A DNA stretch of 55,230 bases from positions 1 through 55,230 of the forward strand of contig NZ_MTAV01000174.1 in assembly GCF_002154695.1 (NCBI RefSeq). The letters run 5' to 3'. Shown here piece after piece: positions 1-55,230 of this stretch (position 1 is its first letter; each line of letters begins with the position of its first letter). The DNA comes from Nostoc sp. T09. Lineage in GTDB: Bacteria > Cyanobacteriota > Cyanobacteriia > Cyanobacteriales > Nostocaceae. Both the position numbers and the translations under genes were made by a program. The notes below the pieces were generated by a model. The model did no database searches, was not told the origin of the DNA, and saw only the letters and a program-made list of their open reading frames with translations.

Positions 1-112
1 AATGCTACCTATACTTAGATTTACCATCTGTCGCATTCTTTTTTCAAATTGGTATAATTTAAAACGTGGAATTTGCAGTTCAAAGATTAAGCGATCGCCT
101 TCACAACCCCAT

Positions 113-385
113 CATTCAACCTCAGAACACGACACTTCGAGTTCAGAACAGGAAACATTGAGCTTGGAACACGAAACGTCAAGCTTAGAACTCGGAACTT
201 CGAGTTCGGAACACGAAACGTCGAGCTTGGAACTCGAAACTTCGAGTTTGGAACTCGAAATGTCAAGCTTGGAACACGACACTTCGAGTTCGGAACTCAA
301 AACATCGAGCTTAGAACTCGGAACTTCGAGTTCAGAACACGAAATGTCAAGCTTGGAGTATGAAATGTCGAGTTTAGATGATACC
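113..385. repeat. STRR-type tandem array, 7-bp unit with 21-bp superperiod
   Basis: About 13 successive 21-bp units follow one another, each made of three degenerate heptamers such as ACTTCGA, GCTTGGA and ACTCGAA. Because 21 is a multiple of 3 the array is open in more than one frame and on both strands, giving artificial Ser/Leu/Glu-rich translations (pattern SSLELET). I treat it as non-coding short tandemly repeated repetitive DNA of the kind known from heterocystous cyanobacteria. There are no unique spacers, so it is not a CRISPR array. The 112 bases before it may include the end of a gene beyond the window; a frame opening at GTG 66 runs into the array, but I cannot identify it. From the array to base 545 I see only AT-rich sequence. 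Confidence 0.8.
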
Positions 386-545
386 TGCGGTAAGCTTTGC
401 TAACGCGCCTTTCAAAATTTTATTGACAAACTCAGCAAAGCATTATTAGCTTTGAATTAAACTTTATAACAAAAGACAATAAAATAAGCCTATTTTTAGT
501 TTATTAATGTTCCTGCTAGTATAACAGCACATAGATTGCCTATTT

Positions 546-1136
546 ATGCAAATACAAACACACAAACGCTATTACACACCTGAAGAATATTTAGAACTTG
601 AAGAAAAAGCAGAATATAAAAGTGAATACCGCAATGGAGAAATCGTACCAATGACGGGCGGTACTACAAATCATAATAAAATTGCAGGAAATTTTTATGC
701 TTACTTAAGGTTTGCTTTAAAAGGAAAACAATACGAGACTTATATCAGTGATGTACGTTTGTGGATACCTCGTTATCGTCAGCATACTTATCCTGATGTG
801 ATGGTGATTGAGGGACAACCTGTTTATACAGGAACCAGTACTACAACTGTGATGAACCCTTCCTTAATTGCAGAGGTTTTATCGAAATCAACTCAAAATT
901 ATGGCCAGGGAAATAAGTTTCTTTACTATCGCTCTATTCCAGAATTCAAAGAATATATTTTAATTGATCAATACCAGCATCATGTAATGCAGTATGTAAA
1001 AACCGCCGTAGGTCAATGGTCATTCATTGAACTTGAAGGTGAATCAGCAACTTTATCACTGCAAACAATTGATTTTCAAATTTCATTGAGCGAGCTTTAT
1101 GAGCAAGTAAATTTTTCTGAAAGCGGTGAAGATTAA
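546..1136 (+). CDS. Uma2 family (DUF820) PD-(D/E)XK nuclease-fold protein
   Basis: This 196-residue protein has the size and motif order of the Uma2/DUF820 family, which is greatly expanded in cyanobacteria. Visible marks are the N-terminal YTPEEYLELEEKAEYKSEY segment, a PDVMVIEG segment carrying the candidate catalytic Asp, and IAEVLSKST with the Glu and Lys of a PD-(D/E)XK-like core, followed by the family's YYRSIPEFKEYILID stretch. All core residues appear present, so the fold is probably intact. Biological role is unknown for most members; some are thought to derive from mobile elements. It stands alone between a repeat array and a convergent GIY-YIG gene, with 22 bp between the two stop codons. 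The family call is secure; nuclease activity is inferred from the fold only. Confidence 0.9.
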   Translation: MQIQTHKRYYTPEEYLELEEKAEYKSEYRNGEIVPMTGGTTNHNKIAGNFYAYLRFALKGKQYETYISDVRLWIPRYRQHTYPDVMVIEGQPVYTGTSTTTVMNPSLIAEVLSKSTQNYGQGNKFLYYRSIPEFKEYILIDQYQHHVMQYVKTAVGQWSFIELEGESATLSLQTIDFQISLSELYEQVNFSESGED

Positions 1137-1158
1137 TATTTTTTGAATTATTTGCTGT

Positions 1159-2490
1159 TTAGCTGTTATTGGTTGATAGAAGCGAAGATAATGAATTACT
1201 TTGCAGCCATACACACAGTTTTATCTTTTTTGAATCATCTGGTTTTGGTTTATATTCACCGGTTTTAATTTCTTCTAGAAGTTTGCCATTAAAGCTTGAC
1301 TTATCTCTCATCAGGTCTTCAAACATTCCTAGTGGTAGTAGTATACTATCAACTTCTACATCATCCTCAGTGAACATAATATTTTCAATTCTAAACTTAT
1401 AACCAGACCATCTAATAGTCGGGAGTCTATCGACTGCATTTTTTAAGTTTTCTATTATATTATAGCGTACCGGATCAGGATTTTTCTGCTCATAAATTAT
1501 CCACCAATAAACATTGTGTCTAACAAAATGCTTACCATTTTCGCTAGTACAAACCTCTATTTCTACATCATCTACATACAAAAATTGACGATTCATTACT
1601 CTAGCTTCACCTTCAGCCATTGGTTCTAATTCCTCCCAAGGTTCAACTTCAACTACACTTTGATGATTACTATTGCTCTGATATTTCTTCTCAACCAGTT
1701 CTATTGGAATAGGGTCATCTTCTAAAGCCTCTAAACCTGAAGTTTCTTCCTTAAATTCCGGTGTATTTTCTAGAAGTATTTCTAGTTGTTCACTACTAAA
1801 AGCCATAAGTTCAACCCCTGCGATAGTGCGACGAGTCGAATCATCCATAAAGTGAACTAAACCCTGAAATGGAGCTAAATCTATTCGTATACCGTTGTAC
1901 TCAGTTTGCCAATAGCCAAATTTTCCTAAATATTTAGGATCTGTGTGGTACTCTTTCCACTTCAGTGTGCTAGCTTTTTTATTGATATTTTTTAGTGCAG
2001 ATCGTATGCTTCCTGATAAACCACGCCTATCGTAAACAGGATAAACCAAATATATTGTTGGTGGTTCTTCATTAGCAATTGGATCGAACCCAAATATCAT
2101 AGTGTTACACTTAGCCAACTGCTGAAGACTCTGCTGTAGTGCTGTCTCTGCTGGAGTTATTCTTCTAATTGGTGCTACAACTTTTGACCAATTAAGCGGC
2201 GGCTTGTATAAATTTATTAACTCATTTTCGATAGTTGGAAGAGCATTTATCTGATTACTACAATTTATCCAACTAATACTAATACGGTCTTTGCGATTAA
2301 ATCTTTTAAGCTGTTTAAATCTATGATGTTCTCGCCATCGCGCAACTAAGTTGATTGTTCTGCCAATATAAAGAATCTGACATTTGCTGTCAGAAACAAA
2401 GTAGATAGCTGCACAATTTGGCAATTGATCTTTGTCTAATAAATAAACAGATGGTAGTTCAGATAAATTGATGTTTTCTAATAACATCAC
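1159..2490 (-). CDS. GIY-YIG domain protein with long C-terminal extension
   Basis: The first about 100 of 443 residues form a GIY-YIG nuclease-like domain: the AIY strand near residue 29, YIG near 41-43, the RWREHH helix near 51-56 and the IENELINLYKPPLNW segment near 87-101, which supplies the usual conserved Glu and Asn. The remaining about 340 residues match nothing I recognise; they include an acidic, low-complexity linker around 240-290 and a mixed alpha/beta C-terminal part. Most stand-alone GIY-YIG proteins are 80-120 residues, so this is a fusion. Methionines 1 and 2 are adjacent, so the start could be three bases downstream. It is convergent with the Uma2 gene. The domain call is good; substrate and role are unknown. 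Confidence 0.8.
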   Translation of the reverse strand: MMLLENINLSELPSVYLLDKDQLPNCAAIYFVSDSKCQILYIGRTINLVARWREHHRFKQLKRFNRKDRISISWINCSNQINALPTIENELINLYKPPLNWSKVVAPIRRITPAETALQQSLQQLAKCNTMIFGFDPIANEEPPTIYLVYPVYDRRGLSGSIRSALKNINKKASTLKWKEYHTDPKYLGKFGYWQTEYNGIRIDLAPFQGLVHFMDDSTRRTIAGVELMAFSSEQLEILLENTPEFKEETSGLEALEDDPIPIELVEKKYQSNSNHQSVVEVEPWEELEPMAEGEARVMNRQFLYVDDVEIEVCTSENGKHFVRHNVYWWIIYEQKNPDPVRYNIIENLKNAVDRLPTIRWSGYKFRIENIMFTEDDVEVDSILLPLGMFEDLMRDKSSFNGKLLEEIKTGEYKPKPDDSKKIKLCVWLQSNSLSSLLSTNNS

Positions 2491-2810
2491 AGGTTATCAA
2501 GATGTGAAATTGATATTCGAGTCAATTTAACCTTTGCAACTAAAGATATAATCACTTGCTATTTACAGAGAAAAGTAGTGACATCTTATTTTTGTATAGA
2601 GGCTACATTATATAGACTTCCCTCAAATTCTTCTAAAGTAACTTTCAAAAGCAAACTAGAAATAAAACAATAGCTCTGTACTTTCTTCTTCCTCCGCGAA
2701 CTTCCGCGCTTACCTTTGCGTTAAAAAACAATACCCCCCTCCGCCGCCGGAGAGGGGTTAGGGATGAGATATCACAATTCTCACTGCTGAAACTCAGCAC
2801 TCAGCACTGT
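2491..2810. other. Intergenic region with dispersed repeats
   Basis: No gene seen. The first half is AT-rich and holds the presumed promoter of the GIY-YIG gene. Near 2685-2765 are two repeat types common in cyanobacterial intergenic DNA: a stretch with CCTCCGCGAACTTCCGCG, and a CCCCCTCCGCCGCCGGAGAGGGG hairpin-like tract around 2735-2757 that could act as a transcription end. Around 2780-2806 there is a short run of CTCAGCA heptamers (STRR) directly before the ndhJ stop codon. Confidence 0.6.
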
Positions 2811-3338
2811 CTAATAAGCGTCTTGCAACTCGTAGAAATCAGGCGAGATGTAATCCTTACGCAAAGGCCAACCCACCCAATCTTCTGGCATCAAAATCCG
2901 CTTCAGGTTGGGGTGTCCTTCATAGACAATGCCGAACATATCGTAGGACTCGCGTTCTTGCCAGTCTGCGGTTTTCCAAATCCAGTAGACTGAAGGTACT
3001 CTGGGGTTTTCCCGTGGTAAGAACACTTTTAATCGGATTTCTTCGGGGCGATCGCTATTATCACCAACTTTAGTTAAGTGATATACACTCGCCAAGTCTT
3101 GTCCAGGGCCAAGGTCAACACCACCTTGAAACTGGAGATAATTAAACCCGTAAGCATATAGGGCTGTAGCGGTAGGTAGTAAGAAATCTGGCTCTACCTT
3201 AATTATCTCTACCCCGTTGACATCTGCTGGCAAAACCTCATGGTCAAATCCATTTTCAGTCAACCATTGGGAAACTTTCCCGGCTTTTACCAGAGACTCT
3301 TCCGCTGCTGGTACTGGCTTAGATTCTTCTTCAGCCAC
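2811..3338 (-). CDS. ndhJ: NAD(P)H-quinone oxidoreductase subunit J
   Basis: Subunit J of the thylakoid NDH-1 complex, homologous to the 30 kDa (NuoC) subunit of complex I and part of the peripheral arm that takes electrons from ferredoxin towards plastoquinone. The 175-residue product shows the family block ending in the 30 kDa signature ([20 protein letters not shown]) followed by [17 protein letters not shown] near the C terminus. Its start overlaps the end of ndhK by 8 bp, so the genes are translationally coupled and form the usual ndhC-ndhK-ndhJ operon, of which this is the last member. The N-terminal about 20 residues are a Glu/Ala/Pro-rich lead typical of cyanobacterial forms. Confidence 0.97.
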
Positions 3339-4068
3339 GGTTTGTTTCCTCCTTTTGTTTCTGGGATGTCAGTAAAGCAGGTGGAACTGGCAAACCAATC
3401 GCTTCCGCCAATTCCTTCGGTGGTGTATAGCGAGTGTCTGATTGTAAATACTTACCAGTTAAAATTTCCTCTACTGGCTTGAGGTTATGAGTTGTGCTGT
3501 AGTAGCGGTGAATTTGCTTGATTTGATCCCGTTCTTGGATGGAATCGTTAGCTATCTTCTTCCGCAGCTTAATGATTGCGTCAATAATCGCTTCTGGACG
3601 CGGCGGACAACCAGGCAAGTACACATCTACAGGAATGAGTTTATCAACTCCACGCACAGCAGTAGGAGAATCAACGCTGAACATCCCGCCTGTAATTGTA
3701 CAAGCTCCCATTGCAATTACATACTTCGGCTCAGGCATTTGTTCATAAAGACGCACAAGTTGAGGTGCCATCTTCATAGTGATTGTCCCAGCTGTAATAA
3801 TTAAATCAGCTTGGCGGGGGCTGGAACGGGGAATTAGCCCAAAGCGGTCAAAGTCAAAGCGAGAGCCAATTAAAGCTGCAAATTCAATAAAGCAGCAAGC
3901 CGTACCAAATAGCAACGGCCACAAACTAGAAAGCCGCGCCCAGTTGTAAAGGTCATCAACCGTAGTCAGAATGACGTTTTCTGAAAGGTCTTGAGTGATT
4001 GAGGGACGCTCAATCGGGTTGATGATTCGCTCTTTGTCCTGGGTTGTTAAGTTAGAATTCAAGACCAT
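3331..4068 (-). CDS. ndhK: NAD(P)H-quinone oxidoreductase subunit K
   Basis: NuoB/PSST-type subunit that binds the terminal N2 [4Fe-4S] cluster next to the quinone site of NDH-1. The cluster ligands are visible: tandem cysteines in [10 protein letters not shown], one in [10 protein letters not shown] and one in [11 protein letters not shown]. At 245 residues it has the normal cyanobacterial length, with a C-terminal extension after the core. The start codon lies within the end of ndhC (10-bp overlap) and its stop overlaps the ndhJ start by 8 bp, so the three cistrons are tightly coupled. No irregularity seen. Confidence 0.98.
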
Positions 4069-4421
4069 TCCAAAGCTCCTTTACGCCATGCGTAAACTAA
4101 GGCGATTACAAGAATTGCAATAAAAATTAGCGCTTCAATGAATGCCAATAGCCCTAGACGGTGGAAAGCAACCGCCCAAGGATACAAGAACACAGTCTCC
4201 ACATCAAAGACGACAAAGACCAGCGCAAACATATAGTAGCGAATGTTGAACTGAATCCAGGCTCCGCCGATGGGTTCCATGCCTGATTCATAGGTGGTGC
4301 GCCGTTCCGCACTTTTGCCGCTAGGCCGTAGAAGCTTGGACGCTGAGAGCGCCAGGGCAGGCACTAGGCTACAGATAATGAGAAAGCCTAGAAGGTACTC
4401 GTAACCGCTGAGAACAAACAC
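4059..4421 (-). CDS. ndhC: NAD(P)H-quinone oxidoreductase subunit 3
   Basis: Small membrane subunit of NDH-1 (NuoA homologue), 120 residues with three hydrophobic segments: about residues 5-25, 60-80 and 90-112. The loop segment after the first helix ([12 protein letters not shown]) and [19 protein letters not shown] are family signatures; this loop contributes to the quinone pocket in complex I. It begins with GTG, which I prefer because the next Met would remove the first helix. It is the first gene of ndhC-K-J; the about 200 bp between it and the divergent rubA must hold promoters for both directions. Confidence 0.97.
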
Positions 4422-4617
4422 AATGGATATCTACCGCTTATGGTGTAAATAACGCTGTAACTTTCTTTTACATTATATCTTTTAGCCCTTTCTGAAATCT
4501 GGGAAACAGACGCGCTGAGGGTATTTGATTCGTTTTTAGTTGTGATAGAAAAGTCTAACAGTTATGTCATAATTTTTAACGTATATTTAATATTTGCCCC
4601 TCTGCGAGGCCTAAGCC

Positions 4618-4962
4618 ATGAGCGAACAAAGCGAACAAACTGTTGAAAATCAAGAGTTAGACCGCTACGAGTGTCGCGCCTGCGGTTACGTTTATGAACC
4701 TGAGAAGGGAGATGACAAGCATGACATTCCCTCAGGAACATCTTTCGCAGAACTGCCATTCACTTGGCGTTGTCCGGTGTGTAGTGCAAAGAAACAAGCT
4801 TTCACTAACGTTGGTCCTGCGGGACAAGTATCCGGCTTTCGAGAAAATCTTGGTTATGGTTTAGGTGTCAACACTTTGACGCCAACCCAAAAAAATATCT
4901 TGATTTTTGGTGCTTTAGCGCTTGGCTTCTTGTTTTTTCTCAGTCTCTACGGCTTGCAATAA
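4618..4962 (+). CDS. rubA: Membrane-anchored rubredoxin (RubA)
   Basis: A 114-residue rubredoxin with an iron site formed by two pairs of cysteines, YECRACGYVYEPEKG near residues 17-31 and WRCPVCSAKKQAF near 50-62, then a linker and one transmembrane helix at the C terminus (about 92-112). This is the cyanobacterial/plastid RubA arrangement, in which the rubredoxin head is tethered to the thylakoid; RubA is needed for photosystem assembly. The gene starts the plus-strand group rubA-ycf48-psbE-F-L-J, a conserved neighbourhood that fits this role, and it diverges from ndhC. Confidence 0.93.
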   Translation: MSEQSEQTVENQELDRYECRACGYVYEPEKGDDKHDIPSGTSFAELPFTWRCPVCSAKKQAFTNVGPAGQVSGFRENLGYGLGVNTLTPTQKNILIFGALALGFLFFLSLYGLQ

Positions 4963-5062
4963 TACCCGCGATCTTTTTTCCAGTCCGTAGAGTGCCCGTT
5001 GCCTTTAAGGTAAACCTTTTAAAGAACCCGTACACAAATTTAGAAACAACTAAGAAATACTG

Positions 5063-6085
5063 ATGCACGCAATTTTAAAAAGTTGGCAACGAATATTTGC
5101 CTTGTTGATAGTTGTCCTGATGTGTATAGGTTGTAGCAAAGTCCCCTCTACCAGCTATAACCCTTGGTCAATCATTTCTGTCCCCACAGAAGCGAAGCTG
5201 CTAGATATTGCTTTTACTGATAATTCTCAGCATGGCTACTTAGTAGGTAGCAACGCCACCATTTTGGAAACTAATGATGGTGGTGAGACTTGGAAACCCT
5301 TAACCCTAGCACTGGATGATTCAAGGTATCGCTTTGATTCCATTAGTTTTGCTGGTAAAGAAGGGTGGATTGTCGGAGAGCCTGCTTTGCTGCTGCATAC
5401 TACTGATGAAGGTCGTTCTTGGTCACGCATTCCCTTGAGTGAAAAATTACCTGGTAGTCCTATTCGGATCAGTGCTTTGGGACCAAATGCAGCTGAGATG
5501 GCTACTGATGTGGGAGCAATATATCAAACCAAAGACGGCGGTAAAAACTGGAAAGCCCAAGTGGAAGCAGCAGTTGGTGTGGTGCGTAACCTAGAGCGTT
5601 CTGCTGACGGTAAATACGTTGCTGTTTCCGCTAAAGGTAGCTTTTACTCTACTTGGGAACCAGGACAAAATGCTTGGGTACCCCACAACCGCAATAGTTC
5701 TCGCCGGGTAGAGAACATGGGCTTTGCTGACAATGGGCAAATGTGGATGCTAGCACGAGGGGGTCAGGTGCAGTTTAGCGACCCAGCAAAACCAGAAGAG
5801 TGGCAAGAAGCACAAAATCCAGAATTATCCACCAGTTGGGGTTTACTGGATTTGGCCTATCGCACACCCAATGACATTTGGGTAAGTGGAGGTAGTGGTA
5901 ATTTGCTGCACAGTGCAGATGGTGGCAAAACTTGGGCAAAAGACCGGGATGTGGAAACAGTTGCCGCTAACTTTTACAAAATTGTGTTTTTAGAGCCAGA
6001 AAAGGGATTTATCATTGGCGATCGCGGCGTATTGCTGAAATATAACCCCAAAGCTGAAACAGCTTCCCAAGCAGAGGCAGCTTAG
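5063..6085 (+). CDS. ycf48: Photosystem II assembly factor Ycf48/HCF136
   Basis: A 340-residue lipoprotein-like beta-propeller that assists early assembly and repair of the PSII reaction centre by binding newly made D1. The N terminus carries a signal peptide ending in a lipobox (MCIGCS, Cys near residue 24). The body shows repeated propeller motifs such as TNDGGETW, TTDEGRSW, TKDGGKNW and SADGGKTW, typical of the BNR/Ycf48 family. It lies 100 bp after rubA and 119 bp before psbE, the usual cyanobacterial order, so these assembly factors and the cytochrome b559 operon are probably co-regulated. Length and motifs look complete. Confidence 0.96.
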   Translation: MHAILKSWQRIFALLIVVLMCIGCSKVPSTSYNPWSIISVPTEAKLLDIAFTDNSQHGYLVGSNATILETNDGGETWKPLTLALDDSRYRFDSISFAGKEGWIVGEPALLLHTTDEGRSWSRIPLSEKLPGSPIRISALGPNAAEMATDVGAIYQTKDGGKNWKAQVEAAVGVVRNLERSADGKYVAVSAKGSFYSTWEPGQNAWVPHNRNSSRRVENMGFADNGQMWMLARGGQVQFSDPAKPEEWQEAQNPELSTSWGLLDLAYRTPNDIWVSGGSGNLLHSADGGKTWAKDRDVETVAANFYKIVFLEPEKGFIIGDRGVLLKYNPKAETASQAEAA

Positions 6086-6204
6086 GGCAACATTGGTTTA
6101 TGTATTTATCCAGATTTCTGAGAACGACGTTGCAACTTGTAACTCTTTCTAAACTTTGTAGGATAATAAACTCAATAACAGTCTTTGTGAAGGTAGGAAA
6201 TTAA

Positions 6205-6453
6205 ATGTCAGGTACCACTGGAGAACGTCCGTTTTCGGACATTATTACCAGCGTTCGTTACTGGGTAATTCACAGCATCACCATACCAGCATTATTTATT
6301 GCTGGCTGGTTATTCGTCAGCACCGGACTGGCATATGATGTTTTTGGCACACCCCGCCCCAATGAGTATTTCACAGAAGTACGGCAGGAAGTGCCAATTG
6401 TGAACAATCGCTTTGAAGCTAAACAGCAAGTAGAAAAATATATCGGAAAGTAG
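6205..6453 (+). CDS. psbE: Cytochrome b559 subunit alpha
   Basis: The 82-residue alpha subunit of PSII cytochrome b559. One transmembrane helix follows the haem-ligand histidine in [18 protein letters not shown] (His near residue 23), then [10 protein letters not shown] and a hydrophilic lumenal tail. It starts the psbE-F-L-J operon; psbF begins 9 bp after its stop. An AGGTAGG tract lies upstream of the ATG as ribosome binding site. Standard length and sequence. Confidence 0.98.
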
Positions 6454-6462
6454 TTTGAAATC

Positions 6463-6600
6463 ATGACTAGCGGCAACAACATCAATCAACCAGTTACCTA
6501 TCCAATTTTTACGGTTAGATGGCTTGCAGTTCACACTTTAGGTGTGCCAACTGTCTTCTTTTTGGGCGCGATCGCCGCAATGCAGTTTATTCAACGCTAG
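6463..6600 (+). CDS. psbF: Cytochrome b559 subunit beta
   Basis: A 45-residue single-helix protein reading [20 protein letters not shown] followed by LAVHTLGVP and a hydrophobic helix ending in MQFIQR. The histidine in the LAVHTLG motif is the second axial ligand of the b559 haem shared with PsbE. It lies between psbE (9 bp upstream) and psbL (9 bp downstream) in the same operon. The length is exactly that expected. Confidence 0.98.
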
Positions 6601-6609
6601 GAGCAACTC

Positions 6610-6729
6610 ATGGAAAGAACGCCCAATCCCAATAATCAGCCGGTTGAACTAAACCGGACTTCACTGTACCTGGGACTACTACTGGTTTTTGTTCTGGGTA
6701 TTCTGTTTTCCAGTTACTTCTTTAACTAA
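6610..6729 (+). CDS. psbL: Photosystem II protein L
   Basis: A 39-residue PSII subunit: hydrophilic N terminus [20 protein letters not shown], then one transmembrane helix ending in FSSYFFN. PsbL sits at the monomer-monomer interface near the QA/QB side and is needed for normal acceptor-side electron flow. It is preceded by a GGAGCAA ribosome binding site directly after the psbF stop. Third gene of the psbE-F-L-J operon. Confidence 0.98.
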
Positions 6730-6800
6730 CTGGCAAAATCTTTGTTAATCATTTGTTTATTGAACTTGTGTTGATTTGTTGTTAAGGGAGGAGAAAAGCT

Positions 6801-6920
6801 GTGTCTGGAAGTGGGAGAATTCCCCTGTGGGTCGTCGCTACGATCGCAGGATTAGGTGTAATTACCGTTTTAGGCATTTTCTTTTATGGAGCCTATGCCG
6901 GAATCGGTTCATCGCTTTAA
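6801..6920 (+). CDS. psbJ: Photosystem II protein J
   Basis: A 39-residue single-helix PSII subunit starting at GTG, preceded by a strong GGGAGGAG ribosome binding site nine bases or so upstream, which decides the start. The product begins [19 protein letters not shown] and ends in [11 protein letters not shown], matching the PsbJ family. It closes the psbE-F-L-J operon; the 71-bp gap to psbL is longer than the others, and a terminator follows. Confidence 0.97.
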
Positions 6921-6993
6921 TATTAGCTGTAGCCCAATAGCATAAGTAGTGTGGATTCTCTAGCACTTGTTTAGAAATCAACATTATGAAAAA

Positions 6994-7020
6994 ACCGCCT
7001 GTCTCACTGAGATAGGCGGT
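6994..7020 (+). terminator. Terminator after psbE-F-L-J
   Basis: A 13-bp inverted repeat (ACCGCCTGTCTCA and TGAGATAGGCGGT, one G-T wobble) folds into a stable hairpin, preceded by a run of A and followed by ATTTTAG. It lies 73 bp after psbJ and in front of the tail of convergent psaI, so it probably works in both directions. Confidence 0.8.
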
Positions 7021-7098
7021 ATTTTAGTATTTATTAGCTAGACAATGAGCTAAATAAATAATTGCTGCTCGGTAATTAGTAAAAAGTGAAGGAACTTA

Positions 7099-7254
7099 TT
7101 ACTTATTATCCGATTGGATAGCATCTTCGCGTTCAATGTATAAAAAGAAAAACGCGAAGGTCAAAGCTGGAAAAACTAGACCAGTCAGAGGAACCAAGAT
7201 AGAAGGCAAGAAAGTAGAATATGCCAAGAGAGAAGGCAAAAATGCAGTTGACAT
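7099..7254 (-). CDS. psaI: Photosystem I subunit VIII
   Basis: Short gene read by eye on the minus strand: 51 residues beginning MSTAFLPSLLAYSTFLPSIL, continuing through one hydrophobic helix to the conserved FFFLYIERED motif of PsaI. PsaI is a single-helix PSI subunit at the trimer/periphery side near PsaL. The tail after ERED (AIQSDNK) is somewhat longer than in the usual about 38-46-residue forms. It lies tail-to-tail with psbJ across a terminator, and is easy to miss because of its size. Confidence 0.92.
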   Translation of the reverse strand: MSTAFLPSLLAYSTFLPSILVPLTGLVFPALTFAFFFLYIEREDAIQSDNK

Positions 7255-7365
7255 CGCAAATATTCCTGTTAAATGACACTACAATTCAAGACGAGCTTAC
7301 TGCAAATTCTGTCTCAATTTTTAAATTCTAAAGATTTTTAACACAGCAGCAGTTGCTAGGGATGT

Positions 7366-10176
7366 TTAAATACCTAAGAGTTCATCTAGCTGTAAAGTCG
7401 GCAAGTCTGGAGGAATCACAGTTCGCGTAATGGTAACTTTGTGACTTTCCTGTTGAGTCTGGGGATCAAGCGCGATCGCCTCAACTCGCATTTCTAAGCA
7501 GCCAAAAGGAATATGTAATTGCGTAGTCACTTCTAGCTCTGCCAAGGAATTCATCTGCAAATTTTTCAGCAAATGGGGACCGTCCATCAACCAGCGCGTT
7601 TGGCAATCTTCAATCCATAGCTTGATCACAACTTCTGAGGATACCTGAGGTAGTTCCACACGCACCCTTACAGATGTACCTGCTATTAGTTCGCCTTCTG
7701 GCACATGCAGTTTTGGAGTTGGTAAAGGTTCGACAATTGCCGCAGTCATCAGCTGTAAACGCGATGGCTCTGCCACAATTGGTACTGCTGGTACTTCCTC
7801 TTCCACGGTCAGACTCTCAGGTATGTCTACCTCAGGTTCAATATATATATCATCTACAACAATTTCTTCCGCAAACCTCGGTAGCGGTATCTTCGGATAA
7901 CGCGGAGGCGGGGGGGGCGGTTCTGGAAGTGATGGAGTGGAATATTCTTTTGAGAGATTTTCTGCTGTCTCTAACTCCTGTTGAGCGATCGCCAACCAAT
8001 CTGTTGGTATCTCCATCTCAGCATCTAAGTTTAATGGCAAGTGTAGTTCAACAGAGGGAGTTTCAGGATTATGAGCAACACGAGCCTGCTGATTGGGATT
8101 TGTCTGAGGCTCTACAAGATCGGTATCGTAATCTTGGTTTTGCAGATAGATGGGTTCAGGTAAAGAGAATCCTTGATTCTGCAACCATTTTGTAATCAAC
8201 GGAGATGAGTATGGATTACCTTCTACAATTAATTTTGGATGAGGCGAAGTAGCTGTTGGTACGACAGGCTCATCAATTAATTCTGGAGTAGGCGGGGTAA
8301 CTGTTAGTACAACAGACTCATCAATTAACTCCGAACTAGGTGGGGTAGCTGTTTGTGCAACAAACTCATCAATTAACTCCGGGCGAGGTGGAGTAGCTAC
8401 TTCTGCAAGATAGGCATCTATTAATTTTGAACGACGGGAGACAGCTACTTCTGCAACAGACTCATCCTGAGATTCTTGATTGTTGATCAACAATTCAGTT
8501 GTTTTGTCAAACCCACCTAAAGTTATATCCAGCGCCTTTGAGTTTTCTGGACGTTGAGAGTCGGATGCATCTGAGACATCCCTGTTTACTGCTTCGCCAT
8601 CGCTTGGCAAGTCAGTTAACGGTTTTAAGTATGGAAATGTGCTGCCAATCATTGATGCTCGCCGATTTTTAATGACAAGTTGATCCATGTCAATGGCGGC
8701 AAAAGTTTCAACTTTCTCTAAATCCTCTTCCTGTGTAGCCAGTTCTGCTTTAGTAGGCTCTGATGTGGAAGATTCTGCCAAAAGCGCAGTAGCAGCCGTC
8801 TTAACTGATGGGAGCGGTGGCATATTTGGCAAGTCCAACCCACGATGGCTATCTAATGATTTCTTACGCGATCGCGGTTTAATTTGTGGTGGCAAGAATT
8901 TATTTTCTGAGGGACTCAGAAGTAGAGACTGGTCTGGTTTGACAGCTTTAACTAAATTCAAAAGCGACAAATCGAGGATACCCGATGATTCAGGTGCTTG
9001 AGACACATCTGAAGTCATTGTTGTGCTCTGATTATCTACCAGTTCTGGTGTATTAGGTGTTAATGCGGCTCTGATTGCCAATAATTCGCTAACATCTGCT
9101 GTAATTGTGAAAGCATGGCTAGCTAACAGTGTTACCTCACCAACATCCGTAAGTGCCCCATACAAACTAATATCCGCCAAAATTAACTTAGATTCACAGC
9201 CAGCGGGAATATCAATTGAGGATTTGATAGTAAAAGGCAGCACCTCATTAGATAAGGGTTGCCTTACCTGGTTCAAGATTTCTAATTCTAGAGGTGAGCG
9301 CAGATAAATTCTTAATTCTAGAGAATAAAGACTTTCAAGGTAAGGTATCTCAACTTCCAGATCTGCTTTTGGTTGGAGTTCTACTCGCCCATTAATAGTA
9401 AGAGCTTGTCCCCACTGAGCAACATAAGTTTCCCGATCTAGGTTGAGTAATAGTGGTGGTAATGCTTGAGTTGCTGGAGGATTTTCCAGCATTTCATCAT
9501 CCAGTAGGGGTTCAGAAGTAGGTAAAGCTAAATCTATTAAGTTTTGTAAAATCTGCTCTGCCGTCTCACCTTTAACCCACACTGGGCTGACAGGCTGATC
9601 GATGATCTCTTCTTCTAAAACATCAACTAGCGCTTCAGTGGTAGTAGAGCTACTGTGAGCCACAATTGCTAGTTTGGAATCTTCGGTAACAGTTGTTTCT
9701 AGTGCTGTTGTGGATTCTACTGGGACAGCAAATGCCAAATCACCATCAGAAATAGTATCTAGGTCATAGGATAAATCTGATTCTATATTGTCCCCATCTC
9801 CCGATGTTTTTACCTCCCCATCTGCATACTGAGGTAAAACTCGCAGATAGGCATTGTACTGCCAAGATTTACCGAGAATATCTGACATCAAGTCACCAGA
9901 GCATTGCAACTCCCAAATTCCTGGTTTGAAGTAAGTATAGGGAATTACAGCCATTAAGCCTTCTGAATTAGTGCGACGAGATCGCTTCTGAACTCGCCGC
10001 TTTGGTGGTATTTCTTGGGTAGAGGAGTGAGTTACCCGTACTTCCACATCTGTATTAGGGCGGTTAGAACGAGCTAAAACTCTATACCGACCCTCCAAAA
10101 TTTCTACTTTTGGCGATTCCAGGGTATGCCAAGCGCGATCGCCCTGTCTTTGTATCAGAAATTGCCAATGTTCCAT
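7366..10176 (-). CDS. Large cyanobacterial protein of unknown function
   Basis: A 936-residue protein that I do not recognise beyond its cyanobacterial character. The N-terminal about 115 residues (beginning MEHWQFLIQRQGDRAWHTLE) look like a beta-sandwich domain, with a second beta-rich block near 235-365 and a third near 830-915. Between them are long acidic, Pro/Thr/Ser-rich linkers. Residues about 584-652 contain four tandem 16-residue repeats of the type xELIDExVxxTxTPP, visible as 48-bp repeats in the DNA, and a run of six prolines lies near 750. There is no signal peptide or membrane segment. It stands alone between psaI and a long intergenic region. Possibly a cytoplasmic scaffold, but no function should be assigned. 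Confidence 0.75.
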   Translation of the reverse strand: MEHWQFLIQRQGDRAWHTLESPKVEILEGRYRVLARSNRPNTDVEVRVTHSSTQEIPPKRRVQKRSRRTNSEGLMAVIPYTYFKPGIWELQCSGDLMSDILGKSWQYNAYLRVLPQYADGEVKTSGDGDNIESDLSYDLDTISDGDLAFAVPVESTTALETTVTEDSKLAIVAHSSSTTTEALVDVLEEEIIDQPVSPVWVKGETAEQILQNLIDLALPTSEPLLDDEMLENPPATQALPPLLLNLDRETYVAQWGQALTINGRVELQPKADLEVEIPYLESLYSLELRIYLRSPLELEILNQVRQPLSNEVLPFTIKSSIDIPAGCESKLILADISLYGALTDVGEVTLLASHAFTITADVSELLAIRAALTPNTPELVDNQSTTMTSDVSQAPESSGILDLSLLNLVKAVKPDQSLLLSPSENKFLPPQIKPRSRKKSLDSHRGLDLPNMPPLPSVKTAATALLAESSTSEPTKAELATQEEDLEKVETFAAIDMDQLVIKNRRASMIGSTFPYLKPLTDLPSDGEAVNRDVSDASDSQRPENSKALDITLGGFDKTTELLINNQESQDESVAEVAVSRRSKLIDAYLAEVATPPRPELIDEFVAQTATPPSSELIDESVVLTVTPPTPELIDEPVVPTATSPHPKLIVEGNPYSSPLITKWLQNQGFSLPEPIYLQNQDYDTDLVEPQTNPNQQARVAHNPETPSVELHLPLNLDAEMEIPTDWLAIAQQELETAENLSKEYSTPSLPEPPPPPPRYPKIPLPRFAEEIVVDDIYIEPEVDIPESLTVEEEVPAVPIVAEPSRLQLMTAAIVEPLPTPKLHVPEGELIAGTSVRVRVELPQVSSEVVIKLWIEDCQTRWLMDGPHLLKNLQMNSLAELEVTTQLHIPFGCLEMRVEAIALDPQTQQESHKVTITRTVIPPDLPTLQLDELLGI

Positions 10177-10693
10177 TGTGAGTGATGCCCAGACCGAAGA
10201 CCAGCTGAGTAATATTTTGCATTACTTGCTTGCAAGTTTACCTCAGCAATTTACAATTGCATAATCTTAGACAATGATTTCATTTCAAAACTAGCCAAAT
10301 TTGGCTGGGATGCCTGTGCCAGTTGTTATTTATCAGTTGTAAGTTGTTCAAAGGATCTCGTGTAATGCTGCCAAAGCGCACTACGCTTAGCTTGCTTCAC
10401 CGAAGAAGTACGTAGGCGGCATATACGGCATACATATTTATTTACAATTAACCAGTGACTACTTCCTACTGACAAAATCCTTACCCACAAGGGAATCAAG
10501 ATTTTTAAAGCATATTAAAATACCCCCAACTGCCCTCGTTAATTCGAGCAATTGGAGGAATTATCTGTGGCAAACATCTCGACAAAAGGTATCAAAGTTT
10601 TTGAAATTGAACTAAACCTGAGTGCGAGACACAGCAGAAATAGGTAATATCTCGCATTTAGGTATAGTCTGATACTTGAGATTAACTCAAGCT
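10177..10693. other. Intergenic region with structured RNA-like segment and possible tiny ORF
   Basis: No ordinary gene. Around 10372-10430 lies a GC-richer patch resembling dispersed palindromic repeats. At about 10523-10557 an imperfect hairpin pairs CCCCCAACTGC with GCAATTGGAGG around a CTCG/CGAG inner stem; its 3' arm contains a perfect GGAGG followed, eight bases on, by GTG at 10567 opening a 26-codon frame that ends at 10647. That peptide is hydrophilic and unrecognised. The hairpin could equally be a terminator remnant. Confidence 0.4.
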
Positions 10694-10939
10694 TCAGATA
10701 CCATAACGATTTTGATAGTAAGCCAAAATTTGCTGAACAAGTTGCCGAGCCGCCGATGTAGGGTTCGATATCCAGCTAATCCACAAGCCTTCGATTTGAC
10801 TCTGATGGTAATCAAACTGTTGGGATGACTGAGGAATCAAACCCACTTCTAAACCTTCAACTTGACGCAAATGAGCCGCTATCTCTCGATAGACTGCTAA
10901 TGGCAAGCCAGCAAATTCAATTTTTTCCTTAGTCTCCAT
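10694..10939 (-). CDS. Small conserved-looking protein, unknown function
   Basis: An 81-residue soluble protein with a balanced composition and probable alpha/beta fold (AGLPLAVYREIAAHLRQVEG, then LWISWISNPTSAARQLVQQI). It starts two bases after the stop of the upstream lipoprotein gene, so the two are almost certainly co-transcribed and possibly translationally coupled. I recognise no named family. The length, regular hydrophobic pattern and tight spacing argue for a real gene. Being coupled to a PilP-like lipoprotein, it may share a role at the cell envelope, but that is only inference. Confidence 0.7.
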   Translation of the reverse strand: METKEKIEFAGLPLAVYREIAAHLRQVEGLEVGLIPQSSQQFDYHQSQIEGLWISWISNPTSAARQLVQQILAYYQNRYGI

Positions 10940-10941
10940 CT

Positions 10942-11844
10942 TTATGAAGCTCCGACAACAACAATATTTTGAGCTGGCATTATCCTAGAAACAGGATTTC
11001 CGCCAGGATTCGTATTTGGTGTTGCTGAGTTAGTAGGATTATCCCCTACCATTCTGGCAACTTCAATACCGTATTGTTCCACAATAACAATAGGATTGGA
11101 GCCTTCATTCATTTCAATACGTTTAATCAAAAGACCGTTTGCTAGGCGCTGTCCCGCTTGCACATAGCGACTCGTCGGCTCATTTGGTACTTTAATAATC
11201 GCCTGGAGTTGTTTACCAATTAAAACTACACCAGTCACAAGAACTGACCTTGCTAACTCAGGTTGTGGAGGTTGTGGTAGTACAGAAACTAGATTTGGGC
11301 TAGGAACAACTGGCGGCAAAAGTTTAGGCAAGACGGGAGTCAACTTAGGAGGGGCATTTACTCCTTTGTTAATGTTAATTTTTTGGGAAATTAAATTAGC
11401 TGCTTTGACCGCACTCCTTACTGGTCCTTTAACTACCGTGGTTACTGCTGCGGGTTTAGCAATCGGTAAGGAAGGTAACTGAGGAACAGGTTTGGTAGTA
11501 TTGGTGGGAACTCCGGAAATCGTCTGTCCCATAATTTGTGCAAATGGGTCAGTTCGCCCTTTTGCTACCAAAATTAACCGCTCTGTAGTATTGGTTGTTT
11601 GAATCAAATTAGACGACGGACTGTAAGTTGCTGCTGCAACTTTTGATACCTTTTTGCCAGGCACTACTGGATTATTAAAAGATTGAGTAGCTGGCGGCGA
11701 CTTAACTACTGGTGTTGCAGTTGGGGGAAGATTGGCCGCAGTCGGACTAGGATTACTAGCTTGCGGTGTTTCTTCTGAGCTACATCCAGCGATCGCCAAA
11801 ATTAAAATAGCTGCACTTGCAATTGTTGAATTTCTTCTACCCAT
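10942..11844 (-). CDS. Lipoprotein with PilP-like C-terminal domain
   Basis: A 300-residue exported lipoprotein: hydrophobic signal followed by lipobox LAIAGC (Cys 21), a long Pro/Thr/Ser/Asn-rich spacer, a short segment with KGRTDPFAQI near 95-104, and a beta-rich C-terminal domain about 200-275 (VTGVVLIGKQLQAIIKVP, VQAGQRLANGLLIKRIEMN). The DPF motif after a disordered lipoprotein stalk and the final beta domain resemble PilP, the pilotin-like linker between inner-membrane PilN/PilO and the secretin PilQ in type IV pili. No pil genes adjoin it, so the PilP relation is an inference from architecture. It precedes and is coupled with the 81-residue gene. Confidence 0.7.
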   Translation of the reverse strand: MGRRNSTIASAAILILAIAGCSSEETPQASNPSPTAANLPPTATPVVKSPPATQSFNNPVVPGKKVSKVAAATYSPSSNLIQTTNTTERLILVAKGRTDPFAQIMGQTISGVPTNTTKPVPQLPSLPIAKPAAVTTVVKGPVRSAVKAANLISQKININKGVNAPPKLTPVLPKLLPPVVPSPNLVSVLPQPPQPELARSVLVTGVVLIGKQLQAIIKVPNEPTSRYVQAGQRLANGLLIKRIEMNEGSNPIVIVEQYGIEVARMVGDNPTNSATPNTNPGGNPVSRIMPAQNIVVVGAS

Positions 11845-12006
11845 TAGCCGTTCTCAAAAGCCATAGGAAAATTTGTTTGGGACATAACATGCCTAAAATT
11901 TGTATTTAAGGCTAAGTCTGTTCCTTTTATAACCTAATTTTTAGCATTGCAATGGTTATTTTAAGCACTGCAAGCCTAGCATAACTGCGGAGTGAACTGA
12001 TTGAGG

Positions 12007-12783
12007 TTAATCTTCAACCACACCCATGAGATTTTTCAACAAATCTAATCCTTTCTTGACCCTACGAGAAACCGTAACTACACTAATTCCTAAGTGTTCT
12101 GCTACTTGTTTTTGTGTCAAATCATGTAAAAATACGCATTCCAAAACTTCACGGGTGCGCTGTTCCAACTGCACCAATGCCTGTTGTAAGCGTATTTGGT
12201 CTTCTTGCGCTAGTTGAAAACTACGGTAGTGAGGATCTGGAACTAATTCTCCTAAGCTTGTAGCACCTTCTTCCCCATCTTGTATTGGTACATCCAAACT
12301 TAAAGGTGCACGATTAATCCAAGCTAATTTAATTTCTTGCCATTCATCAGGAGAAATTTCTAGTGCTGCTGCTACTTCAGAGTCCGTAGGTTGACGGTTA
12401 TATTGTGCGCGCAAAGAACGCGAAACTCCTATCGCCTGCTGTTGAAGCGCCAAGTAGCGTCGGGGAATGCGTACAGTGACACCTTTATCTCGCAAGTAGT
12501 GCTGAATTTCACCACGAATATAGGGAATAGTAAAAGAACTAAAGGCATATCCTTTAGAAATTTCAAATTTTTCGATAGCCCTAATTAGACCTAAACAACC
12601 GACTTGGAGCAAGTCTTCGTAGTTTTCATGACATTGATTCATCCAGTAGTGAGCTTCTCTTCTCACCAGTCCAAAATTAAGTTTGACCAGTTGATTGCGA
12701 ACGGTTTCTGAGCGGGAGTGCTGATATTCTCGCAATAACTGCCAAGTTTCATGCTTCAGTTCATTGGTGGCTGTGGTAGGCAT
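12007..12783 (-). CDS. sigF: RNA polymerase sigma factor SigF (group 3)
   Basis: A sigma-70 family factor of the SigB/SigF type. Region 2 is clear (LVKLNFGLVRREAHYW, YEDLLQVGCLGLIRAIEKFE, FSSFTIPYIRGEIQHYLRDK), followed by region 3 and region 4 (REVLECVFLHDLTQKQVAEH with an HTH through VSRRVKKGL). In cyanobacteria SigF directs genes for pili/motility and the cell surface. I start at the ATG giving 258 residues, the usual size; the frame is open 30 codons further up to a GTG at 12873, whose extra segment lacks family similarity. No anti-sigma gene is adjacent. Confidence 0.9.
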   Translation of the reverse strand: MPTTATNELKHETWQLLREYQHSRSETVRNQLVKLNFGLVRREAHYWMNQCHENYEDLLQVGCLGLIRAIEKFEISKGYAFSSFTIPYIRGEIQHYLRDKGVTVRIPRRYLALQQQAIGVSRSLRAQYNRQPTDSEVAAALEISPDEWQEIKLAWINRAPLSLDVPIQDGEEGATSLGELVPDPHYRSFQLAQEDQIRLQQALVQLEQRTREVLECVFLHDLTQKQVAEHLGISVVTVSRRVKKGLDLLKNLMGVVED

Positions 12784-13613
12784 AGCACCGCGTTTATTAA
12801 GCAGAGCAAATAAAGCTTTAAGTAATCGTTTGTAAACTACGGTGTGATTGGGCGATATCAAAGTAAATATCACCTGATATTAGCCAATAAAACCTATGGC
12901 ACATAACTAATGATTTGCTAAAAGAACCATAGTAGGTTGGCAATCCAGCCGAGTTTAAACAACCGAAACTAGTATTTTGTTTGTTATTTAGCTTTGGTAT
13001 TACCTGGAGCCAAAAAACTGTATATAGCCAAAATATAAAATTTATTACTAAATTTGAAACCGAGATTGTACCTAATTTATCTTATTAATTACGAGCTAAA
13101 GCCTTGAATAAAAAACTGTATTTTTGAAAATCATAGTAACTACTAAATAAATTTTGTAATCAGTAAAAATACGGCACTAATTACCAGAAGTTTATAGTAA
13201 TTTTAAATTTATAAATATATTGCCTTGAATTTACTTAAATATCTACTATTATTCAGTAATTTATAGCAGATACAACTTTAAACTTCCTGTTACCCAGCTA
13301 GATGCTTTGATTGATTTATAACTTGTGATTATTAACTGAAAATTTAAACTTCAAAACAGTGAATTTTATATTGTCAACTATGATAGTAATTAGCTTAAGT
13401 CAAATTAAATGACTAATACTTATTTCCTAAATCACAGTTACAATTTATTCTTGCCTATACCTCAGCATCCTTACTACTACTTGATAGTGATCTTAAAAGC
13501 AAAACGTTACCCAGACGAATTTGTTAGTACTTAAGAGGAAGTAAAAATATTTGGATTATTTAAGCAAGCTCATACAAAAGAGAAAGCATAAGATATCTCT
13601 TGTTCTACATTAT
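12784..13613. other. Long AT-rich intergenic region
   Basis: About 830 bases between sigF and the psbO terminator with stops in all frames. It is strongly AT-rich (many AAATTTATAA-like tracts) and must contain the sigF promoter. I see no hairpin of note, no tRNA and no conserved short ORF. Confidence 0.6.
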
Positions 13614-13651
13614 AAAAAAACACATACACCCTTTATAAAGGGGTGTATGTG
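13614..13651 (-). terminator. Rho-independent terminator of psbO
   Basis: Read on the minus strand, an 11-bp perfect stem (CACATACACCC pairing with GGGTGTATGTG) with a TA-rich loop is followed at once by seven T residues. It lies 84 bp after the psbO stop codon and is a textbook terminator. Confidence 0.9.
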
Positions 13652-13734
13652 AGTTAGATTTTGCATTCAAGCCTAATGCATATGAAATTTTTTTGCCGAT
13701 TTGAGTGCCTGGAAGTTGCGGTACTCAAGAGAAG

Positions 13735-14568
13735 TTAGCTTTGAGATGGTTCAACGCGAGCGTAGAACAGACCACGAATCTTGACCTCCTTAGGTTCGCC
13801 AGCACCTAAATCGGTATCAGATGGCTGTTCGCTCTCGAAAGTACCTGCAATTTCACCACTAGCACTATCTACTTTTGCTACTTGCAGGGAAACTTTACCG
13901 CTAAGAATTTCAGCACGCTTGACGTTAGTGCGGGTAAGTTCTTCATCATCCGCTTGAGCAGGGAGAGCCACGGCATTATCATAGCCAGTAACCACACCCC
14001 GACCTTTGGGATCTAAGAAGGCAGCACCACGATATGAAGGTACTTTGAAGGTACCTTCAAAATCTGTGGAGGTATTAACACTGTTCAAACCAGGTTGTGT
14101 TTGAGCAACTAAGTTTTTGATGGTGAATAAGAAAGGTACTCGCTCACCACCAGGAAGCTGCACAGTAATGGCTTGGAAGTCAAGACCATCTTTTTCCTCA
14201 AATGTCAGGCTATTATCTGGATTAATTTTCAGATCGCCTTGTACTTGGTCAATGGTGGAGGTATACCTGGTTAACAACTTGCCAGCAACAAATTCTGCTT
14301 GTTGCCGTTTATTAGCGGGTTCTTCTTTGACAAAGAAATTAGTTGGTTCCAAGCAAAGTTCTTTGATCGTATAAGACTGGCTAGAATTTAAAGGAATTGA
14401 ACCTCGGCTTGTTTCTGCCAGTTGAGGGCATTTGTTAGCCAAGCCAGTGCCGCGAATTTGTTCGTATGTGAGCACATCTCTACTGTTAGAAGATGGACCA
14501 TCACTACAAGCAGTTATTAGCCCCAGGCACAAAGCCAAAAATGCAACAATTAAAGCGCGATACCTCAT
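13735..14568 (-). CDS. psbO: Photosystem II manganese-stabilising protein PsbO
   Basis: The extrinsic 33 kDa lumenal protein that stabilises the Mn4CaO5 cluster of PSII. An N-terminal signal peptide (ALIVAFLALCLGLITACS) precedes the mature start region DVLTYEQIRGTGLANKCPQL. Two cysteines (in NKCPQL and ELCLEP) form the conserved disulfide; later family blocks are LTFEEKDGLDFQAITVQLP, FTIKNLVAQTQPG and FKVPSYRGAAFLDPKGRG. I chose the ATG at 14568 (277 residues) because a GAGGTTGACC ribosome binding site precedes it; an earlier in-frame start adds six residues. The signal ends in a Cys, so lipidation of the precursor is possible but not usual for PsbO. Confidence 0.97.
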   Translation of the reverse strand: MRYRALIVAFLALCLGLITACSDGPSSNSRDVLTYEQIRGTGLANKCPQLAETSRGSIPLNSSQSYTIKELCLEPTNFFVKEEPANKRQQAEFVAGKLLTRYTSTIDQVQGDLKINPDNSLTFEEKDGLDFQAITVQLPGGERVPFLFTIKNLVAQTQPGLNSVNTSTDFEGTFKVPSYRGAAFLDPKGRGVVTGYDNAVALPAQADDEELTRTNVKRAEILSGKVSLQVAKVDSASGEIAGTFESEQPSDTDLGAGEPKEVKIRGLFYARVEPSQS

Positions 14569-15561
14569 GGTCAACCTCAATTTCAAAAATTAATATCTAA
14601 CGTTGTAAAACTGCACCAAAGTTTTGATCTCTGATGAGAAGCAGCCCTAGTGTTAGGGCATTTAAGGCGTTTGCCTTTAAGTGTCCTCAAAGGGGTTGCT
14701 GTTAGCCTTTAGCATTCCCATAGACGCGCGAAGCGCGGCTTGCCGCAGGCTAGGATAGGCTAGGGTCGCCACCGCTCAAACTGATCTTTGCTAAACGTAT
14801 TTAAACGTTTCGCTGTGTTTAAGTCTGGGATTGAAACCCCAGGCTAGCCAGTACACCGCATCCGTTTTGGATGTGTGACCCAATAAGGGCAAAAACCAGC
14901 AGTTCTACTATTGTCAGCATCTGGTAGCGTCTGGGCGCATAGATGAGTGTGCCCAGACAGAGAGCGGCATAAGCCTTTACCTTTAAGGACACGAAGAGCG
15001 AAATTCCCTTCGTACTTTCCTCTAGCGTATGGCAAAAGTGGCATCGCCTAAGACATTCTGTATTATGTATGTGTCCCCACTACATACAGCCCTTTGTTTT
15101 AAAAAGTAAATCAGCCAGATCATACGATTTTTTGAAACTCAAAATCAAAGCACTCTAGTTTTAACCAAGAATACTTTGATCCCATTTAGCTCGCGTCTAG
15201 GCTGTACTCATTGTCACTGCTATGTTTTAAAAGCGATCGCAATTGTTTTGGACGAGATCCTAATCGGGCTATACTCTGCCCAAGAAAGGGCAGTCAACGC
15301 TAGAGAATTAACACAAGCTAATCAGGAGACAGCAAAGTAAAAACCTTTCCCAACTCTACAAGAAGTTGAATCCACTCTTCCGAAAATACGGACTCTTGTC
15401 AGGCCAGTGAGTACAACTACGGAACTAAGCAACCTGTTGGTTTCCGCAGTGGCCATTTATAACATCCTAAAAATGAAATGCTATTACAGGCTTGGCAGCC
15501 AATGAAAGCCAAAAATCTTGGGTAAATTTGAGTAGACCTTAATTTATAGGGAAAAGCTGGC
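14569..15561. other. Structured, repeat-rich region upstream of psbO
   Basis: Nearly 1 kb without a convincing gene. Bases 14645-14770 are dense in short hairpins: GCCCTAGTGTTAGGGC, TTAAGGCGTTTGCCTTTAA and a GCGCGCGAAGCGCGG-like palindrome next to CTTGCCGCAGGC, a dispersed-repeat type found widely in such genomes. The psbO promoter and leader must lie here. A 66-codon frame at 14844-15044 (minus) has unnatural composition and I reject it. The rest, up to 15561, is ordinary intergenic sequence with one HIP1 site and the presumed promoter of the 119-residue gene. Confidence 0.5.
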
Positions 15562-15921
15562 ATGGACAACAATAGAAGCTTGGAATCCGAGAAGTTGACT
15601 TCTAAATTAGAAAAGATCGCAACTACAGTCAATGATGTAGCAAAAAGTTGCCAAGGAGATTCGATAGCTCTTTTGGCTCTACTAAGGCAGTTGGAGCAGT
15701 TACACCGAGATATCCGGGATGGCTATTTTCAAGAAACTTTGCCTGATAACCGTCAGCAACTTTACTCATTACTGAAAGATATTGAGTCTGAGGGTGGTTG
15801 GCCTTATATCGAGCGCATGAAGTTACAAGCCTTTTTAGCACAATTGCTACAAAAAGCCACCGAGGACAATAGTGACGGTAGTGAAAATGTAGTTAACAGC
15901 GATCGCTCCTGTAGCTGGTGA
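15562..15921 (+). CDS. Hypothetical cyanobacterial protein, alpha-helical
   Basis: A 119-residue soluble protein, predicted mostly helical, with the core EQLHRDIRDGYFQETLPDNRQ followed by LYSLLKDIESEGGWPYIERM and LQAFLAQLL. The regular heptad-like spacing of Leu/Ile suggests a helical bundle. I recognise no named family, but the composition is that of a real protein and it is well separated from its neighbours. It is convergent with the large WD40 protein gene; 77 bp separate the stop codons. The serine-rich C-terminal tail (NSDRSCSW) includes a HIP1-like GCGATCGC site, suggesting a drifting terminus. Confidence 0.65.
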   Translation: MDNNRSLESEKLTSKLEKIATTVNDVAKSCQGDSIALLALLRQLEQLHRDIRDGYFQETLPDNRQQLYSLLKDIESEGGWPYIERMKLQAFLAQLLQKATEDNSDGSENVVNSDRSCSW

Positions 15922-15998
15922 GTTAGTAATAAATCACGCTTGTGCGCTTCACACTCATAATTAAATGATTGCCGAATTTGGAATTCTTTACTGCGATA

Positions 15999-18900
15999 CT
16001 AGGGCTTGTGGGTAATAGTCTCGCAAAGAAGGCGATCGCGTTGGTCAACATTAGGGTTGTGTTTGAGGTAATCATCAACCCAGTTGCAACCACGCAGCAG
16101 TAGATCATCAATATCCAAGTTCCACAGAATGATCGTGTTGTCATCACCAGCCGAAGCTAAAGTTTGACCATCAGGACTAAAACTGACACTTAATACTGCC
16201 CCCTGATGCCCAGTGAGGGTTTTAATCAGTTTGCCCTCACGGCTCCAGAGTTTGACTGTACGGTCCCAACTAGCAGCAGCAAGCAATTCACCATTAGGAC
16301 TGAAAGTAACAGCATTCACGCTATCGCTATACCCCTTTAATAAGGTTTTTAACAACGTACCGTCCCGTCGCCATAACTTCACGGTGTTGTCCCAACTAGC
16401 AGAAGCTAACAACTGGTCAGTGGGACTAAAGCTCACACCTAACACCCAACTATCTTGAGGTGAGAAAGTTTTCAGCAAGGTACCATCCCGCCGCCACAGT
16501 TTTATGGTTTTATCATCACTAGCAGAAGCTAAAACCTGACCATCGGGGCTAAAATTAACGCTATTTACCCAACTATTGTGCCCAACCAAAGTTGTGAGCA
16601 AGCGACCATCACGGTTCCAAACTTTCACTGTTTTATCTTTACTGGCTGAGGCAATAAATTGTCCATCTGGGCTGAAAGTCACGCTCATGACGCTATCGCT
16701 ATGCCCAAGGAGGGTTTTCAATAAAGTGCCATCGCGCCGCCACAATTTCACAGTTTTGTCATAACTGGCTGAAGCTAGCATTTCACCTTGGGGATCAAAA
16801 CTCACACTTGGGACTTTATCTAGATGTCCCAGCAGAGTCTTGTAAAGCCGAGTTTTCACATCACTGCTTTTGGTATCTCGCTGCCAGAGTTTCACTGTGC
16901 GATCGCGACTGCCAGAAGCCAATGTTTGACCATCTGGACTCCAAGCTACGCTCAAAACTCTACTTGTATGCCCTTTGAGGATAGGTAGTATTGGAGCATC
17001 TAGACGCCACAATTTGACGCTTTTGTCATAACTTGCTGATGCTAGGAGTCTGTTATCTGGGCTGAAAGCTACACTAGCAACAGCATCACTGTGTCCTTTA
17101 AAAGTGTTCAGTAAGGTGCCCGTGGCGCTCCAGAGATTAATAGTATTATCATTACTTCCGGATGCCAGAAGTTGACTATCAAAACTGAAATTTAGGCTCC
17201 AAATTATATTGTTATGCTGCTGTAAAGTTTTGCTAGGACGAAAATTAAAGCTGTTTTTACTACTATTGCGCTCTCTGCGCCAAAGTTGGATTGTTTTATC
17301 TCTACCGCCAGATGCAAGTAGTTGACCGTTGGGGCTAAAAGCTACAGCAGTTACACCTTGCCGATGTCCCTGCAAGGTGGATACTAATCTCCCATCTCGT
17401 CGCCAGATTTTTACTGTTTTATCTTCACTAGCTGAGGCAATAAATTGTCCATCTGGGCTGAAGGTTACCCAGTTAACCCATCCTTGATGTCCTCTGAGGA
17501 CTTTGACCAAACTACCATCCTTACGCCAGAGTTTGATGGTTGCATCCTTACTCCCGGTAGCCAACAACTCGCCGTCAGGACTGAAACTGACGCTATAAAC
17601 CCAATCTCCATGTCCTTCAAGGGTTGTGTATGGCTGTGGGTTAAATTCACCTGTAATTGCATTTTTGTGCCAGATTTGCACACTTTTATCTAGGCTGGCA
17701 GAAGCTAATGTTTGACCATCAGAGCTAAAACTCACGCTGGTGACAGCATCGCTATGACCTTTGAGAGTTTGTAGCAAAGTCCCGTCAGGACGCCACAGTT
17801 TTACCGTCCTATCCGTACTACCTGAAGCCAATAACTGACCATCAGGACTGAAAGTAACACCCCAGACAATATCACTGTGCCCTTCTAAGCGATTTTGCTC
17901 TTTAATACCATAAACAGCTTGTTGAAGGGCTGTTACCACCCGCATTTTCGTTTCTGCTTGCACTCCATCTGCCTGTTTTAGTCTTTTCCAAGCCCGCAAA
18001 CTTTCTAATAGGGCATCAAACTCTTTATTGGACGCAAACAGAGCCTCGCTTGCGGCAGTAATAGCACTAATTTTAAAGTTAGTTTCGCTACGTTCGGCTC
18101 TCAGAGTTTGGCGAATTGCGGCTCTTCTCTGTAAGTCAGCTTGCCACCATAATACTGCTATTGCTCCGGCCATCATTGCCAGCGCTCCGCCTGCTATGCG
18201 TGCTTCTCGCAGCCGCCGTTGCAAAACCAAATTAAGCTGTTCTTGAGAGAGCTTTTGCGCTACTTCTGCTCTATCTTTTTCAAATCTAACTTTTTCTAAT
18301 TCAGCGACCATGCCATAATTGTTTTTTTGCCGAATCGGTTCAACTAAGTAATCGTGAACAAGCTGGTAGCGATCGCCTAACTCTTCTGGCTCTCGTAACA
18401 CTAGTCCCGACCCTACCAAAATTTCTAAAATAAATTCCCAAGACGAGTCAAAATTAGATATTGCAGCAAAATTATTCCCTAGAGCAACAGCTAAATCAGC
18501 TTTTGTTTTTAGAGGCCTTGTGCCTTTTTCATCAGTTAATTCCAACAATAATTTCCAACTACGCTCTTCGTTTTCCTGCCCACAATCTTTGATAACTTCC
18601 TCAAGCCAGCGTTCAACTAATTTTGCCGAGCTGCCACACAGCTTGTATTGTGCGAGCGTAGTAATATTTTCTGCTTGCAGTTGAGCACCAACTATCTGTA
18701 GCTCAATTGGATGTACTTTATCTAGTTCTCCTGCTAAATCATTTACTAATTGGTTAATTAACTCATCAGTTATTTCATAATGTGAACGTTTAGTCAGGCT
18801 CTGGATAATATTGATTGCATCATCACGGTCAAAATTCCCTAAATAGTAGCGAATATCTTTATCTAAGATGTTTTTATTAATTACACCCAAATCATATAAA

Positions 18901-21026
18901 CCATCACTGTTTTCTTTGCTTAAACGCTCAAATTCTAATAAGTAATGTAAATAATCTTCACGAATTGCTAAAATTATTTTGACATACGGAATGTTTAAAC
19001 ATTCGCTAAAAAACTTATAAAATTGGATTTTCTTTTCAGGAGAGGTACTAATAAAGAAAAATTCTTCAAACTGGTCAAAAATAATAATTACTGTGTGATT
19101 GCGTTCAGAGGCTAAACGGAGTTTTTCAATCAGTATAGTTGGGGTAATTTCCAGATTAGCTGACATTTCTGTCTGTGCCATTACTTGATTAACATTGCGC
19201 CCCAATGCTGTGACCCAATCTGTATAAACAGATAAAACAATTGGTAAAGGAATACGTTCACCAATAACTTTTCCTTTCAAAGCTGGTACTAAACCAGCTT
19301 TGAGAATTGAACTTTTACCTACACCTGATGGTCCATGAATTACCGTAAGTTTGTAGTCGGCACGAGTAATTCGTTCAATCAAACGCTTAACATCTTGTTG
19401 CCGCCCAGAAGCAGCTATTTCCTGAGCCACTTCCTCAGGAATAAACGGTATTTTTTGCGGCTCTAGTACCGGGTTAATCCTGTAGCGTTGTGGCTGCAAT
19501 TGACTGGCTCCAATAAAAGCGCGAAAGCCGTACTGATGTTCTATTTGAATTTTTTCTTGTTTCAGGCTAAAGGCTTCTGTATAGTTATGACGCTCAACAA
19601 AGTAAAGCGATCGCAACTCTTCTAAAATTTCCAAATAAAGCGATGGTTCATACTGTAGTTCACAAACCACTCTTGCCCATTCTAAGTTATTGATGGCTTC
19701 TTCCCACTCACCTAGATGACGTTGTGTACGCGCCAATAATAAAAGATACCAGCTTTCCTGCCGACGAGAAACTTCTGTTGCCAGTTCTGCAATAGAAAGT
19801 GCCGTATTCGCTAGCTCATGAGCTAGTATCCAATTTGACTCAGAAGCTGCCACATCTGCTAGAAAGCCATAATCTTGGGCAACCTGAGCAGGATCACCAT
19901 AAGTTTCGTGCAAACTTAAGGATTTTTGGGCTAATTCTTCTAATTCTTCCCAATTTTGTAAGCGTTGCAGCATTTCGCAAGCAGGTAATATAAATTTGGC
20001 AACTAAGTCTTGTCTTTGCGCCTCCTCTAAAATTTCCAAGCATTTCCTAAACCACAAAAGAGCATCCTGCCAATACTTGCTATCAGCACCTTGGTATAAA
20101 TCTGCCATCCGGCGGTAACACAGTCCCAGATGAAATATAACTACTGCTTGCCGAAGAAGTGGTGGGGATGGCAACATTGGCGGATGAGGGGAATAAACTT
20201 CTAAATTCTCTTCTAAACCCCTAAATCCACTCTCTTCTGAACCCACCTGCTGCCAAAGTTCTAAGCTTCTTTGATAGTGAACTAAAGCATCATTAATTTT
20301 ATCATTGGCGTATTCATCACGCCCTAATACAAATTCTAAACTTGCTTCTAATTCTGGATCTAATTTGACACCATATAGGCGCAGCAAATCACTACGAGCA
20401 GACTCAATTTCACGGCGATTTTGCGACTTTGGAGCTAAATCAAGTGCATCATTAGATAAAAATTTATCAGCACCTGCTTCTAAAACCTTAGCAAATAAAG
20501 ATTCTGTTTCTTGCCGGATCAAAGCAATTAAATACTCTTTTGCTAATTCAAATTTAATTGTAGTTGCAGCCCAGCTTTTAAAATCGGGCGCTAACCTAGA
20601 AAGCATTGATGCCACTTCATCTTGTAGCCAAAAAATCAATGGAAAAGGAAAAGTAGCGGCATAGATATCTCTTGCTTGATTTGCACCAGCCAGAAAATTA
20701 TCGAGAGTGATAATGGACTCTAGCCCAAAAACCATCACAGCTGATGGCAAAGTGTCTTTAACAACCACAGGATGATCTAAAAATAGTTCTGTGATTATTT
20801 GAGTATGTAAAGCATTAGTTGATGGCTGAAGAAATATCTCTCTAATATTTATGTCTTTGGTGAGTAAGCGGAGATTACCCAACATTTGCTCACGTAATTG
20901 CCCATAGTTGCATCGGACTAAAATCAAAGCAAATTGGCCTTTGGAGAGCTTGATTGCTCGAATCATCCTTTGTAAAGCATGCTGATTTTCATTGACGATA
21001 GCTGCTGTGAATTGCCACTTTGTCAT
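15999..21026 (-). CDS. Giant STAND NTPase: pseudo-AAA domain, TPR-like repeats, nSTAND1 ATPase, WD40 propellers
   Basis: A 1675-residue signalling ATPase. In order: (1) residues about 1-200, a domain resembling an AAA/STAND fold without a P-loop (where a Walker A would be it reads FALILVRCNYGQLREQ) but with a Walker-B-like strand (AVMVFGLESI); (2) about 215-510, TPR-like helical repeats; (3) about 545-930, an nSTAND1 ATPase with Walker A GPSGVGKSS near 564 and Walker B VIIIFDQFEEFFF near 644; (4) a hydrophobic helix near 940-958 (GGALAMMAGAIAVLWW); (5) about 1046-1637, fourteen WD40 repeats, enough for two seven-bladed propellers. STAND proteins act as ligand-triggered switches in which repeats sense and the N terminus signals. 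It follows an AAA ATPase gene on the same strand, 366 bp downstream, suggesting an operon. Target and output are unknown. Confidence 0.9.
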   Translation of the reverse strand: MTKWQFTAAIVNENQHALQRMIRAIKLSKGQFALILVRCNYGQLREQMLGNLRLLTKDINIREIFLQPSTNALHTQIITELFLDHPVVVKDTLPSAVMVFGLESIITLDNFLAGANQARDIYAATFPFPLIFWLQDEVASMLSRLAPDFKSWAATTIKFELAKEYLIALIRQETESLFAKVLEAGADKFLSNDALDLAPKSQNRREIESARSDLLRLYGVKLDPELEASLEFVLGRDEYANDKINDALVHYQRSLELWQQVGSEESGFRGLEENLEVYSPHPPMLPSPPLLRQAVVIFHLGLCYRRMADLYQGADSKYWQDALLWFRKCLEILEEAQRQDLVAKFILPACEMLQRLQNWEELEELAQKSLSLHETYGDPAQVAQDYGFLADVAASESNWILAHELANTALSIAELATEVSRRQESWYLLLLARTQRHLGEWEEAINNLEWARVVCELQYEPSLYLEILEELRSLYFVERHNYTEAFSLKQEKIQIEHQYGFRAFIGASQLQPQRYRINPVLEPQKIPFIPEEVAQEIAASGRQQDVKRLIERITRADYKLTVIHGPSGVGKSSILKAGLVPALKGKVIGERIPLPIVLSVYTDWVTALGRNVNQVMAQTEMSANLEITPTILIEKLRLASERNHTVIIIFDQFEEFFFISTSPEKKIQFYKFFSECLNIPYVKIILAIREDYLHYLLEFERLSKENSDGLYDLGVINKNILDKDIRYYLGNFDRDDAINIIQSLTKRSHYEITDELINQLVNDLAGELDKVHPIELQIVGAQLQAENITTLAQYKLCGSSAKLVERWLEEVIKDCGQENEERSWKLLLELTDEKGTRPLKTKADLAVALGNNFAAISNFDSSWEFILEILVGSGLVLREPEELGDRYQLVHDYLVEPIRQKNNYGMVAELEKVRFEKDRAEVAQKLSQEQLNLVLQRRLREARIAGGALAMMAGAIAVLWWQADLQRRAAIRQTLRAERSETNFKISAITAASEALFASNKEFDALLESLRAWKRLKQADGVQAETKMRVVTALQQAVYGIKEQNRLEGHSDIVWGVTFSPDGQLLASGSTDRTVKLWRPDGTLLQTLKGHSDAVTSVSFSSDGQTLASASLDKSVQIWHKNAITGEFNPQPYTTLEGHGDWVYSVSFSPDGELLATGSKDATIKLWRKDGSLVKVLRGHQGWVNWVTFSPDGQFIASASEDKTVKIWRRDGRLVSTLQGHRQGVTAVAFSPNGQLLASGGRDKTIQLWRRERNSSKNSFNFRPSKTLQQHNNIIWSLNFSFDSQLLASGSNDNTINLWSATGTLLNTFKGHSDAVASVAFSPDNRLLASASYDKSVKLWRLDAPILPILKGHTSRVLSVAWSPDGQTLASGSRDRTVKLWQRDTKSSDVKTRLYKTLLGHLDKVPSVSFDPQGEMLASASYDKTVKLWRRDGTLLKTLLGHSDSVMSVTFSPDGQFIASASKDKTVKVWNRDGRLLTTLVGHNSWVNSVNFSPDGQVLASASDDKTIKLWRRDGTLLKTFSPQDSWVLGVSFSPTDQLLASASWDNTVKLWRRDGTLLKTLLKGYSDSVNAVTFSPNGELLAAASWDRTVKLWSREGKLIKTLTGHQGAVLSVSFSPDGQTLASAGDDNTIILWNLDIDDLLLRGCNWVDDYLKHNPNVDQRDRLLCETITHKP

Positions 21027-21193
21027 AAGTAAGAACTGGGCTAGAAAGGAAGAATAAAAAATTACACATCAAGCAGCAACCAGAATACTTGCCAATACTT
21101 GGTTTTGCATTTTGCGAAAAGTTTCCAAGAGAAGCCACTACATTAGTGGCTAGCGGTAGCGAGGCACGAGCGTCCCCTTAAGATTCTGGGGAG

Positions 21194-21382
21194 CTAATGC
21201 GTTGGGTGGGTGGCTCTGCGAAAACCCAAAGGATAGTAAGTGGTGCGGTTATCTCCATCAAAGACGCTAAAAAGTTTGCCTTGCTTGTAGACAACGTAGC
21301 CGCTTCCTGTCATCTGGCATAGGTTACCCGAGTTAGAGCAAGTGGATAACTTTTCTTGAACTAGCAACCTTTTCAAAAACAA
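21194..21382 (-). CDS. Possible small protein between the AAA and STAND genes
   Basis: A 62-codon frame beginning 11 bp after the AAA ATPase stop on the same strand, so translation could be coupled. The middle part (LCQMTGSGYVVYKQGKLFSV, then FDGDNRTTYYPLG) has protein-like composition, whereas both ends look less natural. The stretch just downstream (21120-21190) is filled by a repeat-like GCCACTACATTAGTGGC palindrome. I do not recognise the product; it may be a real third component of the locus or a chance frame. Confidence 0.35.
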   Translation of the reverse strand: MFLKRLLVQEKLSTCSNSGNLCQMTGSGYVVYKQGKLFSVFDGDNRTTYYPLGFRRATHPTH

Positions 21383-21392
21383 TTTTGAATTG

Positions 21393-22724
21393 TTATTTGT
21401 TTTGCTGCCAAGTCAGGACTTTTTCTGTTTCTGCTAATGCTGGACTAATACCAAACCAGCGTCCTTGAGGATCACGGTATTCAAACAAATACATACTTCG
21501 CAGTAAGCTCTGGTAGTCAGACTCGCCTTTCACACTTTGCTGCTGCACTACTTCAAACAGTAATTTCCATTGATATTCATCAATAGCTAGTAGCAGGTCA
21601 TCTCGGTAGTCTTTAATTACGGCTTCTAAGCATTCTCTAGAGAAAGGCGGATCTTGCCGTTGTAAGCAACTATAAAGCAAACCTAATAAATTACGAATAT
21701 GACCGCCACTGACACGGCATATACGACCTAAGGTGTCTGGGTGATCGAATAAATCTGTAATTAATAAAGGTCTTTCATTCCAAGGAATTTCTGGAAAAGC
21801 TCTTGCCAAAACTAGCTGGCGCAATAGCGACATCCCTGGTTCATAGTCTTCACCATCTCTTTGTCGCACCAAAACCATCGGCAATACTTTGGGCGCAATT
21901 CCTCCTCCCAAGCGATTTTTCAAAGTTTCATACTCATTAGAAAAAATTAAGGCTAAGGGAATTGTGTAAACTAAGTGGCATTTAAGTCGGCGTAACTGCT
22001 CACCTCGATCGATAAAAAGATACTCTGGTTGCGTCCGCCCAGATGCTACAGGCCGCATATCAACCCGATCTAAGTTATCTACAATTACTACCAATCCTTT
22101 TTGACCACGTTGCTTGAGCTGTTCAACAGCTTTTTCTAGTATCTCCTCGTTAATTGCTTGCAAAATACTGTTAGTACGTGGCTCCAGATATTGTCTCAAT
22201 TGATTGCGCATCTGAGCACTATCTTTAGTTTTGGCAGTAATTTTGGCAATGCCTAAAGATAATTCCGCTTGTCCTGATAACTCTATAGGGGTTTGCAAAA
22301 AATCCCCTATTTCTTTAAACAAATTGTTAAAGTAACCTGGTTTGAGTTTTACACCGATCCCTTCTAAACTGACACTGACTTGACGAGCTACACTCAGCAA
22401 AATATCACTGATATCGATATCTGCCATATCTAGGTCTTGGCTGGATTCAAAATAAACTACATGGAATCCTGCTACTTCCAGCTCTGCCTTGAGACGTTGC
22501 AACTCTGTGGACTTACCACAACCAATATGACCCGTAAATAATTGGCAGGTTGGCTCATCTGGAGAAATACGGCTGATAGTACGTTGTAATTCTTCAACGA
22601 TCTTGCAACCACGTACATCAGAGAAATCTATATAGTACTGCTTATCCAGTACTTCGCCCATATTTAGTGTGTAGCTTGGGTTACATGCTTTATAAAAACG
22701 TGACAAATTTAGTGTCGTTCTCAT
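21393..22724 (-). CDS. AAA-type P-loop ATPase, partner of the downstream STAND gene
   Basis: A 443-residue ATP-binding protein. Walker A is GHIGCGKST at residues 65-73 and Walker B LVVIVDNLD at 211-219; further features are YFESSQDLDMADIDISDILL (about 91-110), HLVYTIPLALIFSNEY in the sensor-1 position and a helical C-terminal domain (GRICRVSGGHIRNLLGLLYS, about 340-360) like the winged-helix part of archaeal/Orc1-like or STAND ATPases. No transmembrane segment. It lies directly upstream of, and on the same strand as, the giant pseudo-AAA/TPR/STAND/WD40 gene. Its ATPase core is intact while the N-terminal domain of the neighbour lacks a P-loop, so an active/inactive pair is conceivable. Function unknown. 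Confidence 0.85.
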   Translation of the reverse strand: MRTTLNLSRFYKACNPSYTLNMGEVLDKQYYIDFSDVRGCKIVEELQRTISRISPDEPTCQLFTGHIGCGKSTELQRLKAELEVAGFHVVYFESSQDLDMADIDISDILLSVARQVSVSLEGIGVKLKPGYFNNLFKEIGDFLQTPIELSGQAELSLGIAKITAKTKDSAQMRNQLRQYLEPRTNSILQAINEEILEKAVEQLKQRGQKGLVVIVDNLDRVDMRPVASGRTQPEYLFIDRGEQLRRLKCHLVYTIPLALIFSNEYETLKNRLGGGIAPKVLPMVLVRQRDGEDYEPGMSLLRQLVLARAFPEIPWNERPLLITDLFDHPDTLGRICRVSGGHIRNLLGLLYSCLQRQDPPFSRECLEAVIKDYRDDLLLAIDEYQWKLLFEVVQQQSVKGESDYQSLLRSMYLFEYRDPQGRWFGISPALAETEKVLTWQQNK

Positions 22725-23705
22725 GTAGATGCAGATGTAGATTTAGATGCGGTTTTATTTGTATCTTTTGCTATGCAAAATCTCTATGTAATATAGAGGT
22801 GCAGAATTAACTCATTCACAATTAGTTTTTACAGGATACAGCTCTCAAAGCGGGATCGCTGCAAATAGCTGTCAGTAGAATGGTATATATCCAGTTCTTG
22901 CTTATACGTTAAGTGTATCTGTCCTTTTTACAGCTGCTGTGAAGCTTTTGACAATCTATAACCTTTACTTGATGTAGCAAAAAGCCTGATGCTGAGTTTA
23001 TATGTAAAAAAGTTACTATCAAGTCCAGATTTAGAATTTAATCCTAGATGCTATGCTTAACACTTAAGCCGCTTTTTGTCAAAAAAATTAAAATATTTAT
23101 ATTTAAATTAATATTTTGTAATTGTCTGCAAAAAAACTGAGATGTCTAAATGTTGTAAATGACACTTAGTGATGTTTAAATAAATGGCACTGAATTAACG
23201 AGTCAGTTGAACACAAAAATCGTGAAACAAGGCGTGATAAAGTTTTTTAGATAAATTTTTCTTGATTTATTTTTATTCCTATAGCGGTTTATCTTAGGAG
23301 CATTCAGGTTTGATACTTGGAAAAATATTTAATTTTGCTATGATTCAGATCTTGCAAACATAAAATTATCGCTTCCAAGTTATAACCGTATAAGTACTGT
23401 GCCATACCTAAAATAAATACAGGTAGATTAGTATAGATTTTAAGCCATTCAATGTAGCTTTTATGGCTCATAGTAGCTGTCAGCCTACTATAAAATGTTA
23501 CATGCAGGCAGGCTACAATAGACACCGCTAAGTTTCCATTGAAACTTCCTTGCGCCACAATCCTGGTGTACTTGCTGTAAAGTGTTACTAAAAACTGAAA
23601 ATAATATTGAGAAGAGCGGTTAGAAGATGCCGACAGAGGTTTACTGAAATTATTTAACGATCCGAGGGTAACAACAACTTGGACTGGAATCAGAAAGAGG
23701 TGTAA
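22725..23705. other. Long intergenic region before ftsQ
   Basis: About 980 bases holding the divergent promoters of the AAA gene and ftsQ. The stretch 23040-23290 is very AT-rich. An 84-codon minus-strand frame at 23304-23558 has a hydrophobic middle but no ribosome binding site that I can see and no recognisable family; I leave it out as a gene. A clear AAAGAGGTGTAA ribosome binding site sits directly before the ftsQ ATG. Confidence 0.5.
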
Positions 23706-24551
23706 ATGGCTGGACTACTATCACTTTCCCGCACGGATTTAGCCCAACGCCGTAAAAAATTACGGAGACAGCAGCAGATGAAAATTATTCAGGCTCTTTG
23801 GCGTACCTTTGCTATTAGTAGTCTGGCAGGATGTTTGCTGTGGGTGGCAATCCAACCAATGTGGGTACTAAATGCTCCCAAACAAATTGTCATGAAATCA
23901 GGTAACCAATTACTGTCAGATGAGACGATTCAGTCACTGTTGATGTTATCCTATCCCCAATCTTTATGGCGGATTCAACCGTCGATTATCGCTGACTCTT
24001 TAAAGCGACAACCAACGATTGCGCAAGCGAGCGTTACTCGTCGTCTATTTCCTCCTGGATTAATTATTGAAATCAAGGAAAGAGTACCTGTAGCGATGGT
24101 TCAAACTCATAAAAGTGGAAATACTGACAGCACTAGTAAACAAGTATCTGTGGGTTTAGTAGATGCAAGTGGAGTTTGGATGCCTTTAGAAAAATATATA
24201 TCGCTGAATCCTACTGGAAAATTGCCCACTCTCAAAGTAATTGGGTCGCCAGAGCAATACCTACCTCATTGGACTCAACTGTATTTATCAGTGAGCCAAA
24301 GTTACGTAAAAGTCATGGAAATTGATTGCCAAGATCCAACAAATTTAATTTTGAAAACAGAAATAGGCAATGTCCATCTTGGTCCACCGAGTTCTCAATT
24401 ATCGGAACAAATGAAGATCTTGGCTCAAATGCGCCATTTACCCAGCAAGTTAAATTCTAGCCAAATAGATTACATTGATCTTCAAAACCCTGAAAATCCA
24501 TTAGTACAATTGAACCAAAAAAAAATGAAGGTTAATTTTCAAACTCCCTAG
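23706..24551 (+). CDS. ftsQ: Cell division protein FtsQ (DivIB)
   Basis: A 281-residue bitopic divisome protein. After a basic cytoplasmic N terminus (RTDLAQRRKKLRRQQQMK) there is one transmembrane helix at about residues 30-52, then the POTRA domain from about 57 to 127 (NAPKQIVMKSGNQLLSDETI through LFPPGLIIEIKERVPVAMVQ) and a beta domain to the C terminus. These are the standard FtsQ/DivIB parts. FtsQ recruits later divisome proteins to the FtsZ ring; ftsZ follows on the same strand, the order known from cyanobacteria, though here a gap of 1.3 kb intervenes. The start has a good ribosome binding site (AGAGGTG). Confidence 0.92.
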   Translation: MAGLLSLSRTDLAQRRKKLRRQQQMKIIQALWRTFAISSLAGCLLWVAIQPMWVLNAPKQIVMKSGNQLLSDETIQSLLMLSYPQSLWRIQPSIIADSLKRQPTIAQASVTRRLFPPGLIIEIKERVPVAMVQTHKSGNTDSTSKQVSVGLVDASGVWMPLEKYISLNPTGKLPTLKVIGSPEQYLPHWTQLYLSVSQSYVKVMEIDCQDPTNLILKTEIGNVHLGPPSSQLSEQMKILAQMRHLPSKLNSSQIDYIDLQNPENPLVQLNQKKMKVNFQTP

Positions 24552-25243
24552 AAATCTTTACCAGGCTTAATCTATCCAAGGGTCTTAGCAATTTAAGAAG
24601 TTTATGCTAGTAAATATATTTATTATTTTTTCAGTTTTTCAGTACTCATTACTAAAATCGGCGTTAACTTCTGTCTATAGTTAAGGAATTATTTACAAAA
24701 CTTCCTTTAGTAAGTAAAAGAAGCTCAGTTTTTACCCTAACATTTATTGATAGGGTGCAAGCTTTTAGAAAACCTAATCCTGTCTTCTAGTGTAGAAACG
24801 CCTTTTGCGTAAGCAATTTCAACCTAACCCAGATAGTAAAAGAAAAAATCGTGAGTTTCTCTTTAATATCTAACTTATAAAACAAGCATACTGGTGTAGA
24901 GAGTCAAATCTTAGCTTGCTGTAGGATGGACGCTTGGTACTGCTATCAATCGTGTGTCGAGGATAATTCCAAAGACAGGTTGCAAAAGTTCCTTGGCGTA
25001 ACGAGGAATTTCGCCCTATTTCCGGTAAGCATTGCTTCTGGAAAGTTAGCATTGTTCTTTGCTGACTGTAACCCCTCTCTGGGTTGCAGCGACACCAGTA
25101 ACGATTTCTATAGGGTAGAATATTTGTCCAACCAATGTCCGTTAAGGCAAACTAAACAGCTAATCAATTAGGGTTGATGTATAAATTGACAAGCAAATTC
25201 TTCCTGACGCCAAGCCTACACATAGGTAAGTAGAGGGCAAATT
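24552..25243. other. Intergenic region between ftsQ and ftsZ
   Basis: No convincing gene. A CCCTAACATTTATTGATAGGG hairpin-like element lies around 24737-24757 and could attenuate ftsQ transcription. Short frames at 24870-25171 on both strands lack any protein character. This region and the following uncertain ORF together must contain the ftsZ promoters. Confidence 0.5.
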
Positions 25244-25852
25244 TTGTGTAATAAGGTGGGATCATACCCAATAGTGAAACCTATTAACCAAATTTTGAAA
25301 GCAGTAAACAAGACGCGTCGTAACGCGTCTTTACAAATTGTGCAGTCTGAGTGTAATTTTGGGTGTAGAGTTACTTGTACTAGATATGAATGTATATTTA
25401 AGCACTTAAAGCTTTATAGAAAAGCTGAATTTAGCAATACCAATAATTTCTATGTAAAAGATTTTTCTTTGAAAGGAGATTATAAAATATACAAAATTAG
25501 CATTCTAACAGTGGCGAGAAAAGCAAAAAAAATCAATACTGTTAGTTGTAAAATTAGTGACCAATCTAAATCATTAGTAATAACAGAGGAAGAACATTGG
25601 AAATGCCAAATAAAACTTAAGCTAAATCGACAGCCTAATAGTGAAGATATTAATATTTGGTTGAGATTAGACAGAGCATTTTTAAGTAAATATAGGTATA
25701 CTTCTCTAGAACTAGTTGTGCGATCGGCTGCGTTCTTGGCTGATGCTGTAGCGAAATTTCGCACTGACAATCCTGTTAGGGTTGGAAGTAGTGAGAACAA
25801 TAAAGAACACTGTCATTATCTATGGCAGTGTCACACTATAGTTGACTCTTAG
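25244..25852 (+). CDS. Uncertain hypothetical protein upstream of ftsZ
   Basis: A 202-codon frame with GTG start (AGAGGG nine bases upstream) that ends 46 bp before ftsZ. From about residue 60 on the translation looks like a protein (KDFSLKGDYKIYKISILTVA, KCQIKLKLNRQPNSEDINIW, SLELVVRSAAFLADAVAKF). Against it: the first 40 codons contain a palindromic repeat of a kind usually intergenic (AAGACGCG...CGCGTCTT, 25310-25331), the codon use is AT-rich, and the window carries the ftsZ promoter region. It may be a real species-specific gene, perhaps starting further down, or a decayed gene. Confidence 0.35.
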   Translation: MCNKVGSYPIVKPINQILKAVNKTRRNASLQIVQSECNFGCRVTCTRYECIFKHLKLYRKAEFSNTNNFYVKDFSLKGDYKIYKISILTVARKAKKINTVSCKISDQSKSLVITEEEHWKCQIKLKLNRQPNSEDINIWLRLDRAFLSKYRYTSLELVVRSAAFLADAVAKFRTDNPVRVGSSENNKEHCHYLWQCHTIVDS

Positions 25853-25898
25853 GTGAATAACACCTGAAAAAGTCGTTTATCTACCTTTCATAAATCCA

Positions 25899-27188
25899 AT
25901 GACACTTGATAATAACCAAGGGCTTACCTATAAAAATTCCCAATCTGTGGGACAGTCAGGATTCTCACTGGCTGTTAACTCGACTAATCCTTTTAATCAC
26001 TCTGGGCTTAATTTCGGACAAAATCATGATGGTAAGAAGATTACTGCTGAAAGTAACAGAATTGGCGAGATTGTTCCGGGTCGAGTTGCCAACATTAAAG
26101 TGATTGGTGTGGGTGGCGGTGGTGGTAATGCCGTTAACCGCATGATTGAGTCAGATGTCAGTGGAGTAGAGTTTTGGTCAATTAATACTGATGCTCAAGC
26201 TTTAACTCTAGCAGGTGCTCCTAGTCGGTTACAAATAGGACAGAAACTAACTCGTGGTTTAGGTGCAGGTGGTAATCCTGCTATTGGTCAAAAGGCAGCT
26301 GAGGAATCACGGGATGAAATTGCTACAGCTTTGGAAGGTGCTGACTTAGTATTTATTACCGCTGGTATGGGAGGTGGCACGGGAACTGGTGCAGCCCCAA
26401 TTGTTGCAGAAGTAGCAAAAGAAATGGGTGCTCTCACTGTCGGCGTTGTGACACGTCCATTCGTGTTCGAGGGACGCCGCCGTACTAGTCAAGCAGAGCA
26501 AGGCATCGAAGGGTTAAAAAGTAGGGTGGATACGCTGATTATTATTCCTAACAATAAACTTTTGGAAGTGATACCCGAGCAAACGCCTGTGCAAGAAGCG
26601 TTTCGGTATGCGGATGATGTACTCCGCCAAGGGGTACAAGGTATTTCTGATATCATCACAATTCCTGGGTTGGTAAACGTTGACTTTGCCGATGTTAGAG
26701 CTGTAATGGCAGATGCAGGATCGGCATTGATGGGAATAGGCGTTAGCTCTGGGAAATCAAGAGCTAGAGAAGCAGCGATCGCTGCTATTTCTTCGCCTTT
26801 ACTAGAATGTTCTATTGAAGGAGCCAGAGGAGTTGTTTTTAACATTACTGGTGGTAGTGACCTCACCTTGCATGAAGTGAACGCTGCTGCTGAAACAATC
26901 TATGAAGTGGTTGATCCCAACGCCAATATTATTTTTGGAGCGGTGATTGATGACAGGCTTCAGGGTGAAGTACGCATTACTGTAATTGCAACTGGGTTTA
27001 CAGGTGAGCTACAAGCAGCACCACAACAAACTGTAGCGAATACAAGAGTTACAACACCCCCTCCAAAGCGGCCTGTGTCACAGCCACCTGCTGCTAGCCC
27101 TCCAACACCAATTGCAGAGCCAAAAGAAAAACCTGTATTAGATATTCCTGATTTTCTCCAACGGCGGCGTACCCCACCAAAGAATTAA
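25899..27188 (+). CDS. ftsZ: Cell division GTPase FtsZ
   Basis: The tubulin-like GTPase that polymerises into the Z ring. The 429-residue product carries the usual long N-terminal extension of filamentous cyanobacteria (about 60 residues, Asn/Ser/Gly-rich), then [18 protein letters not shown], the tubulin signature GGGTGTG at 158-164, [11 protein letters not shown], the T7 loop [11 protein letters not shown] and, after a Pro-rich linker, the C-terminal peptide DIPDFLQRR that binds partners such as SepF/ZipN. All GTP-binding motifs are intact. It follows ftsQ on the same strand. Confidence 0.98.
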
Positions 27189-27601
27189 ATGGTGCTAGAA
27201 TTTTGGGTTTGAGTATAATTTTCAGAACTGGTTGAGCGCTGTATACAAAATGCTGGGTATTGAGTTTCTTCAGGGTAGGCGTCAGCAATTCCGTATCCAT
27301 CCCTGATATAGCTAATCACTTACGAAACTCTTCAACACTAAACACAAAACCTAATGAACTTGGGCAGGAGTTTTGAAACTCAGATGTCCTGTGGTGCATT
27401 TGGGACAAAAGTGTGAGGATTAAGGTTTTGAATAATACCAATGCTTTCTTTGCTCTTGACAGCATTTGTCTTAAAAATAGGAAGACTAACCCAGCGAAGA
27501 CTGCACTTGCTTGTGTAGGTTCGCTAGGTTGTTAGGAACACTACACTAGGTAGGCTTCCCCTCAGCTAGGATGCAAAGAAATTAGAAAAGGTAAATAATT
27601 T
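27189..27601. other. Intergenic region between ftsZ and gshB
   Basis: Genes on both sides converge here. I see no gene and no strong terminator; a weak TTCGCTAGG...CTAGGT-like dyad occurs around 27515-27550. Contents are otherwise ordinary non-coding sequence. Confidence 0.5.
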
Positions 27602-28579
27602 TTATTTTTTACTTTGTAGAGTCTGCTCAACCCATACCAGGACACGACGACCAAGGCTAGTACCATTTAATCTGTCGATCTCACGAACTCCAGTTGGACT
27701 GGTGACGTTAACTTCGGTAAGGTAGCCGCCGATAACATCAATACCTACAAAAATTAAGCCGTCTTGGCGTAAATTTTTGGCTACTTGGTCACAAATTTCA
27801 TGCTCTCTTGAAGTAATTTCAGTTTGAGCAACTGTACCACCAGCTGCCATATTATTGCGAAAGTCACTACCACTAGACAGGCGATTGAGGGCACCAATCG
27901 GTTCGCCATTAAGTAGGATAATTCTTTTATCTCCATCTTTTGCCTCTGGTAAGTAGGTTTGTACCATAACTGGTACTCGACCTTGAAAAGTACTAAGTTC
28001 AACAATTGAGTTGAAATTGCGATCGCTTGATTGTAAAAATAAAATCCCTTCCCCAGCCTTGTTACCTAGTGGTTTGAGAACAGTTGCCCCTTTTGCTTCC
28101 ACAAATTTCCTGATAACCTGCTTATCAGCACTAACTATGGTTTCTGGAATTACATTGGTAAATTGAAGGGCATACATTTTTTCGTTTGCACTTCGGATAC
28201 CCTTTGGACTGTTAATTACTAAAGTTTTGTTTTGGTCAATGTAATCCAAAATGTAGGTTGCATAGAGGTAGGAATCGTTGACTGGTGGATCTGTCCGCAT
28301 AAATACAGCATCCATTGTTTCTAGGCAAGTTAAGGGACTTTGGGCTTCGCTCAACTTGTACCAAGGATTGACTGCAAAATAGCGTCCCTCCACCAACTGC
28401 ACTGGTGTAAGTTCTACCCGCTGTAAGATAGCCCAGGCTTTACCTTCTACTACACTCAACAGATTGGCCTGCGTTACCCAAACTTCGTGTCCTAGGATTT
28501 GCGCTGCCTCCATCAAGGCAACACTAGTATCATGGCATGGATCAAGCTGATGGATGGGATCAATAATAAAAGCTAGTTT
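27602..28579 (-). CDS. gshB: Glutathione synthetase
   Basis: ATP-grasp enzyme that joins gamma-glutamylcysteine and glycine to glutathione. Family blocks: KLAFIIDPIHQLDPCHDTSV at the start, FMRTDPPVNDSYLYATYIL, INSPKGIRSANEKMYALQF, the ATP-binding VLKPLGNKAGEGILFLQ and the C-terminal FVGIDVIGGYLTEVNVTSPTG. I start at GTG 28579 (325 residues) because GAGG sits eight bases upstream and MKLAFIIDP is the family's usual beginning; the frame is open seven codons further. A glutaredoxin gene lies 122 bp upstream on the same strand; grxC-gshB is a conserved cyanobacterial pair. Confidence 0.95.
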   Translation of the reverse strand, partial: KLAFIIDPIHQLDPCHDTSVALMEAAQILGHEVWVTQANLLSVVEGKAWAILQRVELTPVQLVEGRYFAVNPWYKLSEAQSPLTCLETMDAVFMRTDPPVNDSYLYATYILDYIDQNKTLVINSPKGIRSANEKMYALQFTNVIPETIVSADKQVIRKFVEAKGATVLKPLGNKAGEGILFLQSSDRNFNSIVELSTFQGRVPVMVQTYLPEAKDGDKRIILLNGEPIGALNRLSSGSDFRNNMAAGGTVAQTEITSREHEICDQVAKNLRQDGLIFVGIDVIGGYLTEVNVTSPTGVREIDRLNGTSLGRRVLVWVEQTLQSKK

Positions 28580-28701
28580 CACGCTTTCTGCCTCAATCAC
28601 CAGGAAAATTAACGTTATTGAACTTACATTATCTCCTGATGTTTCAGCTGATTTACACTTACTTCTATTGTCAGAAAGCGTAATTCTAATAATTTGTCCT
28701 T

Positions 28702-28974
28702 TTATACGCTATTGCTAGAAGTTAGTAGCTCATTTAGCTTGCCTTGACTTTCTAAAGCATGAATATCATCACAACCACCAATATGATTGTTATTGATAAA
28801 AATTTGTGGTACAGAGCGTCTTCCATGTGCTCGTTGAGCCATTTTAGCCCGTGCTGTCTCGTCTCCGTCGATGCTGTATTCGATAAATTCTACTCCCTTA
28901 TTATTCAGCAAATTTTTCGCCTGGATACAAAATGGGCAAGTCCTCCAGGTATAAATTTCTACTTTAGCGACCAT
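28702..28974 (-). CDS. grxC: Glutaredoxin 3
   Basis: A 90-residue monothiol/dithiol exchange protein with active site TCPFCIQAK (Cys-Pro-Phe-Cys, close to the classical CPYC), and glutathione-binding VPQIFINNNHIGGCDD. I chose the ATG at 28974, preceded by GAGGACGTT, as start; the frame is open 42 more codons upstream but these have no glutaredoxin similarity. Located just upstream of gshB, so glutathione synthesis and a glutathione-dependent reductase are probably made together. Confidence 0.95.
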   Translation of the reverse strand: MVAKVEIYTWRTCPFCIQAKNLLNNKGVEFIEYSIDGDETARAKMAQRAHGRRSVPQIFINNNHIGGCDDIHALESQGKLNELLTSSNSV

Positions 28975-29503
28975 AACGTCCTCAACTTGATTGAATATTT
29001 TTAATTTTAGAACGTTGGCACTGGCTGTAGTTGCTTTATTAAATTTTGGGTTAAATTTCAAAAGTCTCCCAATAGATCTGCACAAATAAAGGTTAGTCAA
29101 TAGTCGATAGGCTTTTAGCTATAGACTCTTGACTAATGTTATGTTTGCACCAGGTTCCTTAATCAACTGATGGTATTCGAGTTTAAATACTTGCAGCCTC
29201 AGCAACTATACGGTGATTACTTGGCGCTCAAATTATTTTTAAGTATTAACCACTACCAAAAATGGAGTTCGCTAACCTTAAAATTTATGGCTTAGGTCTT
29301 TCCGACGTACCAAGGTCAGCATAGATTCTTATTATTAGTTGCTTAAAAAATTACTTTTATCAACTTAATGGATGATTCTTTCAAAAACTCAGCCACATGC
29401 ACCGGATAAGGTGGCTCAACATGTTATGGTTATAAACTTTATTTATGTTAAATACTGCCCTGTATCCGGTGCTTCACGCTGCCACACTCTAAAAGAGTAA
29501 AAT
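28975..29503. other. Intergenic region with a spaced inverted repeat
   Basis: About 530 bases with no gene. It holds the grxC promoter and, at 29399-29408 and 29463-29472, a perfect 10-bp inverted repeat (GCACCGGATA and TATCCGGTGC) enclosing 54 bases, like the ends of a very small repeat element. A weak ACTCT-TTTA-AGAGT hairpin at about 29486-29498 lies at the 3' end of the PEP-CTERM gene and may terminate it. Confidence 0.5.
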
Positions 29504-30322
29504 TTAAACTTGTACTAGAGGCTTTTTTTTCAACACTTTTAGCGCGCTCACTGCCAATAACCCAAGAGCTGCCGTAGTAGTAGGTTCAGGCACTTGTTTA
29601 GGCGGAGGAGGAGGTGGAGTAAAATAAGTGCCTTGGTTTTTTGTAAGACTAGGCTCACTTAAGTTTGTGCCATACTGGAAACGAACATTGTTAATTTTTT
29701 GGATATCAAAGTTAGTAGACAGACCTGATAAAACAAATGTGGCGGAGTCTTTTACAAAAGTTCCCGTTTTTACGGCAGGATTTGGACTATCGTAACCGCT
29801 GATGATACCGTAATTAAATTGCTGTCCCCCACCCCCTTGGAAAATACCCAAGCCAGCAGTACCTATACCATAGTGTTGGCTGATTCCAGACAGCGATGTT
29901 GTACCATTGCCAGTATTTGGCAATTTCCATTCATCAAGAGCCTTAAGATTGACATTATTTGTGGTGCTAGCGCCATTATTGGAAACTACTTTTGGAGCTA
30001 TGGCTGAAGACAAGGATAAACCTGTGGGATTTCCTGTAATGTCCCAGAAAAGGGCTGTCAGAATATCAGAAGGGACTGTAGTACCTGGCCCTGTATTAGT
30101 TAAGGTGACTTGCAATTTACCTTGATTAATCAGTGAGTCATCAAAAACAACTGATGCTCCTAGAGTGTTAGTAGCTCCTCCTGAAGCTGAGTTAGTTCCT
30201 GTCGCAGAAAAAGTCATAGTAGCGGCATATGCTTTGGGTATTTGCCCAGCAGTAACCACAGCTATTGCTGATACAAAGTAGGTTAGATAACCTAAGATTT
30301 GCTTGGAATATGCTTGAGACAT
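29504..30322 (-). CDS. PEP-CTERM sorting-domain protein, exported
   Basis: An exported protein of about 272 residues. It has a Sec signal (ILGYLTYFVSAIAVVTAG, cleavage after AYA), a beta-rich, Gly/Asn/Thr-rich body, a Pro-rich spacer (TPPPPPPKQ) and a C-terminal PEP-CTERM tripartite signal: VPEP, hydrophobic ALGLLAVSAL and a basic tail KVLKKK. Such signals are recognised by exosortases, which link the protein to the cell envelope or exopolysaccharide. I start at the ATG after GAGGGG (30322); a second ATG with GAGGA upstream (30382) would add 20 residues before the signal. No exosortase gene is in the window. Substrate or role unknown. Confidence 0.85.
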   Translation of the reverse strand: MSQAYSKQILGYLTYFVSAIAVVTAGQIPKAYAATMTFSATGTNSASGGATNTLGASVVFDDSLINQGKLQVTLTNTGPGTTVPSDILTALFWDITGNPTGLSLSSAIAPKVVSNNGASTTNNVNLKALDEWKLPNTGNGTTSLSGISQHYGIGTAGLGIFQGGGGQQFNYGIISGYDSPNPAVKTGTFVKDSATFVLSGLSTNFDIQKINNVRFQYGTNLSEPSLTKNQGTYFTPPPPPPKQVPEPTTTAALGLLAVSALKVLKKKPLVQV

Positions 30323-30630
30323 GCGGATTAAACCCCTCTGTTTTAGCCTGAAGCTAGTAAAATATTTTAAATCAATTTTCATACATAAGTAATCCTCAAT
30401 ATAAATTGGCACAAAAAATTTTGTCAGTCTACGGTTTTTCTAGAACTTCATTTAAAATTTAATTGAGCAATAAATATTATTTTTTTACAGGTTGTTCCCA
30501 AGATTGTAGTATTTTTACTGTGACTAGAAACGTAGGAAACATCAGTAAAATCTCGCTGTTGCCTTCGATAAATTTAGTTGTGTATTCATACATTTATTTC
30601 TAAGTTATATTCTTTATAAGAATATAACTT
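30323..30630. other. AT-rich gap between PEP-CTERM gene and IS element
   Basis: About 300 bases of AT-rich sequence carrying the promoter of the PEP-CTERM gene and the left flank of the IS insertion. The 5-bp AACTT copy at 30626-30630 is the left target-site repeat. Nothing else seen. Confidence 0.5.
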
Positions 30631-31631
30631 ACGCCTAATGTGAATTAGAAAAAAAGGCGGGAGAAGTAAGAAGATGAAAGTTACCAGCAATTCATTTCAG
30701 ACTTCCCCCATGAATAGCATAGACTTTGGAACGCTATTAACGACAATCTTTGTAGTGGTAGATGATTGGTATCAAAAGCAAGTAAAAAAGACAACGCTCC
30801 TAAAACCAGGAGTTAAAGCAAGAATGAGCGATAGTGAAATCATGACACTGGCACTGGTAATGGATTATTTGCCTTTTCCGGGAGAAACCCAGAAACTGTG
30901 TTTTATCCGAGGAAATTACTTTGAATGGTTTCCCAATTTACTTGACCAAAGTCAATTCAATCGTCGCTTACGTAAGTTGGATGGAATGTTAGAGAACTTA
31001 CGCCGCAGTTGGGTAGAGCAATTGGTTGGAGAAAGTGAAAAATATTTCCTTCTCGACACCAAACCATTACCAGTATTAGGACTCAAACGTGACAAGCGAC
31101 ATAGTGATTTTGCAGCAAATGCTACTCCTGGTTGGTGTGCCGCTAGGGAAATGCGTTATTTTGGCTACAAGCTAGTTATGCTGTCAACGTGGAATGGAAT
31201 TCCCATTGCTTATGACATAGTGCCTGCGCGCTCCAGATGAGAGAATTGCTGCTGATAGTGTTCTGGAGATGGTTAGTGCTAGTGATATTTACGCAGATAA
31301 AGGATTTATCTCTGCCGATTGGCAGGCCGCGCTCGCTCGTCGCACTGGTAATCGAATCTGGACACTCAAGCGCCATAACCAGCATCTTCAACATCAAGAG
31401 AGCTTGAAGCGCTTTATTAGTCGTGTTCGGAGCGCGTGTAGAAGGTGTTTTTCACGAAATTCAAAACACTGGTCGTAATCCCGAACGCTTACTCAACAAA
31501 ACTGTTGATGGCTTTTGTGTACATATTGCAGCCAAGATTGCATCTCATACTCTGCGTTTGTTGCTCCGTCGCCGTTTTGGTATTGATGTTCTCACTTTCC
31601 AGTCTCAACCTATTTAATTCACATTAGGCGT
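30631..31631 (+). mobile_element. IS982-like insertion sequence with intact ends
   Basis: A 1001-bp element bounded by perfect 17-bp terminal inverted repeats: ACGCCTAATGTGAATTA at 30631-30647 and its complement at 31615-31631. Immediately outside each end is the same pentamer AACTT (30626-30630 and 31632-31636), which I read as the target-site duplication. Length, single transposase gene and IR size fit the IS982 family. The preserved ends and duplication show a single, fairly recent insertion, while the transposase inside has two frameshifts. Confidence 0.88.
30674..31617 (+). pseudogene. IS982 family transposase, broken by two frameshifts
   Basis: Three consecutive frame segments together make one transposase of about 310 residues. 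Segment 1 (to 31240) has FGTLLTTIFVVVDDWYQKQV and FLLDTKPLPVLGLKR with the first catalytic Asp; a +1 shift near 31228-31235 leads into segment 2, with SDIYADKGFIS and the second Asp; a second shift near 31430 leads into segment 3, with EGVFHEIQNTGRNPERLL and the catalytic Glu, ending at RRRFGIDVLTF. The DDE residues survive, so only the two small indels inactivate it. An in-frame product could not be made without two frameshift events, so I call it a pseudogene. Confidence 0.88.
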
Positions 31632-31683
31632 AACTTAGTCTTTCCTACTTAAATACTCAGTTATTCATTTATAGTATTTACAC

Positions 31684-32340
31684 TTAATTTGTTGCTCGAT
31701 TAACCCAGCCGTTAATAGTAAAGCGGCTAGCAGCAAAAACTTTAGAGGGGCAATTAACAGGAAGTACTTCGTGCATATAGCGGCTGAGGAAGAAGACAAT
31801 GCTGTTATTGCGAGGCTCAACTGTTTTAAAAAAGTCGGAATTTACATAAAAATTAGAGGAGATTTTACTATCGTAAATCAGCAATTCTCCACCAGAGAAA
31901 TGCTTAGGTTCTTGGTAAAAGTAATAAACGTAAGTAAGTTCTCTAAGGACAGTTTCTGGACTACCATTATCATTATGAATTTTGTAATAATTACCATCAT
32001 TATGTGCGGTTAGTTGGCTTTCAATATAACTTATAGGAAATGAGAGTAGCCCTAATCTAGTGATTACATCAGGTATAATCGCTTCTATTCGCTTTAAAAT
32101 CAGTTGGGAGAACTCAGGAAATGAGTAGAGCACCATTGATTGACGATAATTCATCGCTTTAGTGGAAGTACTGGTAGACACAAACTCTGCTTCTTTCCCA
32201 AGAACATAGTTGAGTAGCTGCTGATGTTCATCTGGTGTTAAAAAGTTATCTATTTGTAGATACTCAGAAGATAAAACATTGATATTTGCAAGTTGAACTG
32301 CTTCTATTGGTTGTACCGAAATTTGCGGTTCTGTACTCAT
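31684..32340 (-). CDS. 2-oxoglutarate/Fe(II)-dependent oxygenase (prolyl-hydroxylase type)
   Basis: A 218-residue soluble dioxygenase of the double-stranded beta-helix fold. The iron triad is visible: His122 and Asp124 in YYKIHNDNG and His190 in RYMHEV; Arg206 in AASRFTINGW would bind 2-oxoglutarate. The surrounding pattern (AHNDGNYYKIHNDNG, FSGGELLIYD) is that of prolyl 4-hydroxylase-like proteins with Fe2OG_oxy domain. It is 47 bp from the right end of the IS element and is transcribed towards it. Substrate cannot be told from sequence; protein hydroxylation or a secondary-metabolite step are both possible. Confidence 0.88.
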   Translation of the reverse strand: MSTEPQISVQPIEAVQLANINVLSSEYLQIDNFLTPDEHQQLLNYVLGKEAEFVSTSTSTKAMNYRQSMVLYSFPEFSQLILKRIEAIIPDVITRLGLLSFPISYIESQLTAHNDGNYYKIHNDNGSPETVLRELTYVYYFYQEPKHFSGGELLIYDSKISSNFYVNSDFFKTVEPRNNSIVFFLSRYMHEVLPVNCPSKVFAASRFTINGWVNRATN

Positions 32341-32475
32341 TATTTCTAATTAGGATTGACGACGGGGTAGCTTCAGCTTACTGAAGTAAAAAGATTCTCT
32401 ACCTTTAATAGCAAATGCCGTAGTAAACATCACTACGGCATTTTAACTAAAACACAAAACTTTATTTTTTAGTAT

Positions 32476-34038
32476 TTACCGAGAGTCAACAGCGTATTGA
32501 ATCAGTTGGGTTAAGCGATGGCGTAGGGTTTCTAATCCTAAGCGCTGGCTAGCAGAAATAAACACTGCTAGAGGAAATTCTTCCCGAGCTAGAGCTAGGG
32601 TTTCGCTATTGACTTGATCTATCTTGTTAAAAGCAACCAATGCTGGTCCTGGAGTCACTGGCATTTGGGCCAAGATTTCTCTAACTGCGCGAATATGGCT
32701 CAACCAAGCTGGATGAGACAAATCGACCAAATGTAGTAAAGCATCAGCTTCTGTGACTTCCTCCAAGGTAGCGCGGAAAGCGTCCATTAATGAAGCAGGC
32801 AATTCGTGTATAAACCCTACTGTATCTGTCAGTAGAATCTCTTCATGTTCACCTGTCTCGGCATGGGAAATAACTAACCGGCGCGTGGTGGGGTCAAGAG
32901 TGGCAAAGAGTTGGTCAGCGGTATAAACTTCGGCATTGGTGAGGGCGTTCAGCAAGGTGGATTTTCCAGCGTTGGTATAACCAACCAAAGCCACTGAGGG
33001 AACTTCCCGATGTTGTCGGCGCTGGCGTAAGCGAGAACGATGTGCTTGCAACTGGTTAACTTCTTGTTGCAATCGAGAAATGCGTCGCTGAATAGCACGG
33101 CGTTCAGTTTCGAGTTTGGTTTCACCAGGACCACGAGTACCGATACCACCACCTAACCGGGACATTGCTAGACCTCTACCAGTCAGCCGCGGTAGCATAT
33201 ACTCTAGCTGTGCCAGTTCTACTTGTAACTTACCAGCGCGGGACTGAGCGCGTTGGGCAAATATATCCAAAATTACTTCGGTACGGTCAACTACCCGCAA
33301 ACCAATCTGCGCTTCTAGGTTGCGGACTTGGGCGGGTGAGAGGTCGCGATCAAATACGACAAGATTTGCCCCCAAGGTTTGGGCAGTTAGGGCGACTTCT
33401 TGAACTTTACCTTCACCGACTACTGTCTGGGGATGAATACGCGATCGCTTTTGTTGTACTGTCTGCAATACATCACCCCCAGCTGTCTCTACCAAGCGTG
33501 CCAATTCCGCCAAGGTATCGTGGAATCTTAGAGGAGTCATCTCATCTGTCATCACTCCCACAATGAGCACGCGATCATGGTCAATATCTACTTGCTGGGC
33601 AACAAATTCTCGCTGAAATTCTGCTTCTAGATTTTCTACTAAATCTAAAAAATCTTGCTGTGTCAGTTCATCTAAACTCAGAGGCGGCGATACACTCCAG
33701 CTTGGAGTTTGGACAGTACTCGACCCAGCTTGAGATAAAGCTGCACTGGCAAGCAAAGCCTCAGACTCTTGGGGTATCAGATGAGCTAAATAAGCTTCTT
33801 TAACGTACCCAGCAGCACCGCCTCCTCGGCGTGTAAATCCCGTTCCAGTAATATTGAGTACAACCAGAGCGTCTAACCGTTGCAATGCCATAGCTGTTAG
33901 CGCTGCCTCATTAGGCGGTTCTGGCTTCAGATGAGTGGCTATACAACGAATACCACTAAGTCGTTCTGCACCATAACGGGGCAATTCTAATGGTGGAATT
34001 TGCGTTTGACGCGGTGTGCCTACCCCTACACGAATCAC
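32476..34038 (-). CDS. hflX: Ribosome-associated GTPase HflX
   Basis: HflX splits stalled 70S ribosomes and binds GTP. G motifs: GYTNAGKSTLLNALTN (G1), DTVGFIHELP (G3), NKID (G4); the glycine-rich linker RLGGGIGTRGPGETKLETERR is diagnostic. The earliest ordinary start is GTG 34038, giving 520 residues. However the same frame stays open to 34266 and the upstream translation (ETIYGNLQGLKSSQLKQLQR, later AYLNRRGQVIRVGVG) reads like the N-terminal domain of cyanobacterial HflX. Upstream there is no ATG, GTG or TTG in frame, only ATA (34221 or 34263) and similar triplets. Either a rare start codon is used or the protein has lost its first about 61 residues. Confidence 0.92.
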   Translation of the reverse strand: MIRVGVGTPRQTQIPPLELPRYGAERLSGIRCIATHLKPEPPNEAALTAMALQRLDALVVLNITGTGFTRRGGGAAGYVKEAYLAHLIPQESEALLASAALSQAGSSTVQTPSWSVSPPLSLDELTQQDFLDLVENLEAEFQREFVAQQVDIDHDRVLIVGVMTDEMTPLRFHDTLAELARLVETAGGDVLQTVQQKRSRIHPQTVVGEGKVQEVALTAQTLGANLVVFDRDLSPAQVRNLEAQIGLRVVDRTEVILDIFAQRAQSRAGKLQVELAQLEYMLPRLTGRGLAMSRLGGGIGTRGPGETKLETERRAIQRRISRLQQEVNQLQAHRSRLRQRRQHREVPSVALVGYTNAGKSTLLNALTNAEVYTADQLFATLDPTTRRLVISHAETGEHEEILLTDTVGFIHELPASLMDAFRATLEEVTEADALLHLVDLSHPAWLSHIRAVREILAQMPVTPGPALVAFNKIDQVNSETLALAREEFPLAVFISASQRLGLETLRHRLTQLIQYAVDSR

Positions 34039-34319
34039 TTGTCCGCGACGGTTGAGGTAGGCACAAACAGGCTGATTGATTTCTGTACTAATTGCTGCCA
34101 GACGCTGGGAAAACTCGGACGTACTGATGCGATCGCCCGGTATGCGTTGGTGATATAGCCGCTGTAGTTGCTTCAGCTGGCTGGACTTTAATCCTTGGAG
34201 ATTTCCGTAGATAGTCTCTATAGGCGTTTCTAACCAGTTAAATGGTCCCCCGAATCCTGCTATAGTCTATTTTACAACATGCTTAAAGCTACAAACTCTA
34301 CCTGACAAGGCTTATTTTC

Positions 34320-34508
34320 ATGACTGAGTCAACAGAAATCTGGTATGTTGTCAAGCGTCCTGCTGGTTATTGCGAGATAGTCGCTAATGTAGTTGCTGGG
34401 GAAGCTAATCCAGAGATTATAGAACAGTGGGGTCCTTTTACTTCTCAAGCAGAGGCGATCGCCCGTCGTGTCGGATTAATTAGGGCTGGCAAATGCCAAC
34501 CCCAATAA
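34320..34508 (+). CDS. Small conserved cyanobacterial protein
   Basis: A 62-residue soluble protein (MTESTEIWYVVKRPAGYCEI; later EQWGPFTSQAEAIARRVGLI). The pattern of an aromatic beta strand followed by WGPF and an Ala-rich helix resembles small DDE-type SPOR-like or DUF modules common in cyanobacteria, but I cannot name the family. It is divergent from hflX, its ATG lying only 54 bp from the open hflX frame, and convergent with ctpA (19 bp between stops). A HIP1 site is embedded in the coding sequence. Well-shaped for a real gene. Confidence 0.75.
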   Translation: MTESTEIWYVVKRPAGYCEIVANVVAGEANPEIIEQWGPFTSQAEAIARRVGLIRAGKCQPQ

Positions 34509-34527
34509 ATCAGAAAATTTATAATTT

Positions 34528-35811
34528 TTAATTTTTTCCTGTAGTTGTGGTGCCCCTAGCAGTAATTTGTTTGCCTAGCACTTCTACTGCTTTAGCGAAT
34601 TGAGGATCTTGTAGGGTGGCAAGTTTGTCACGCTCGTTTAGCCATAACTCTTGCCTTTGCGCATCGGTCAAATCCAGCTTGACATCTGGATCAATCCCAT
34701 GCTTATTAATATCTTTACCATTTGGAGTATGGTATTTAGCAATTGTTACGGCTAATCCTGAGCCATCTTCTAAGGGGCGCACTGATTGTACTAAGCCCTT
34801 ACCAAATGTTTGAGTTCCCACTAAAGTAGCACGTTTGTTGTCCTGCAAAGCTCCAGAGAGGATCTCACTAGCACTGGCTGAGCCTTTATCTACCAACACT
34901 ACTAATGGCTTATTTGTTAAAGCACGTCCATTTGCTATTTCTCGCTCTTGCTCACCTTGGCGGTCAATAGTGGAGACAATTGTACCTGTATTCAGCCACA
35001 TCCGCGCAATTTCCACACTGGAGAATAGTAGACCACCAGGATTGCCACGCAAATCCAAAACATAACCAACAACTTGTTTGGTTTCTAAATTTTTGATGGC
35101 ATTTTGCATTTCCTTGCCTGCATTAGCGCTGAATTGGTTCAGACGTATATAGCCCAGATTCCCAGCTGGTGTTTGTTTTTGCGAGTATTTAACTGGATGA
35201 ATTTCAATGCGTGCTCGTTGAATTTCAAAATCTTTGGTTTGACCACTACGCCGAATAGTTAGTTTTACCTTCGTTCCTGCTTCACCGCGAATGAGGGATA
35301 CTGCCTTGTTAGTATCCATCCCCTCAGTACTGTTACCATCGATTTTAAGAATTTCATCCTTGGCTAAAATCCCAGCCTTAAATGCAGGAGTATCCTCAAT
35401 GGGGGCAATCACAACGAGCTGTTTCGTTTTTTCATCCTGACTGATTGTGATACCGATACCTGTTAGCTCTCCAGAGGTATCAACCTGCATATTTTTGAAT
35501 TCCTGCGGGTTCATGAACCGGGTATAGGGGTCATCTAGCTTTTTCAGCATTTCCCGGATGGACTTATAAGCTTCCTCTTTATTACTGTAAGACTTACTTA
35601 AATACTCCTTCCGTACAGCCTGCCAATCTACCTGATTAAAAGTACCGTCTACGTATTGACGCTGAACAACTTGCCAAACTTCGTCTATCAATTCCTTGGG
35701 ACTGTTATTTAAAGCCTGACCTCGTGAGTGAATGCCAAGGCTCGTAATAGCAATAGTTGAGAGCGTCACTGCCGTAGCACCCAAAACCAGCTTACTTTTT
35801 GTAATCACCAT
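34528..35811 (-). CDS. ctpA: Carboxyl-terminal processing protease (S41, CtpA-type)
   Basis: A 427-residue periplasmic/lumenal serine protease of the Ctp family, which includes the enzyme that trims the D1 precursor of PSII. N-terminal signal or anchor (KLVLGATAVTLSTIAITSLG), a PDZ domain at about 110-200 (GIGITISQ through VKLTIRR) and the S41 catalytic domain with Ser313 in KGSASASEIL and Lys338 in TQTFGKGLVQ (numbering from the ATG chosen). I took ATG 35811; an upstream GTG would add 22 residues. Cyanobacteria carry several paralogues (CtpA, B, C), so the exact paralogue and D1 as substrate are not certain. All catalytic residues are intact. Confidence 0.9.
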   Translation of the reverse strand: MVITKSKLVLGATAVTLSTIAITSLGIHSRGQALNNSPKELIDEVWQVVQRQYVDGTFNQVDWQAVRKEYLSKSYSNKEEAYKSIREMLKKLDDPYTRFMNPQEFKNMQVDTSGELTGIGITISQDEKTKQLVVIAPIEDTPAFKAGILAKDEILKIDGNSTEGMDTNKAVSLIRGEAGTKVKLTIRRSGQTKDFEIQRARIEIHPVKYSQKQTPAGNLGYIRLNQFSANAGKEMQNAIKNLETKQVVGYVLDLRGNPGGLLFSSVEIARMWLNTGTIVSTIDRQGEQEREIANGRALTNKPLVVLVDKGSASASEILSGALQDNKRATLVGTQTFGKGLVQSVRPLEDGSGLAVTIAKYHTPNGKDINKHGIDPDVKLDLTDAQRQELWLNERDKLATLQDPQFAKAVEVLGKQITARGTTTTGKN

Positions 35812-35957
35812 AATGACAGCTGCGCCAGAGGAAAAATTTTGTATAGTCAGTATGCTCAATCTAACACAGGGTATCACTGTAACAGACGAGCATGTATTCT
35901 TATTACAGCAAAATACTTGGCAATCCGGCGACCCTTGTGGTCGCCGTTACTAAAACT

Positions 35958-37184
35958 TTAAGGTTCTACCCAGCGTCCATCTGCCTTGATGAGGTTAATT
36001 AATTCCTCTACACCTTTGTCTTCTGGGACTTTTTTAATTTCTTCTCTGCCACGATATAAAGAAATATAACCAGGAGTCTTGCCTACGTATCCATAGTCAG
36101 CATCTGCCATTTCTCCGGGGCCATTTACAATACAACCCATAACTGCTATGTCTAGCCCTGTTAAATGCTTGGTTGCTTCTCGGACTTTGTGCAGTACTTC
36201 TTCTAGGTTAAATAAAGTACGTCCGCAGGAAGGACAAGCGACATATTCCACCATAGTTTTCCGCAAACCCAAGGCTTGCAGAATGCTGTAACAGACGGGA
36301 ATTTCTTTTTCTGGTGCTTCTGTAAGCGAGACCCGAATTGTGTCGCCAATGCCATCAGCCAGCAATGTGGCAATGCCAGCTGTAGATTTAATTCGCCCGT
36401 ATTCCCCATCACCGGCTTCTGTGACGCCCAAATGCAGGGGATAATCCATTCCCAACTCATCCATGCGCTTGGCGATCAGACGATAAGCAGCTACCATGAC
36501 TGGTACTCGCGAGGCCTTCATCGAAATTACCAAATTGTGAAAGTTTAGAGATTCACAAATGCGAATGAATTCCAAAGCCGATTCCACCATTCCTTCTGGG
36601 GTATCGCCGTAAGTAAATAGCATTCTCTCAGCCAGAGAACCATGATTTACCCCGATACGCATGGCTTTACCTTGATCTCTTAAAGATACGACCAAAGGTG
36701 CTAGGGTTTCGCGGATTTTTTCGCCAATTTCATCAAATTCCGCATTGGTATATTCATTTCTATTAGTATTTGGCTTTTCAAACACATACAAACCAGGATT
36801 AATCCGTACTTTCTCGATGTGCTTGGCAACTTCCAAAGCGATTTTCATGCCGTTGTGATGCACATCAGCAACAATGGGCACATCTCGGTAGGATTTAATG
36901 AGTTTTTGTTTAATTTCCGCTAAAGCTTTGGCATGAGCCATACTTGGCACAGTAACGCGGACAATTTCGCAGCCAATCTCGTGTAGACGACGAATAGCTG
37001 CTACAGAACCATCGATATCTAGGGTGTCTTCATTAATCATTGACTGCACCACCACAGGGTAGCCACCGCCAATGGTGACATCTCCTACCTTTACCGGACG
37101 GGTTTTACGCCGCTTAATTGTTGTATCAAAGGTGGGTTCGCTAGATGTGGTGTTTACAGTTGTAACTGTGGGCAGAGTTTGCAT
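35958..37184 (-). CDS. ispG: 4-hydroxy-3-methylbut-2-enyl diphosphate synthase
   Basis: IspG (GcpE), the penultimate enzyme of the MEP isoprenoid pathway, reducing MEcPP to HMBPP, with ferredoxin as electron source in cyanobacteria. Blocks: [20 protein letters not shown] at the start of the TIM-barrel domain, [30 protein letters not shown], and the C-terminal [4Fe-4S] domain with [10 protein letters not shown] and [18 protein letters not shown] providing the three cysteines. ATG 37184 gives 408 residues, the usual cyanobacterial size; a TTG start at 37229 would add 15. Same strand as ctpA, 146 bp apart. ispD of the same pathway lies 6 kb away. Confidence 0.96.
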
Positions 37185-37838
37185 AACCTCATTAGGTAAA
37201 TTTGCTGTAGCGAAAATATCAAATTTCAAAATCTCTGTTTCTCAGATTGCCACAGCTGGGGCGATTTTAGTCAATGAGGGAGTAAAAAAAACATAAAGTG
37301 AGAAAAAAGCAGAAATAAAGGAGATTTATCGATTTTTCTCTTAACCGGAAATAGACAATTTACTAGCTTTTGCTACCAAGTAGCGATCGCGCTGTTACTG
37401 AGTTACAAATGCTATGACTGACGTCAATTAGTTTATAAAATCAAGTTTCATACTCTTTATCTGCTTAGATGTATCAAGGAGCGGCTTTAATTACCACGGT
37501 ATTTTAGGAGTATATAATTAACAAACTGCATCGGTAGGGATGAAATAAATGAATAAATTATTATTTATCATCATTAATAATTAAAATATCAATATCTATG
37601 TCAGCTAATATAAAGTCATTATTTTATTTTAAAAAATTAACTATCTCTTCTTTAGCTTCATCCAGATGCTGAGCAATCTCTTTAATTTTTTAACTAAATA
37701 CTGTCTAGTTTGACAGCGCTTATGTCAACACTAGAAAAATCTCTTTCACCTGCTGTGTAAAGTCTGAGTAATTCATCCTGGTTAATAAGAGCGATCGCCA
37801 TCAAAATCAAGCTATTATATCTGTTACTAAATTGTCTG
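37185..37838. other. Intergenic region with gene remnants
   Basis: About 650 bases between ispG and the toxin-antitoxin pair. The first part (to about 37540) holds the ispG promoter and one HIP1 site; 37540-37690 is AT-rich and on the minus strand includes a stop-bounded 21-codon stretch ending EAKEEIVNFLK (37627-37690) that looks like the tail of a lost gene. A separate short remnant follows at 37694-37801. Confidence 0.45.
37694..37801 (-). pseudogene. Remnant of a pentapeptide-repeat gene start
   Basis: A 35-codon frame starting at ATG reads MAIALINQDELLRLYTAGER, then DFSSVDISAVKLDSI before a TAG. The ending is the beginning of a pentapeptide-repeat solenoid, which in intact relatives continues for dozens of repeats (pattern FSGVDLSGVxL). 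Here it stops after two or three units, so I read it as the 5' stub of a truncated gene. It has no clear ribosome binding site. Confidence 0.5.
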
Positions 37839-38063
37839 ATGCCTATGCTAGAACAAACATTAATATTTCAAAAAGCTTTAGAAGCAGTAGAAGCACTAGA
37901 TCCAGAAGCTCAAGCTATGCTTGTGGATATCATTCAAAAGCGTCTTAAAAGGCAAAGACGGGATAATTTATTAACACAAATTGTGCAAGCAGAGAATGAT
38001 TACGCTCAGGGTAATATCCGGCGTGGTTCAGTTGCAGATTTAATTGCGGAGTTGGACGAGTGA
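37839..38063 (+). CDS. Antitoxin of RelE/YafQ-type toxin-antitoxin pair
   Basis: A 74-residue acidic/basic helical protein (ALEAVEALDPEAQAMLVDII, then IQKRLKRQRRDNLLTQIVQA) ending GSVADLIAELDE. The arrangement, an N-terminal helical DNA-binding or dimerisation part and a C-terminal acidic tail that would wrap the toxin, is typical of small type II antitoxins common in cyanobacteria. Its stop overlaps the start of the toxin gene in GTGA, so the pair is translationally coupled. A second Met two codons in is an alternative start. Function is inferred mainly from the neighbour. Confidence 0.8.
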   Translation: MPMLEQTLIFQKALEAVEALDPEAQAMLVDIIQKRLKRQRRDNLLTQIVQAENDYAQGNIRRGSVADLIAELDE

Positions 38064-38338
38064 AAAATTTAGTTTGGAGTAAAACATTTGTTCGTGCTTT
38101 TAAATATGTGGTTAATAAAAATCCTGAATTTCGGTTTCAAATTGAGGAAATATTGGATCAAATAGCTGAAGATCCATTTCAACAAAGTTTAGGTAGTCAT
38201 AAATTAAAAGATGATTTGTTAGGTAGATGGTCATGCTCGATTAATTATAATACTCGGATTTTATTTAAGTTTGTTGTTAATCCAGAGTTAGGAGAGGAAG
38301 AAATATTATTATTGACTCTAGATCATCGTGAATTTTAA
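38060..38338 (+). CDS. RelE/ParE superfamily toxin (YafQ-like)
   Basis: A 92-residue basic protein with the RelE/ParE fold pattern: WSKTFVRAFKYVVNKNPEFR, then EILDQIAEDPFQQSLGSHKL, LLGRWSCSINYNTRILFKFV and the final beta strand LLLTLDHREF. Members such as YafQ and RelE cut mRNA in the ribosome. The HREF terminus and Arg residues fit the family; the usual catalytic His near the C terminus is present in DHREF. It starts at GTG overlapping the antitoxin stop by four bases. The pair is likely a mobile or stress-related module. Confidence 0.85.
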   Translation: MKNLVWSKTFVRAFKYVVNKNPEFRFQIEEILDQIAEDPFQQSLGSHKLKDDLLGRWSCSINYNTRILFKFVVNPELGEEEILLLTLDHREF

Positions 38339-38392
38339 ATAAATCAAAACTGAATTTGAAGAACTAAGTTAAAAATAAAGGACTGATTTTAT

Positions 38393-39430
38393 ATGAATAC
38401 TCAAACTACAACTCAACTCTCAATACCCCCACACTTCAACTTGGAAAAAGTGGGCGAAGTCTGGCGCGTCCCCTATCAAGAACTCGCATCAGAAGCTGAA
38501 GCATGGGCACAAAAACTCAATATTCAACCAGCAGCTTTTGATAAACGCCGTATTTGTTTACTTTTAATTGATGTCCAAAATACTTTCTGTATCCCTGGAT
38601 TTGAATTATTTGTAGAAGGAAAATCTGGCACGGGTGCAGTAGAAGATAATCAGCGTTTGTGTGAATTTATTTATCGTAATTTAGGAGTAATTACAACAAT
38701 TGTGCCAACGATGGATACTCACACAGCAATGCAAATTTTTCATCCTATTTTTTGGATAAATGCCGCTGGAGAGCACCCGATACCAGCAGCTACAAGCATT
38801 ACCCCAACAGATCTAGAACAAGGAATCTGGAAAGTTAACCCAGCAGTTGCTAATAGTATTACTAAGGGCGATTATGAATTATTGAAAAAACATGCTTATC
38901 ATTATGTTAAGCAGCTAAGTCAAGATGGAAAATACCCTCTCACAGTTTGGCCTTACCATTCAATGTTAGGCGGAATTGGTCATGCTTTAGTTTCATCAGT
39001 AGAAGCAGCAATATTTTTCCACTGCATTGCGCGTCAGAGTCTAACACAATTTGAAATTAAAGGTGATAATCCCTTAACCGAGAATTATTCTGTATTACGC
39101 CCAGAGGTATTAATAGGTTTTGATCAAAATCCACTTGCTCAAAAAAACACGCGTTTAATTCAGCAACTTTTAGAGTTTGATGCTGTAATTATTGGCGGTC
39201 AAGCTAAAAGTCATTGTGTAGCTTGGACAATTGACGATTTATTAACAGAAATTAAACAGATAGATGCTAACTTGGCTAAAAAAGTTTATCTGTTAGAAGA
39301 TTGTACTTCTGCTGTTGTTGTTCCTGGCGTTGTTGACTACACAGAACAGGCAGATGCAGCCTTTGCCAGATTTGCCGCAGCAGGAATGCATATTATAAAA
39401 TCTACCGACCCGATCCAATCCTTTTTTTAA
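38393..39430 (+). CDS. Isochorismatase-like cysteine hydrolase
   Basis: A 345-residue cysteine hydrolase of the nicotinamidase/isochorismatase superfamily. The catalytic set is visible: Asp60 in LLLIDVQNTFCIPG, a lysine in the central segment (HAYHYVKQLSQDGKYPLTVW) and the nucleophile Cys near 275 in GGQAKSHCVAWTIDDL; TMDTHTAMQIFHP supplies the metal-binding-like Asp/His region. It is longer than the typical 180-220 residues because of an about 30-residue N-terminal lead and insertions. Lies 54 bp after the toxin gene but there is no functional link in sight. Substrate unknown (nicotinamide is one possibility). Confidence 0.85.
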   Translation: MNTQTTTQLSIPPHFNLEKVGEVWRVPYQELASEAEAWAQKLNIQPAAFDKRRICLLLIDVQNTFCIPGFELFVEGKSGTGAVEDNQRLCEFIYRNLGVITTIVPTMDTHTAMQIFHPIFWINAAGEHPIPAATSITPTDLEQGIWKVNPAVANSITKGDYELLKKHAYHYVKQLSQDGKYPLTVWPYHSMLGGIGHALVSSVEAAIFFHCIARQSLTQFEIKGDNPLTENYSVLRPEVLIGFDQNPLAQKNTRLIQQLLEFDAVIIGGQAKSHCVAWTIDDLLTEIKQIDANLAKKVYLLEDCTSAVVVPGVVDYTEQADAAFARFAAAGMHIIKSTDPIQSFF

Positions 39431-39491
39431 CGCAGAGGAACGCAAAGTTTTCGCAAAGGAACACAGAGATTGTTCTGCGAAACTCTGCGTT
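39429..39491. repeat. Intergenic inverted repeat (AACGCAGAG type)
   Basis: The 9-bp arms AACGCAGAG (39429-39437) and CTCTGCGTT (39483-39491) enclose a sequence rich in CGCAAAG motifs. This element type recurs between cyanobacterial genes and here fills the gap between convergent genes, possibly working as a bidirectional transcription end. Confidence 0.6.
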
Positions 39492-39503
39492 TGAAAATAA
39501 GTC

Positions 39504-40385
39504 TTATTTGGTGAGATAACTCTTTGGATCTTGGGCAGCCCAACCCAGAGATGAGGTAGAACGTACTTCAAAATGAAGATGTGATTGTTTGGCAGCAGGT
39601 TGTCCAGTAGTGCCGACTGTTCCTAACAAATCTCCTTTTTTCACTGGCTGACCGACACTTACCTTAATACTGTCAAGATGGGCGTAGCGGCTTTGGAGTC
39701 CGCCACCGTGATTGATGATGACTAACTTGCCATAAGTACCTTGTTCGCTGGCAAAGGCTACAGTTCCAGGTGCGATCGCTTGCACAGGTGTGCCTACAGC
39801 TGCTAGCAAATCTACCCCACTATGAAAGAAGACTTCACCTGTGGTGGGATGAATTTGCCAGCCATAAGGTAAGCCTACAGTTGTAACTGCTGGCAAAGGA
39901 TAGCCACTGATTTGAGTAGTCGATGGAGTTGGGGTGCGAGACGCAGTTAAAGGACGATTTGGTAAGCCATTCACCCCAGGAACAAACACAACTCTGGGGT
40001 TTTGCTGACAGCCATTCACTTCAAACATTGCATCAGCACGAACTTTATACTTGGCTGCTACTTGTCGCCACGTTTGACCCTGAGGCACTTCTACAACAAT
40101 TCCATTGTAGGGAGGAATCTGAAGTTCGCTGCCAACAGTCACTGTACCGTTTTTCACAGCAGGATTCATGCTAATAATAGTTGCAGGATTGAGATTATAG
40201 AGTTGCGCTATACTCTCTAGCGTTTCACCACGAGCAACTACATGGCGCTGGAAACGAGATAGGGCAGGAGGAGTCGGGCAACTCTCTACAGCAGCATTGG
40301 CACTTTGTAAGTCTGGGAGTATGAATCCTAGCCCCAAAGCGCTGACTAAACCACAGATAAACACTAGACGGTAGGGACGAGTCAT
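39504..40385 (-). CDS. LysM and M23 (LytM) domain peptidoglycan peptidase
   Basis: A 293-residue exported cell-wall protein. After a signal or anchor helix (LVFICGLVSALGLGFILP) come two LysM-like modules, about 48-93 (HVVARGETLESIAQLYNLNP) and about 97-143 (VPQGQTWRQVAAKYKV), and an M23 domain from about 170 to the end. The zinc ligands are in FHSGVDLLA (His, Asp) and SHLHFEV (HxH), so the enzyme looks active as an endopeptidase against peptide cross-links. YGWQIHPTTGEVFFHSGVDL is the family's usual opening with a retained first His. Such proteins act in wall remodelling and septum splitting. Convergent with the cysteine hydrolase gene. Confidence 0.92.
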   Translation of the reverse strand: MTRPYRLVFICGLVSALGLGFILPDLQSANAAVESCPTPPALSRFQRHVVARGETLESIAQLYNLNPATIISMNPAVKNGTVTVGSELQIPPYNGIVVEVPQGQTWRQVAAKYKVRADAMFEVNGCQQNPRVVFVPGVNGLPNRPLTASRTPTPSTTQISGYPLPAVTTVGLPYGWQIHPTTGEVFFHSGVDLLAAVGTPVQAIAPGTVAFASEQGTYGKLVIINHGGGLQSRYAHLDSIKVSVGQPVKKGDLLGTVGTTGQPAAKQSHLHFEVRSTSSLGWAAQDPKSYLTK

Positions 40386-40622
40386 GTGTACCAGTAAAGA
40401 GAGCGTTAATTCTAGATTTTAAATTGGGTATTGAAGATTAGAAGCGGACTGGGGGCTAGTAGTTCCCTCTAAGTATGCTTAAGCGCTATGAAGAGAAAGA
40501 AGAATTACTTATTTTTTTCAGTTTTTCTTGACTGTTCTGTCAAATTGATCTGTCCACTTGCTGTTTGCTTGACTAAACTTAGAAATTAGCAACTGCATTG
40601 CTGTCATTAAAGCGGAATTATT

Positions 40623-41831
40623 ATGAAGTTATCTTTAAAGCAACTGGCCGTCTATATATCTTTACTGATAATCGGTGGCGGTGCAGGTTGGTTAGGTAGT
40701 CGCTATCTCCTGCCAAAACGTTACTCTTTTCAAGAACTAAAAAATGTTACAGTTGCTTTGCCTCCAGAATCCGTAGCTCCTAATCCTGGGAGCGGACCTG
40801 TTGGCGCGACTGGGGGCGATAATGTGAATTTTATTGCCACAGCTGTGCAAAAAGTCGGCCCAGCTGTAGTGCGAATTAATGCCACCCGCAAAGTAGCAAA
40901 TCCAATTTCCGACGCGTTAAAAAATCCCCTACTGCGTCGTTTCTTCGGTGAAGATGAGCAACCAATTCCGGAAGAGCGAATTGAACGCGGTACAGGGTCG
41001 GGATTCATATTAAGCGCTAATGGGGAATTATTGACTAATGCTCATGTAGTTGCAGATACAGACACAGTACAAGTCACCCTCAAGGATGGTCGGACTTTTG
41101 AGGGCAAGGTTTTGGGAGTGGATGCTGTCACAGATGTGGCAGTAGTTAAAATTCCAGCGAACAAATTGCCTATGGTAAAGCTGGGAAATTCGCAAAACTT
41201 AATCCCAGGTCAGTGGGCGATCGCTATTGGTAATCCTTTGGGTTTAGATAATACTGTCACTATTGGCATTATCAGCGCTACCGATCGCACTAGCGCTCAA
41301 GTTGGCGTTCCAGAAAAGCGAGTTAGCTTTATCCAAACTGATGCTGCAATTAACCCCGGTAACTCTGGGGGACCTTTGTTAAACGCCCAAGGCGAAGTTA
41401 TTGGTGTCAACACGGCTATTCGTGCTGATGCTCAAGGTCTTGGGTTTGCGATCCCCATTGAAACTGCTGCTCGAATTGCGAATGAACTATTTACCAAAGG
41501 GCGTGTAGAACATCCTTTTCTGGGGGTGGAAATGACAGATCTTTCTCCAGCTAAAAAACAGCAGATTAATCAAGAAAATCAGCTCAATATCCAGCAGGAT
41601 GCTGGTGTTGTGATTAAGGGCATCCTGGACAATTCGCCAGCAAAACGGGCAGGACTGCTTCCCGGAGACGTGATTCAAAAAATTAACCGCAAGCCAGTTA
41701 AAACCTCAGCCCAAGTACAGAGGCTAGTAGAGTCTAGTTCAGTTGGAGACATATTAGAAATCGAAGTCAGCCGCAACAGCAAAACCCAAATATTCAAAGT
41801 GCAATCAGGGGCTTATCCTCCGAAGAAGTAG
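40623..41831 (+). CDS. HtrA/Deg family serine protease with PDZ domain
   Basis: A 402-residue trypsin-like protease, membrane anchored by an N-terminal helix (AVYISLLIIGGGAGWLGSRY). The catalytic triad is His141 (LLTNAHVVAD), Asp171 (AVTDVAVVKI) and Ser248 (INPGNSGGPL), followed by one PDZ domain at about 295-395 (FLGVEMTDLS, SPAKRAGLLPGDVIQKI). Cyanobacteria have three such proteins (HtrA, HhoA, HhoB) with one PDZ domain that clear damaged proteins, including under light and heat stress; I cannot say which one this is. Its 3' end is convergent with the DUF760 gene. Confidence 0.94.
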   Translation: MKLSLKQLAVYISLLIIGGGAGWLGSRYLLPKRYSFQELKNVTVALPPESVAPNPGSGPVGATGGDNVNFIATAVQKVGPAVVRINATRKVANPISDALKNPLLRRFFGEDEQPIPEERIERGTGSGFILSANGELLTNAHVVADTDTVQVTLKDGRTFEGKVLGVDAVTDVAVVKIPANKLPMVKLGNSQNLIPGQWAIAIGNPLGLDNTVTIGIISATDRTSAQVGVPEKRVSFIQTDAAINPGNSGGPLLNAQGEVIGVNTAIRADAQGLGFAIPIETAARIANELFTKGRVEHPFLGVEMTDLSPAKKQQINQENQLNIQQDAGVVIKGILDNSPAKRAGLLPGDVIQKINRKPVKTSAQVQRLVESSSVGDILEIEVSRNSKTQIFKVQSGAYPPKK

Positions 41832-41859
41832 TTCATCGTTGTAAGTAGTGAACCTATGC

Positions 41860-41873
41860 CCCAAAATTTTGGG
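41860..41873. terminator. Possible bidirectional terminator
   Basis: A 14-bp perfect palindrome (CCCAAAATTTTGGG) lies in the 52-bp gap between the convergent stop codons of the HtrA-type protease and DUF760 genes. It is short, with A/T tracts inside the stem, so its strength is uncertain. Confidence 0.4.
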
Positions 41874-41883
41874 TAGAAATTGA

Positions 41884-42228
41884 CTATTGACTCGACAAAT
41901 GATCTAACTGCATTCTCTGTTCCATCTGGCGCAGGAAATAGCCTGTCATCATCGCTGAAGCCAAAAGACCCGCTAGATTTTCCCTATCTGTTGTGATTTG
42001 CACGTTGAAATTTTCTGAAGGTAGCATTCCCACCAGCCCTTGGACGTTTTGCGAAATAATTTGCTTAATTTCAGGGCTTACGGACTGGGCAACGCGAGCT
42101 AAAACTTCAGGCGACTGGTGCTGTAGATATTTGAGCAACTGATTGGGATTTTCCTCAAAGTAGTCGTTTAGAAGCTGGTTGGCTTGTTCCTCAGAGTTGT
42201 CATTGAGAAAGTCAGGATTAAACTCCAT
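41884..42228 (-). CDS. DUF760 domain protein
   Basis: A 114-residue acidic helical protein of the DUF760 family, present throughout cyanobacteria and in plastids. Typical elements are NQLLKYLQHQSPEVLARVAQ, SPEIKQIISQNVQGLVGMLP, VQITTDRENLAGLLASAMMT and GYFLRQMEQRMQL. Function is unknown; a plant plastid member has been described as a regulated thylakoid/stromal protein, but that cannot be carried over. It lies alone on the minus strand, convergent with the HtrA gene. Length is standard. Confidence 0.88.
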   Translation of the reverse strand: MEFNPDFLNDNSEEQANQLLNDYFEENPNQLLKYLQHQSPEVLARVAQSVSPEIKQIISQNVQGLVGMLPSENFNVQITTDRENLAGLLASAMMTGYFLRQMEQRMQLDHLSSQ

Positions 42229-42683
42229 TGGCAGTGTTTTGTAGCTTAGTTGCTGATTCTACTCTAAACCATAGTACAAGGGTAATGCATTCCCCACTGG
42301 TATAAGGCATGAACTCTATCCTGGGGAAGGCTGCTACCTGATTTACAGTAGAGAAAGTCTCATTTATCAGGATTTTTAGGCTCAACTTTACTGGCTAGCC
42401 TTGGTGTTGATCTTAGTAAATACTTCAGTAGCACTGCTAGAAGAGCTTTGCTTGATTATGTAGTCAAACAATTTTGGATTTTAGATTTTGCGGAAAGTTG
42501 CCAGGAGGGTTTCCCTCCGTAGCAAAATTTCCAAGACAGATTTTGGATTGACCCCTTAGATAAATCTGCTTGCTCTGTACCATCAAGGAATTATTACTCA
42601 GTGATGATCTCATAACTTGATCGGGGTTGAAAGGCTTTTATTTACTTTATAAGTACGAATGCCGCTTTTGTGTAAAAAATAGC
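42229..42683. other. Intergenic region between DUF760 gene and scpB
   Basis: About 450 bases, no gene. A perfect GGAGGGTTTCCCTCC hairpin at about 42508-42522, framed by GGAAAGTTGCCA and CAAAATTTCCAAG, resembles a dispersed palindromic repeat; a similar frame (AAAAGTTTCCAAGAG) occurs near 21117. The rest is ordinary AT-rich sequence with the promoter of the DUF760 gene. Confidence 0.5.
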
Positions 42684-43241
42684 TCACAATCCCACAATTT
42701 CTTCTGCTGTTGCCTCTGCGTTAAGTTCTAAATCCAGCTCTAGTTGTTGTTCTTTTTGATTTGTAGCTAATATCTGAGGAAGCTGCTCGATTTGAAAATA
42801 CTGATGAAATTTCGGTGTTACTTGTAGCGAGTAAGAGCGAGAGTCACTATCTCGGCGTTTTCTCACAAAACCGAGTTCTACAAGTTCAGGAACGTGTTGA
42901 TACACTCCCGAACCCCGCAGGTTAATCAAGTCGCTTTGGAGTATAGGGCTATTGAGGGCGATCGCGGCTAAAGTCCGCAATGCACCTAAACCTAATTCTA
43001 CGGGGATTAGTGTTTGCACTAAGTCGTGAAAATCAGACCGTAGTTGCAAACTATAACCATTTGGTGTCTCTACGACTTCTAGGGCGCTATCTCGGCGGGC
43101 CTAGTCGTCAATTAGTTCAATGATGCCTTCCTCAACCGTAGCCCGATCGCACGCGGCATACTCGGCGATTTCACCGAGCGACAAGGGCTTACCCTTTAAA
43201 TAGAGAATTGCTTCTATCTTCGTCGCTGTGGCTGTATTCAT
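42684..43241 (-). pseudogene. scpB: Segregation and condensation protein ScpB, interrupted by in-frame TAG
   Basis: Read on the minus strand from ATG 43241, the frame gives MNTATATKIEAILYLKGKPL and continues to ELIDD, then an in-frame TAG (43103-43101), after which the same frame continues without shift: ARRDSALEVVETPNGYSLQL, winged-helix segments (LGLGALRTLAAIALNSPILQ, NLRGSGVYQHVPELVELGFV) to the normal stop. The two parts together form a 185-codon ScpB, which with ScpA and SMC condenses chromosomes. The codon lost is probably a Tyr (TAT/TAC to TAG). No frameshift is involved. Either the gene is a very recent pseudogene, a suppressed/readthrough case, or a sequencing error; the downstream part could also be made from a TTG at 43049. 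Confidence 0.85.
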
Positions 43242-43283
43242 GAGTCGTTAGTCATTAGTCATTAGTCATTAGTCATTCGTCAT
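43242..43283. repeat. Heptamer STRR array at the scpB start
   Basis: Six consecutive heptamers, four of them exactly TAGTCAT, abut the scpB start codon directly. This is the classical STRR pattern of heterocystous cyanobacteria. It replaces whatever leader sequence scpB had, and no ribosome binding site is visible within it. Confidence 0.85.
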
Positions 43284-43417
43284 CTGTATTTGACAACTGA
43301 CACCTGACGAAAGACGAGTTCCAAGTGTGTGGGATATTATCATATTTATTTAAATACGTCAAGGTTGATTGAACCTTGCTAGTTTCCTTTGTGGCTCGTC
43401 CCTCGTCGATTTTTAGC

Positions 43418-44113
43418 TTACAAACCTCTGCTTTTGAGGATAAATTCTGCGATCGCTAAATCTTGGGGAGTTGTAACTTTGAGATTTGTCTCCTCACCTT
43501 GAACAATTCGGACTTCGATACCACACTTTTCAAACAAAGCCGCATCGTCAGTTACTTCCCAACCTTGACGCACACCTTCGGCGTGACACTGTTTCAATAA
43601 TTTCACATCAAATCCTTGAGGAGTTTGGGCTGCCCATAATTGGCTTCGGTCAGGCGTACTTTGGATTATGCCATGTTCATCAACGACTTTGATCGTGTCT
43701 TTGACGGGTACCGCGGCAATCAAACCTGAACAGTGGCGAATGGCTTGGGCACAGGAATTGAGTAAATCTGGTGTGGCTAGGCATCTAGCGCCATCGTGAA
43801 TCAAAACTTGCTCGGCGGCGGTTGGCAGCGCCTGCAAGCCATTGTAAACAGATTCTTGCCTAGTGGAGCCACCACGAATTAATTCCACTGGTTTAGTCAG
43901 CTTTAAGTTATCCAGAATTGCCCTTAAGTCATCCCAGTCAGTAGGTTGGGAAATAATTCCAATCCAACTGATGCTATGTGCCGCTTCTGCGGCTTTGAGC
44001 GTCCAAGTAATAATCGGTTGCGATCGCACTGTTAGTAGGAGTTTATTGCGGTCACTCCCCATTCTTCGTCCTATACCCGCAGCTGGAATTAGTAAATACA
44101 CAGAATTCTTCAA
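43418..44113 (-). CDS. ispD: 2-C-methyl-D-erythritol 4-phosphate cytidylyltransferase
   Basis: IspD, third step of the MEP pathway, transferring CMP to methylerythritol phosphate. The nucleotide-binding signature LIPAAGIGRRMGSDRNKLLL opens the protein; VLIHDGARCLATPDLL, AAVPVKDTIKVVDEHGII, LWAAQTPQGFDVKLLKQCH and VTDDAALFEKCGIEV are all present, with KVTTPQDLAIAEFIL at the C terminus. Full length at 231 residues. It diverges from the glycosyltransferase gene (57 bp apart) and lies upstream of scpB on the same strand. Confidence 0.95.
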   Translation of the reverse strand: MKNSVYLLIPAAGIGRRMGSDRNKLLLTVRSQPIITWTLKAAEAAHSISWIGIISQPTDWDDLRAILDNLKLTKPVELIRGGSTRQESVYNGLQALPTAAEQVLIHDGARCLATPDLLNSCAQAIRHCSGLIAAVPVKDTIKVVDEHGIIQSTPDRSQLWAAQTPQGFDVKLLKQCHAEGVRQGWEVTDDAALFEKCGIEVRIVQGEETNLKVTTPQDLAIAEFILKSRGL

Positions 44114-44170
44114 TCTTTTGGCTATATATTTTCCCCTAAAATAGGGAGCGAGTAAGCGTCAATAAATATT

Positions 44171-45130
44171 ATGCGAGTAGTAGCCCTTGTACCTGGCGGA
44201 ATTGGCGACCAAATTCTTTTGTTTCCGACTTTAGACGACCTGAAGCGTTATTACCCAAATGCTCAGATCGATGTCATAGTGGAACCCCGGTCAAAGGCTG
44301 CCTACCGGGTCAGCAAGTCAATTAACGAGGTACTGACCTTTGATTACAAAGATCGTAACAGTTTGGCAGATTGGGGTAATTTGGTGGGCATGATTCGCGA
44401 TCGCGAGTACGATGTCGCCATTGCTGTTGGACAAAGCTGGTTAGTGGGTCTTTTGCTCTGGTTGACGGGAATTCCCACACGCGTTGGCTATCAAGGTAAA
44501 GGAGCACTGTTTCTCACTCAAACTATAGCTTTTAAACCTTCCCAGTATTTGGCAGGGGTGTACCATGATTTGCTGCAACAGTTGGGCATTAACTCCCCTT
44601 GCCCAGAATTAGCAGTGAATGTGCCAAAACCAGATATTGAGTGGGCACAGAAGGAACAAAAGCGCCTAGGAGTCGATGAAACAGGTTATGTCTTGATTTA
44701 TCCTGGCTCTAGCCAATCATCCCCAGCTAAAGATTTAGATAAAATTTATCCTGCGAAAAACTGGCGGCAAATTATTCAAGACTTTCAACAAAAGCAGCCA
44801 GATTTGCCTGTAGTACTCGTTCAAGAACCTGAGGATGAACAAATTGTGCGATCGCTTTTGGAATCCTGTCCAAATATTAAGGTGACTTCCCCAGATAATA
44901 TCGGCAAGCTGGCTGCGATCGTTGGCGGTGCAAGTTTGATGTTAACTACTAACAGTGTAGCCCTGCAAGTTAGCGTTGCAGTTCAAACTTATACCATTGC
45001 CTTATTTGGAGCCACAGAGCCAGCGCAGTTATTGCCCAAGAGCGAGAAATTTTTAGCGATCAAATCCTCCACAAGTAAATTGGCAGATATTTCGCCCAAA
45101 GTAGTTTTAGAGAAAATCTGGGGTGGCTAA
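44171..45130 (+). CDS. Glycosyltransferase family 9 (heptosyltransferase-like)
   Basis: A 319-residue GT-B fold protein of family 9, to which the ADP-heptose:LPS heptosyltransferases belong. Blocks: VALVPGGIGDQILLFPTLDD at the N terminus, TGIPTRVGYQGKG, YVLIYPGSSQSSPAKD for the nucleotide-sugar domain, IVGGASLMLTTNSVALQVSV and ALFGATEPAQLLP near the end. In cyanobacteria the substrate is uncertain since their LPS core often lacks heptose; it presumably works in cell-surface polysaccharide synthesis. It stands alone, divergent from ispD. Confidence 0.87.
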   Translation: MRVVALVPGGIGDQILLFPTLDDLKRYYPNAQIDVIVEPRSKAAYRVSKSINEVLTFDYKDRNSLADWGNLVGMIRDREYDVAIAVGQSWLVGLLLWLTGIPTRVGYQGKGALFLTQTIAFKPSQYLAGVYHDLLQQLGINSPCPELAVNVPKPDIEWAQKEQKRLGVDETGYVLIYPGSSQSSPAKDLDKIYPAKNWRQIIQDFQQKQPDLPVVLVQEPEDEQIVRSLLESCPNIKVTSPDNIGKLAAIVGGASLMLTTNSVALQVSVAVQTYTIALFGATEPAQLLPKSEKFLAIKSSTSKLADISPKVVLEKIWGG

Positions 45131-45797
45131 ACCAGCAGCTACGCAAAAGGTTACAGACAAAAGGCATTTATGATGAGCTTTTGCACTGTTCTGTAAGCCT
45201 ACAGAACCAAACCCTACGAACCTTCTGCGGTTTCTCAGTAGGGGAAGCTACCTTTGTAGGTGAGTTCCCCTAATTTGAACGCTTTGTTACTCAATGGATT
45301 GGGTTGCCAATCTCATTATCAGATCAAAATCTAGGAAACTCACGGTCAAAACAACTCACGCCTTTACATTTATTAAATCCGCTACGTAGCGGATTTAAGT
45401 TTATTTACTGAAAAAAGTTTTTAGAAAAGTAGATTTATTTTGCGGAAAATCGTTAGTTTCGCCAAACTTTTGGGAAAAATACAATTTGAATTACTCCAAT
45501 CATCTGTATTTTACTCAAACTTTTGAACCTGGAGGCACATTTTGCTTTAAACAAATAATTTGTAGAGTTGTTACGAAATGAATAGTCAAAGATTTACGTT
45601 AAAACAAAGACTAACAACCTCAGGCTTAATGACTGAGGAGACTCGGCTTTTGGGCGATCGCATGTTATTAAAATCATTGAATTTGTTCAGCCTATAAGTG
45701 AATCTAACACCCCAAATTAGTATTTCTTAGTTAGCCTATTGTCTTTAGGCAGGTGCATTTACCGTGAGTTATGTTGAGCTATCAAAAGGAAAAATAA
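45131..45797. other. Intergenic region with palindromes
   Basis: About 670 bases, no gene. At 45231-45275 a repeat-like dyad (AGTAGGGGAAGCTACC...GGTGAGTTCCCC) follows the glycosyltransferase; a perfect 26-bp palindrome lies at 45373-45398. 45410-45640 is AT-rich. A HIP1 site is near 45655, and the presumed promoter and the AAAAGGAAAAAT ribosome binding site of the next gene come last. Confidence 0.5.
45373..45398. terminator. Perfect 26-bp palindrome, possible terminator or repeat
   Basis: TTAAATCCGCTAC followed at once by its exact complement GTAGCGGATTTAA. It is a loopless palindrome; in RNA it would form a hairpin followed by GTTTATTTACTG. It lies 240 bp past the glycosyltransferase stop, far for a terminator, so it may instead be a dispersed palindromic element or protein-binding site. 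Confidence 0.4.
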
Positions 45798-46559
45798 ATG
45801 GCGATTCGATTGCATGGCTTTCTTAGCAGTCCCAAGCGTTTCATTCAGATTGAAAGCCAGCCTCATCATATAACTGCAATTTTCAAAAGAATTTTACACT
45901 TTCAGTGCTTACATCGCTGCAAATTTGCCGATGTTCATAATGCTTATTATGACTGTGAAGCAGACGGAACTATAACTTTCTACCAAGCAAAAAAAGACGC
46001 AGCTTGTGAGCCAGGTATTTGGACTTATCTTGTATATGAATGTCTAGAAGGCGAAGAAACAATATTCTGTGATTCGTTTATCAATACAACCACAAATTCT
46101 TTGCAACTACTATTAGCTGGTTCTCAACTGCCTCAAGTTGCTGTAGATATTAATGAATACCTTAAATATAAAGATAACGAATGTGAATATTTAGATATGC
46201 AGCTTCCTGATGATTGGAATAATCAATTAGGAAGAGAAATTGCCGATCTGCTGCTTGAAGAAGTAAAAGCGTTTAAAACTTCATCTGTGTTTGCAGAAGC
46301 TGTGGGCAAAGAATATATGCAAGCAACTTTAGATGGATTTATTCAAGTAGCCCAAGATATTTTAGTCAAAAATGGTACAGTCAGAGATTTTGAATCTGCT
46401 CAATATGATGTGCTAAATAAAATTCAAATTGATGATATAGCTAACTTAATTATTGAATATAACGATTATCGTATATGGCAAGCTGCTTTACCCAGCAAAT
46501 CGAAAGCAGTGGAATTTGCTTTTAATGCTGCATTAAGCTTTATATGCCGCCTTAAGTGA
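45798..46559 (+). CDS. Hypothetical protein without recognised family
   Basis: A 253-residue soluble protein, slightly acidic, with six or more cysteines in its first half (FQCLHRCKF, YYDCEADGT, DAACEPGIWTYLVYECLEG, FCDSF). The second half is helical (QLGREIADLLLEEVKAFKTS, then FAEAVGKEYMQATLDGFIQV). There is no signal peptide or membrane span. Composition and regular pattern make it a convincing gene, preceded by AAAAGGAAAAAT. It is convergent with crr6. I recognise no domain; the cysteine-rich front could bind metal, but the spacing does not match a known motif. Confidence 0.75.
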   Translation: MAIRLHGFLSSPKRFIQIESQPHHITAIFKRILHFQCLHRCKFADVHNAYYDCEADGTITFYQAKKDAACEPGIWTYLVYECLEGEETIFCDSFINTTTNSLQLLLAGSQLPQVAVDINEYLKYKDNECEYLDMQLPDDWNNQLGREIADLLLEEVKAFKTSSVFAEAVGKEYMQATLDGFIQVAQDILVKNGTVRDFESAQYDVLNKIQIDDIANLIIEYNDYRIWQAALPSKSKAVEFAFNAALSFICRLK

Positions 46560-46644
46560 TTTCAAAAATACTTATGACCAACCTCATGAGTAATGGAAAA
46601 CTAAAATGACACAGTTTCAAATATTTCCATTACTCATGAAATGC

Positions 46645-47115
46645 TTAAAAAGTTTCAAAGAAAGCGTCATCTAATTCGTAACCTAGTATTTGTGCCAGAG
46701 ATTTTAGTCGTGATTGAGTAGGTAGCCCCTGCTGTTTTAGCCAATCACTTAAAATAAAGATTTTTTGCATCAAAAATATTTCTAAGGCTTCAGGATTAAA
46801 TTGAATGCCTTCTTTAGCACTAAACTGGTGCGGTACAAGCATGGCAGTATAACGGGCAAATTCTCCAGCTTTCCAATCTAATAAAAATGGTAACCAGGGA
46901 TATTTCGCATCTAGACGGACAAACCACAGCCGCACCTCAGGAACCTCTGAAAGTTCCCTTGGGTCCCCTGGTTCCAGGTCATACTTGATATCAAAGCGCA
47001 GTTGCTGTTCGTGGGATGCAATTGCTCCCTCTTGGAATTTCTCAATCACCGTTGAGGCGGGCGACAGATCCAGATTGTTAATGGAGTCAGTATTGATTGC
47101 GATCGTGATTGTCAT
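46645..47115 (-). CDS. crr6: CRR6-type NDH-1 assembly factor (NdhI maturation)
   Basis: A 156-residue soluble protein of the CRR6/DUF1817 family. In chloroplasts CRR6 assists maturation of NdhI, the ferredoxin-type subunit of NDH-1; the cyanobacterial homologue has a related role. Family-like blocks are VRLWFVRLDAKYPWLPFLLD, GEFARYTAMLVPHQFSAKEG, NPEALEIFLMQKIFILSDWL and SLAQILGYELDDAFFETF. I chose the ATG at 47115, which begins MTITIAINTDSINNLDLSPA; the frame is open 24 codons further up, but those lack family character. It complements ndhC-K-J at the other end of the window. The family call rests on memory of its C-terminal block. Confidence 0.75.
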   Translation of the reverse strand: MTITIAINTDSINNLDLSPASTVIEKFQEGAIASHEQQLRFDIKYDLEPGDPRELSEVPEVRLWFVRLDAKYPWLPFLLDWKAGEFARYTAMLVPHQFSAKEGIQFNPEALEIFLMQKIFILSDWLKQQGLPTQSRLKSLAQILGYELDDAFFETF

Positions 47116-47235
47116 TGACTCAGCAGCCACTTTCTTTATGCTCAACTGTAGGCTTGACAATTTACAGTAGCAGCTTTCAGGTAGCAACGCTACATTTGCT
47201 GTGAATTTGCTGCCATTTTGATGGGCAAAATTAAA

Positions 47236-47255
47236 GACGCGATTAATATCGCGTC
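47236..47255. repeat. Palindromic repeat hairpin
   Basis: GACGCGAT-TAAT-ATCGCGTC, an 8-bp perfect stem with a 4-base loop, followed by a second GACGTTATAG-like dyad with TAACGTC. A related hairpin occurs at 25310-25331 (AAGACGCG...CGCGTCTT). Both belong to the GACGCG palindrome type scattered through Nostocales genomes. Confidence 0.7.
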
Positions 47256-47331
47256 CTATAACGTCTTTGTCTATTTGCCGAAATTTAAAGGAAATTCATT
47301 TGCTTAAGAGTTATTGGCATTCATTTCACCT

Positions 47332-47475
47332 CTAGACCTCCTGTTGAAAAGATAGGTAGTCTACGGCTAAGAATGACATCTTGCCACCTTCGCTTTGTAT
47401 TTCCCTATAGAGTATGCCATTAACATTGATGCATTCCTGGTTCATACCTAAAGGTATAAACTCTGTGCTTTGCAT
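47332..47475 (-). CDS. Small protein of 47 residues, unknown function
   Basis: Found by eye on the minus strand: ATG 47475, preceded by AAAGGATAAGTAT with AAGGA as ribosome binding site, runs 47 codons to TAG: begins MQSTEFIPLGMNQECINVNG, continues ILYREIQSEGGKMSFLAVDY and ends LSFQQEV. The composition is that of a compact folded peptide, with a beta-like first half and no membrane span. It lies 216 bp upstream of crr6 on the same strand. I do not know the family. The good ribosome binding site and balanced composition make it more than a chance frame. Confidence 0.55.
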   Translation of the reverse strand: MQSTEFIPLGMNQECINVNGILYREIQSEGGKMSFLAVDYLSFQQEV

Positions 47476-48582
47476 ATACTTATCCTTTGTAATTTTGTTT
47501 ACTTTAGTTACCTACTCCATAAAAATTACACAGTAAATACTTAAACTGAAATAAATCTTATTTGGCTCTAATAAATATCAATTTAATTTTCGGCTTTCTG
47601 TATTTACCTGTTAGACATTATGTAAATTTGCGGACGGTATGTTAATACGTGAATATGCTGAATTTTCCTTGGTTTTGGCAATGATTTCCGTGTTAATTCC
47701 ATTACGATTTTTGCTTGATGATGCTAAGCAAAAATTATTATTTTCTTTTTCTAGATTAATTACATTATATTCGTAGACTGAATTATACAACTGGATGGAT
47801 AAGTAACTACAAATAGCTAATAGGGGAAGATAAATAAAGAAAAATTAGTATATACTCAGATTTTTTTCGCAAATTTTCTCTTTAGCAAAATATTAAAAAA
47901 AGTTGAAATTAGTTTTGCTCAGCAAACGATCGCTAAATTATTTACTTAAGATTTACTTAATAAATTAATTACTTTTCAGTTTTGCATATGTTTAAAATAA
48001 ATTGCTACTATAAGTAACCGTATTTATATCATTTATGTGTAAATTATTAAACACAAAAATTGTTGATTTTCGCCAAGCGAACTGATGTGTAGGTAAGGAA
48101 AAAAGGCAGACGCAAAATAGACACAGAGTAGTTCACAAAAGGGAAACCTTGAGAATTTTTGCGGTGCTTGGAGTAGCGAAGTTACTGCGATGGTGAGGTA
48201 AGACTGTAATTTAAGCAAACAGGAGCAACTTGCGTCAGTAGATCTGCTCAACGCAGTGACTCCCTATAAACAACTGCTGTAAGGGTTCCCGGCTTAGGCA
48301 ACTGGATATAGCTGTTTTATTCGGGCATGGAACACACCTGCTTTTAGGTGGACATTACCAACTAATTTAAGCTAAAGTTGTAATGAGTTTGTTTTAGATT
48401 AAGAACTGGCAAAACAACCTCAACAAACAAAAAATCTTTACCTTCACCTGTAATTCCCGCAGCGATCGCCAGCAATAACGCAGGTAAGGACTAATAGTAG
48501 TAATATCCTCACATATAAGTAAGAATAATCAATTAACCTAAAATTGGGAAAATTGTCCTCAACAATTAACAAACTTAAAAAT
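47476..48582. other. Long AT-rich intergenic region upstream of the Fur-type gene
   Basis: About 1.1 kb. The stretch 47500-48040 is strongly AT-rich with stops in all frames. A 72-codon minus frame at 48033-48251 lacks a ribosome binding site and protein character and I leave it out. The presumed promoter of the Fur-type regulator is between 48400 and 48582 (AATAATCAATTAACC-like AT-rich tract near 48525); autoregulation is common in this family, but I see no clear Fur or Per box. One HIP1 site near 48462. Confidence 0.5.
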
Positions 48583-49029
48583 ATGCAAAAACAAGCAATA
48601 ACTACAAAACCAATTCGTTCTTTAGAAGATGCTCTTGAGCAGTGTCAACTGTTAGGAATGCGCGTCAGCCGTCAGCGTCGCTTTATTCTTGAACTGCTTT
48701 GGCAAGCAAATGAACATCTTTCTGCTAGAGAGATTTACGATCGCTTGAACCAGCAAGGTAAAGATATCGGTCATACTTCTGTCTATCAAAATTTAGAAGC
48801 TTTATCCAGTCAAGGTATCATTGAGTGTATTGAACGCTGTGACGGGCGTTTATACGGTAACATCAGTGATTCTCATAGTCATGTCAACTGCGTTGATACC
48901 AATCAAATTCTCGACGTTCATATAGAACTACCAGAAGAATTTATCCGCCAAGTTGAACAGCAAACAGGAGTACGGATTACTGATTACAGTATTAATTTTT
49001 ATGGTTACCGCCATGCCCAAGAAAGCTGA
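48583..49029 (+). CDS. perR: Fur family regulator, PerR/FurC-like
   Basis: A 148-residue Fur superfamily repressor. The winged-helix DNA-binding part spans about 20-90 (GMRVSRQRRFILELLWQANE, HLSAREIYDRLNQQGKDIGH, SVYQNLEALSSQGIIECIE), followed by the metal-binding dimerisation domain with SDSHSHVNC and VHIELPEEF. The usual paired CxxC motifs of Fur are missing; only one cysteine is left at the first position, as in cyanobacterial FurC/PerR, the peroxide-responsive member, which the sequence most resembles. I start at ATG 48583 (MQKQAITTKPIRSLEDALEQ); a TTG at 48544 would add 13 residues. Symbol is a best guess among Fur paralogues. Confidence 0.85.
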   Translation: MQKQAITTKPIRSLEDALEQCQLLGMRVSRQRRFILELLWQANEHLSAREIYDRLNQQGKDIGHTSVYQNLEALSSQGIIECIERCDGRLYGNISDSHSHVNCVDTNQILDVHIELPEEFIRQVEQQTGVRITDYSINFYGYRHAQES

Positions 49030-49041
49030 TCGCAAAAACAA

Positions 49042-52032
49042 TTAAGGTAAATCTACAGGCACAGTCGGTTCATCTTCTTGGCTTTCAATTAACCCGATAT
49101 TAAGAATATTTTCCCCATAAATATCTGTGTTTGCCGCAGAATTAAAGCTACTTAGGGGAGAGTTCTCTGACACGAACCGTTTCAAGCGTTGAAACTCTTC
49201 TAAAGAGAAAATAGCACCATTTAACATTGCATATTCTTTCTGCACTTCTGATACAAGAGAATCACATAAACAGGTGTAGGTGAAGTTTGCGCCTGTGAAG
49301 TTTGCGCCTGTGAGGTTTGCACTTGTGAGATTTGCGCCTGTGAGGTTTGCGCCTGTGAGGTTTGCACCACTTAAATTCGCGCCGATGAGGTTTGCACTTG
49401 CTAGATTTGCATCTGTAAGGTTTGCACCAGCTAAATTCGCACCCATCAATGCTGCTTCTAAGAAATTAGTTTGTCTGAGATTTACCCTAGCTAACATCAC
49501 GTGTAACAAAAATGCCCCCGACAAGTTGATACCAGCGAGGGAATGGGATCTGACTCGTTTTGTAAAAGCATTTACGGATAACACTGCTGTTCTACCAATT
49601 AGCATGAACAGCGCTTGGGGATTAAATTCTGCTAAATTTTTATGATTTCCACAAGGTGAAAAAGAGACTTTAGCTACGCGATCGCAAGCACAAAGTAATA
49701 AAAATAAATTGAGTCCTACGACTGCATTTATTTGTTCGATATTAATAGGGTTTTGCAGGGTATGGAAATAAGTCAAAGCTTTGTGTGCTATACCCTCCTC
49801 TAACCAACGACCTTGACAGTAGTCACGCCAGAAAGACTCAAGACGTTGAAACAACACTTCAAAGGAAAATTGCCACTTTTGCTGACGGCGCAATCCTTCG
49901 ATCGCGAGTGCTTCTATTTCCTGACTGAGAATACCGTAACCGAGTAAGTTGTAAAGGTGCTGGGCAACACTAGAGGGAGAGTCAAGAATGAATGTAGATT
50001 TACTATCAGCTGGTTCTTGACGCTGAGTTAGGATTTTCAATTGGGCAGCAATAGCTTCAGCGCAAAGATATTCCCCTAAATTAGGGTGAGTGAATTCAGT
50101 GCTAAGTAATGAATGCTGGCTTCTAAAATAAAAAGTCGGTAGGGTTTGAAGAGAAAATTCTTTAGATAAATTTATTTTAGGGCGATCGCTGTGTAAAATC
50201 TGGAGAGCGATCCCCTGCATTTGCTCAAGTAAATCTTGGGGATGGCGATTAGAAAGTAAATTGGCGATCGCTTCTGGTGTACGGTGGATATGAGCCGACC
50301 CTGAGCGCAGGAGCATTGTTTTTGTACCACCTGTGAGCGGATAGCCCAACAACCATCGATTGAGACGATGGTAAATTTCCCATAACAGAGGTGCGCTTGT
50401 AGCTTCTTGGGAATTAGCAGCTAATTGTAATATTTCCTCATCCAACAATCCGTCACGGTGTAGCACACCTAACAAATACAGCATCAAAGGTTGGCGGACT
50501 AAGGCGGAGAGTTGTGGTAACTTTGATTTTCTGAGAAATAACCCTGCCTGTTTTAAGAACGTAAAGTAATTTTGAGCTACGGGCAAAGATTGTACTGTAG
50601 TCCATTGCTGAAACCAATATCTGAGATCCTCTACATCCAACGGCTGGATGGTAATTCTTTTCAATTGCTGTGGTAATGCGGGGGCAATTTGCTGTAAAGT
50701 TTCTGTCCGACTCGTCAATAAAATTTTATGTCGTCCTTGCAACTGCAAGTTCAGCAACTCTTGAATAAAAAGCTCTTTTGCCCTGTTAGCTTGCTTAGTT
50801 GGCGGTAGTTCATCTAAACCATCAAGCAGCAAAAGACAGCGAGGATGATCTTGCTTTAACCAAGTAGCAAAATTTAGCTGTAAATCTAGTGGAAAAACTG
50901 AATTTAGGGTTGCTACTAAACTTTGACCGTATGTTATGTCTCGCAGCCGAATCAGAATCGGCATCCAAGTAGGATAAAGTTCCCATGCTACCTTTGCTGC
51001 CCAAATTTGGCAGAAACTAGTTTTACCATAACCAGGTTCCGCTTCAATTACAGCAATAGTTTCTAAATCAGCTAGCTGTTGCTGCGCCCATGCTTGTAAA
51101 TCAATAGAAGAGCCAATTTTTTGACCTTGCTCAAAACTACTTTCCTCCTGTATTGGCAAACCTTTGAGGGGAACATAGATATCTTTGAGAGCAAAGGATT
51201 CCATAAATAACGGTTGACCGAGGCTTTGAAGTAACCTAACTCGGTAACTCTCTCTATAAGCATCAATTTTGTCATCTATTGTAGGGCTGTGAGAGCTTTC
51301 TACTAGTTCAGCTTCTAGGGTGACAGAATTGGATGGGAAGGAATTTCCTAAACGGACAAATTTTTGTAGTTGGGCTAGAGGCGCAGGATTCTCCGCAATA
51401 ACTTTCAGCAAATAACCAGGAAGTGCGTGTGACAAACGCTGCGTTAACAGTTTCGCCTCAACCTCCTCTGCACCATTAGCAACAAACCAACCTATAGCCA
51501 CATTATTGATTTGTTGTACCAGGAATGAGTCCGCTACCAAAGAAAGTGCTTGTTCCGCTTGAGTGTCAGTTAGTTTTCCTGGGTTGAGTGTATTTAACAA
51601 CTCATGCAGGTGAGCGCTTTGGAGGGAAGATTCGGCTTTTTCTCTTACACCCTGATTCTTGATAATTGCTCGATCTAACCAAGGTTTTTGCAGGCTGACT
51701 TCCTGATCTAGAACTTGTTGCAAACTATGAAGATAGGCAATTTGAAATACTAGCCATGTACCCTCATTACGTTTTAAGGGTTTTTTTTGGCTGAGATAAC
51801 GTAGTAGATTTTCAGTCAAATGAGCAATATCGGTAATTTCTTCCCAAACAGCTTTTAGAGGTAGTTCCAATACCTCTGTTAGGGTACAAATATCAAATGG
51901 CATCAGGCTTTTAACTTCCATGTCCTGAACAATACGGTAGGCAACACCTGCCATTTGCCCCACTGACAATCCACTAAGGCTGTGTATTTCGATACAGTTT
52001 TCCGCTAACCAATGCCGAATATGAAGGTTCAT
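49042..52032 (-). CDS. NACHT-family NTPase with pentapeptide repeats
   Basis: A 996-residue STAND ATPase. Residues about 1-270 are helical and unassigned; the NACHT domain occupies about 320-560 with Walker A EPGYGKTSFC near 330-339, Walker B CLLLLDGLDELPP near 397-409 and the sensor strand HKILLTSRTETL. A helical region with NLGEYLCAEAIAAQL follows. From about 850 to 917 there are at least eleven consecutive pentapeptides of the A(N/D)LxG type (GANLAGANLTDANLASANL), which fold as a right-handed beta-helix; their DNA is a visible 15-bp tandem repeat near 49280-49480. NACHT proteins often sense invaders or stress, with the repeat part as sensor. No partner gene is evident; its start is 133 bp from a divergent DUF3685 gene. 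Confidence 0.9.
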   Translation of the reverse strand: MNLHIRHWLAENCIEIHSLSGLSVGQMAGVAYRIVQDMEVKSLMPFDICTLTEVLELPLKAVWEEITDIAHLTENLLRYLSQKKPLKRNEGTWLVFQIAYLHSLQQVLDQEVSLQKPWLDRAIIKNQGVREKAESSLQSAHLHELLNTLNPGKLTDTQAEQALSLVADSFLVQQINNVAIGWFVANGAEEVEAKLLTQRLSHALPGYLLKVIAENPAPLAQLQKFVRLGNSFPSNSVTLEAELVESSHSPTIDDKIDAYRESYRVRLLQSLGQPLFMESFALKDIYVPLKGLPIQEESSFEQGQKIGSSIDLQAWAQQQLADLETIAVIEAEPGYGKTSFCQIWAAKVAWELYPTWMPILIRLRDITYGQSLVATLNSVFPLDLQLNFATWLKQDHPRCLLLLDGLDELPPTKQANRAKELFIQELLNLQLQGRHKILLTSRTETLQQIAPALPQQLKRITIQPLDVEDLRYWFQQWTTVQSLPVAQNYFTFLKQAGLFLRKSKLPQLSALVRQPLMLYLLGVLHRDGLLDEEILQLAANSQEATSAPLLWEIYHRLNRWLLGYPLTGGTKTMLLRSGSAHIHRTPEAIANLLSNRHPQDLLEQMQGIALQILHSDRPKINLSKEFSLQTLPTFYFRSQHSLLSTEFTHPNLGEYLCAEAIAAQLKILTQRQEPADSKSTFILDSPSSVAQHLYNLLGYGILSQEIEALAIEGLRRQQKWQFSFEVLFQRLESFWRDYCQGRWLEEGIAHKALTYFHTLQNPINIEQINAVVGLNLFLLLCACDRVAKVSFSPCGNHKNLAEFNPQALFMLIGRTAVLSVNAFTKRVRSHSLAGINLSGAFLLHVMLARVNLRQTNFLEAALMGANLAGANLTDANLASANLIGANLSGANLTGANLTGANLTSANLTGANFTGANFTYTCLCDSLVSEVQKEYAMLNGAIFSLEEFQRLKRFVSENSPLSSFNSAANTDIYGENILNIGLIESQEDEPTVPVDLP

Positions 52033-52165
52033 TTAATTACATAGGTTAATGGCTGTCTATGGCAATTATGCTCCATTTTTCAGGTTGCGCAAAGAAGTCA
52101 CAATGAAGAGTATCGAAGTTGTTTTGTAGCTGGGGAAGAACAGGGTTTCTGTTTTTGAGCAAACT

Positions 52166-53968
52166 ATGAGCGATCGCCCTCTAAGATTATTGTTAGTTGA
52201 CCAAGACCCGATCTTCCGCTTAGGACTGCGGGTAGCATTGGCAGAAATTCCTAATTCGCTCATAGTAGCGGAGGTAGAAACAGATACTGCTGCTTTACAG
52301 GTTTTAGCAGAACTAGCCAAACAAGACCCTAAGCAAGTAAATTTAGTGATTTTGGAATTAGGGAATAATCGTTCTCCCAAGCTGCAACAACAAGGGTTAC
52401 AACTCTGTGGGCAACTGAAAGCTTTATACCCCCATCTGCCCGTACTGCTCCTCAGTTCCGTTACAGAACCAGGGCTACTTCTAGCAGCAAAAGCGGCTGG
52501 TATAGATGGTTACTGCCCCAAAGGAACTCCAGTTTCTGAATTAGTTGCAGCTATGCAAGAAGTAGCTCAAGGTGGTTCCGCTTGGTTTGGGGAGATGGAC
52601 ACTCAGAACTCAACACTCAAAGCTCAGGACTCAGCACTCCGGACTCAGGAATTAAGACTCCCTTTCGCTAGGCTGCGAAATAATTTACGTTTGTCTGGAA
52701 TTACTTACATTGAAGCCACCCTCAAGTCAGTGACGGCACAATTGCAAGTGCCTGGACTACCAGTAATGGATAGGGCCATTCTCGCTGGACGGCGGCGAGA
52801 ACTCTTAGCAGCGCGTTGGCTGCTGAATCAGATGTTAGTTTTATCGCCAGAAAGACAACAACAGCAGCAATTTATGCCATCTTCTGTACAATTACCACCA
52901 CCAACAATTCCTTCCCCAAGTAGTGCGATTACCGCATTAGATTCACAACAGCTACAAAATTCGCCACCTTTACTTAGCCCAAGGGCATTGCAATCTAATT
53001 TATTTGCATCTTGTATTACTAAGTTGCAATTTCCTCTAGAAAATGTCACAGATGTCCCTTTAGAAATTGACATCTTGCGCGAAGATAAAAAACGAGAATT
53101 GCTTTATCTAATTCTCCAAAAGCTGGCTCAACAATTAGATGAACTGCGGGTTGCGCAAATTCCAATTAATCAATTATATGATTTAAAGAATCCTATATTA
53201 CATGATTTGTGGCAAGTAACAGTTACAGATTTTTTTGGCAAATTTTCACGTTTGCAAGTAGGCGATCGCCAAATAGAAATTGTCAGATTATTACTGCAAA
53301 ACTTTCAACTAGTCCAAACAGAAATTCTTAATAAAATTCCTTTAATCATAGAGTTATTTGCACATTTATTATTTCAAACAGATTTGCAAGTTGATAATAC
53401 CTCTTACCCAGCAGGTAGCTCAGAGGCTCAGTCACAAGTATTAATGATTTTAGAGAACTTATTAATTCAGGTAGCTAATGGGGTAGTACAACCGCTACTT
53501 AATTCATTAGCAGATTTAGAATTGATTAAACAAGCTTATTACGATCGGAGTTTGATTTCAACTAGAGAAATTGAACGCTTTAGAAATAATTTATCTTGGA
53601 AATACCGCTTAAATAATTATATAAATGAGCCGAGGGCAATTTTTGAAAGCCGCTATGAGCTATTTGTCTTTGCACCGCGTGGGATTGCTAAAACGTCAAT
53701 TTATGCTCCTCGCGCTCAGGAGTTAGCACAATTATCAAACATACCGCTGGTGATGACTTTACTCCTAGAATTTCGCGATGCGATCGCACCTCGAATACAA
53801 TCACTATTAGCTGTTTTCGGGAGTGGGATTGTTTTCATTCTCACCCAAGTCATCGGTCGTGGTCTGGGTTTAATTGGTCGTGGTATTCTCCAAGGGATTG
53901 GGAGTGTTTCGTTAACAGAAAAAAATCTTAAACGTAAGAGCAATAAGGGAACAGGGAGCAGGGAATAG
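52166..53968 (+). CDS. DUF3685 (Ycf55-related) protein with pseudo-receiver domain
   Basis: A 600-residue protein with an N-terminal response-regulator receiver fold (about 6-135) and a long DUF3685 domain (about 270-560), the family related to plastid Ycf55. The receiver has the acidic pair (VDQDP, Asp12/Asp14) and the Lys of GYCPKGT, but the phospho-acceptor position reads VILELGN, with Glu64 in place of Asp, so it cannot be phosphorylated normally. A heptamer repeat lies inside the coding sequence (residues about 145-162, DTQNSTLKAQDSALRTQ), and the C terminus (NKGTGSRE) is made of another heptamer repeat. Near the end are two hydrophobic segments (about 545-580), perhaps membrane-associated. 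Function unknown. Confidence 0.85.
   Translation: MSDRPLRLLLVDQDPIFRLGLRVALAEIPNSLIVAEVETDTAALQVLAELAKQDPKQVNLVILELGNNRSPKLQQQGLQLCGQLKALYPHLPVLLLSSVTEPGLLLAAKAAGIDGYCPKGTPVSELVAAMQEVAQGGSAWFGEMDTQNSTLKAQDSALRTQELRLPFARLRNNLRLSGITYIEATLKSVTAQLQVPGLPVMDRAILAGRRRELLAARWLLNQMLVLSPERQQQQQFMPSSVQLPPPTIPSPSSAITALDSQQLQNSPPLLSPRALQSNLFASCITKLQFPLENVTDVPLEIDILREDKKRELLYLILQKLAQQLDELRVAQIPINQLYDLKNPILHDLWQVTVTDFFGKFSRLQVGDRQIEIVRLLLQNFQLVQTEILNKIPLIIELFAHLLFQTDLQVDNTSYPAGSSEAQSQVLMILENLLIQVANGVVQPLLNSLADLELIKQAYYDRSLISTREIERFRNNLSWKYRLNNYINEPRAIFESRYELFVFAPRGIAKTSIYAPRAQELAQLSNIPLVMTLLLEFRDAIAPRIQSLLAVFGSGIVFILTQVIGRGLGLIGRGILQGIGSVSLTEKNLKRKSNKGTGSRE
52598..52650. repeat. Heptamer STRR inside a coding sequence
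   Basis: A run of about seven degenerate heptamers (ACTCAGA, ACTCAAC, ACTCAAA, GCTCAGG, ACTCAGC, ACTCCGG, ACTCAGG) lies in frame within the DUF3685 gene, between receiver and downstream domain. The protein there is a hydrophilic linker. The same family occurs in intergenic DNA near 2780-2806. Confidence 0.85.
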
Positions 53969-54071
53969 AGATGCTATTACATCCCTTCTTCCTACACTCT
54001 ACATCTTTATACCCTGAAACGCCTATTCGGTCATGAATAGGTAAATTTATTGAATAAGGAAGCATTCAATT

Positions 54072-54344
54072 ATATTGATAAGGCAATTTACCTGTTTACT
54101 TGCGGAAAACACCAAAATGAGTACGCGATCTACTGAAATGAGAAAGCAATCAAGCATTTTGAGTAAGCAATATGCCATTTTACTTGCAGAAAACATCAAA
54201 ATGAGTACGCGATTTACTGAAATGAGAAAGCAATCAAGCATTTTGAGTAAGCAATGTGCCATTTTACTTGCGGAAAACACCAAAATGAGAAAGCATTATG
54301 CCTTAATGAGAAAGCAATAAGGAATTTTGAGAAAGTAATCAAGC
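54072..54344. repeat. Second tandem array with 21-bp period and 84-bp higher-order unit
   Basis: Thirteen successive 21-bp units of the types GAAATGAGAAAGCAATCAAGC, ATTTTGAGTAAGCAATATGCC and TTTTACTTGCGGAAAACACC (minus the first base). Four units form an 84-bp block (54114-54197) repeated almost exactly at 54198-54281. As in the array at the left end, the period of 21 keeps frames open on both strands and makes false ORFs. The repeat fills nearly all of the 427-bp gap between the DUF3685 gene and the membrane kinase gene; the 80 bases before it contain no gene. Confidence 0.85.
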
Positions 54345-54395
54345 ATTTTGTTGATTGATTTCAACTTAATCAAAATAAAATTAAGGCATTGGGCA

Positions 54396-55121
54396 ATGAA
54401 TAATAACTGGATCGGCTATAGCGATTTTATTGGATTGGCAGCATCCTATGTTTATGCTATTGGTTTACTGATATTTGGTGAAGGGCTAGGTCGGCTATTT
54501 CATGTCAAGCCAAACCTGACTCGTAAGATTATCCATGTTGGTGCAGGAATGTGGGTATTTGGCGTACTTCTGCTTTTTAACCACTGGGAAATTGGCATTG
54601 TACCTTTTGCTAGCTTTATTGCAGTCAACTACTTGCTCTACCGTTACCGAGTTGTTAGTGCAATGGATACTGATGACAGTTCACCAGGTACGGTCTATTT
54701 TGCGATTTCTGTAACACTGCTGTTTGGGCTGCTGTGGCGACCATCTGGCCCAATAGATAGTGTCCCTATTGCTGTAGCTGGAGTCATGGCGATGACTTGG
54801 GGAGACGCACTGGCGGCATTAATTGGTAGACGTTTCGGTAAACATAAATACCAGGTAGGAAATTCTGTCCGTTCCTGGGAAGGTTCAGTAGCAATGTTTC
54901 TATCAAGTACGACAGCCATTTTTTTGGTATTACTGTTACTACCTGGTTCATCGCTCAGTCCTTTAGCAGTATCTTATGGTGTTGATAGAGCAATATTGGC
55001 GGCTGTTGTTAGTGGTGCTTTGGCAACGCTAGCTGAGGGAGTTTCGCCTCATGGTACAGATAATCTCAGCGTTCCGCTAATGACAGCAGGAGTAGTATGG
55101 GTTTTAATTAATAATTCGTAA
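54396..55121 (+). CDS. Phytol/dolichol kinase-like membrane protein
   Basis: A 241-residue polytopic membrane protein with about six or seven hydrophobic helices. Signature blocks are LTRKIIHVGAGMWVFG near the N terminus, AVAGVMAMTWGDALAALIGRR in the middle with FGKHKY, the charged SVRSWEGSVAMF and the C-terminal EGVSPHGTDNLSVPL. This is the pattern of the CTP-dependent phytol/farnesol/dolichol kinase (VTE5, SEC59) and phosphatidate cytidylyltransferase-like group. In cyanobacteria a member salvages phytol from chlorophyll breakdown for tocopherol synthesis; the specific substrate here is not shown. I start at ATG 54396 rather than the TTG at 54348, which would read into repeat-flanking sequence. 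It follows a repeat array. Confidence 0.85.
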   Translation: MNNNWIGYSDFIGLAASYVYAIGLLIFGEGLGRLFHVKPNLTRKIIHVGAGMWVFGVLLLFNHWEIGIVPFASFIAVNYLLYRYRVVSAMDTDDSSPGTVYFAISVTLLFGLLWRPSGPIDSVPIAVAGVMAMTWGDALAALIGRRFGKHKYQVGNSVRSWEGSVAMFLSSTTAIFLVLLLLPGSSLSPLAVSYGVDRAILAAVVSGALATLAEGVSPHGTDNLSVPLMTAGVVWVLINNS

Positions 55122-55170
55122 TTCGTAATTAAATGTTTATACATTAATACGGTTCAGTAGTATCTGTAGA

Positions 55171-55185
55171 GTGGGCAATGCCCAC
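55171..55185. terminator. Short hairpin after the kinase-like gene
   Basis: GTGGGCA-A-TGCCCAC, a 7-bp perfect stem 50 bp after the stop codon, without a T-tract. It may be a weak terminator or a common GTGGGCAATGCCCACC dispersed repeat, which I consider more likely. No gene is seen from 55122 to the end of the window. Confidence 0.5.
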
Positions 55186-55230
55186 CCAGCCCTTTCAACG
55201 CGAACAAATGAACTAGTAGGGGAGAATCAA

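Follow-up and report, generated by a model that had tools for sequence, protein, structure and literature searches.

The window, the whole stretch of 55,230 nucleotides of Nostoc sp. T09 DNA that was analysed, carries two adjacent genes on its minus strand. The first, P0002 (21393..22724), encodes a predicted active AAA+ ATPase of the ORC/STAND type, 443 amino acids long and here called ACT. The second, P0001 (15999-21026), encodes a protein of 1675 amino acids whose residues 1-165 (20532..21026, minus strand) form a putative inactive AAA+ domain without a P-loop, here called DEAD. A gap of 366 bp (21027..21392, minus strand) separates the genes. An earlier note, made from the sequence alone, had placed an intact P-loop ATPase of 443 residues here, and the open reading frame, both Walker motifs and the fold model agree with it.

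In P0002, Walker A (GHIGCGKST) and Walker B (VVIVDNLD) are both intact. An alignment of 56 sequences shows no variation at D216 or at the key Walker A residues, and among 195 ACT sequences the Walker A pattern is present in 188 and a Walker B-like pattern in 189. The ten best fold matches of the AlphaFold model (pLDDT 93.7) include ORC2, Apaf-1, PABY2304 (an archaeal Walker-type ATPase), Cdc6 and CED-4, with TM-scores by query length of 0.26-0.41; the C-terminal part is helical and winged-helix-like. The model points to an intact AAA+ ATPase of the ORC/STAND type. A search for effector or sensor domains in P0002 found none. Sequence searches of the PDB with ACT gave weak matches (e.g., SRP receptor, 5e-4 over 49 residues; DNA polymerase III gamma, 0.009), as did PADLOC (PDC-S20, 24 bits; mad8, 21 bits). 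P0002 scores 28 bits against the KAP-family NTPase model (Pfam PF07693, cut-off 20), and an Acaryochloris homologue is annotated as a KAP-family NTPase. KAP NTPases have membrane helices inserted in the P-loop domain; in contrast, P0002 has no hydrophobic membrane insertion (highest 19-residue hydropathy 1.09), and its fold is nearest to ORC and Apaf-1.

The DEAD domain of P0001 has a five-strand AAA+ core in its predicted structure (pLDDT 83.6). The best PDB structure matches of this model are RAD17-RFC, ORC, MuB, RuvB and other AAA+ proteins; a PDB sequence search with the domain gave nothing convincing. Residues N116, R119, D148, F149 and W152 are invariant in an alignment of 57 sequences, and in a wider set of 157 DEAD domains R119 is kept in 98% and the P-loop pattern is absent from all 157. 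The N-terminal domain of P0001 is thus modelled as an inactive AAA+ domain. It is followed by TPR-like helical repeats at residues ~200-500 (19527..20429, minus strand; TPR_12, 48 bits) and by an nSTAND1 NTPase at residues ~541-895 (18342..19406, minus strand; 113 bits), in which the P-loop GPSGVGKS is intact and an FDQFEE motif is present. A hydrophobic helix at residues 942-960 (18147..18203, minus strand; mean hydropathy 1.61) is the single hydrophobic stretch of the protein and is borderline as a membrane segment, and the hydropathy maxima of this region in 18 orthologues range from 1.14 to 2.19. Any membrane link of P0001 would depend on this one borderline helix. The C-terminal part, from residue ~1046 to ~1640 (16107..17891, minus strand), consists of 14 WD40 repeats, enough for two seven-bladed propellers; a PADLOC match to HEAT-ARM_XIII falls over these repeats. 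Domain scans of P0001 found no effector enzyme domain. The order of domains is as first described: P-loop-less ATPase-like domain, TPR, nSTAND1, hydrophobic helix and 14 WD40 repeats.

The source genome (8.25 Mb) contains seven homologues of P0002, and each is directly followed by a protein that starts with DEAD, so that the pairing is not a matter of chance. Five of the seven partners carry nSTAND1 and WD40 repeats and two carry TPR only; among the five, one is broken into two open reading frames and two run off their contigs. Profiles of ACT (E 1e-5) and DEAD (E 1e-3) were run on 292 genomes of the phylum, with at most five ACT candidates scored per genome. ACT is present in 69 genomes, DEAD in 68 and, by comparison of the two lists, both in 65, where about 16 would be expected by chance. 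DEAD lies directly downstream on the same strand for 130 of the 150 listed ACT matches; 15 lack it and 5 lie at contig edges. A listed DEAD match was directly downstream in 102 cases, and the other 48 loci were checked individually (28 paired, 15 solo, 5 at contig edges).

The distance matrices of ACT and DEAD are correlated over 157 neighbour pairs (Mantel r 0.891). With partners reshuffled only inside genomes, which keeps species history (25 genomes, 65 pairs), r did not exceed 0.74 in 2000 trials. True partners were recovered for 59 of 65 pairs, as against a mean of 23 and a maximum of 29 in 20 reshuffles. Same-genome duplicates of one gene, ACT matches shorter than ~330 aa and DEAD matches shorter than ~115 aa were left out of the mirror-tree, tree and solo-matching sets. 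The two families have also been duplicated together: two loci (L117 and L200), one in genome G024 and one on a Calothrix plasmid, each combine two ACT genes with a protein that has DEAD twice, and the second ACT ends in TIR (110 and 116 bits). In the plasmid copy this second ACT no longer fits the Walker patterns used.

Some ACT proteins (15 of 150) and several DEAD proteins stand alone, and pairing in cis is therefore not obligatory. All eight f6 genomes have an ACT match and a long DEAD match, each without a listed partner; checking of these loci gave seven solo ACT genes (one at a contig edge) and six solo DEAD genes. Sequence matching of solo ACT to solo DEAD did not tell solo and paired DEAD apart. 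Judged from these sequence comparisons, the association of the stand-alone ATPase with DEAD is real. The suggestion in the earlier note that the ATPase pairs with the dead domain is thus upheld by adjacency, co-evolution and co-duplication, the check it proposed, whether the two genes adjoin each other more often than chance, comes out positive in the counts given above, and the locus accordingly carries two active NTPase modules and one inactive one.

The family extends beyond the cyanobacteria. Among the best 79 loci of a longer list from one scan of a genome collection there are 67 pairs, 7 loci at contig edges, 4 with a short ACT only and one (L259) with a full ACT without DEAD. Pairs occur in the Gammaproteobacteria (records titled Competibacteraceae, Contendobacter and Methylococcaceae), Thermoflexus (Chloroflexota), Acidobacteria gp4 and the archaeon Methanothrix. 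Records outside the cyanobacteria come from metagenome binning, and individual cases may reflect a misplaced contig, although DEAD was matched twice in the Methanothrix bin, on separate contigs. ACT is rare in the phylum to which Thermoflexus belongs, where 8 of 251 genomes have it at E 1e-10.

Pfam scans covered 45 partner proteins, a non-random set in which unusual length was one ground for inclusion and many sequences were shortened behind DEAD. The matches listed include nSTAND1 in 18 of the 45, with two more recognised by eye (L201 and L162, whose lists stopped at 25 families), and one of the 18 (L118) has a PAS-histidine kinase-receiver end. NACHT is present in four partners, in one case with DUF4062 and FGE (L279), in one with HEAT (L255) and in two with cNMP-binding and cyclase domains (L325 and L327). 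CHAT is present in one (L243), and 20 have TPR only; two of these score under the Pfam cut-off, and contig ends truncate some. These domain assignments indicate that the modules behind DEAD (e.g., TPR, nSTAND1-WD40, NACHT, CHAT, histidine kinase, cyclase) are interchangeable. On a Nostoc plasmid (C057) a vWA-like protein (vWA by eye) carries a fused ACT-like domain and adjoins a MoxR gene and an FGE gene. Other copies of the family also lie on plasmids, and one of those examined was typed as conjugative.

The P0001-P0002 locus lies between psbO and ftsQ-ftsZ. Its near neighbours include a sigma factor, gshB and an HflX-like GTPase besides psbO, ftsQ and ftsZ; of ten genes scanned near the pair, two more lack a Pfam match and, like some others, are unnamed. 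The presence of psbO, of ftsQ and of its relatives marks the window as cyanobacterial. P0002 is separated by a divergent intergenic region of 981 bp (22725..23705) from ftsQ (POTRA_1; 23706..24551, plus strand), its conserved divergent neighbour, which is followed by ftsZ (25899-27188). The FtsQ of Anabaena is identified as Alr3857 in PMC6391411. By comparison of coordinates, 27 of the 69 ACT genomes, from eight families, have ACT and ftsQ head-to-head at a spacing of 161-1704 bp. In the midpoint-rooted ACT tree, all 19 tips with an ftsQ-adjacent tag belong to a single clade (support 0.916). This clade has 35 tips and 32 distinct genes; judged by coordinates, 23 of these genes adjoin ftsQ and 9 lie elsewhere; four of the 27 ftsQ-adjacent genes (those of G167, G068, G101 and G203) are outside the tree. 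Plasmid and dispersed copies also belong to the clade, as expected if the place beside ftsQ is ancestral. On the other flank, psbO was found within about 7-9 kb in 8 of 9 genomes of the pair's own family and in 0 of 11 outside it, a comparison of flanks and not an unbiased rate, as these 20 genomes had been selected because ACT adjoins ftsQ in them. At several loci, members of a second subfamily, with TPR only, are found near gshB and ftsZ.

PADLOC reported no confident defence system, Rfam had no match in the window at the gathering threshold, and one query (a C161-type ATPase) matched no phage record. An NNH3-NACHT gene lies 26 kb from the pair. The reading of the locus as a defence island was rejected, its near neighbours being core genes.

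Eighteen orthologues of P0001, 17 of them ftsQ-adjacent (all but that of G191), align over DEAD, TPR, nSTAND1 with its P-loop, the hydrophobic region and the WD40 part. Their identity to P0001 is 0.49-0.82 in the WD40 part and 0.46-0.81 in nSTAND1. The propeller faces were compared at the two positions of the repeat with the greatest variation from blade to blade, which we take to be ligand-facing, in 12 own-family sequences (including L292 and L294) and 7 from outside. Face identity to P0001 at the same blade is 0.50-0.93 in 11 own-family orthologues, as against 0.07-0.10 for other blades; in the 7 orthologues from outside the family it is 0.25-0.36, as against 0.07-0.12, and whole-repeat identity there barely exceeds that of unlike blades. 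A fast-changing propeller sensor is rejected for the pair's own family only, where the face residues are kept. Support for a fixed ligand is thus confined to the family, since the face diverges outside it. Without amounting to proof, this pattern is better explained by a resident ligand than by a rapid arms race.

Several known systems resemble this arrangement. nSTAND2, as set out by Kaur et al. (eLife 2021, PMC8195603), is a two-gene operon with a STAND NTPase module in each gene, one of which has lost the integrity of its NTP-binding motifs and carries variable fused modules; a toroidal hetero-multimer is proposed, the system is called mobile, and its commonest fused effectors are GT4 or HEPN. 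ACT-DEAD likewise consists of two adjacent genes with a STAND-like module each, one without NTP-binding motifs. For the arginine finger that nSTAND2 conserves in both modules, DEAD offers R119 as a candidate. In contrast, neither GT4 nor HEPN is among the matches listed in the non-random set of 45 partners, and the P0001-P0002 copy is chromosomal and syntenic with ftsQ, a comparison made by description only. The GT4-conflict family model, tried as a bridge to nSTAND2, matched in 13 of 14 control genomes and so does not discriminate. Compared thus by description, ACT-DEAD appears close in idea to nSTAND2.

The iSTAND and iSTAND2 MoxR-vWA ternary systems combine an inactive STAND module with an active ATPase, have exchangeable effectors and are enriched in multicellular bacteria, according to PMC7159879 and PMC8195603. 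ACT-DEAD shares with these descriptions the inactive module, the active ATPase and the exchangeable effectors; the systems as described there need MoxR and vWA partners, whereas a scan of 20 window neighbours of the pair found no MoxR or vWA gene. With nSTAND1-WD40 proteins and Apaf-1-type STAND receptors P0001 shares a STAND switch and a C-terminal WD40 double propeller, but it adds an N-terminal dead AAA+ domain and a separate gene for an active ATPase. The system had been put forward in the earlier note as undescribed. This holds for the pair and its ftsQ link, on which no paper was found in open-licence full texts, and does not hold for the general plan of a two-gene active-plus-inactive STAND system, already published for nSTAND2 in PMC8195603.

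The reading preferred here, to which we give a probability of roughly 0.57, is that ACT and DEAD form a modular two-protein ATP switch and that the P0001-P0002 copy most likely senses an endogenous ligand or state. ACT and DEAD would join in a mixed AAA+ assembly, in which DEAD may be the non-hydrolysing subunit that ties its partner protein to ATP turnover; its near-invariant R119 could act in trans on the ATP of ACT. The module fused behind DEAD-TPR would be a receptor or an output gated by the switch. In P0001 this module may comprise a second switch, nSTAND1, with the double WD40 propeller as ligand sensor. The WD40 repeats of Apaf-1 sense cytochrome c (PMC7159879). By analogy with Apaf-1, nSTAND1 would become free to oligomerise once the ligand is bound, and the threshold might be set, or the assembly reset, by the ACT/DEAD part. 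The ACT-DEAD contact, the control of the ATPase and the order of events after ligand binding are offered as proposals. Sequence analysis has led to proposals of pseudo-ATPase partners for STAND switches, and the literature searched yielded no experimental test of them.

An immune system would use the same ACT/DEAD switch, with the propeller sensing a phage component and cell arrest or death as the outcome. Conflict systems typically contain modules such as the CHAT, NACHT-HEAT, NACHT-FGE and cyclase seen behind DEAD in relatives and the TIR seen on a second ACT, which makes an immune role likely for some members of the wider family. The plasmid copies, one of them conjugative, the ACT-like domain in a MoxR and vWA-like cluster, the many genomes that reach five scored ACT copies, the weak PADLOC matches of P0002 and the drift of the propeller face between families are in keeping with such a role. 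For the P0001-P0002 copy itself it is doubtful, though by no means negligible: this copy sits among core genes and is inherited in place, its blade-face residues are kept within the family, PADLOC and the domain scans found neither a confident system nor an effector enzyme in P0001, and the single phage query matched nothing. The defence role suggested earlier is thus not borne out for this copy. Given its kept locus among core genes and the family-kept propeller face, it has more the look of a resident sensor than of a gene for defence against phages, and it appears to be an old resident.

The ftsQ-linked copy might instead monitor the state of the septum or envelope and act on division, as a checkpoint. 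Such a role is unlikely on present evidence. It would be consistent with the head-to-head arrangement in 27 genomes of 8 families, with the 23 ftsQ-adjacent genes among the 32 of the clade, with the absence of the psbO flank in all 11 genomes checked outside the family, and with the TPR-only subfamily near gshB and ftsZ. However, adjacency can be inherited without a functional link, and all 27 cases may descend from one arrangement; moreover, 9 of the 32 clade members are not at ftsQ, and ftsQ was found in 197 genomes, ACT in only 69. That the two families are unrelated multi-copy STAND-like families, neighbours by accident, is hardly credible: solo members of each do exist, but adjacency repeated across phyla, trees that mirror each other against the within-genome control, and co-duplication together speak against it.

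Beyond the preferred reading of a resident ATP switch lies a broader proposal, rather improbable as a whole, in which DEAD would be a universal socket for receptors, proteases, kinases and cyclases from cyanobacteria to Chloroflexota, driven by one ATPase, and the ftsQ-linked cyanobacterial copy a division or envelope checkpoint. If it were true, an apoptosome-like receptor with a double propeller would watch the septum of dividing cells. The family offers many paralogous pairs, a clean co-evolution signal and co-duplicated members, and its minimal versions (an ACT of ~440 aa and a DEAD of ~160 aa) suit biochemistry. The conserved link to ftsQ makes a role in cyanobacterial cell division directly testable.

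The pair, a stand-alone active AAA+ ATPase directly followed by a protein carrying the P-loop-less (dead) AAA+ domain, has a second subfamily with TPR as the only fused module; this subfamily has gshB nearby in 13 loci (among them L178, L179, L181, L183, L113, L182 and L226) and ftsZ nearby in some. The same division cluster can therefore have two subfamilies of the pair flanking it; by eye, HflX is situated between the two in L178 and L179.

In L117 (3236-5326) and L200 (10357-12450), an ATPase of the active partner's family with a terminal TIR domain adjoins an ordinary active ATPase and a double-dead-domain protein. Beyond the TIR domain lies a short helical C-terminal part that has no Pfam match and, by eye, looks like an effector-associated domain. 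On a plasmid of Nostoc sp. C057, an active-ATPase-like domain is fused behind a SAV_2336-annotated protein, assigned by eye as vWA-like (L199, 6207-9131), and the fusion gene adjoins MoxR and an FGE-type gene. The gene order in L152 and L154 is active ATPase, stand-alone dead domain (163 aa) and, starting about 360 bp downstream of the latter, the gene for a very long protein, which in L152 has 1924 aa. This protein resembles, by eye, a serine/threonine kinase-STAND-GAF-PAS-histidine kinase and is possibly a third component.

In the genome of Nostoc sp. T09 itself, a paralogue of the window's dead-domain protein P0001 is split into two ORFs (L033, 0-3867, contig C264); the break falls within the nSTAND1 part, and the gene is apparently decaying. 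An NNH3-NACHT-pentapeptide protein of 996 aa with NACHT receptor architecture (window 49042-52032, minus strand) is encoded about 26 kb from the pair.

Stand-alone dead domains of about 166-176 aa, without an adjoining ATPase, are found in six loci (L036, L135, L136, L137, L196 and L197), including one in Nostoc sp. T09 (L036, 7026-7526, contig C210). Gene neighbours are common to five of the six; in L036 these are genes resembling those of an M50 peptidase and a GHL10 hydrolase. The stand-alone dead domain is therefore a conserved single gene, which could have a trans-acting role or encode an inhibitor.
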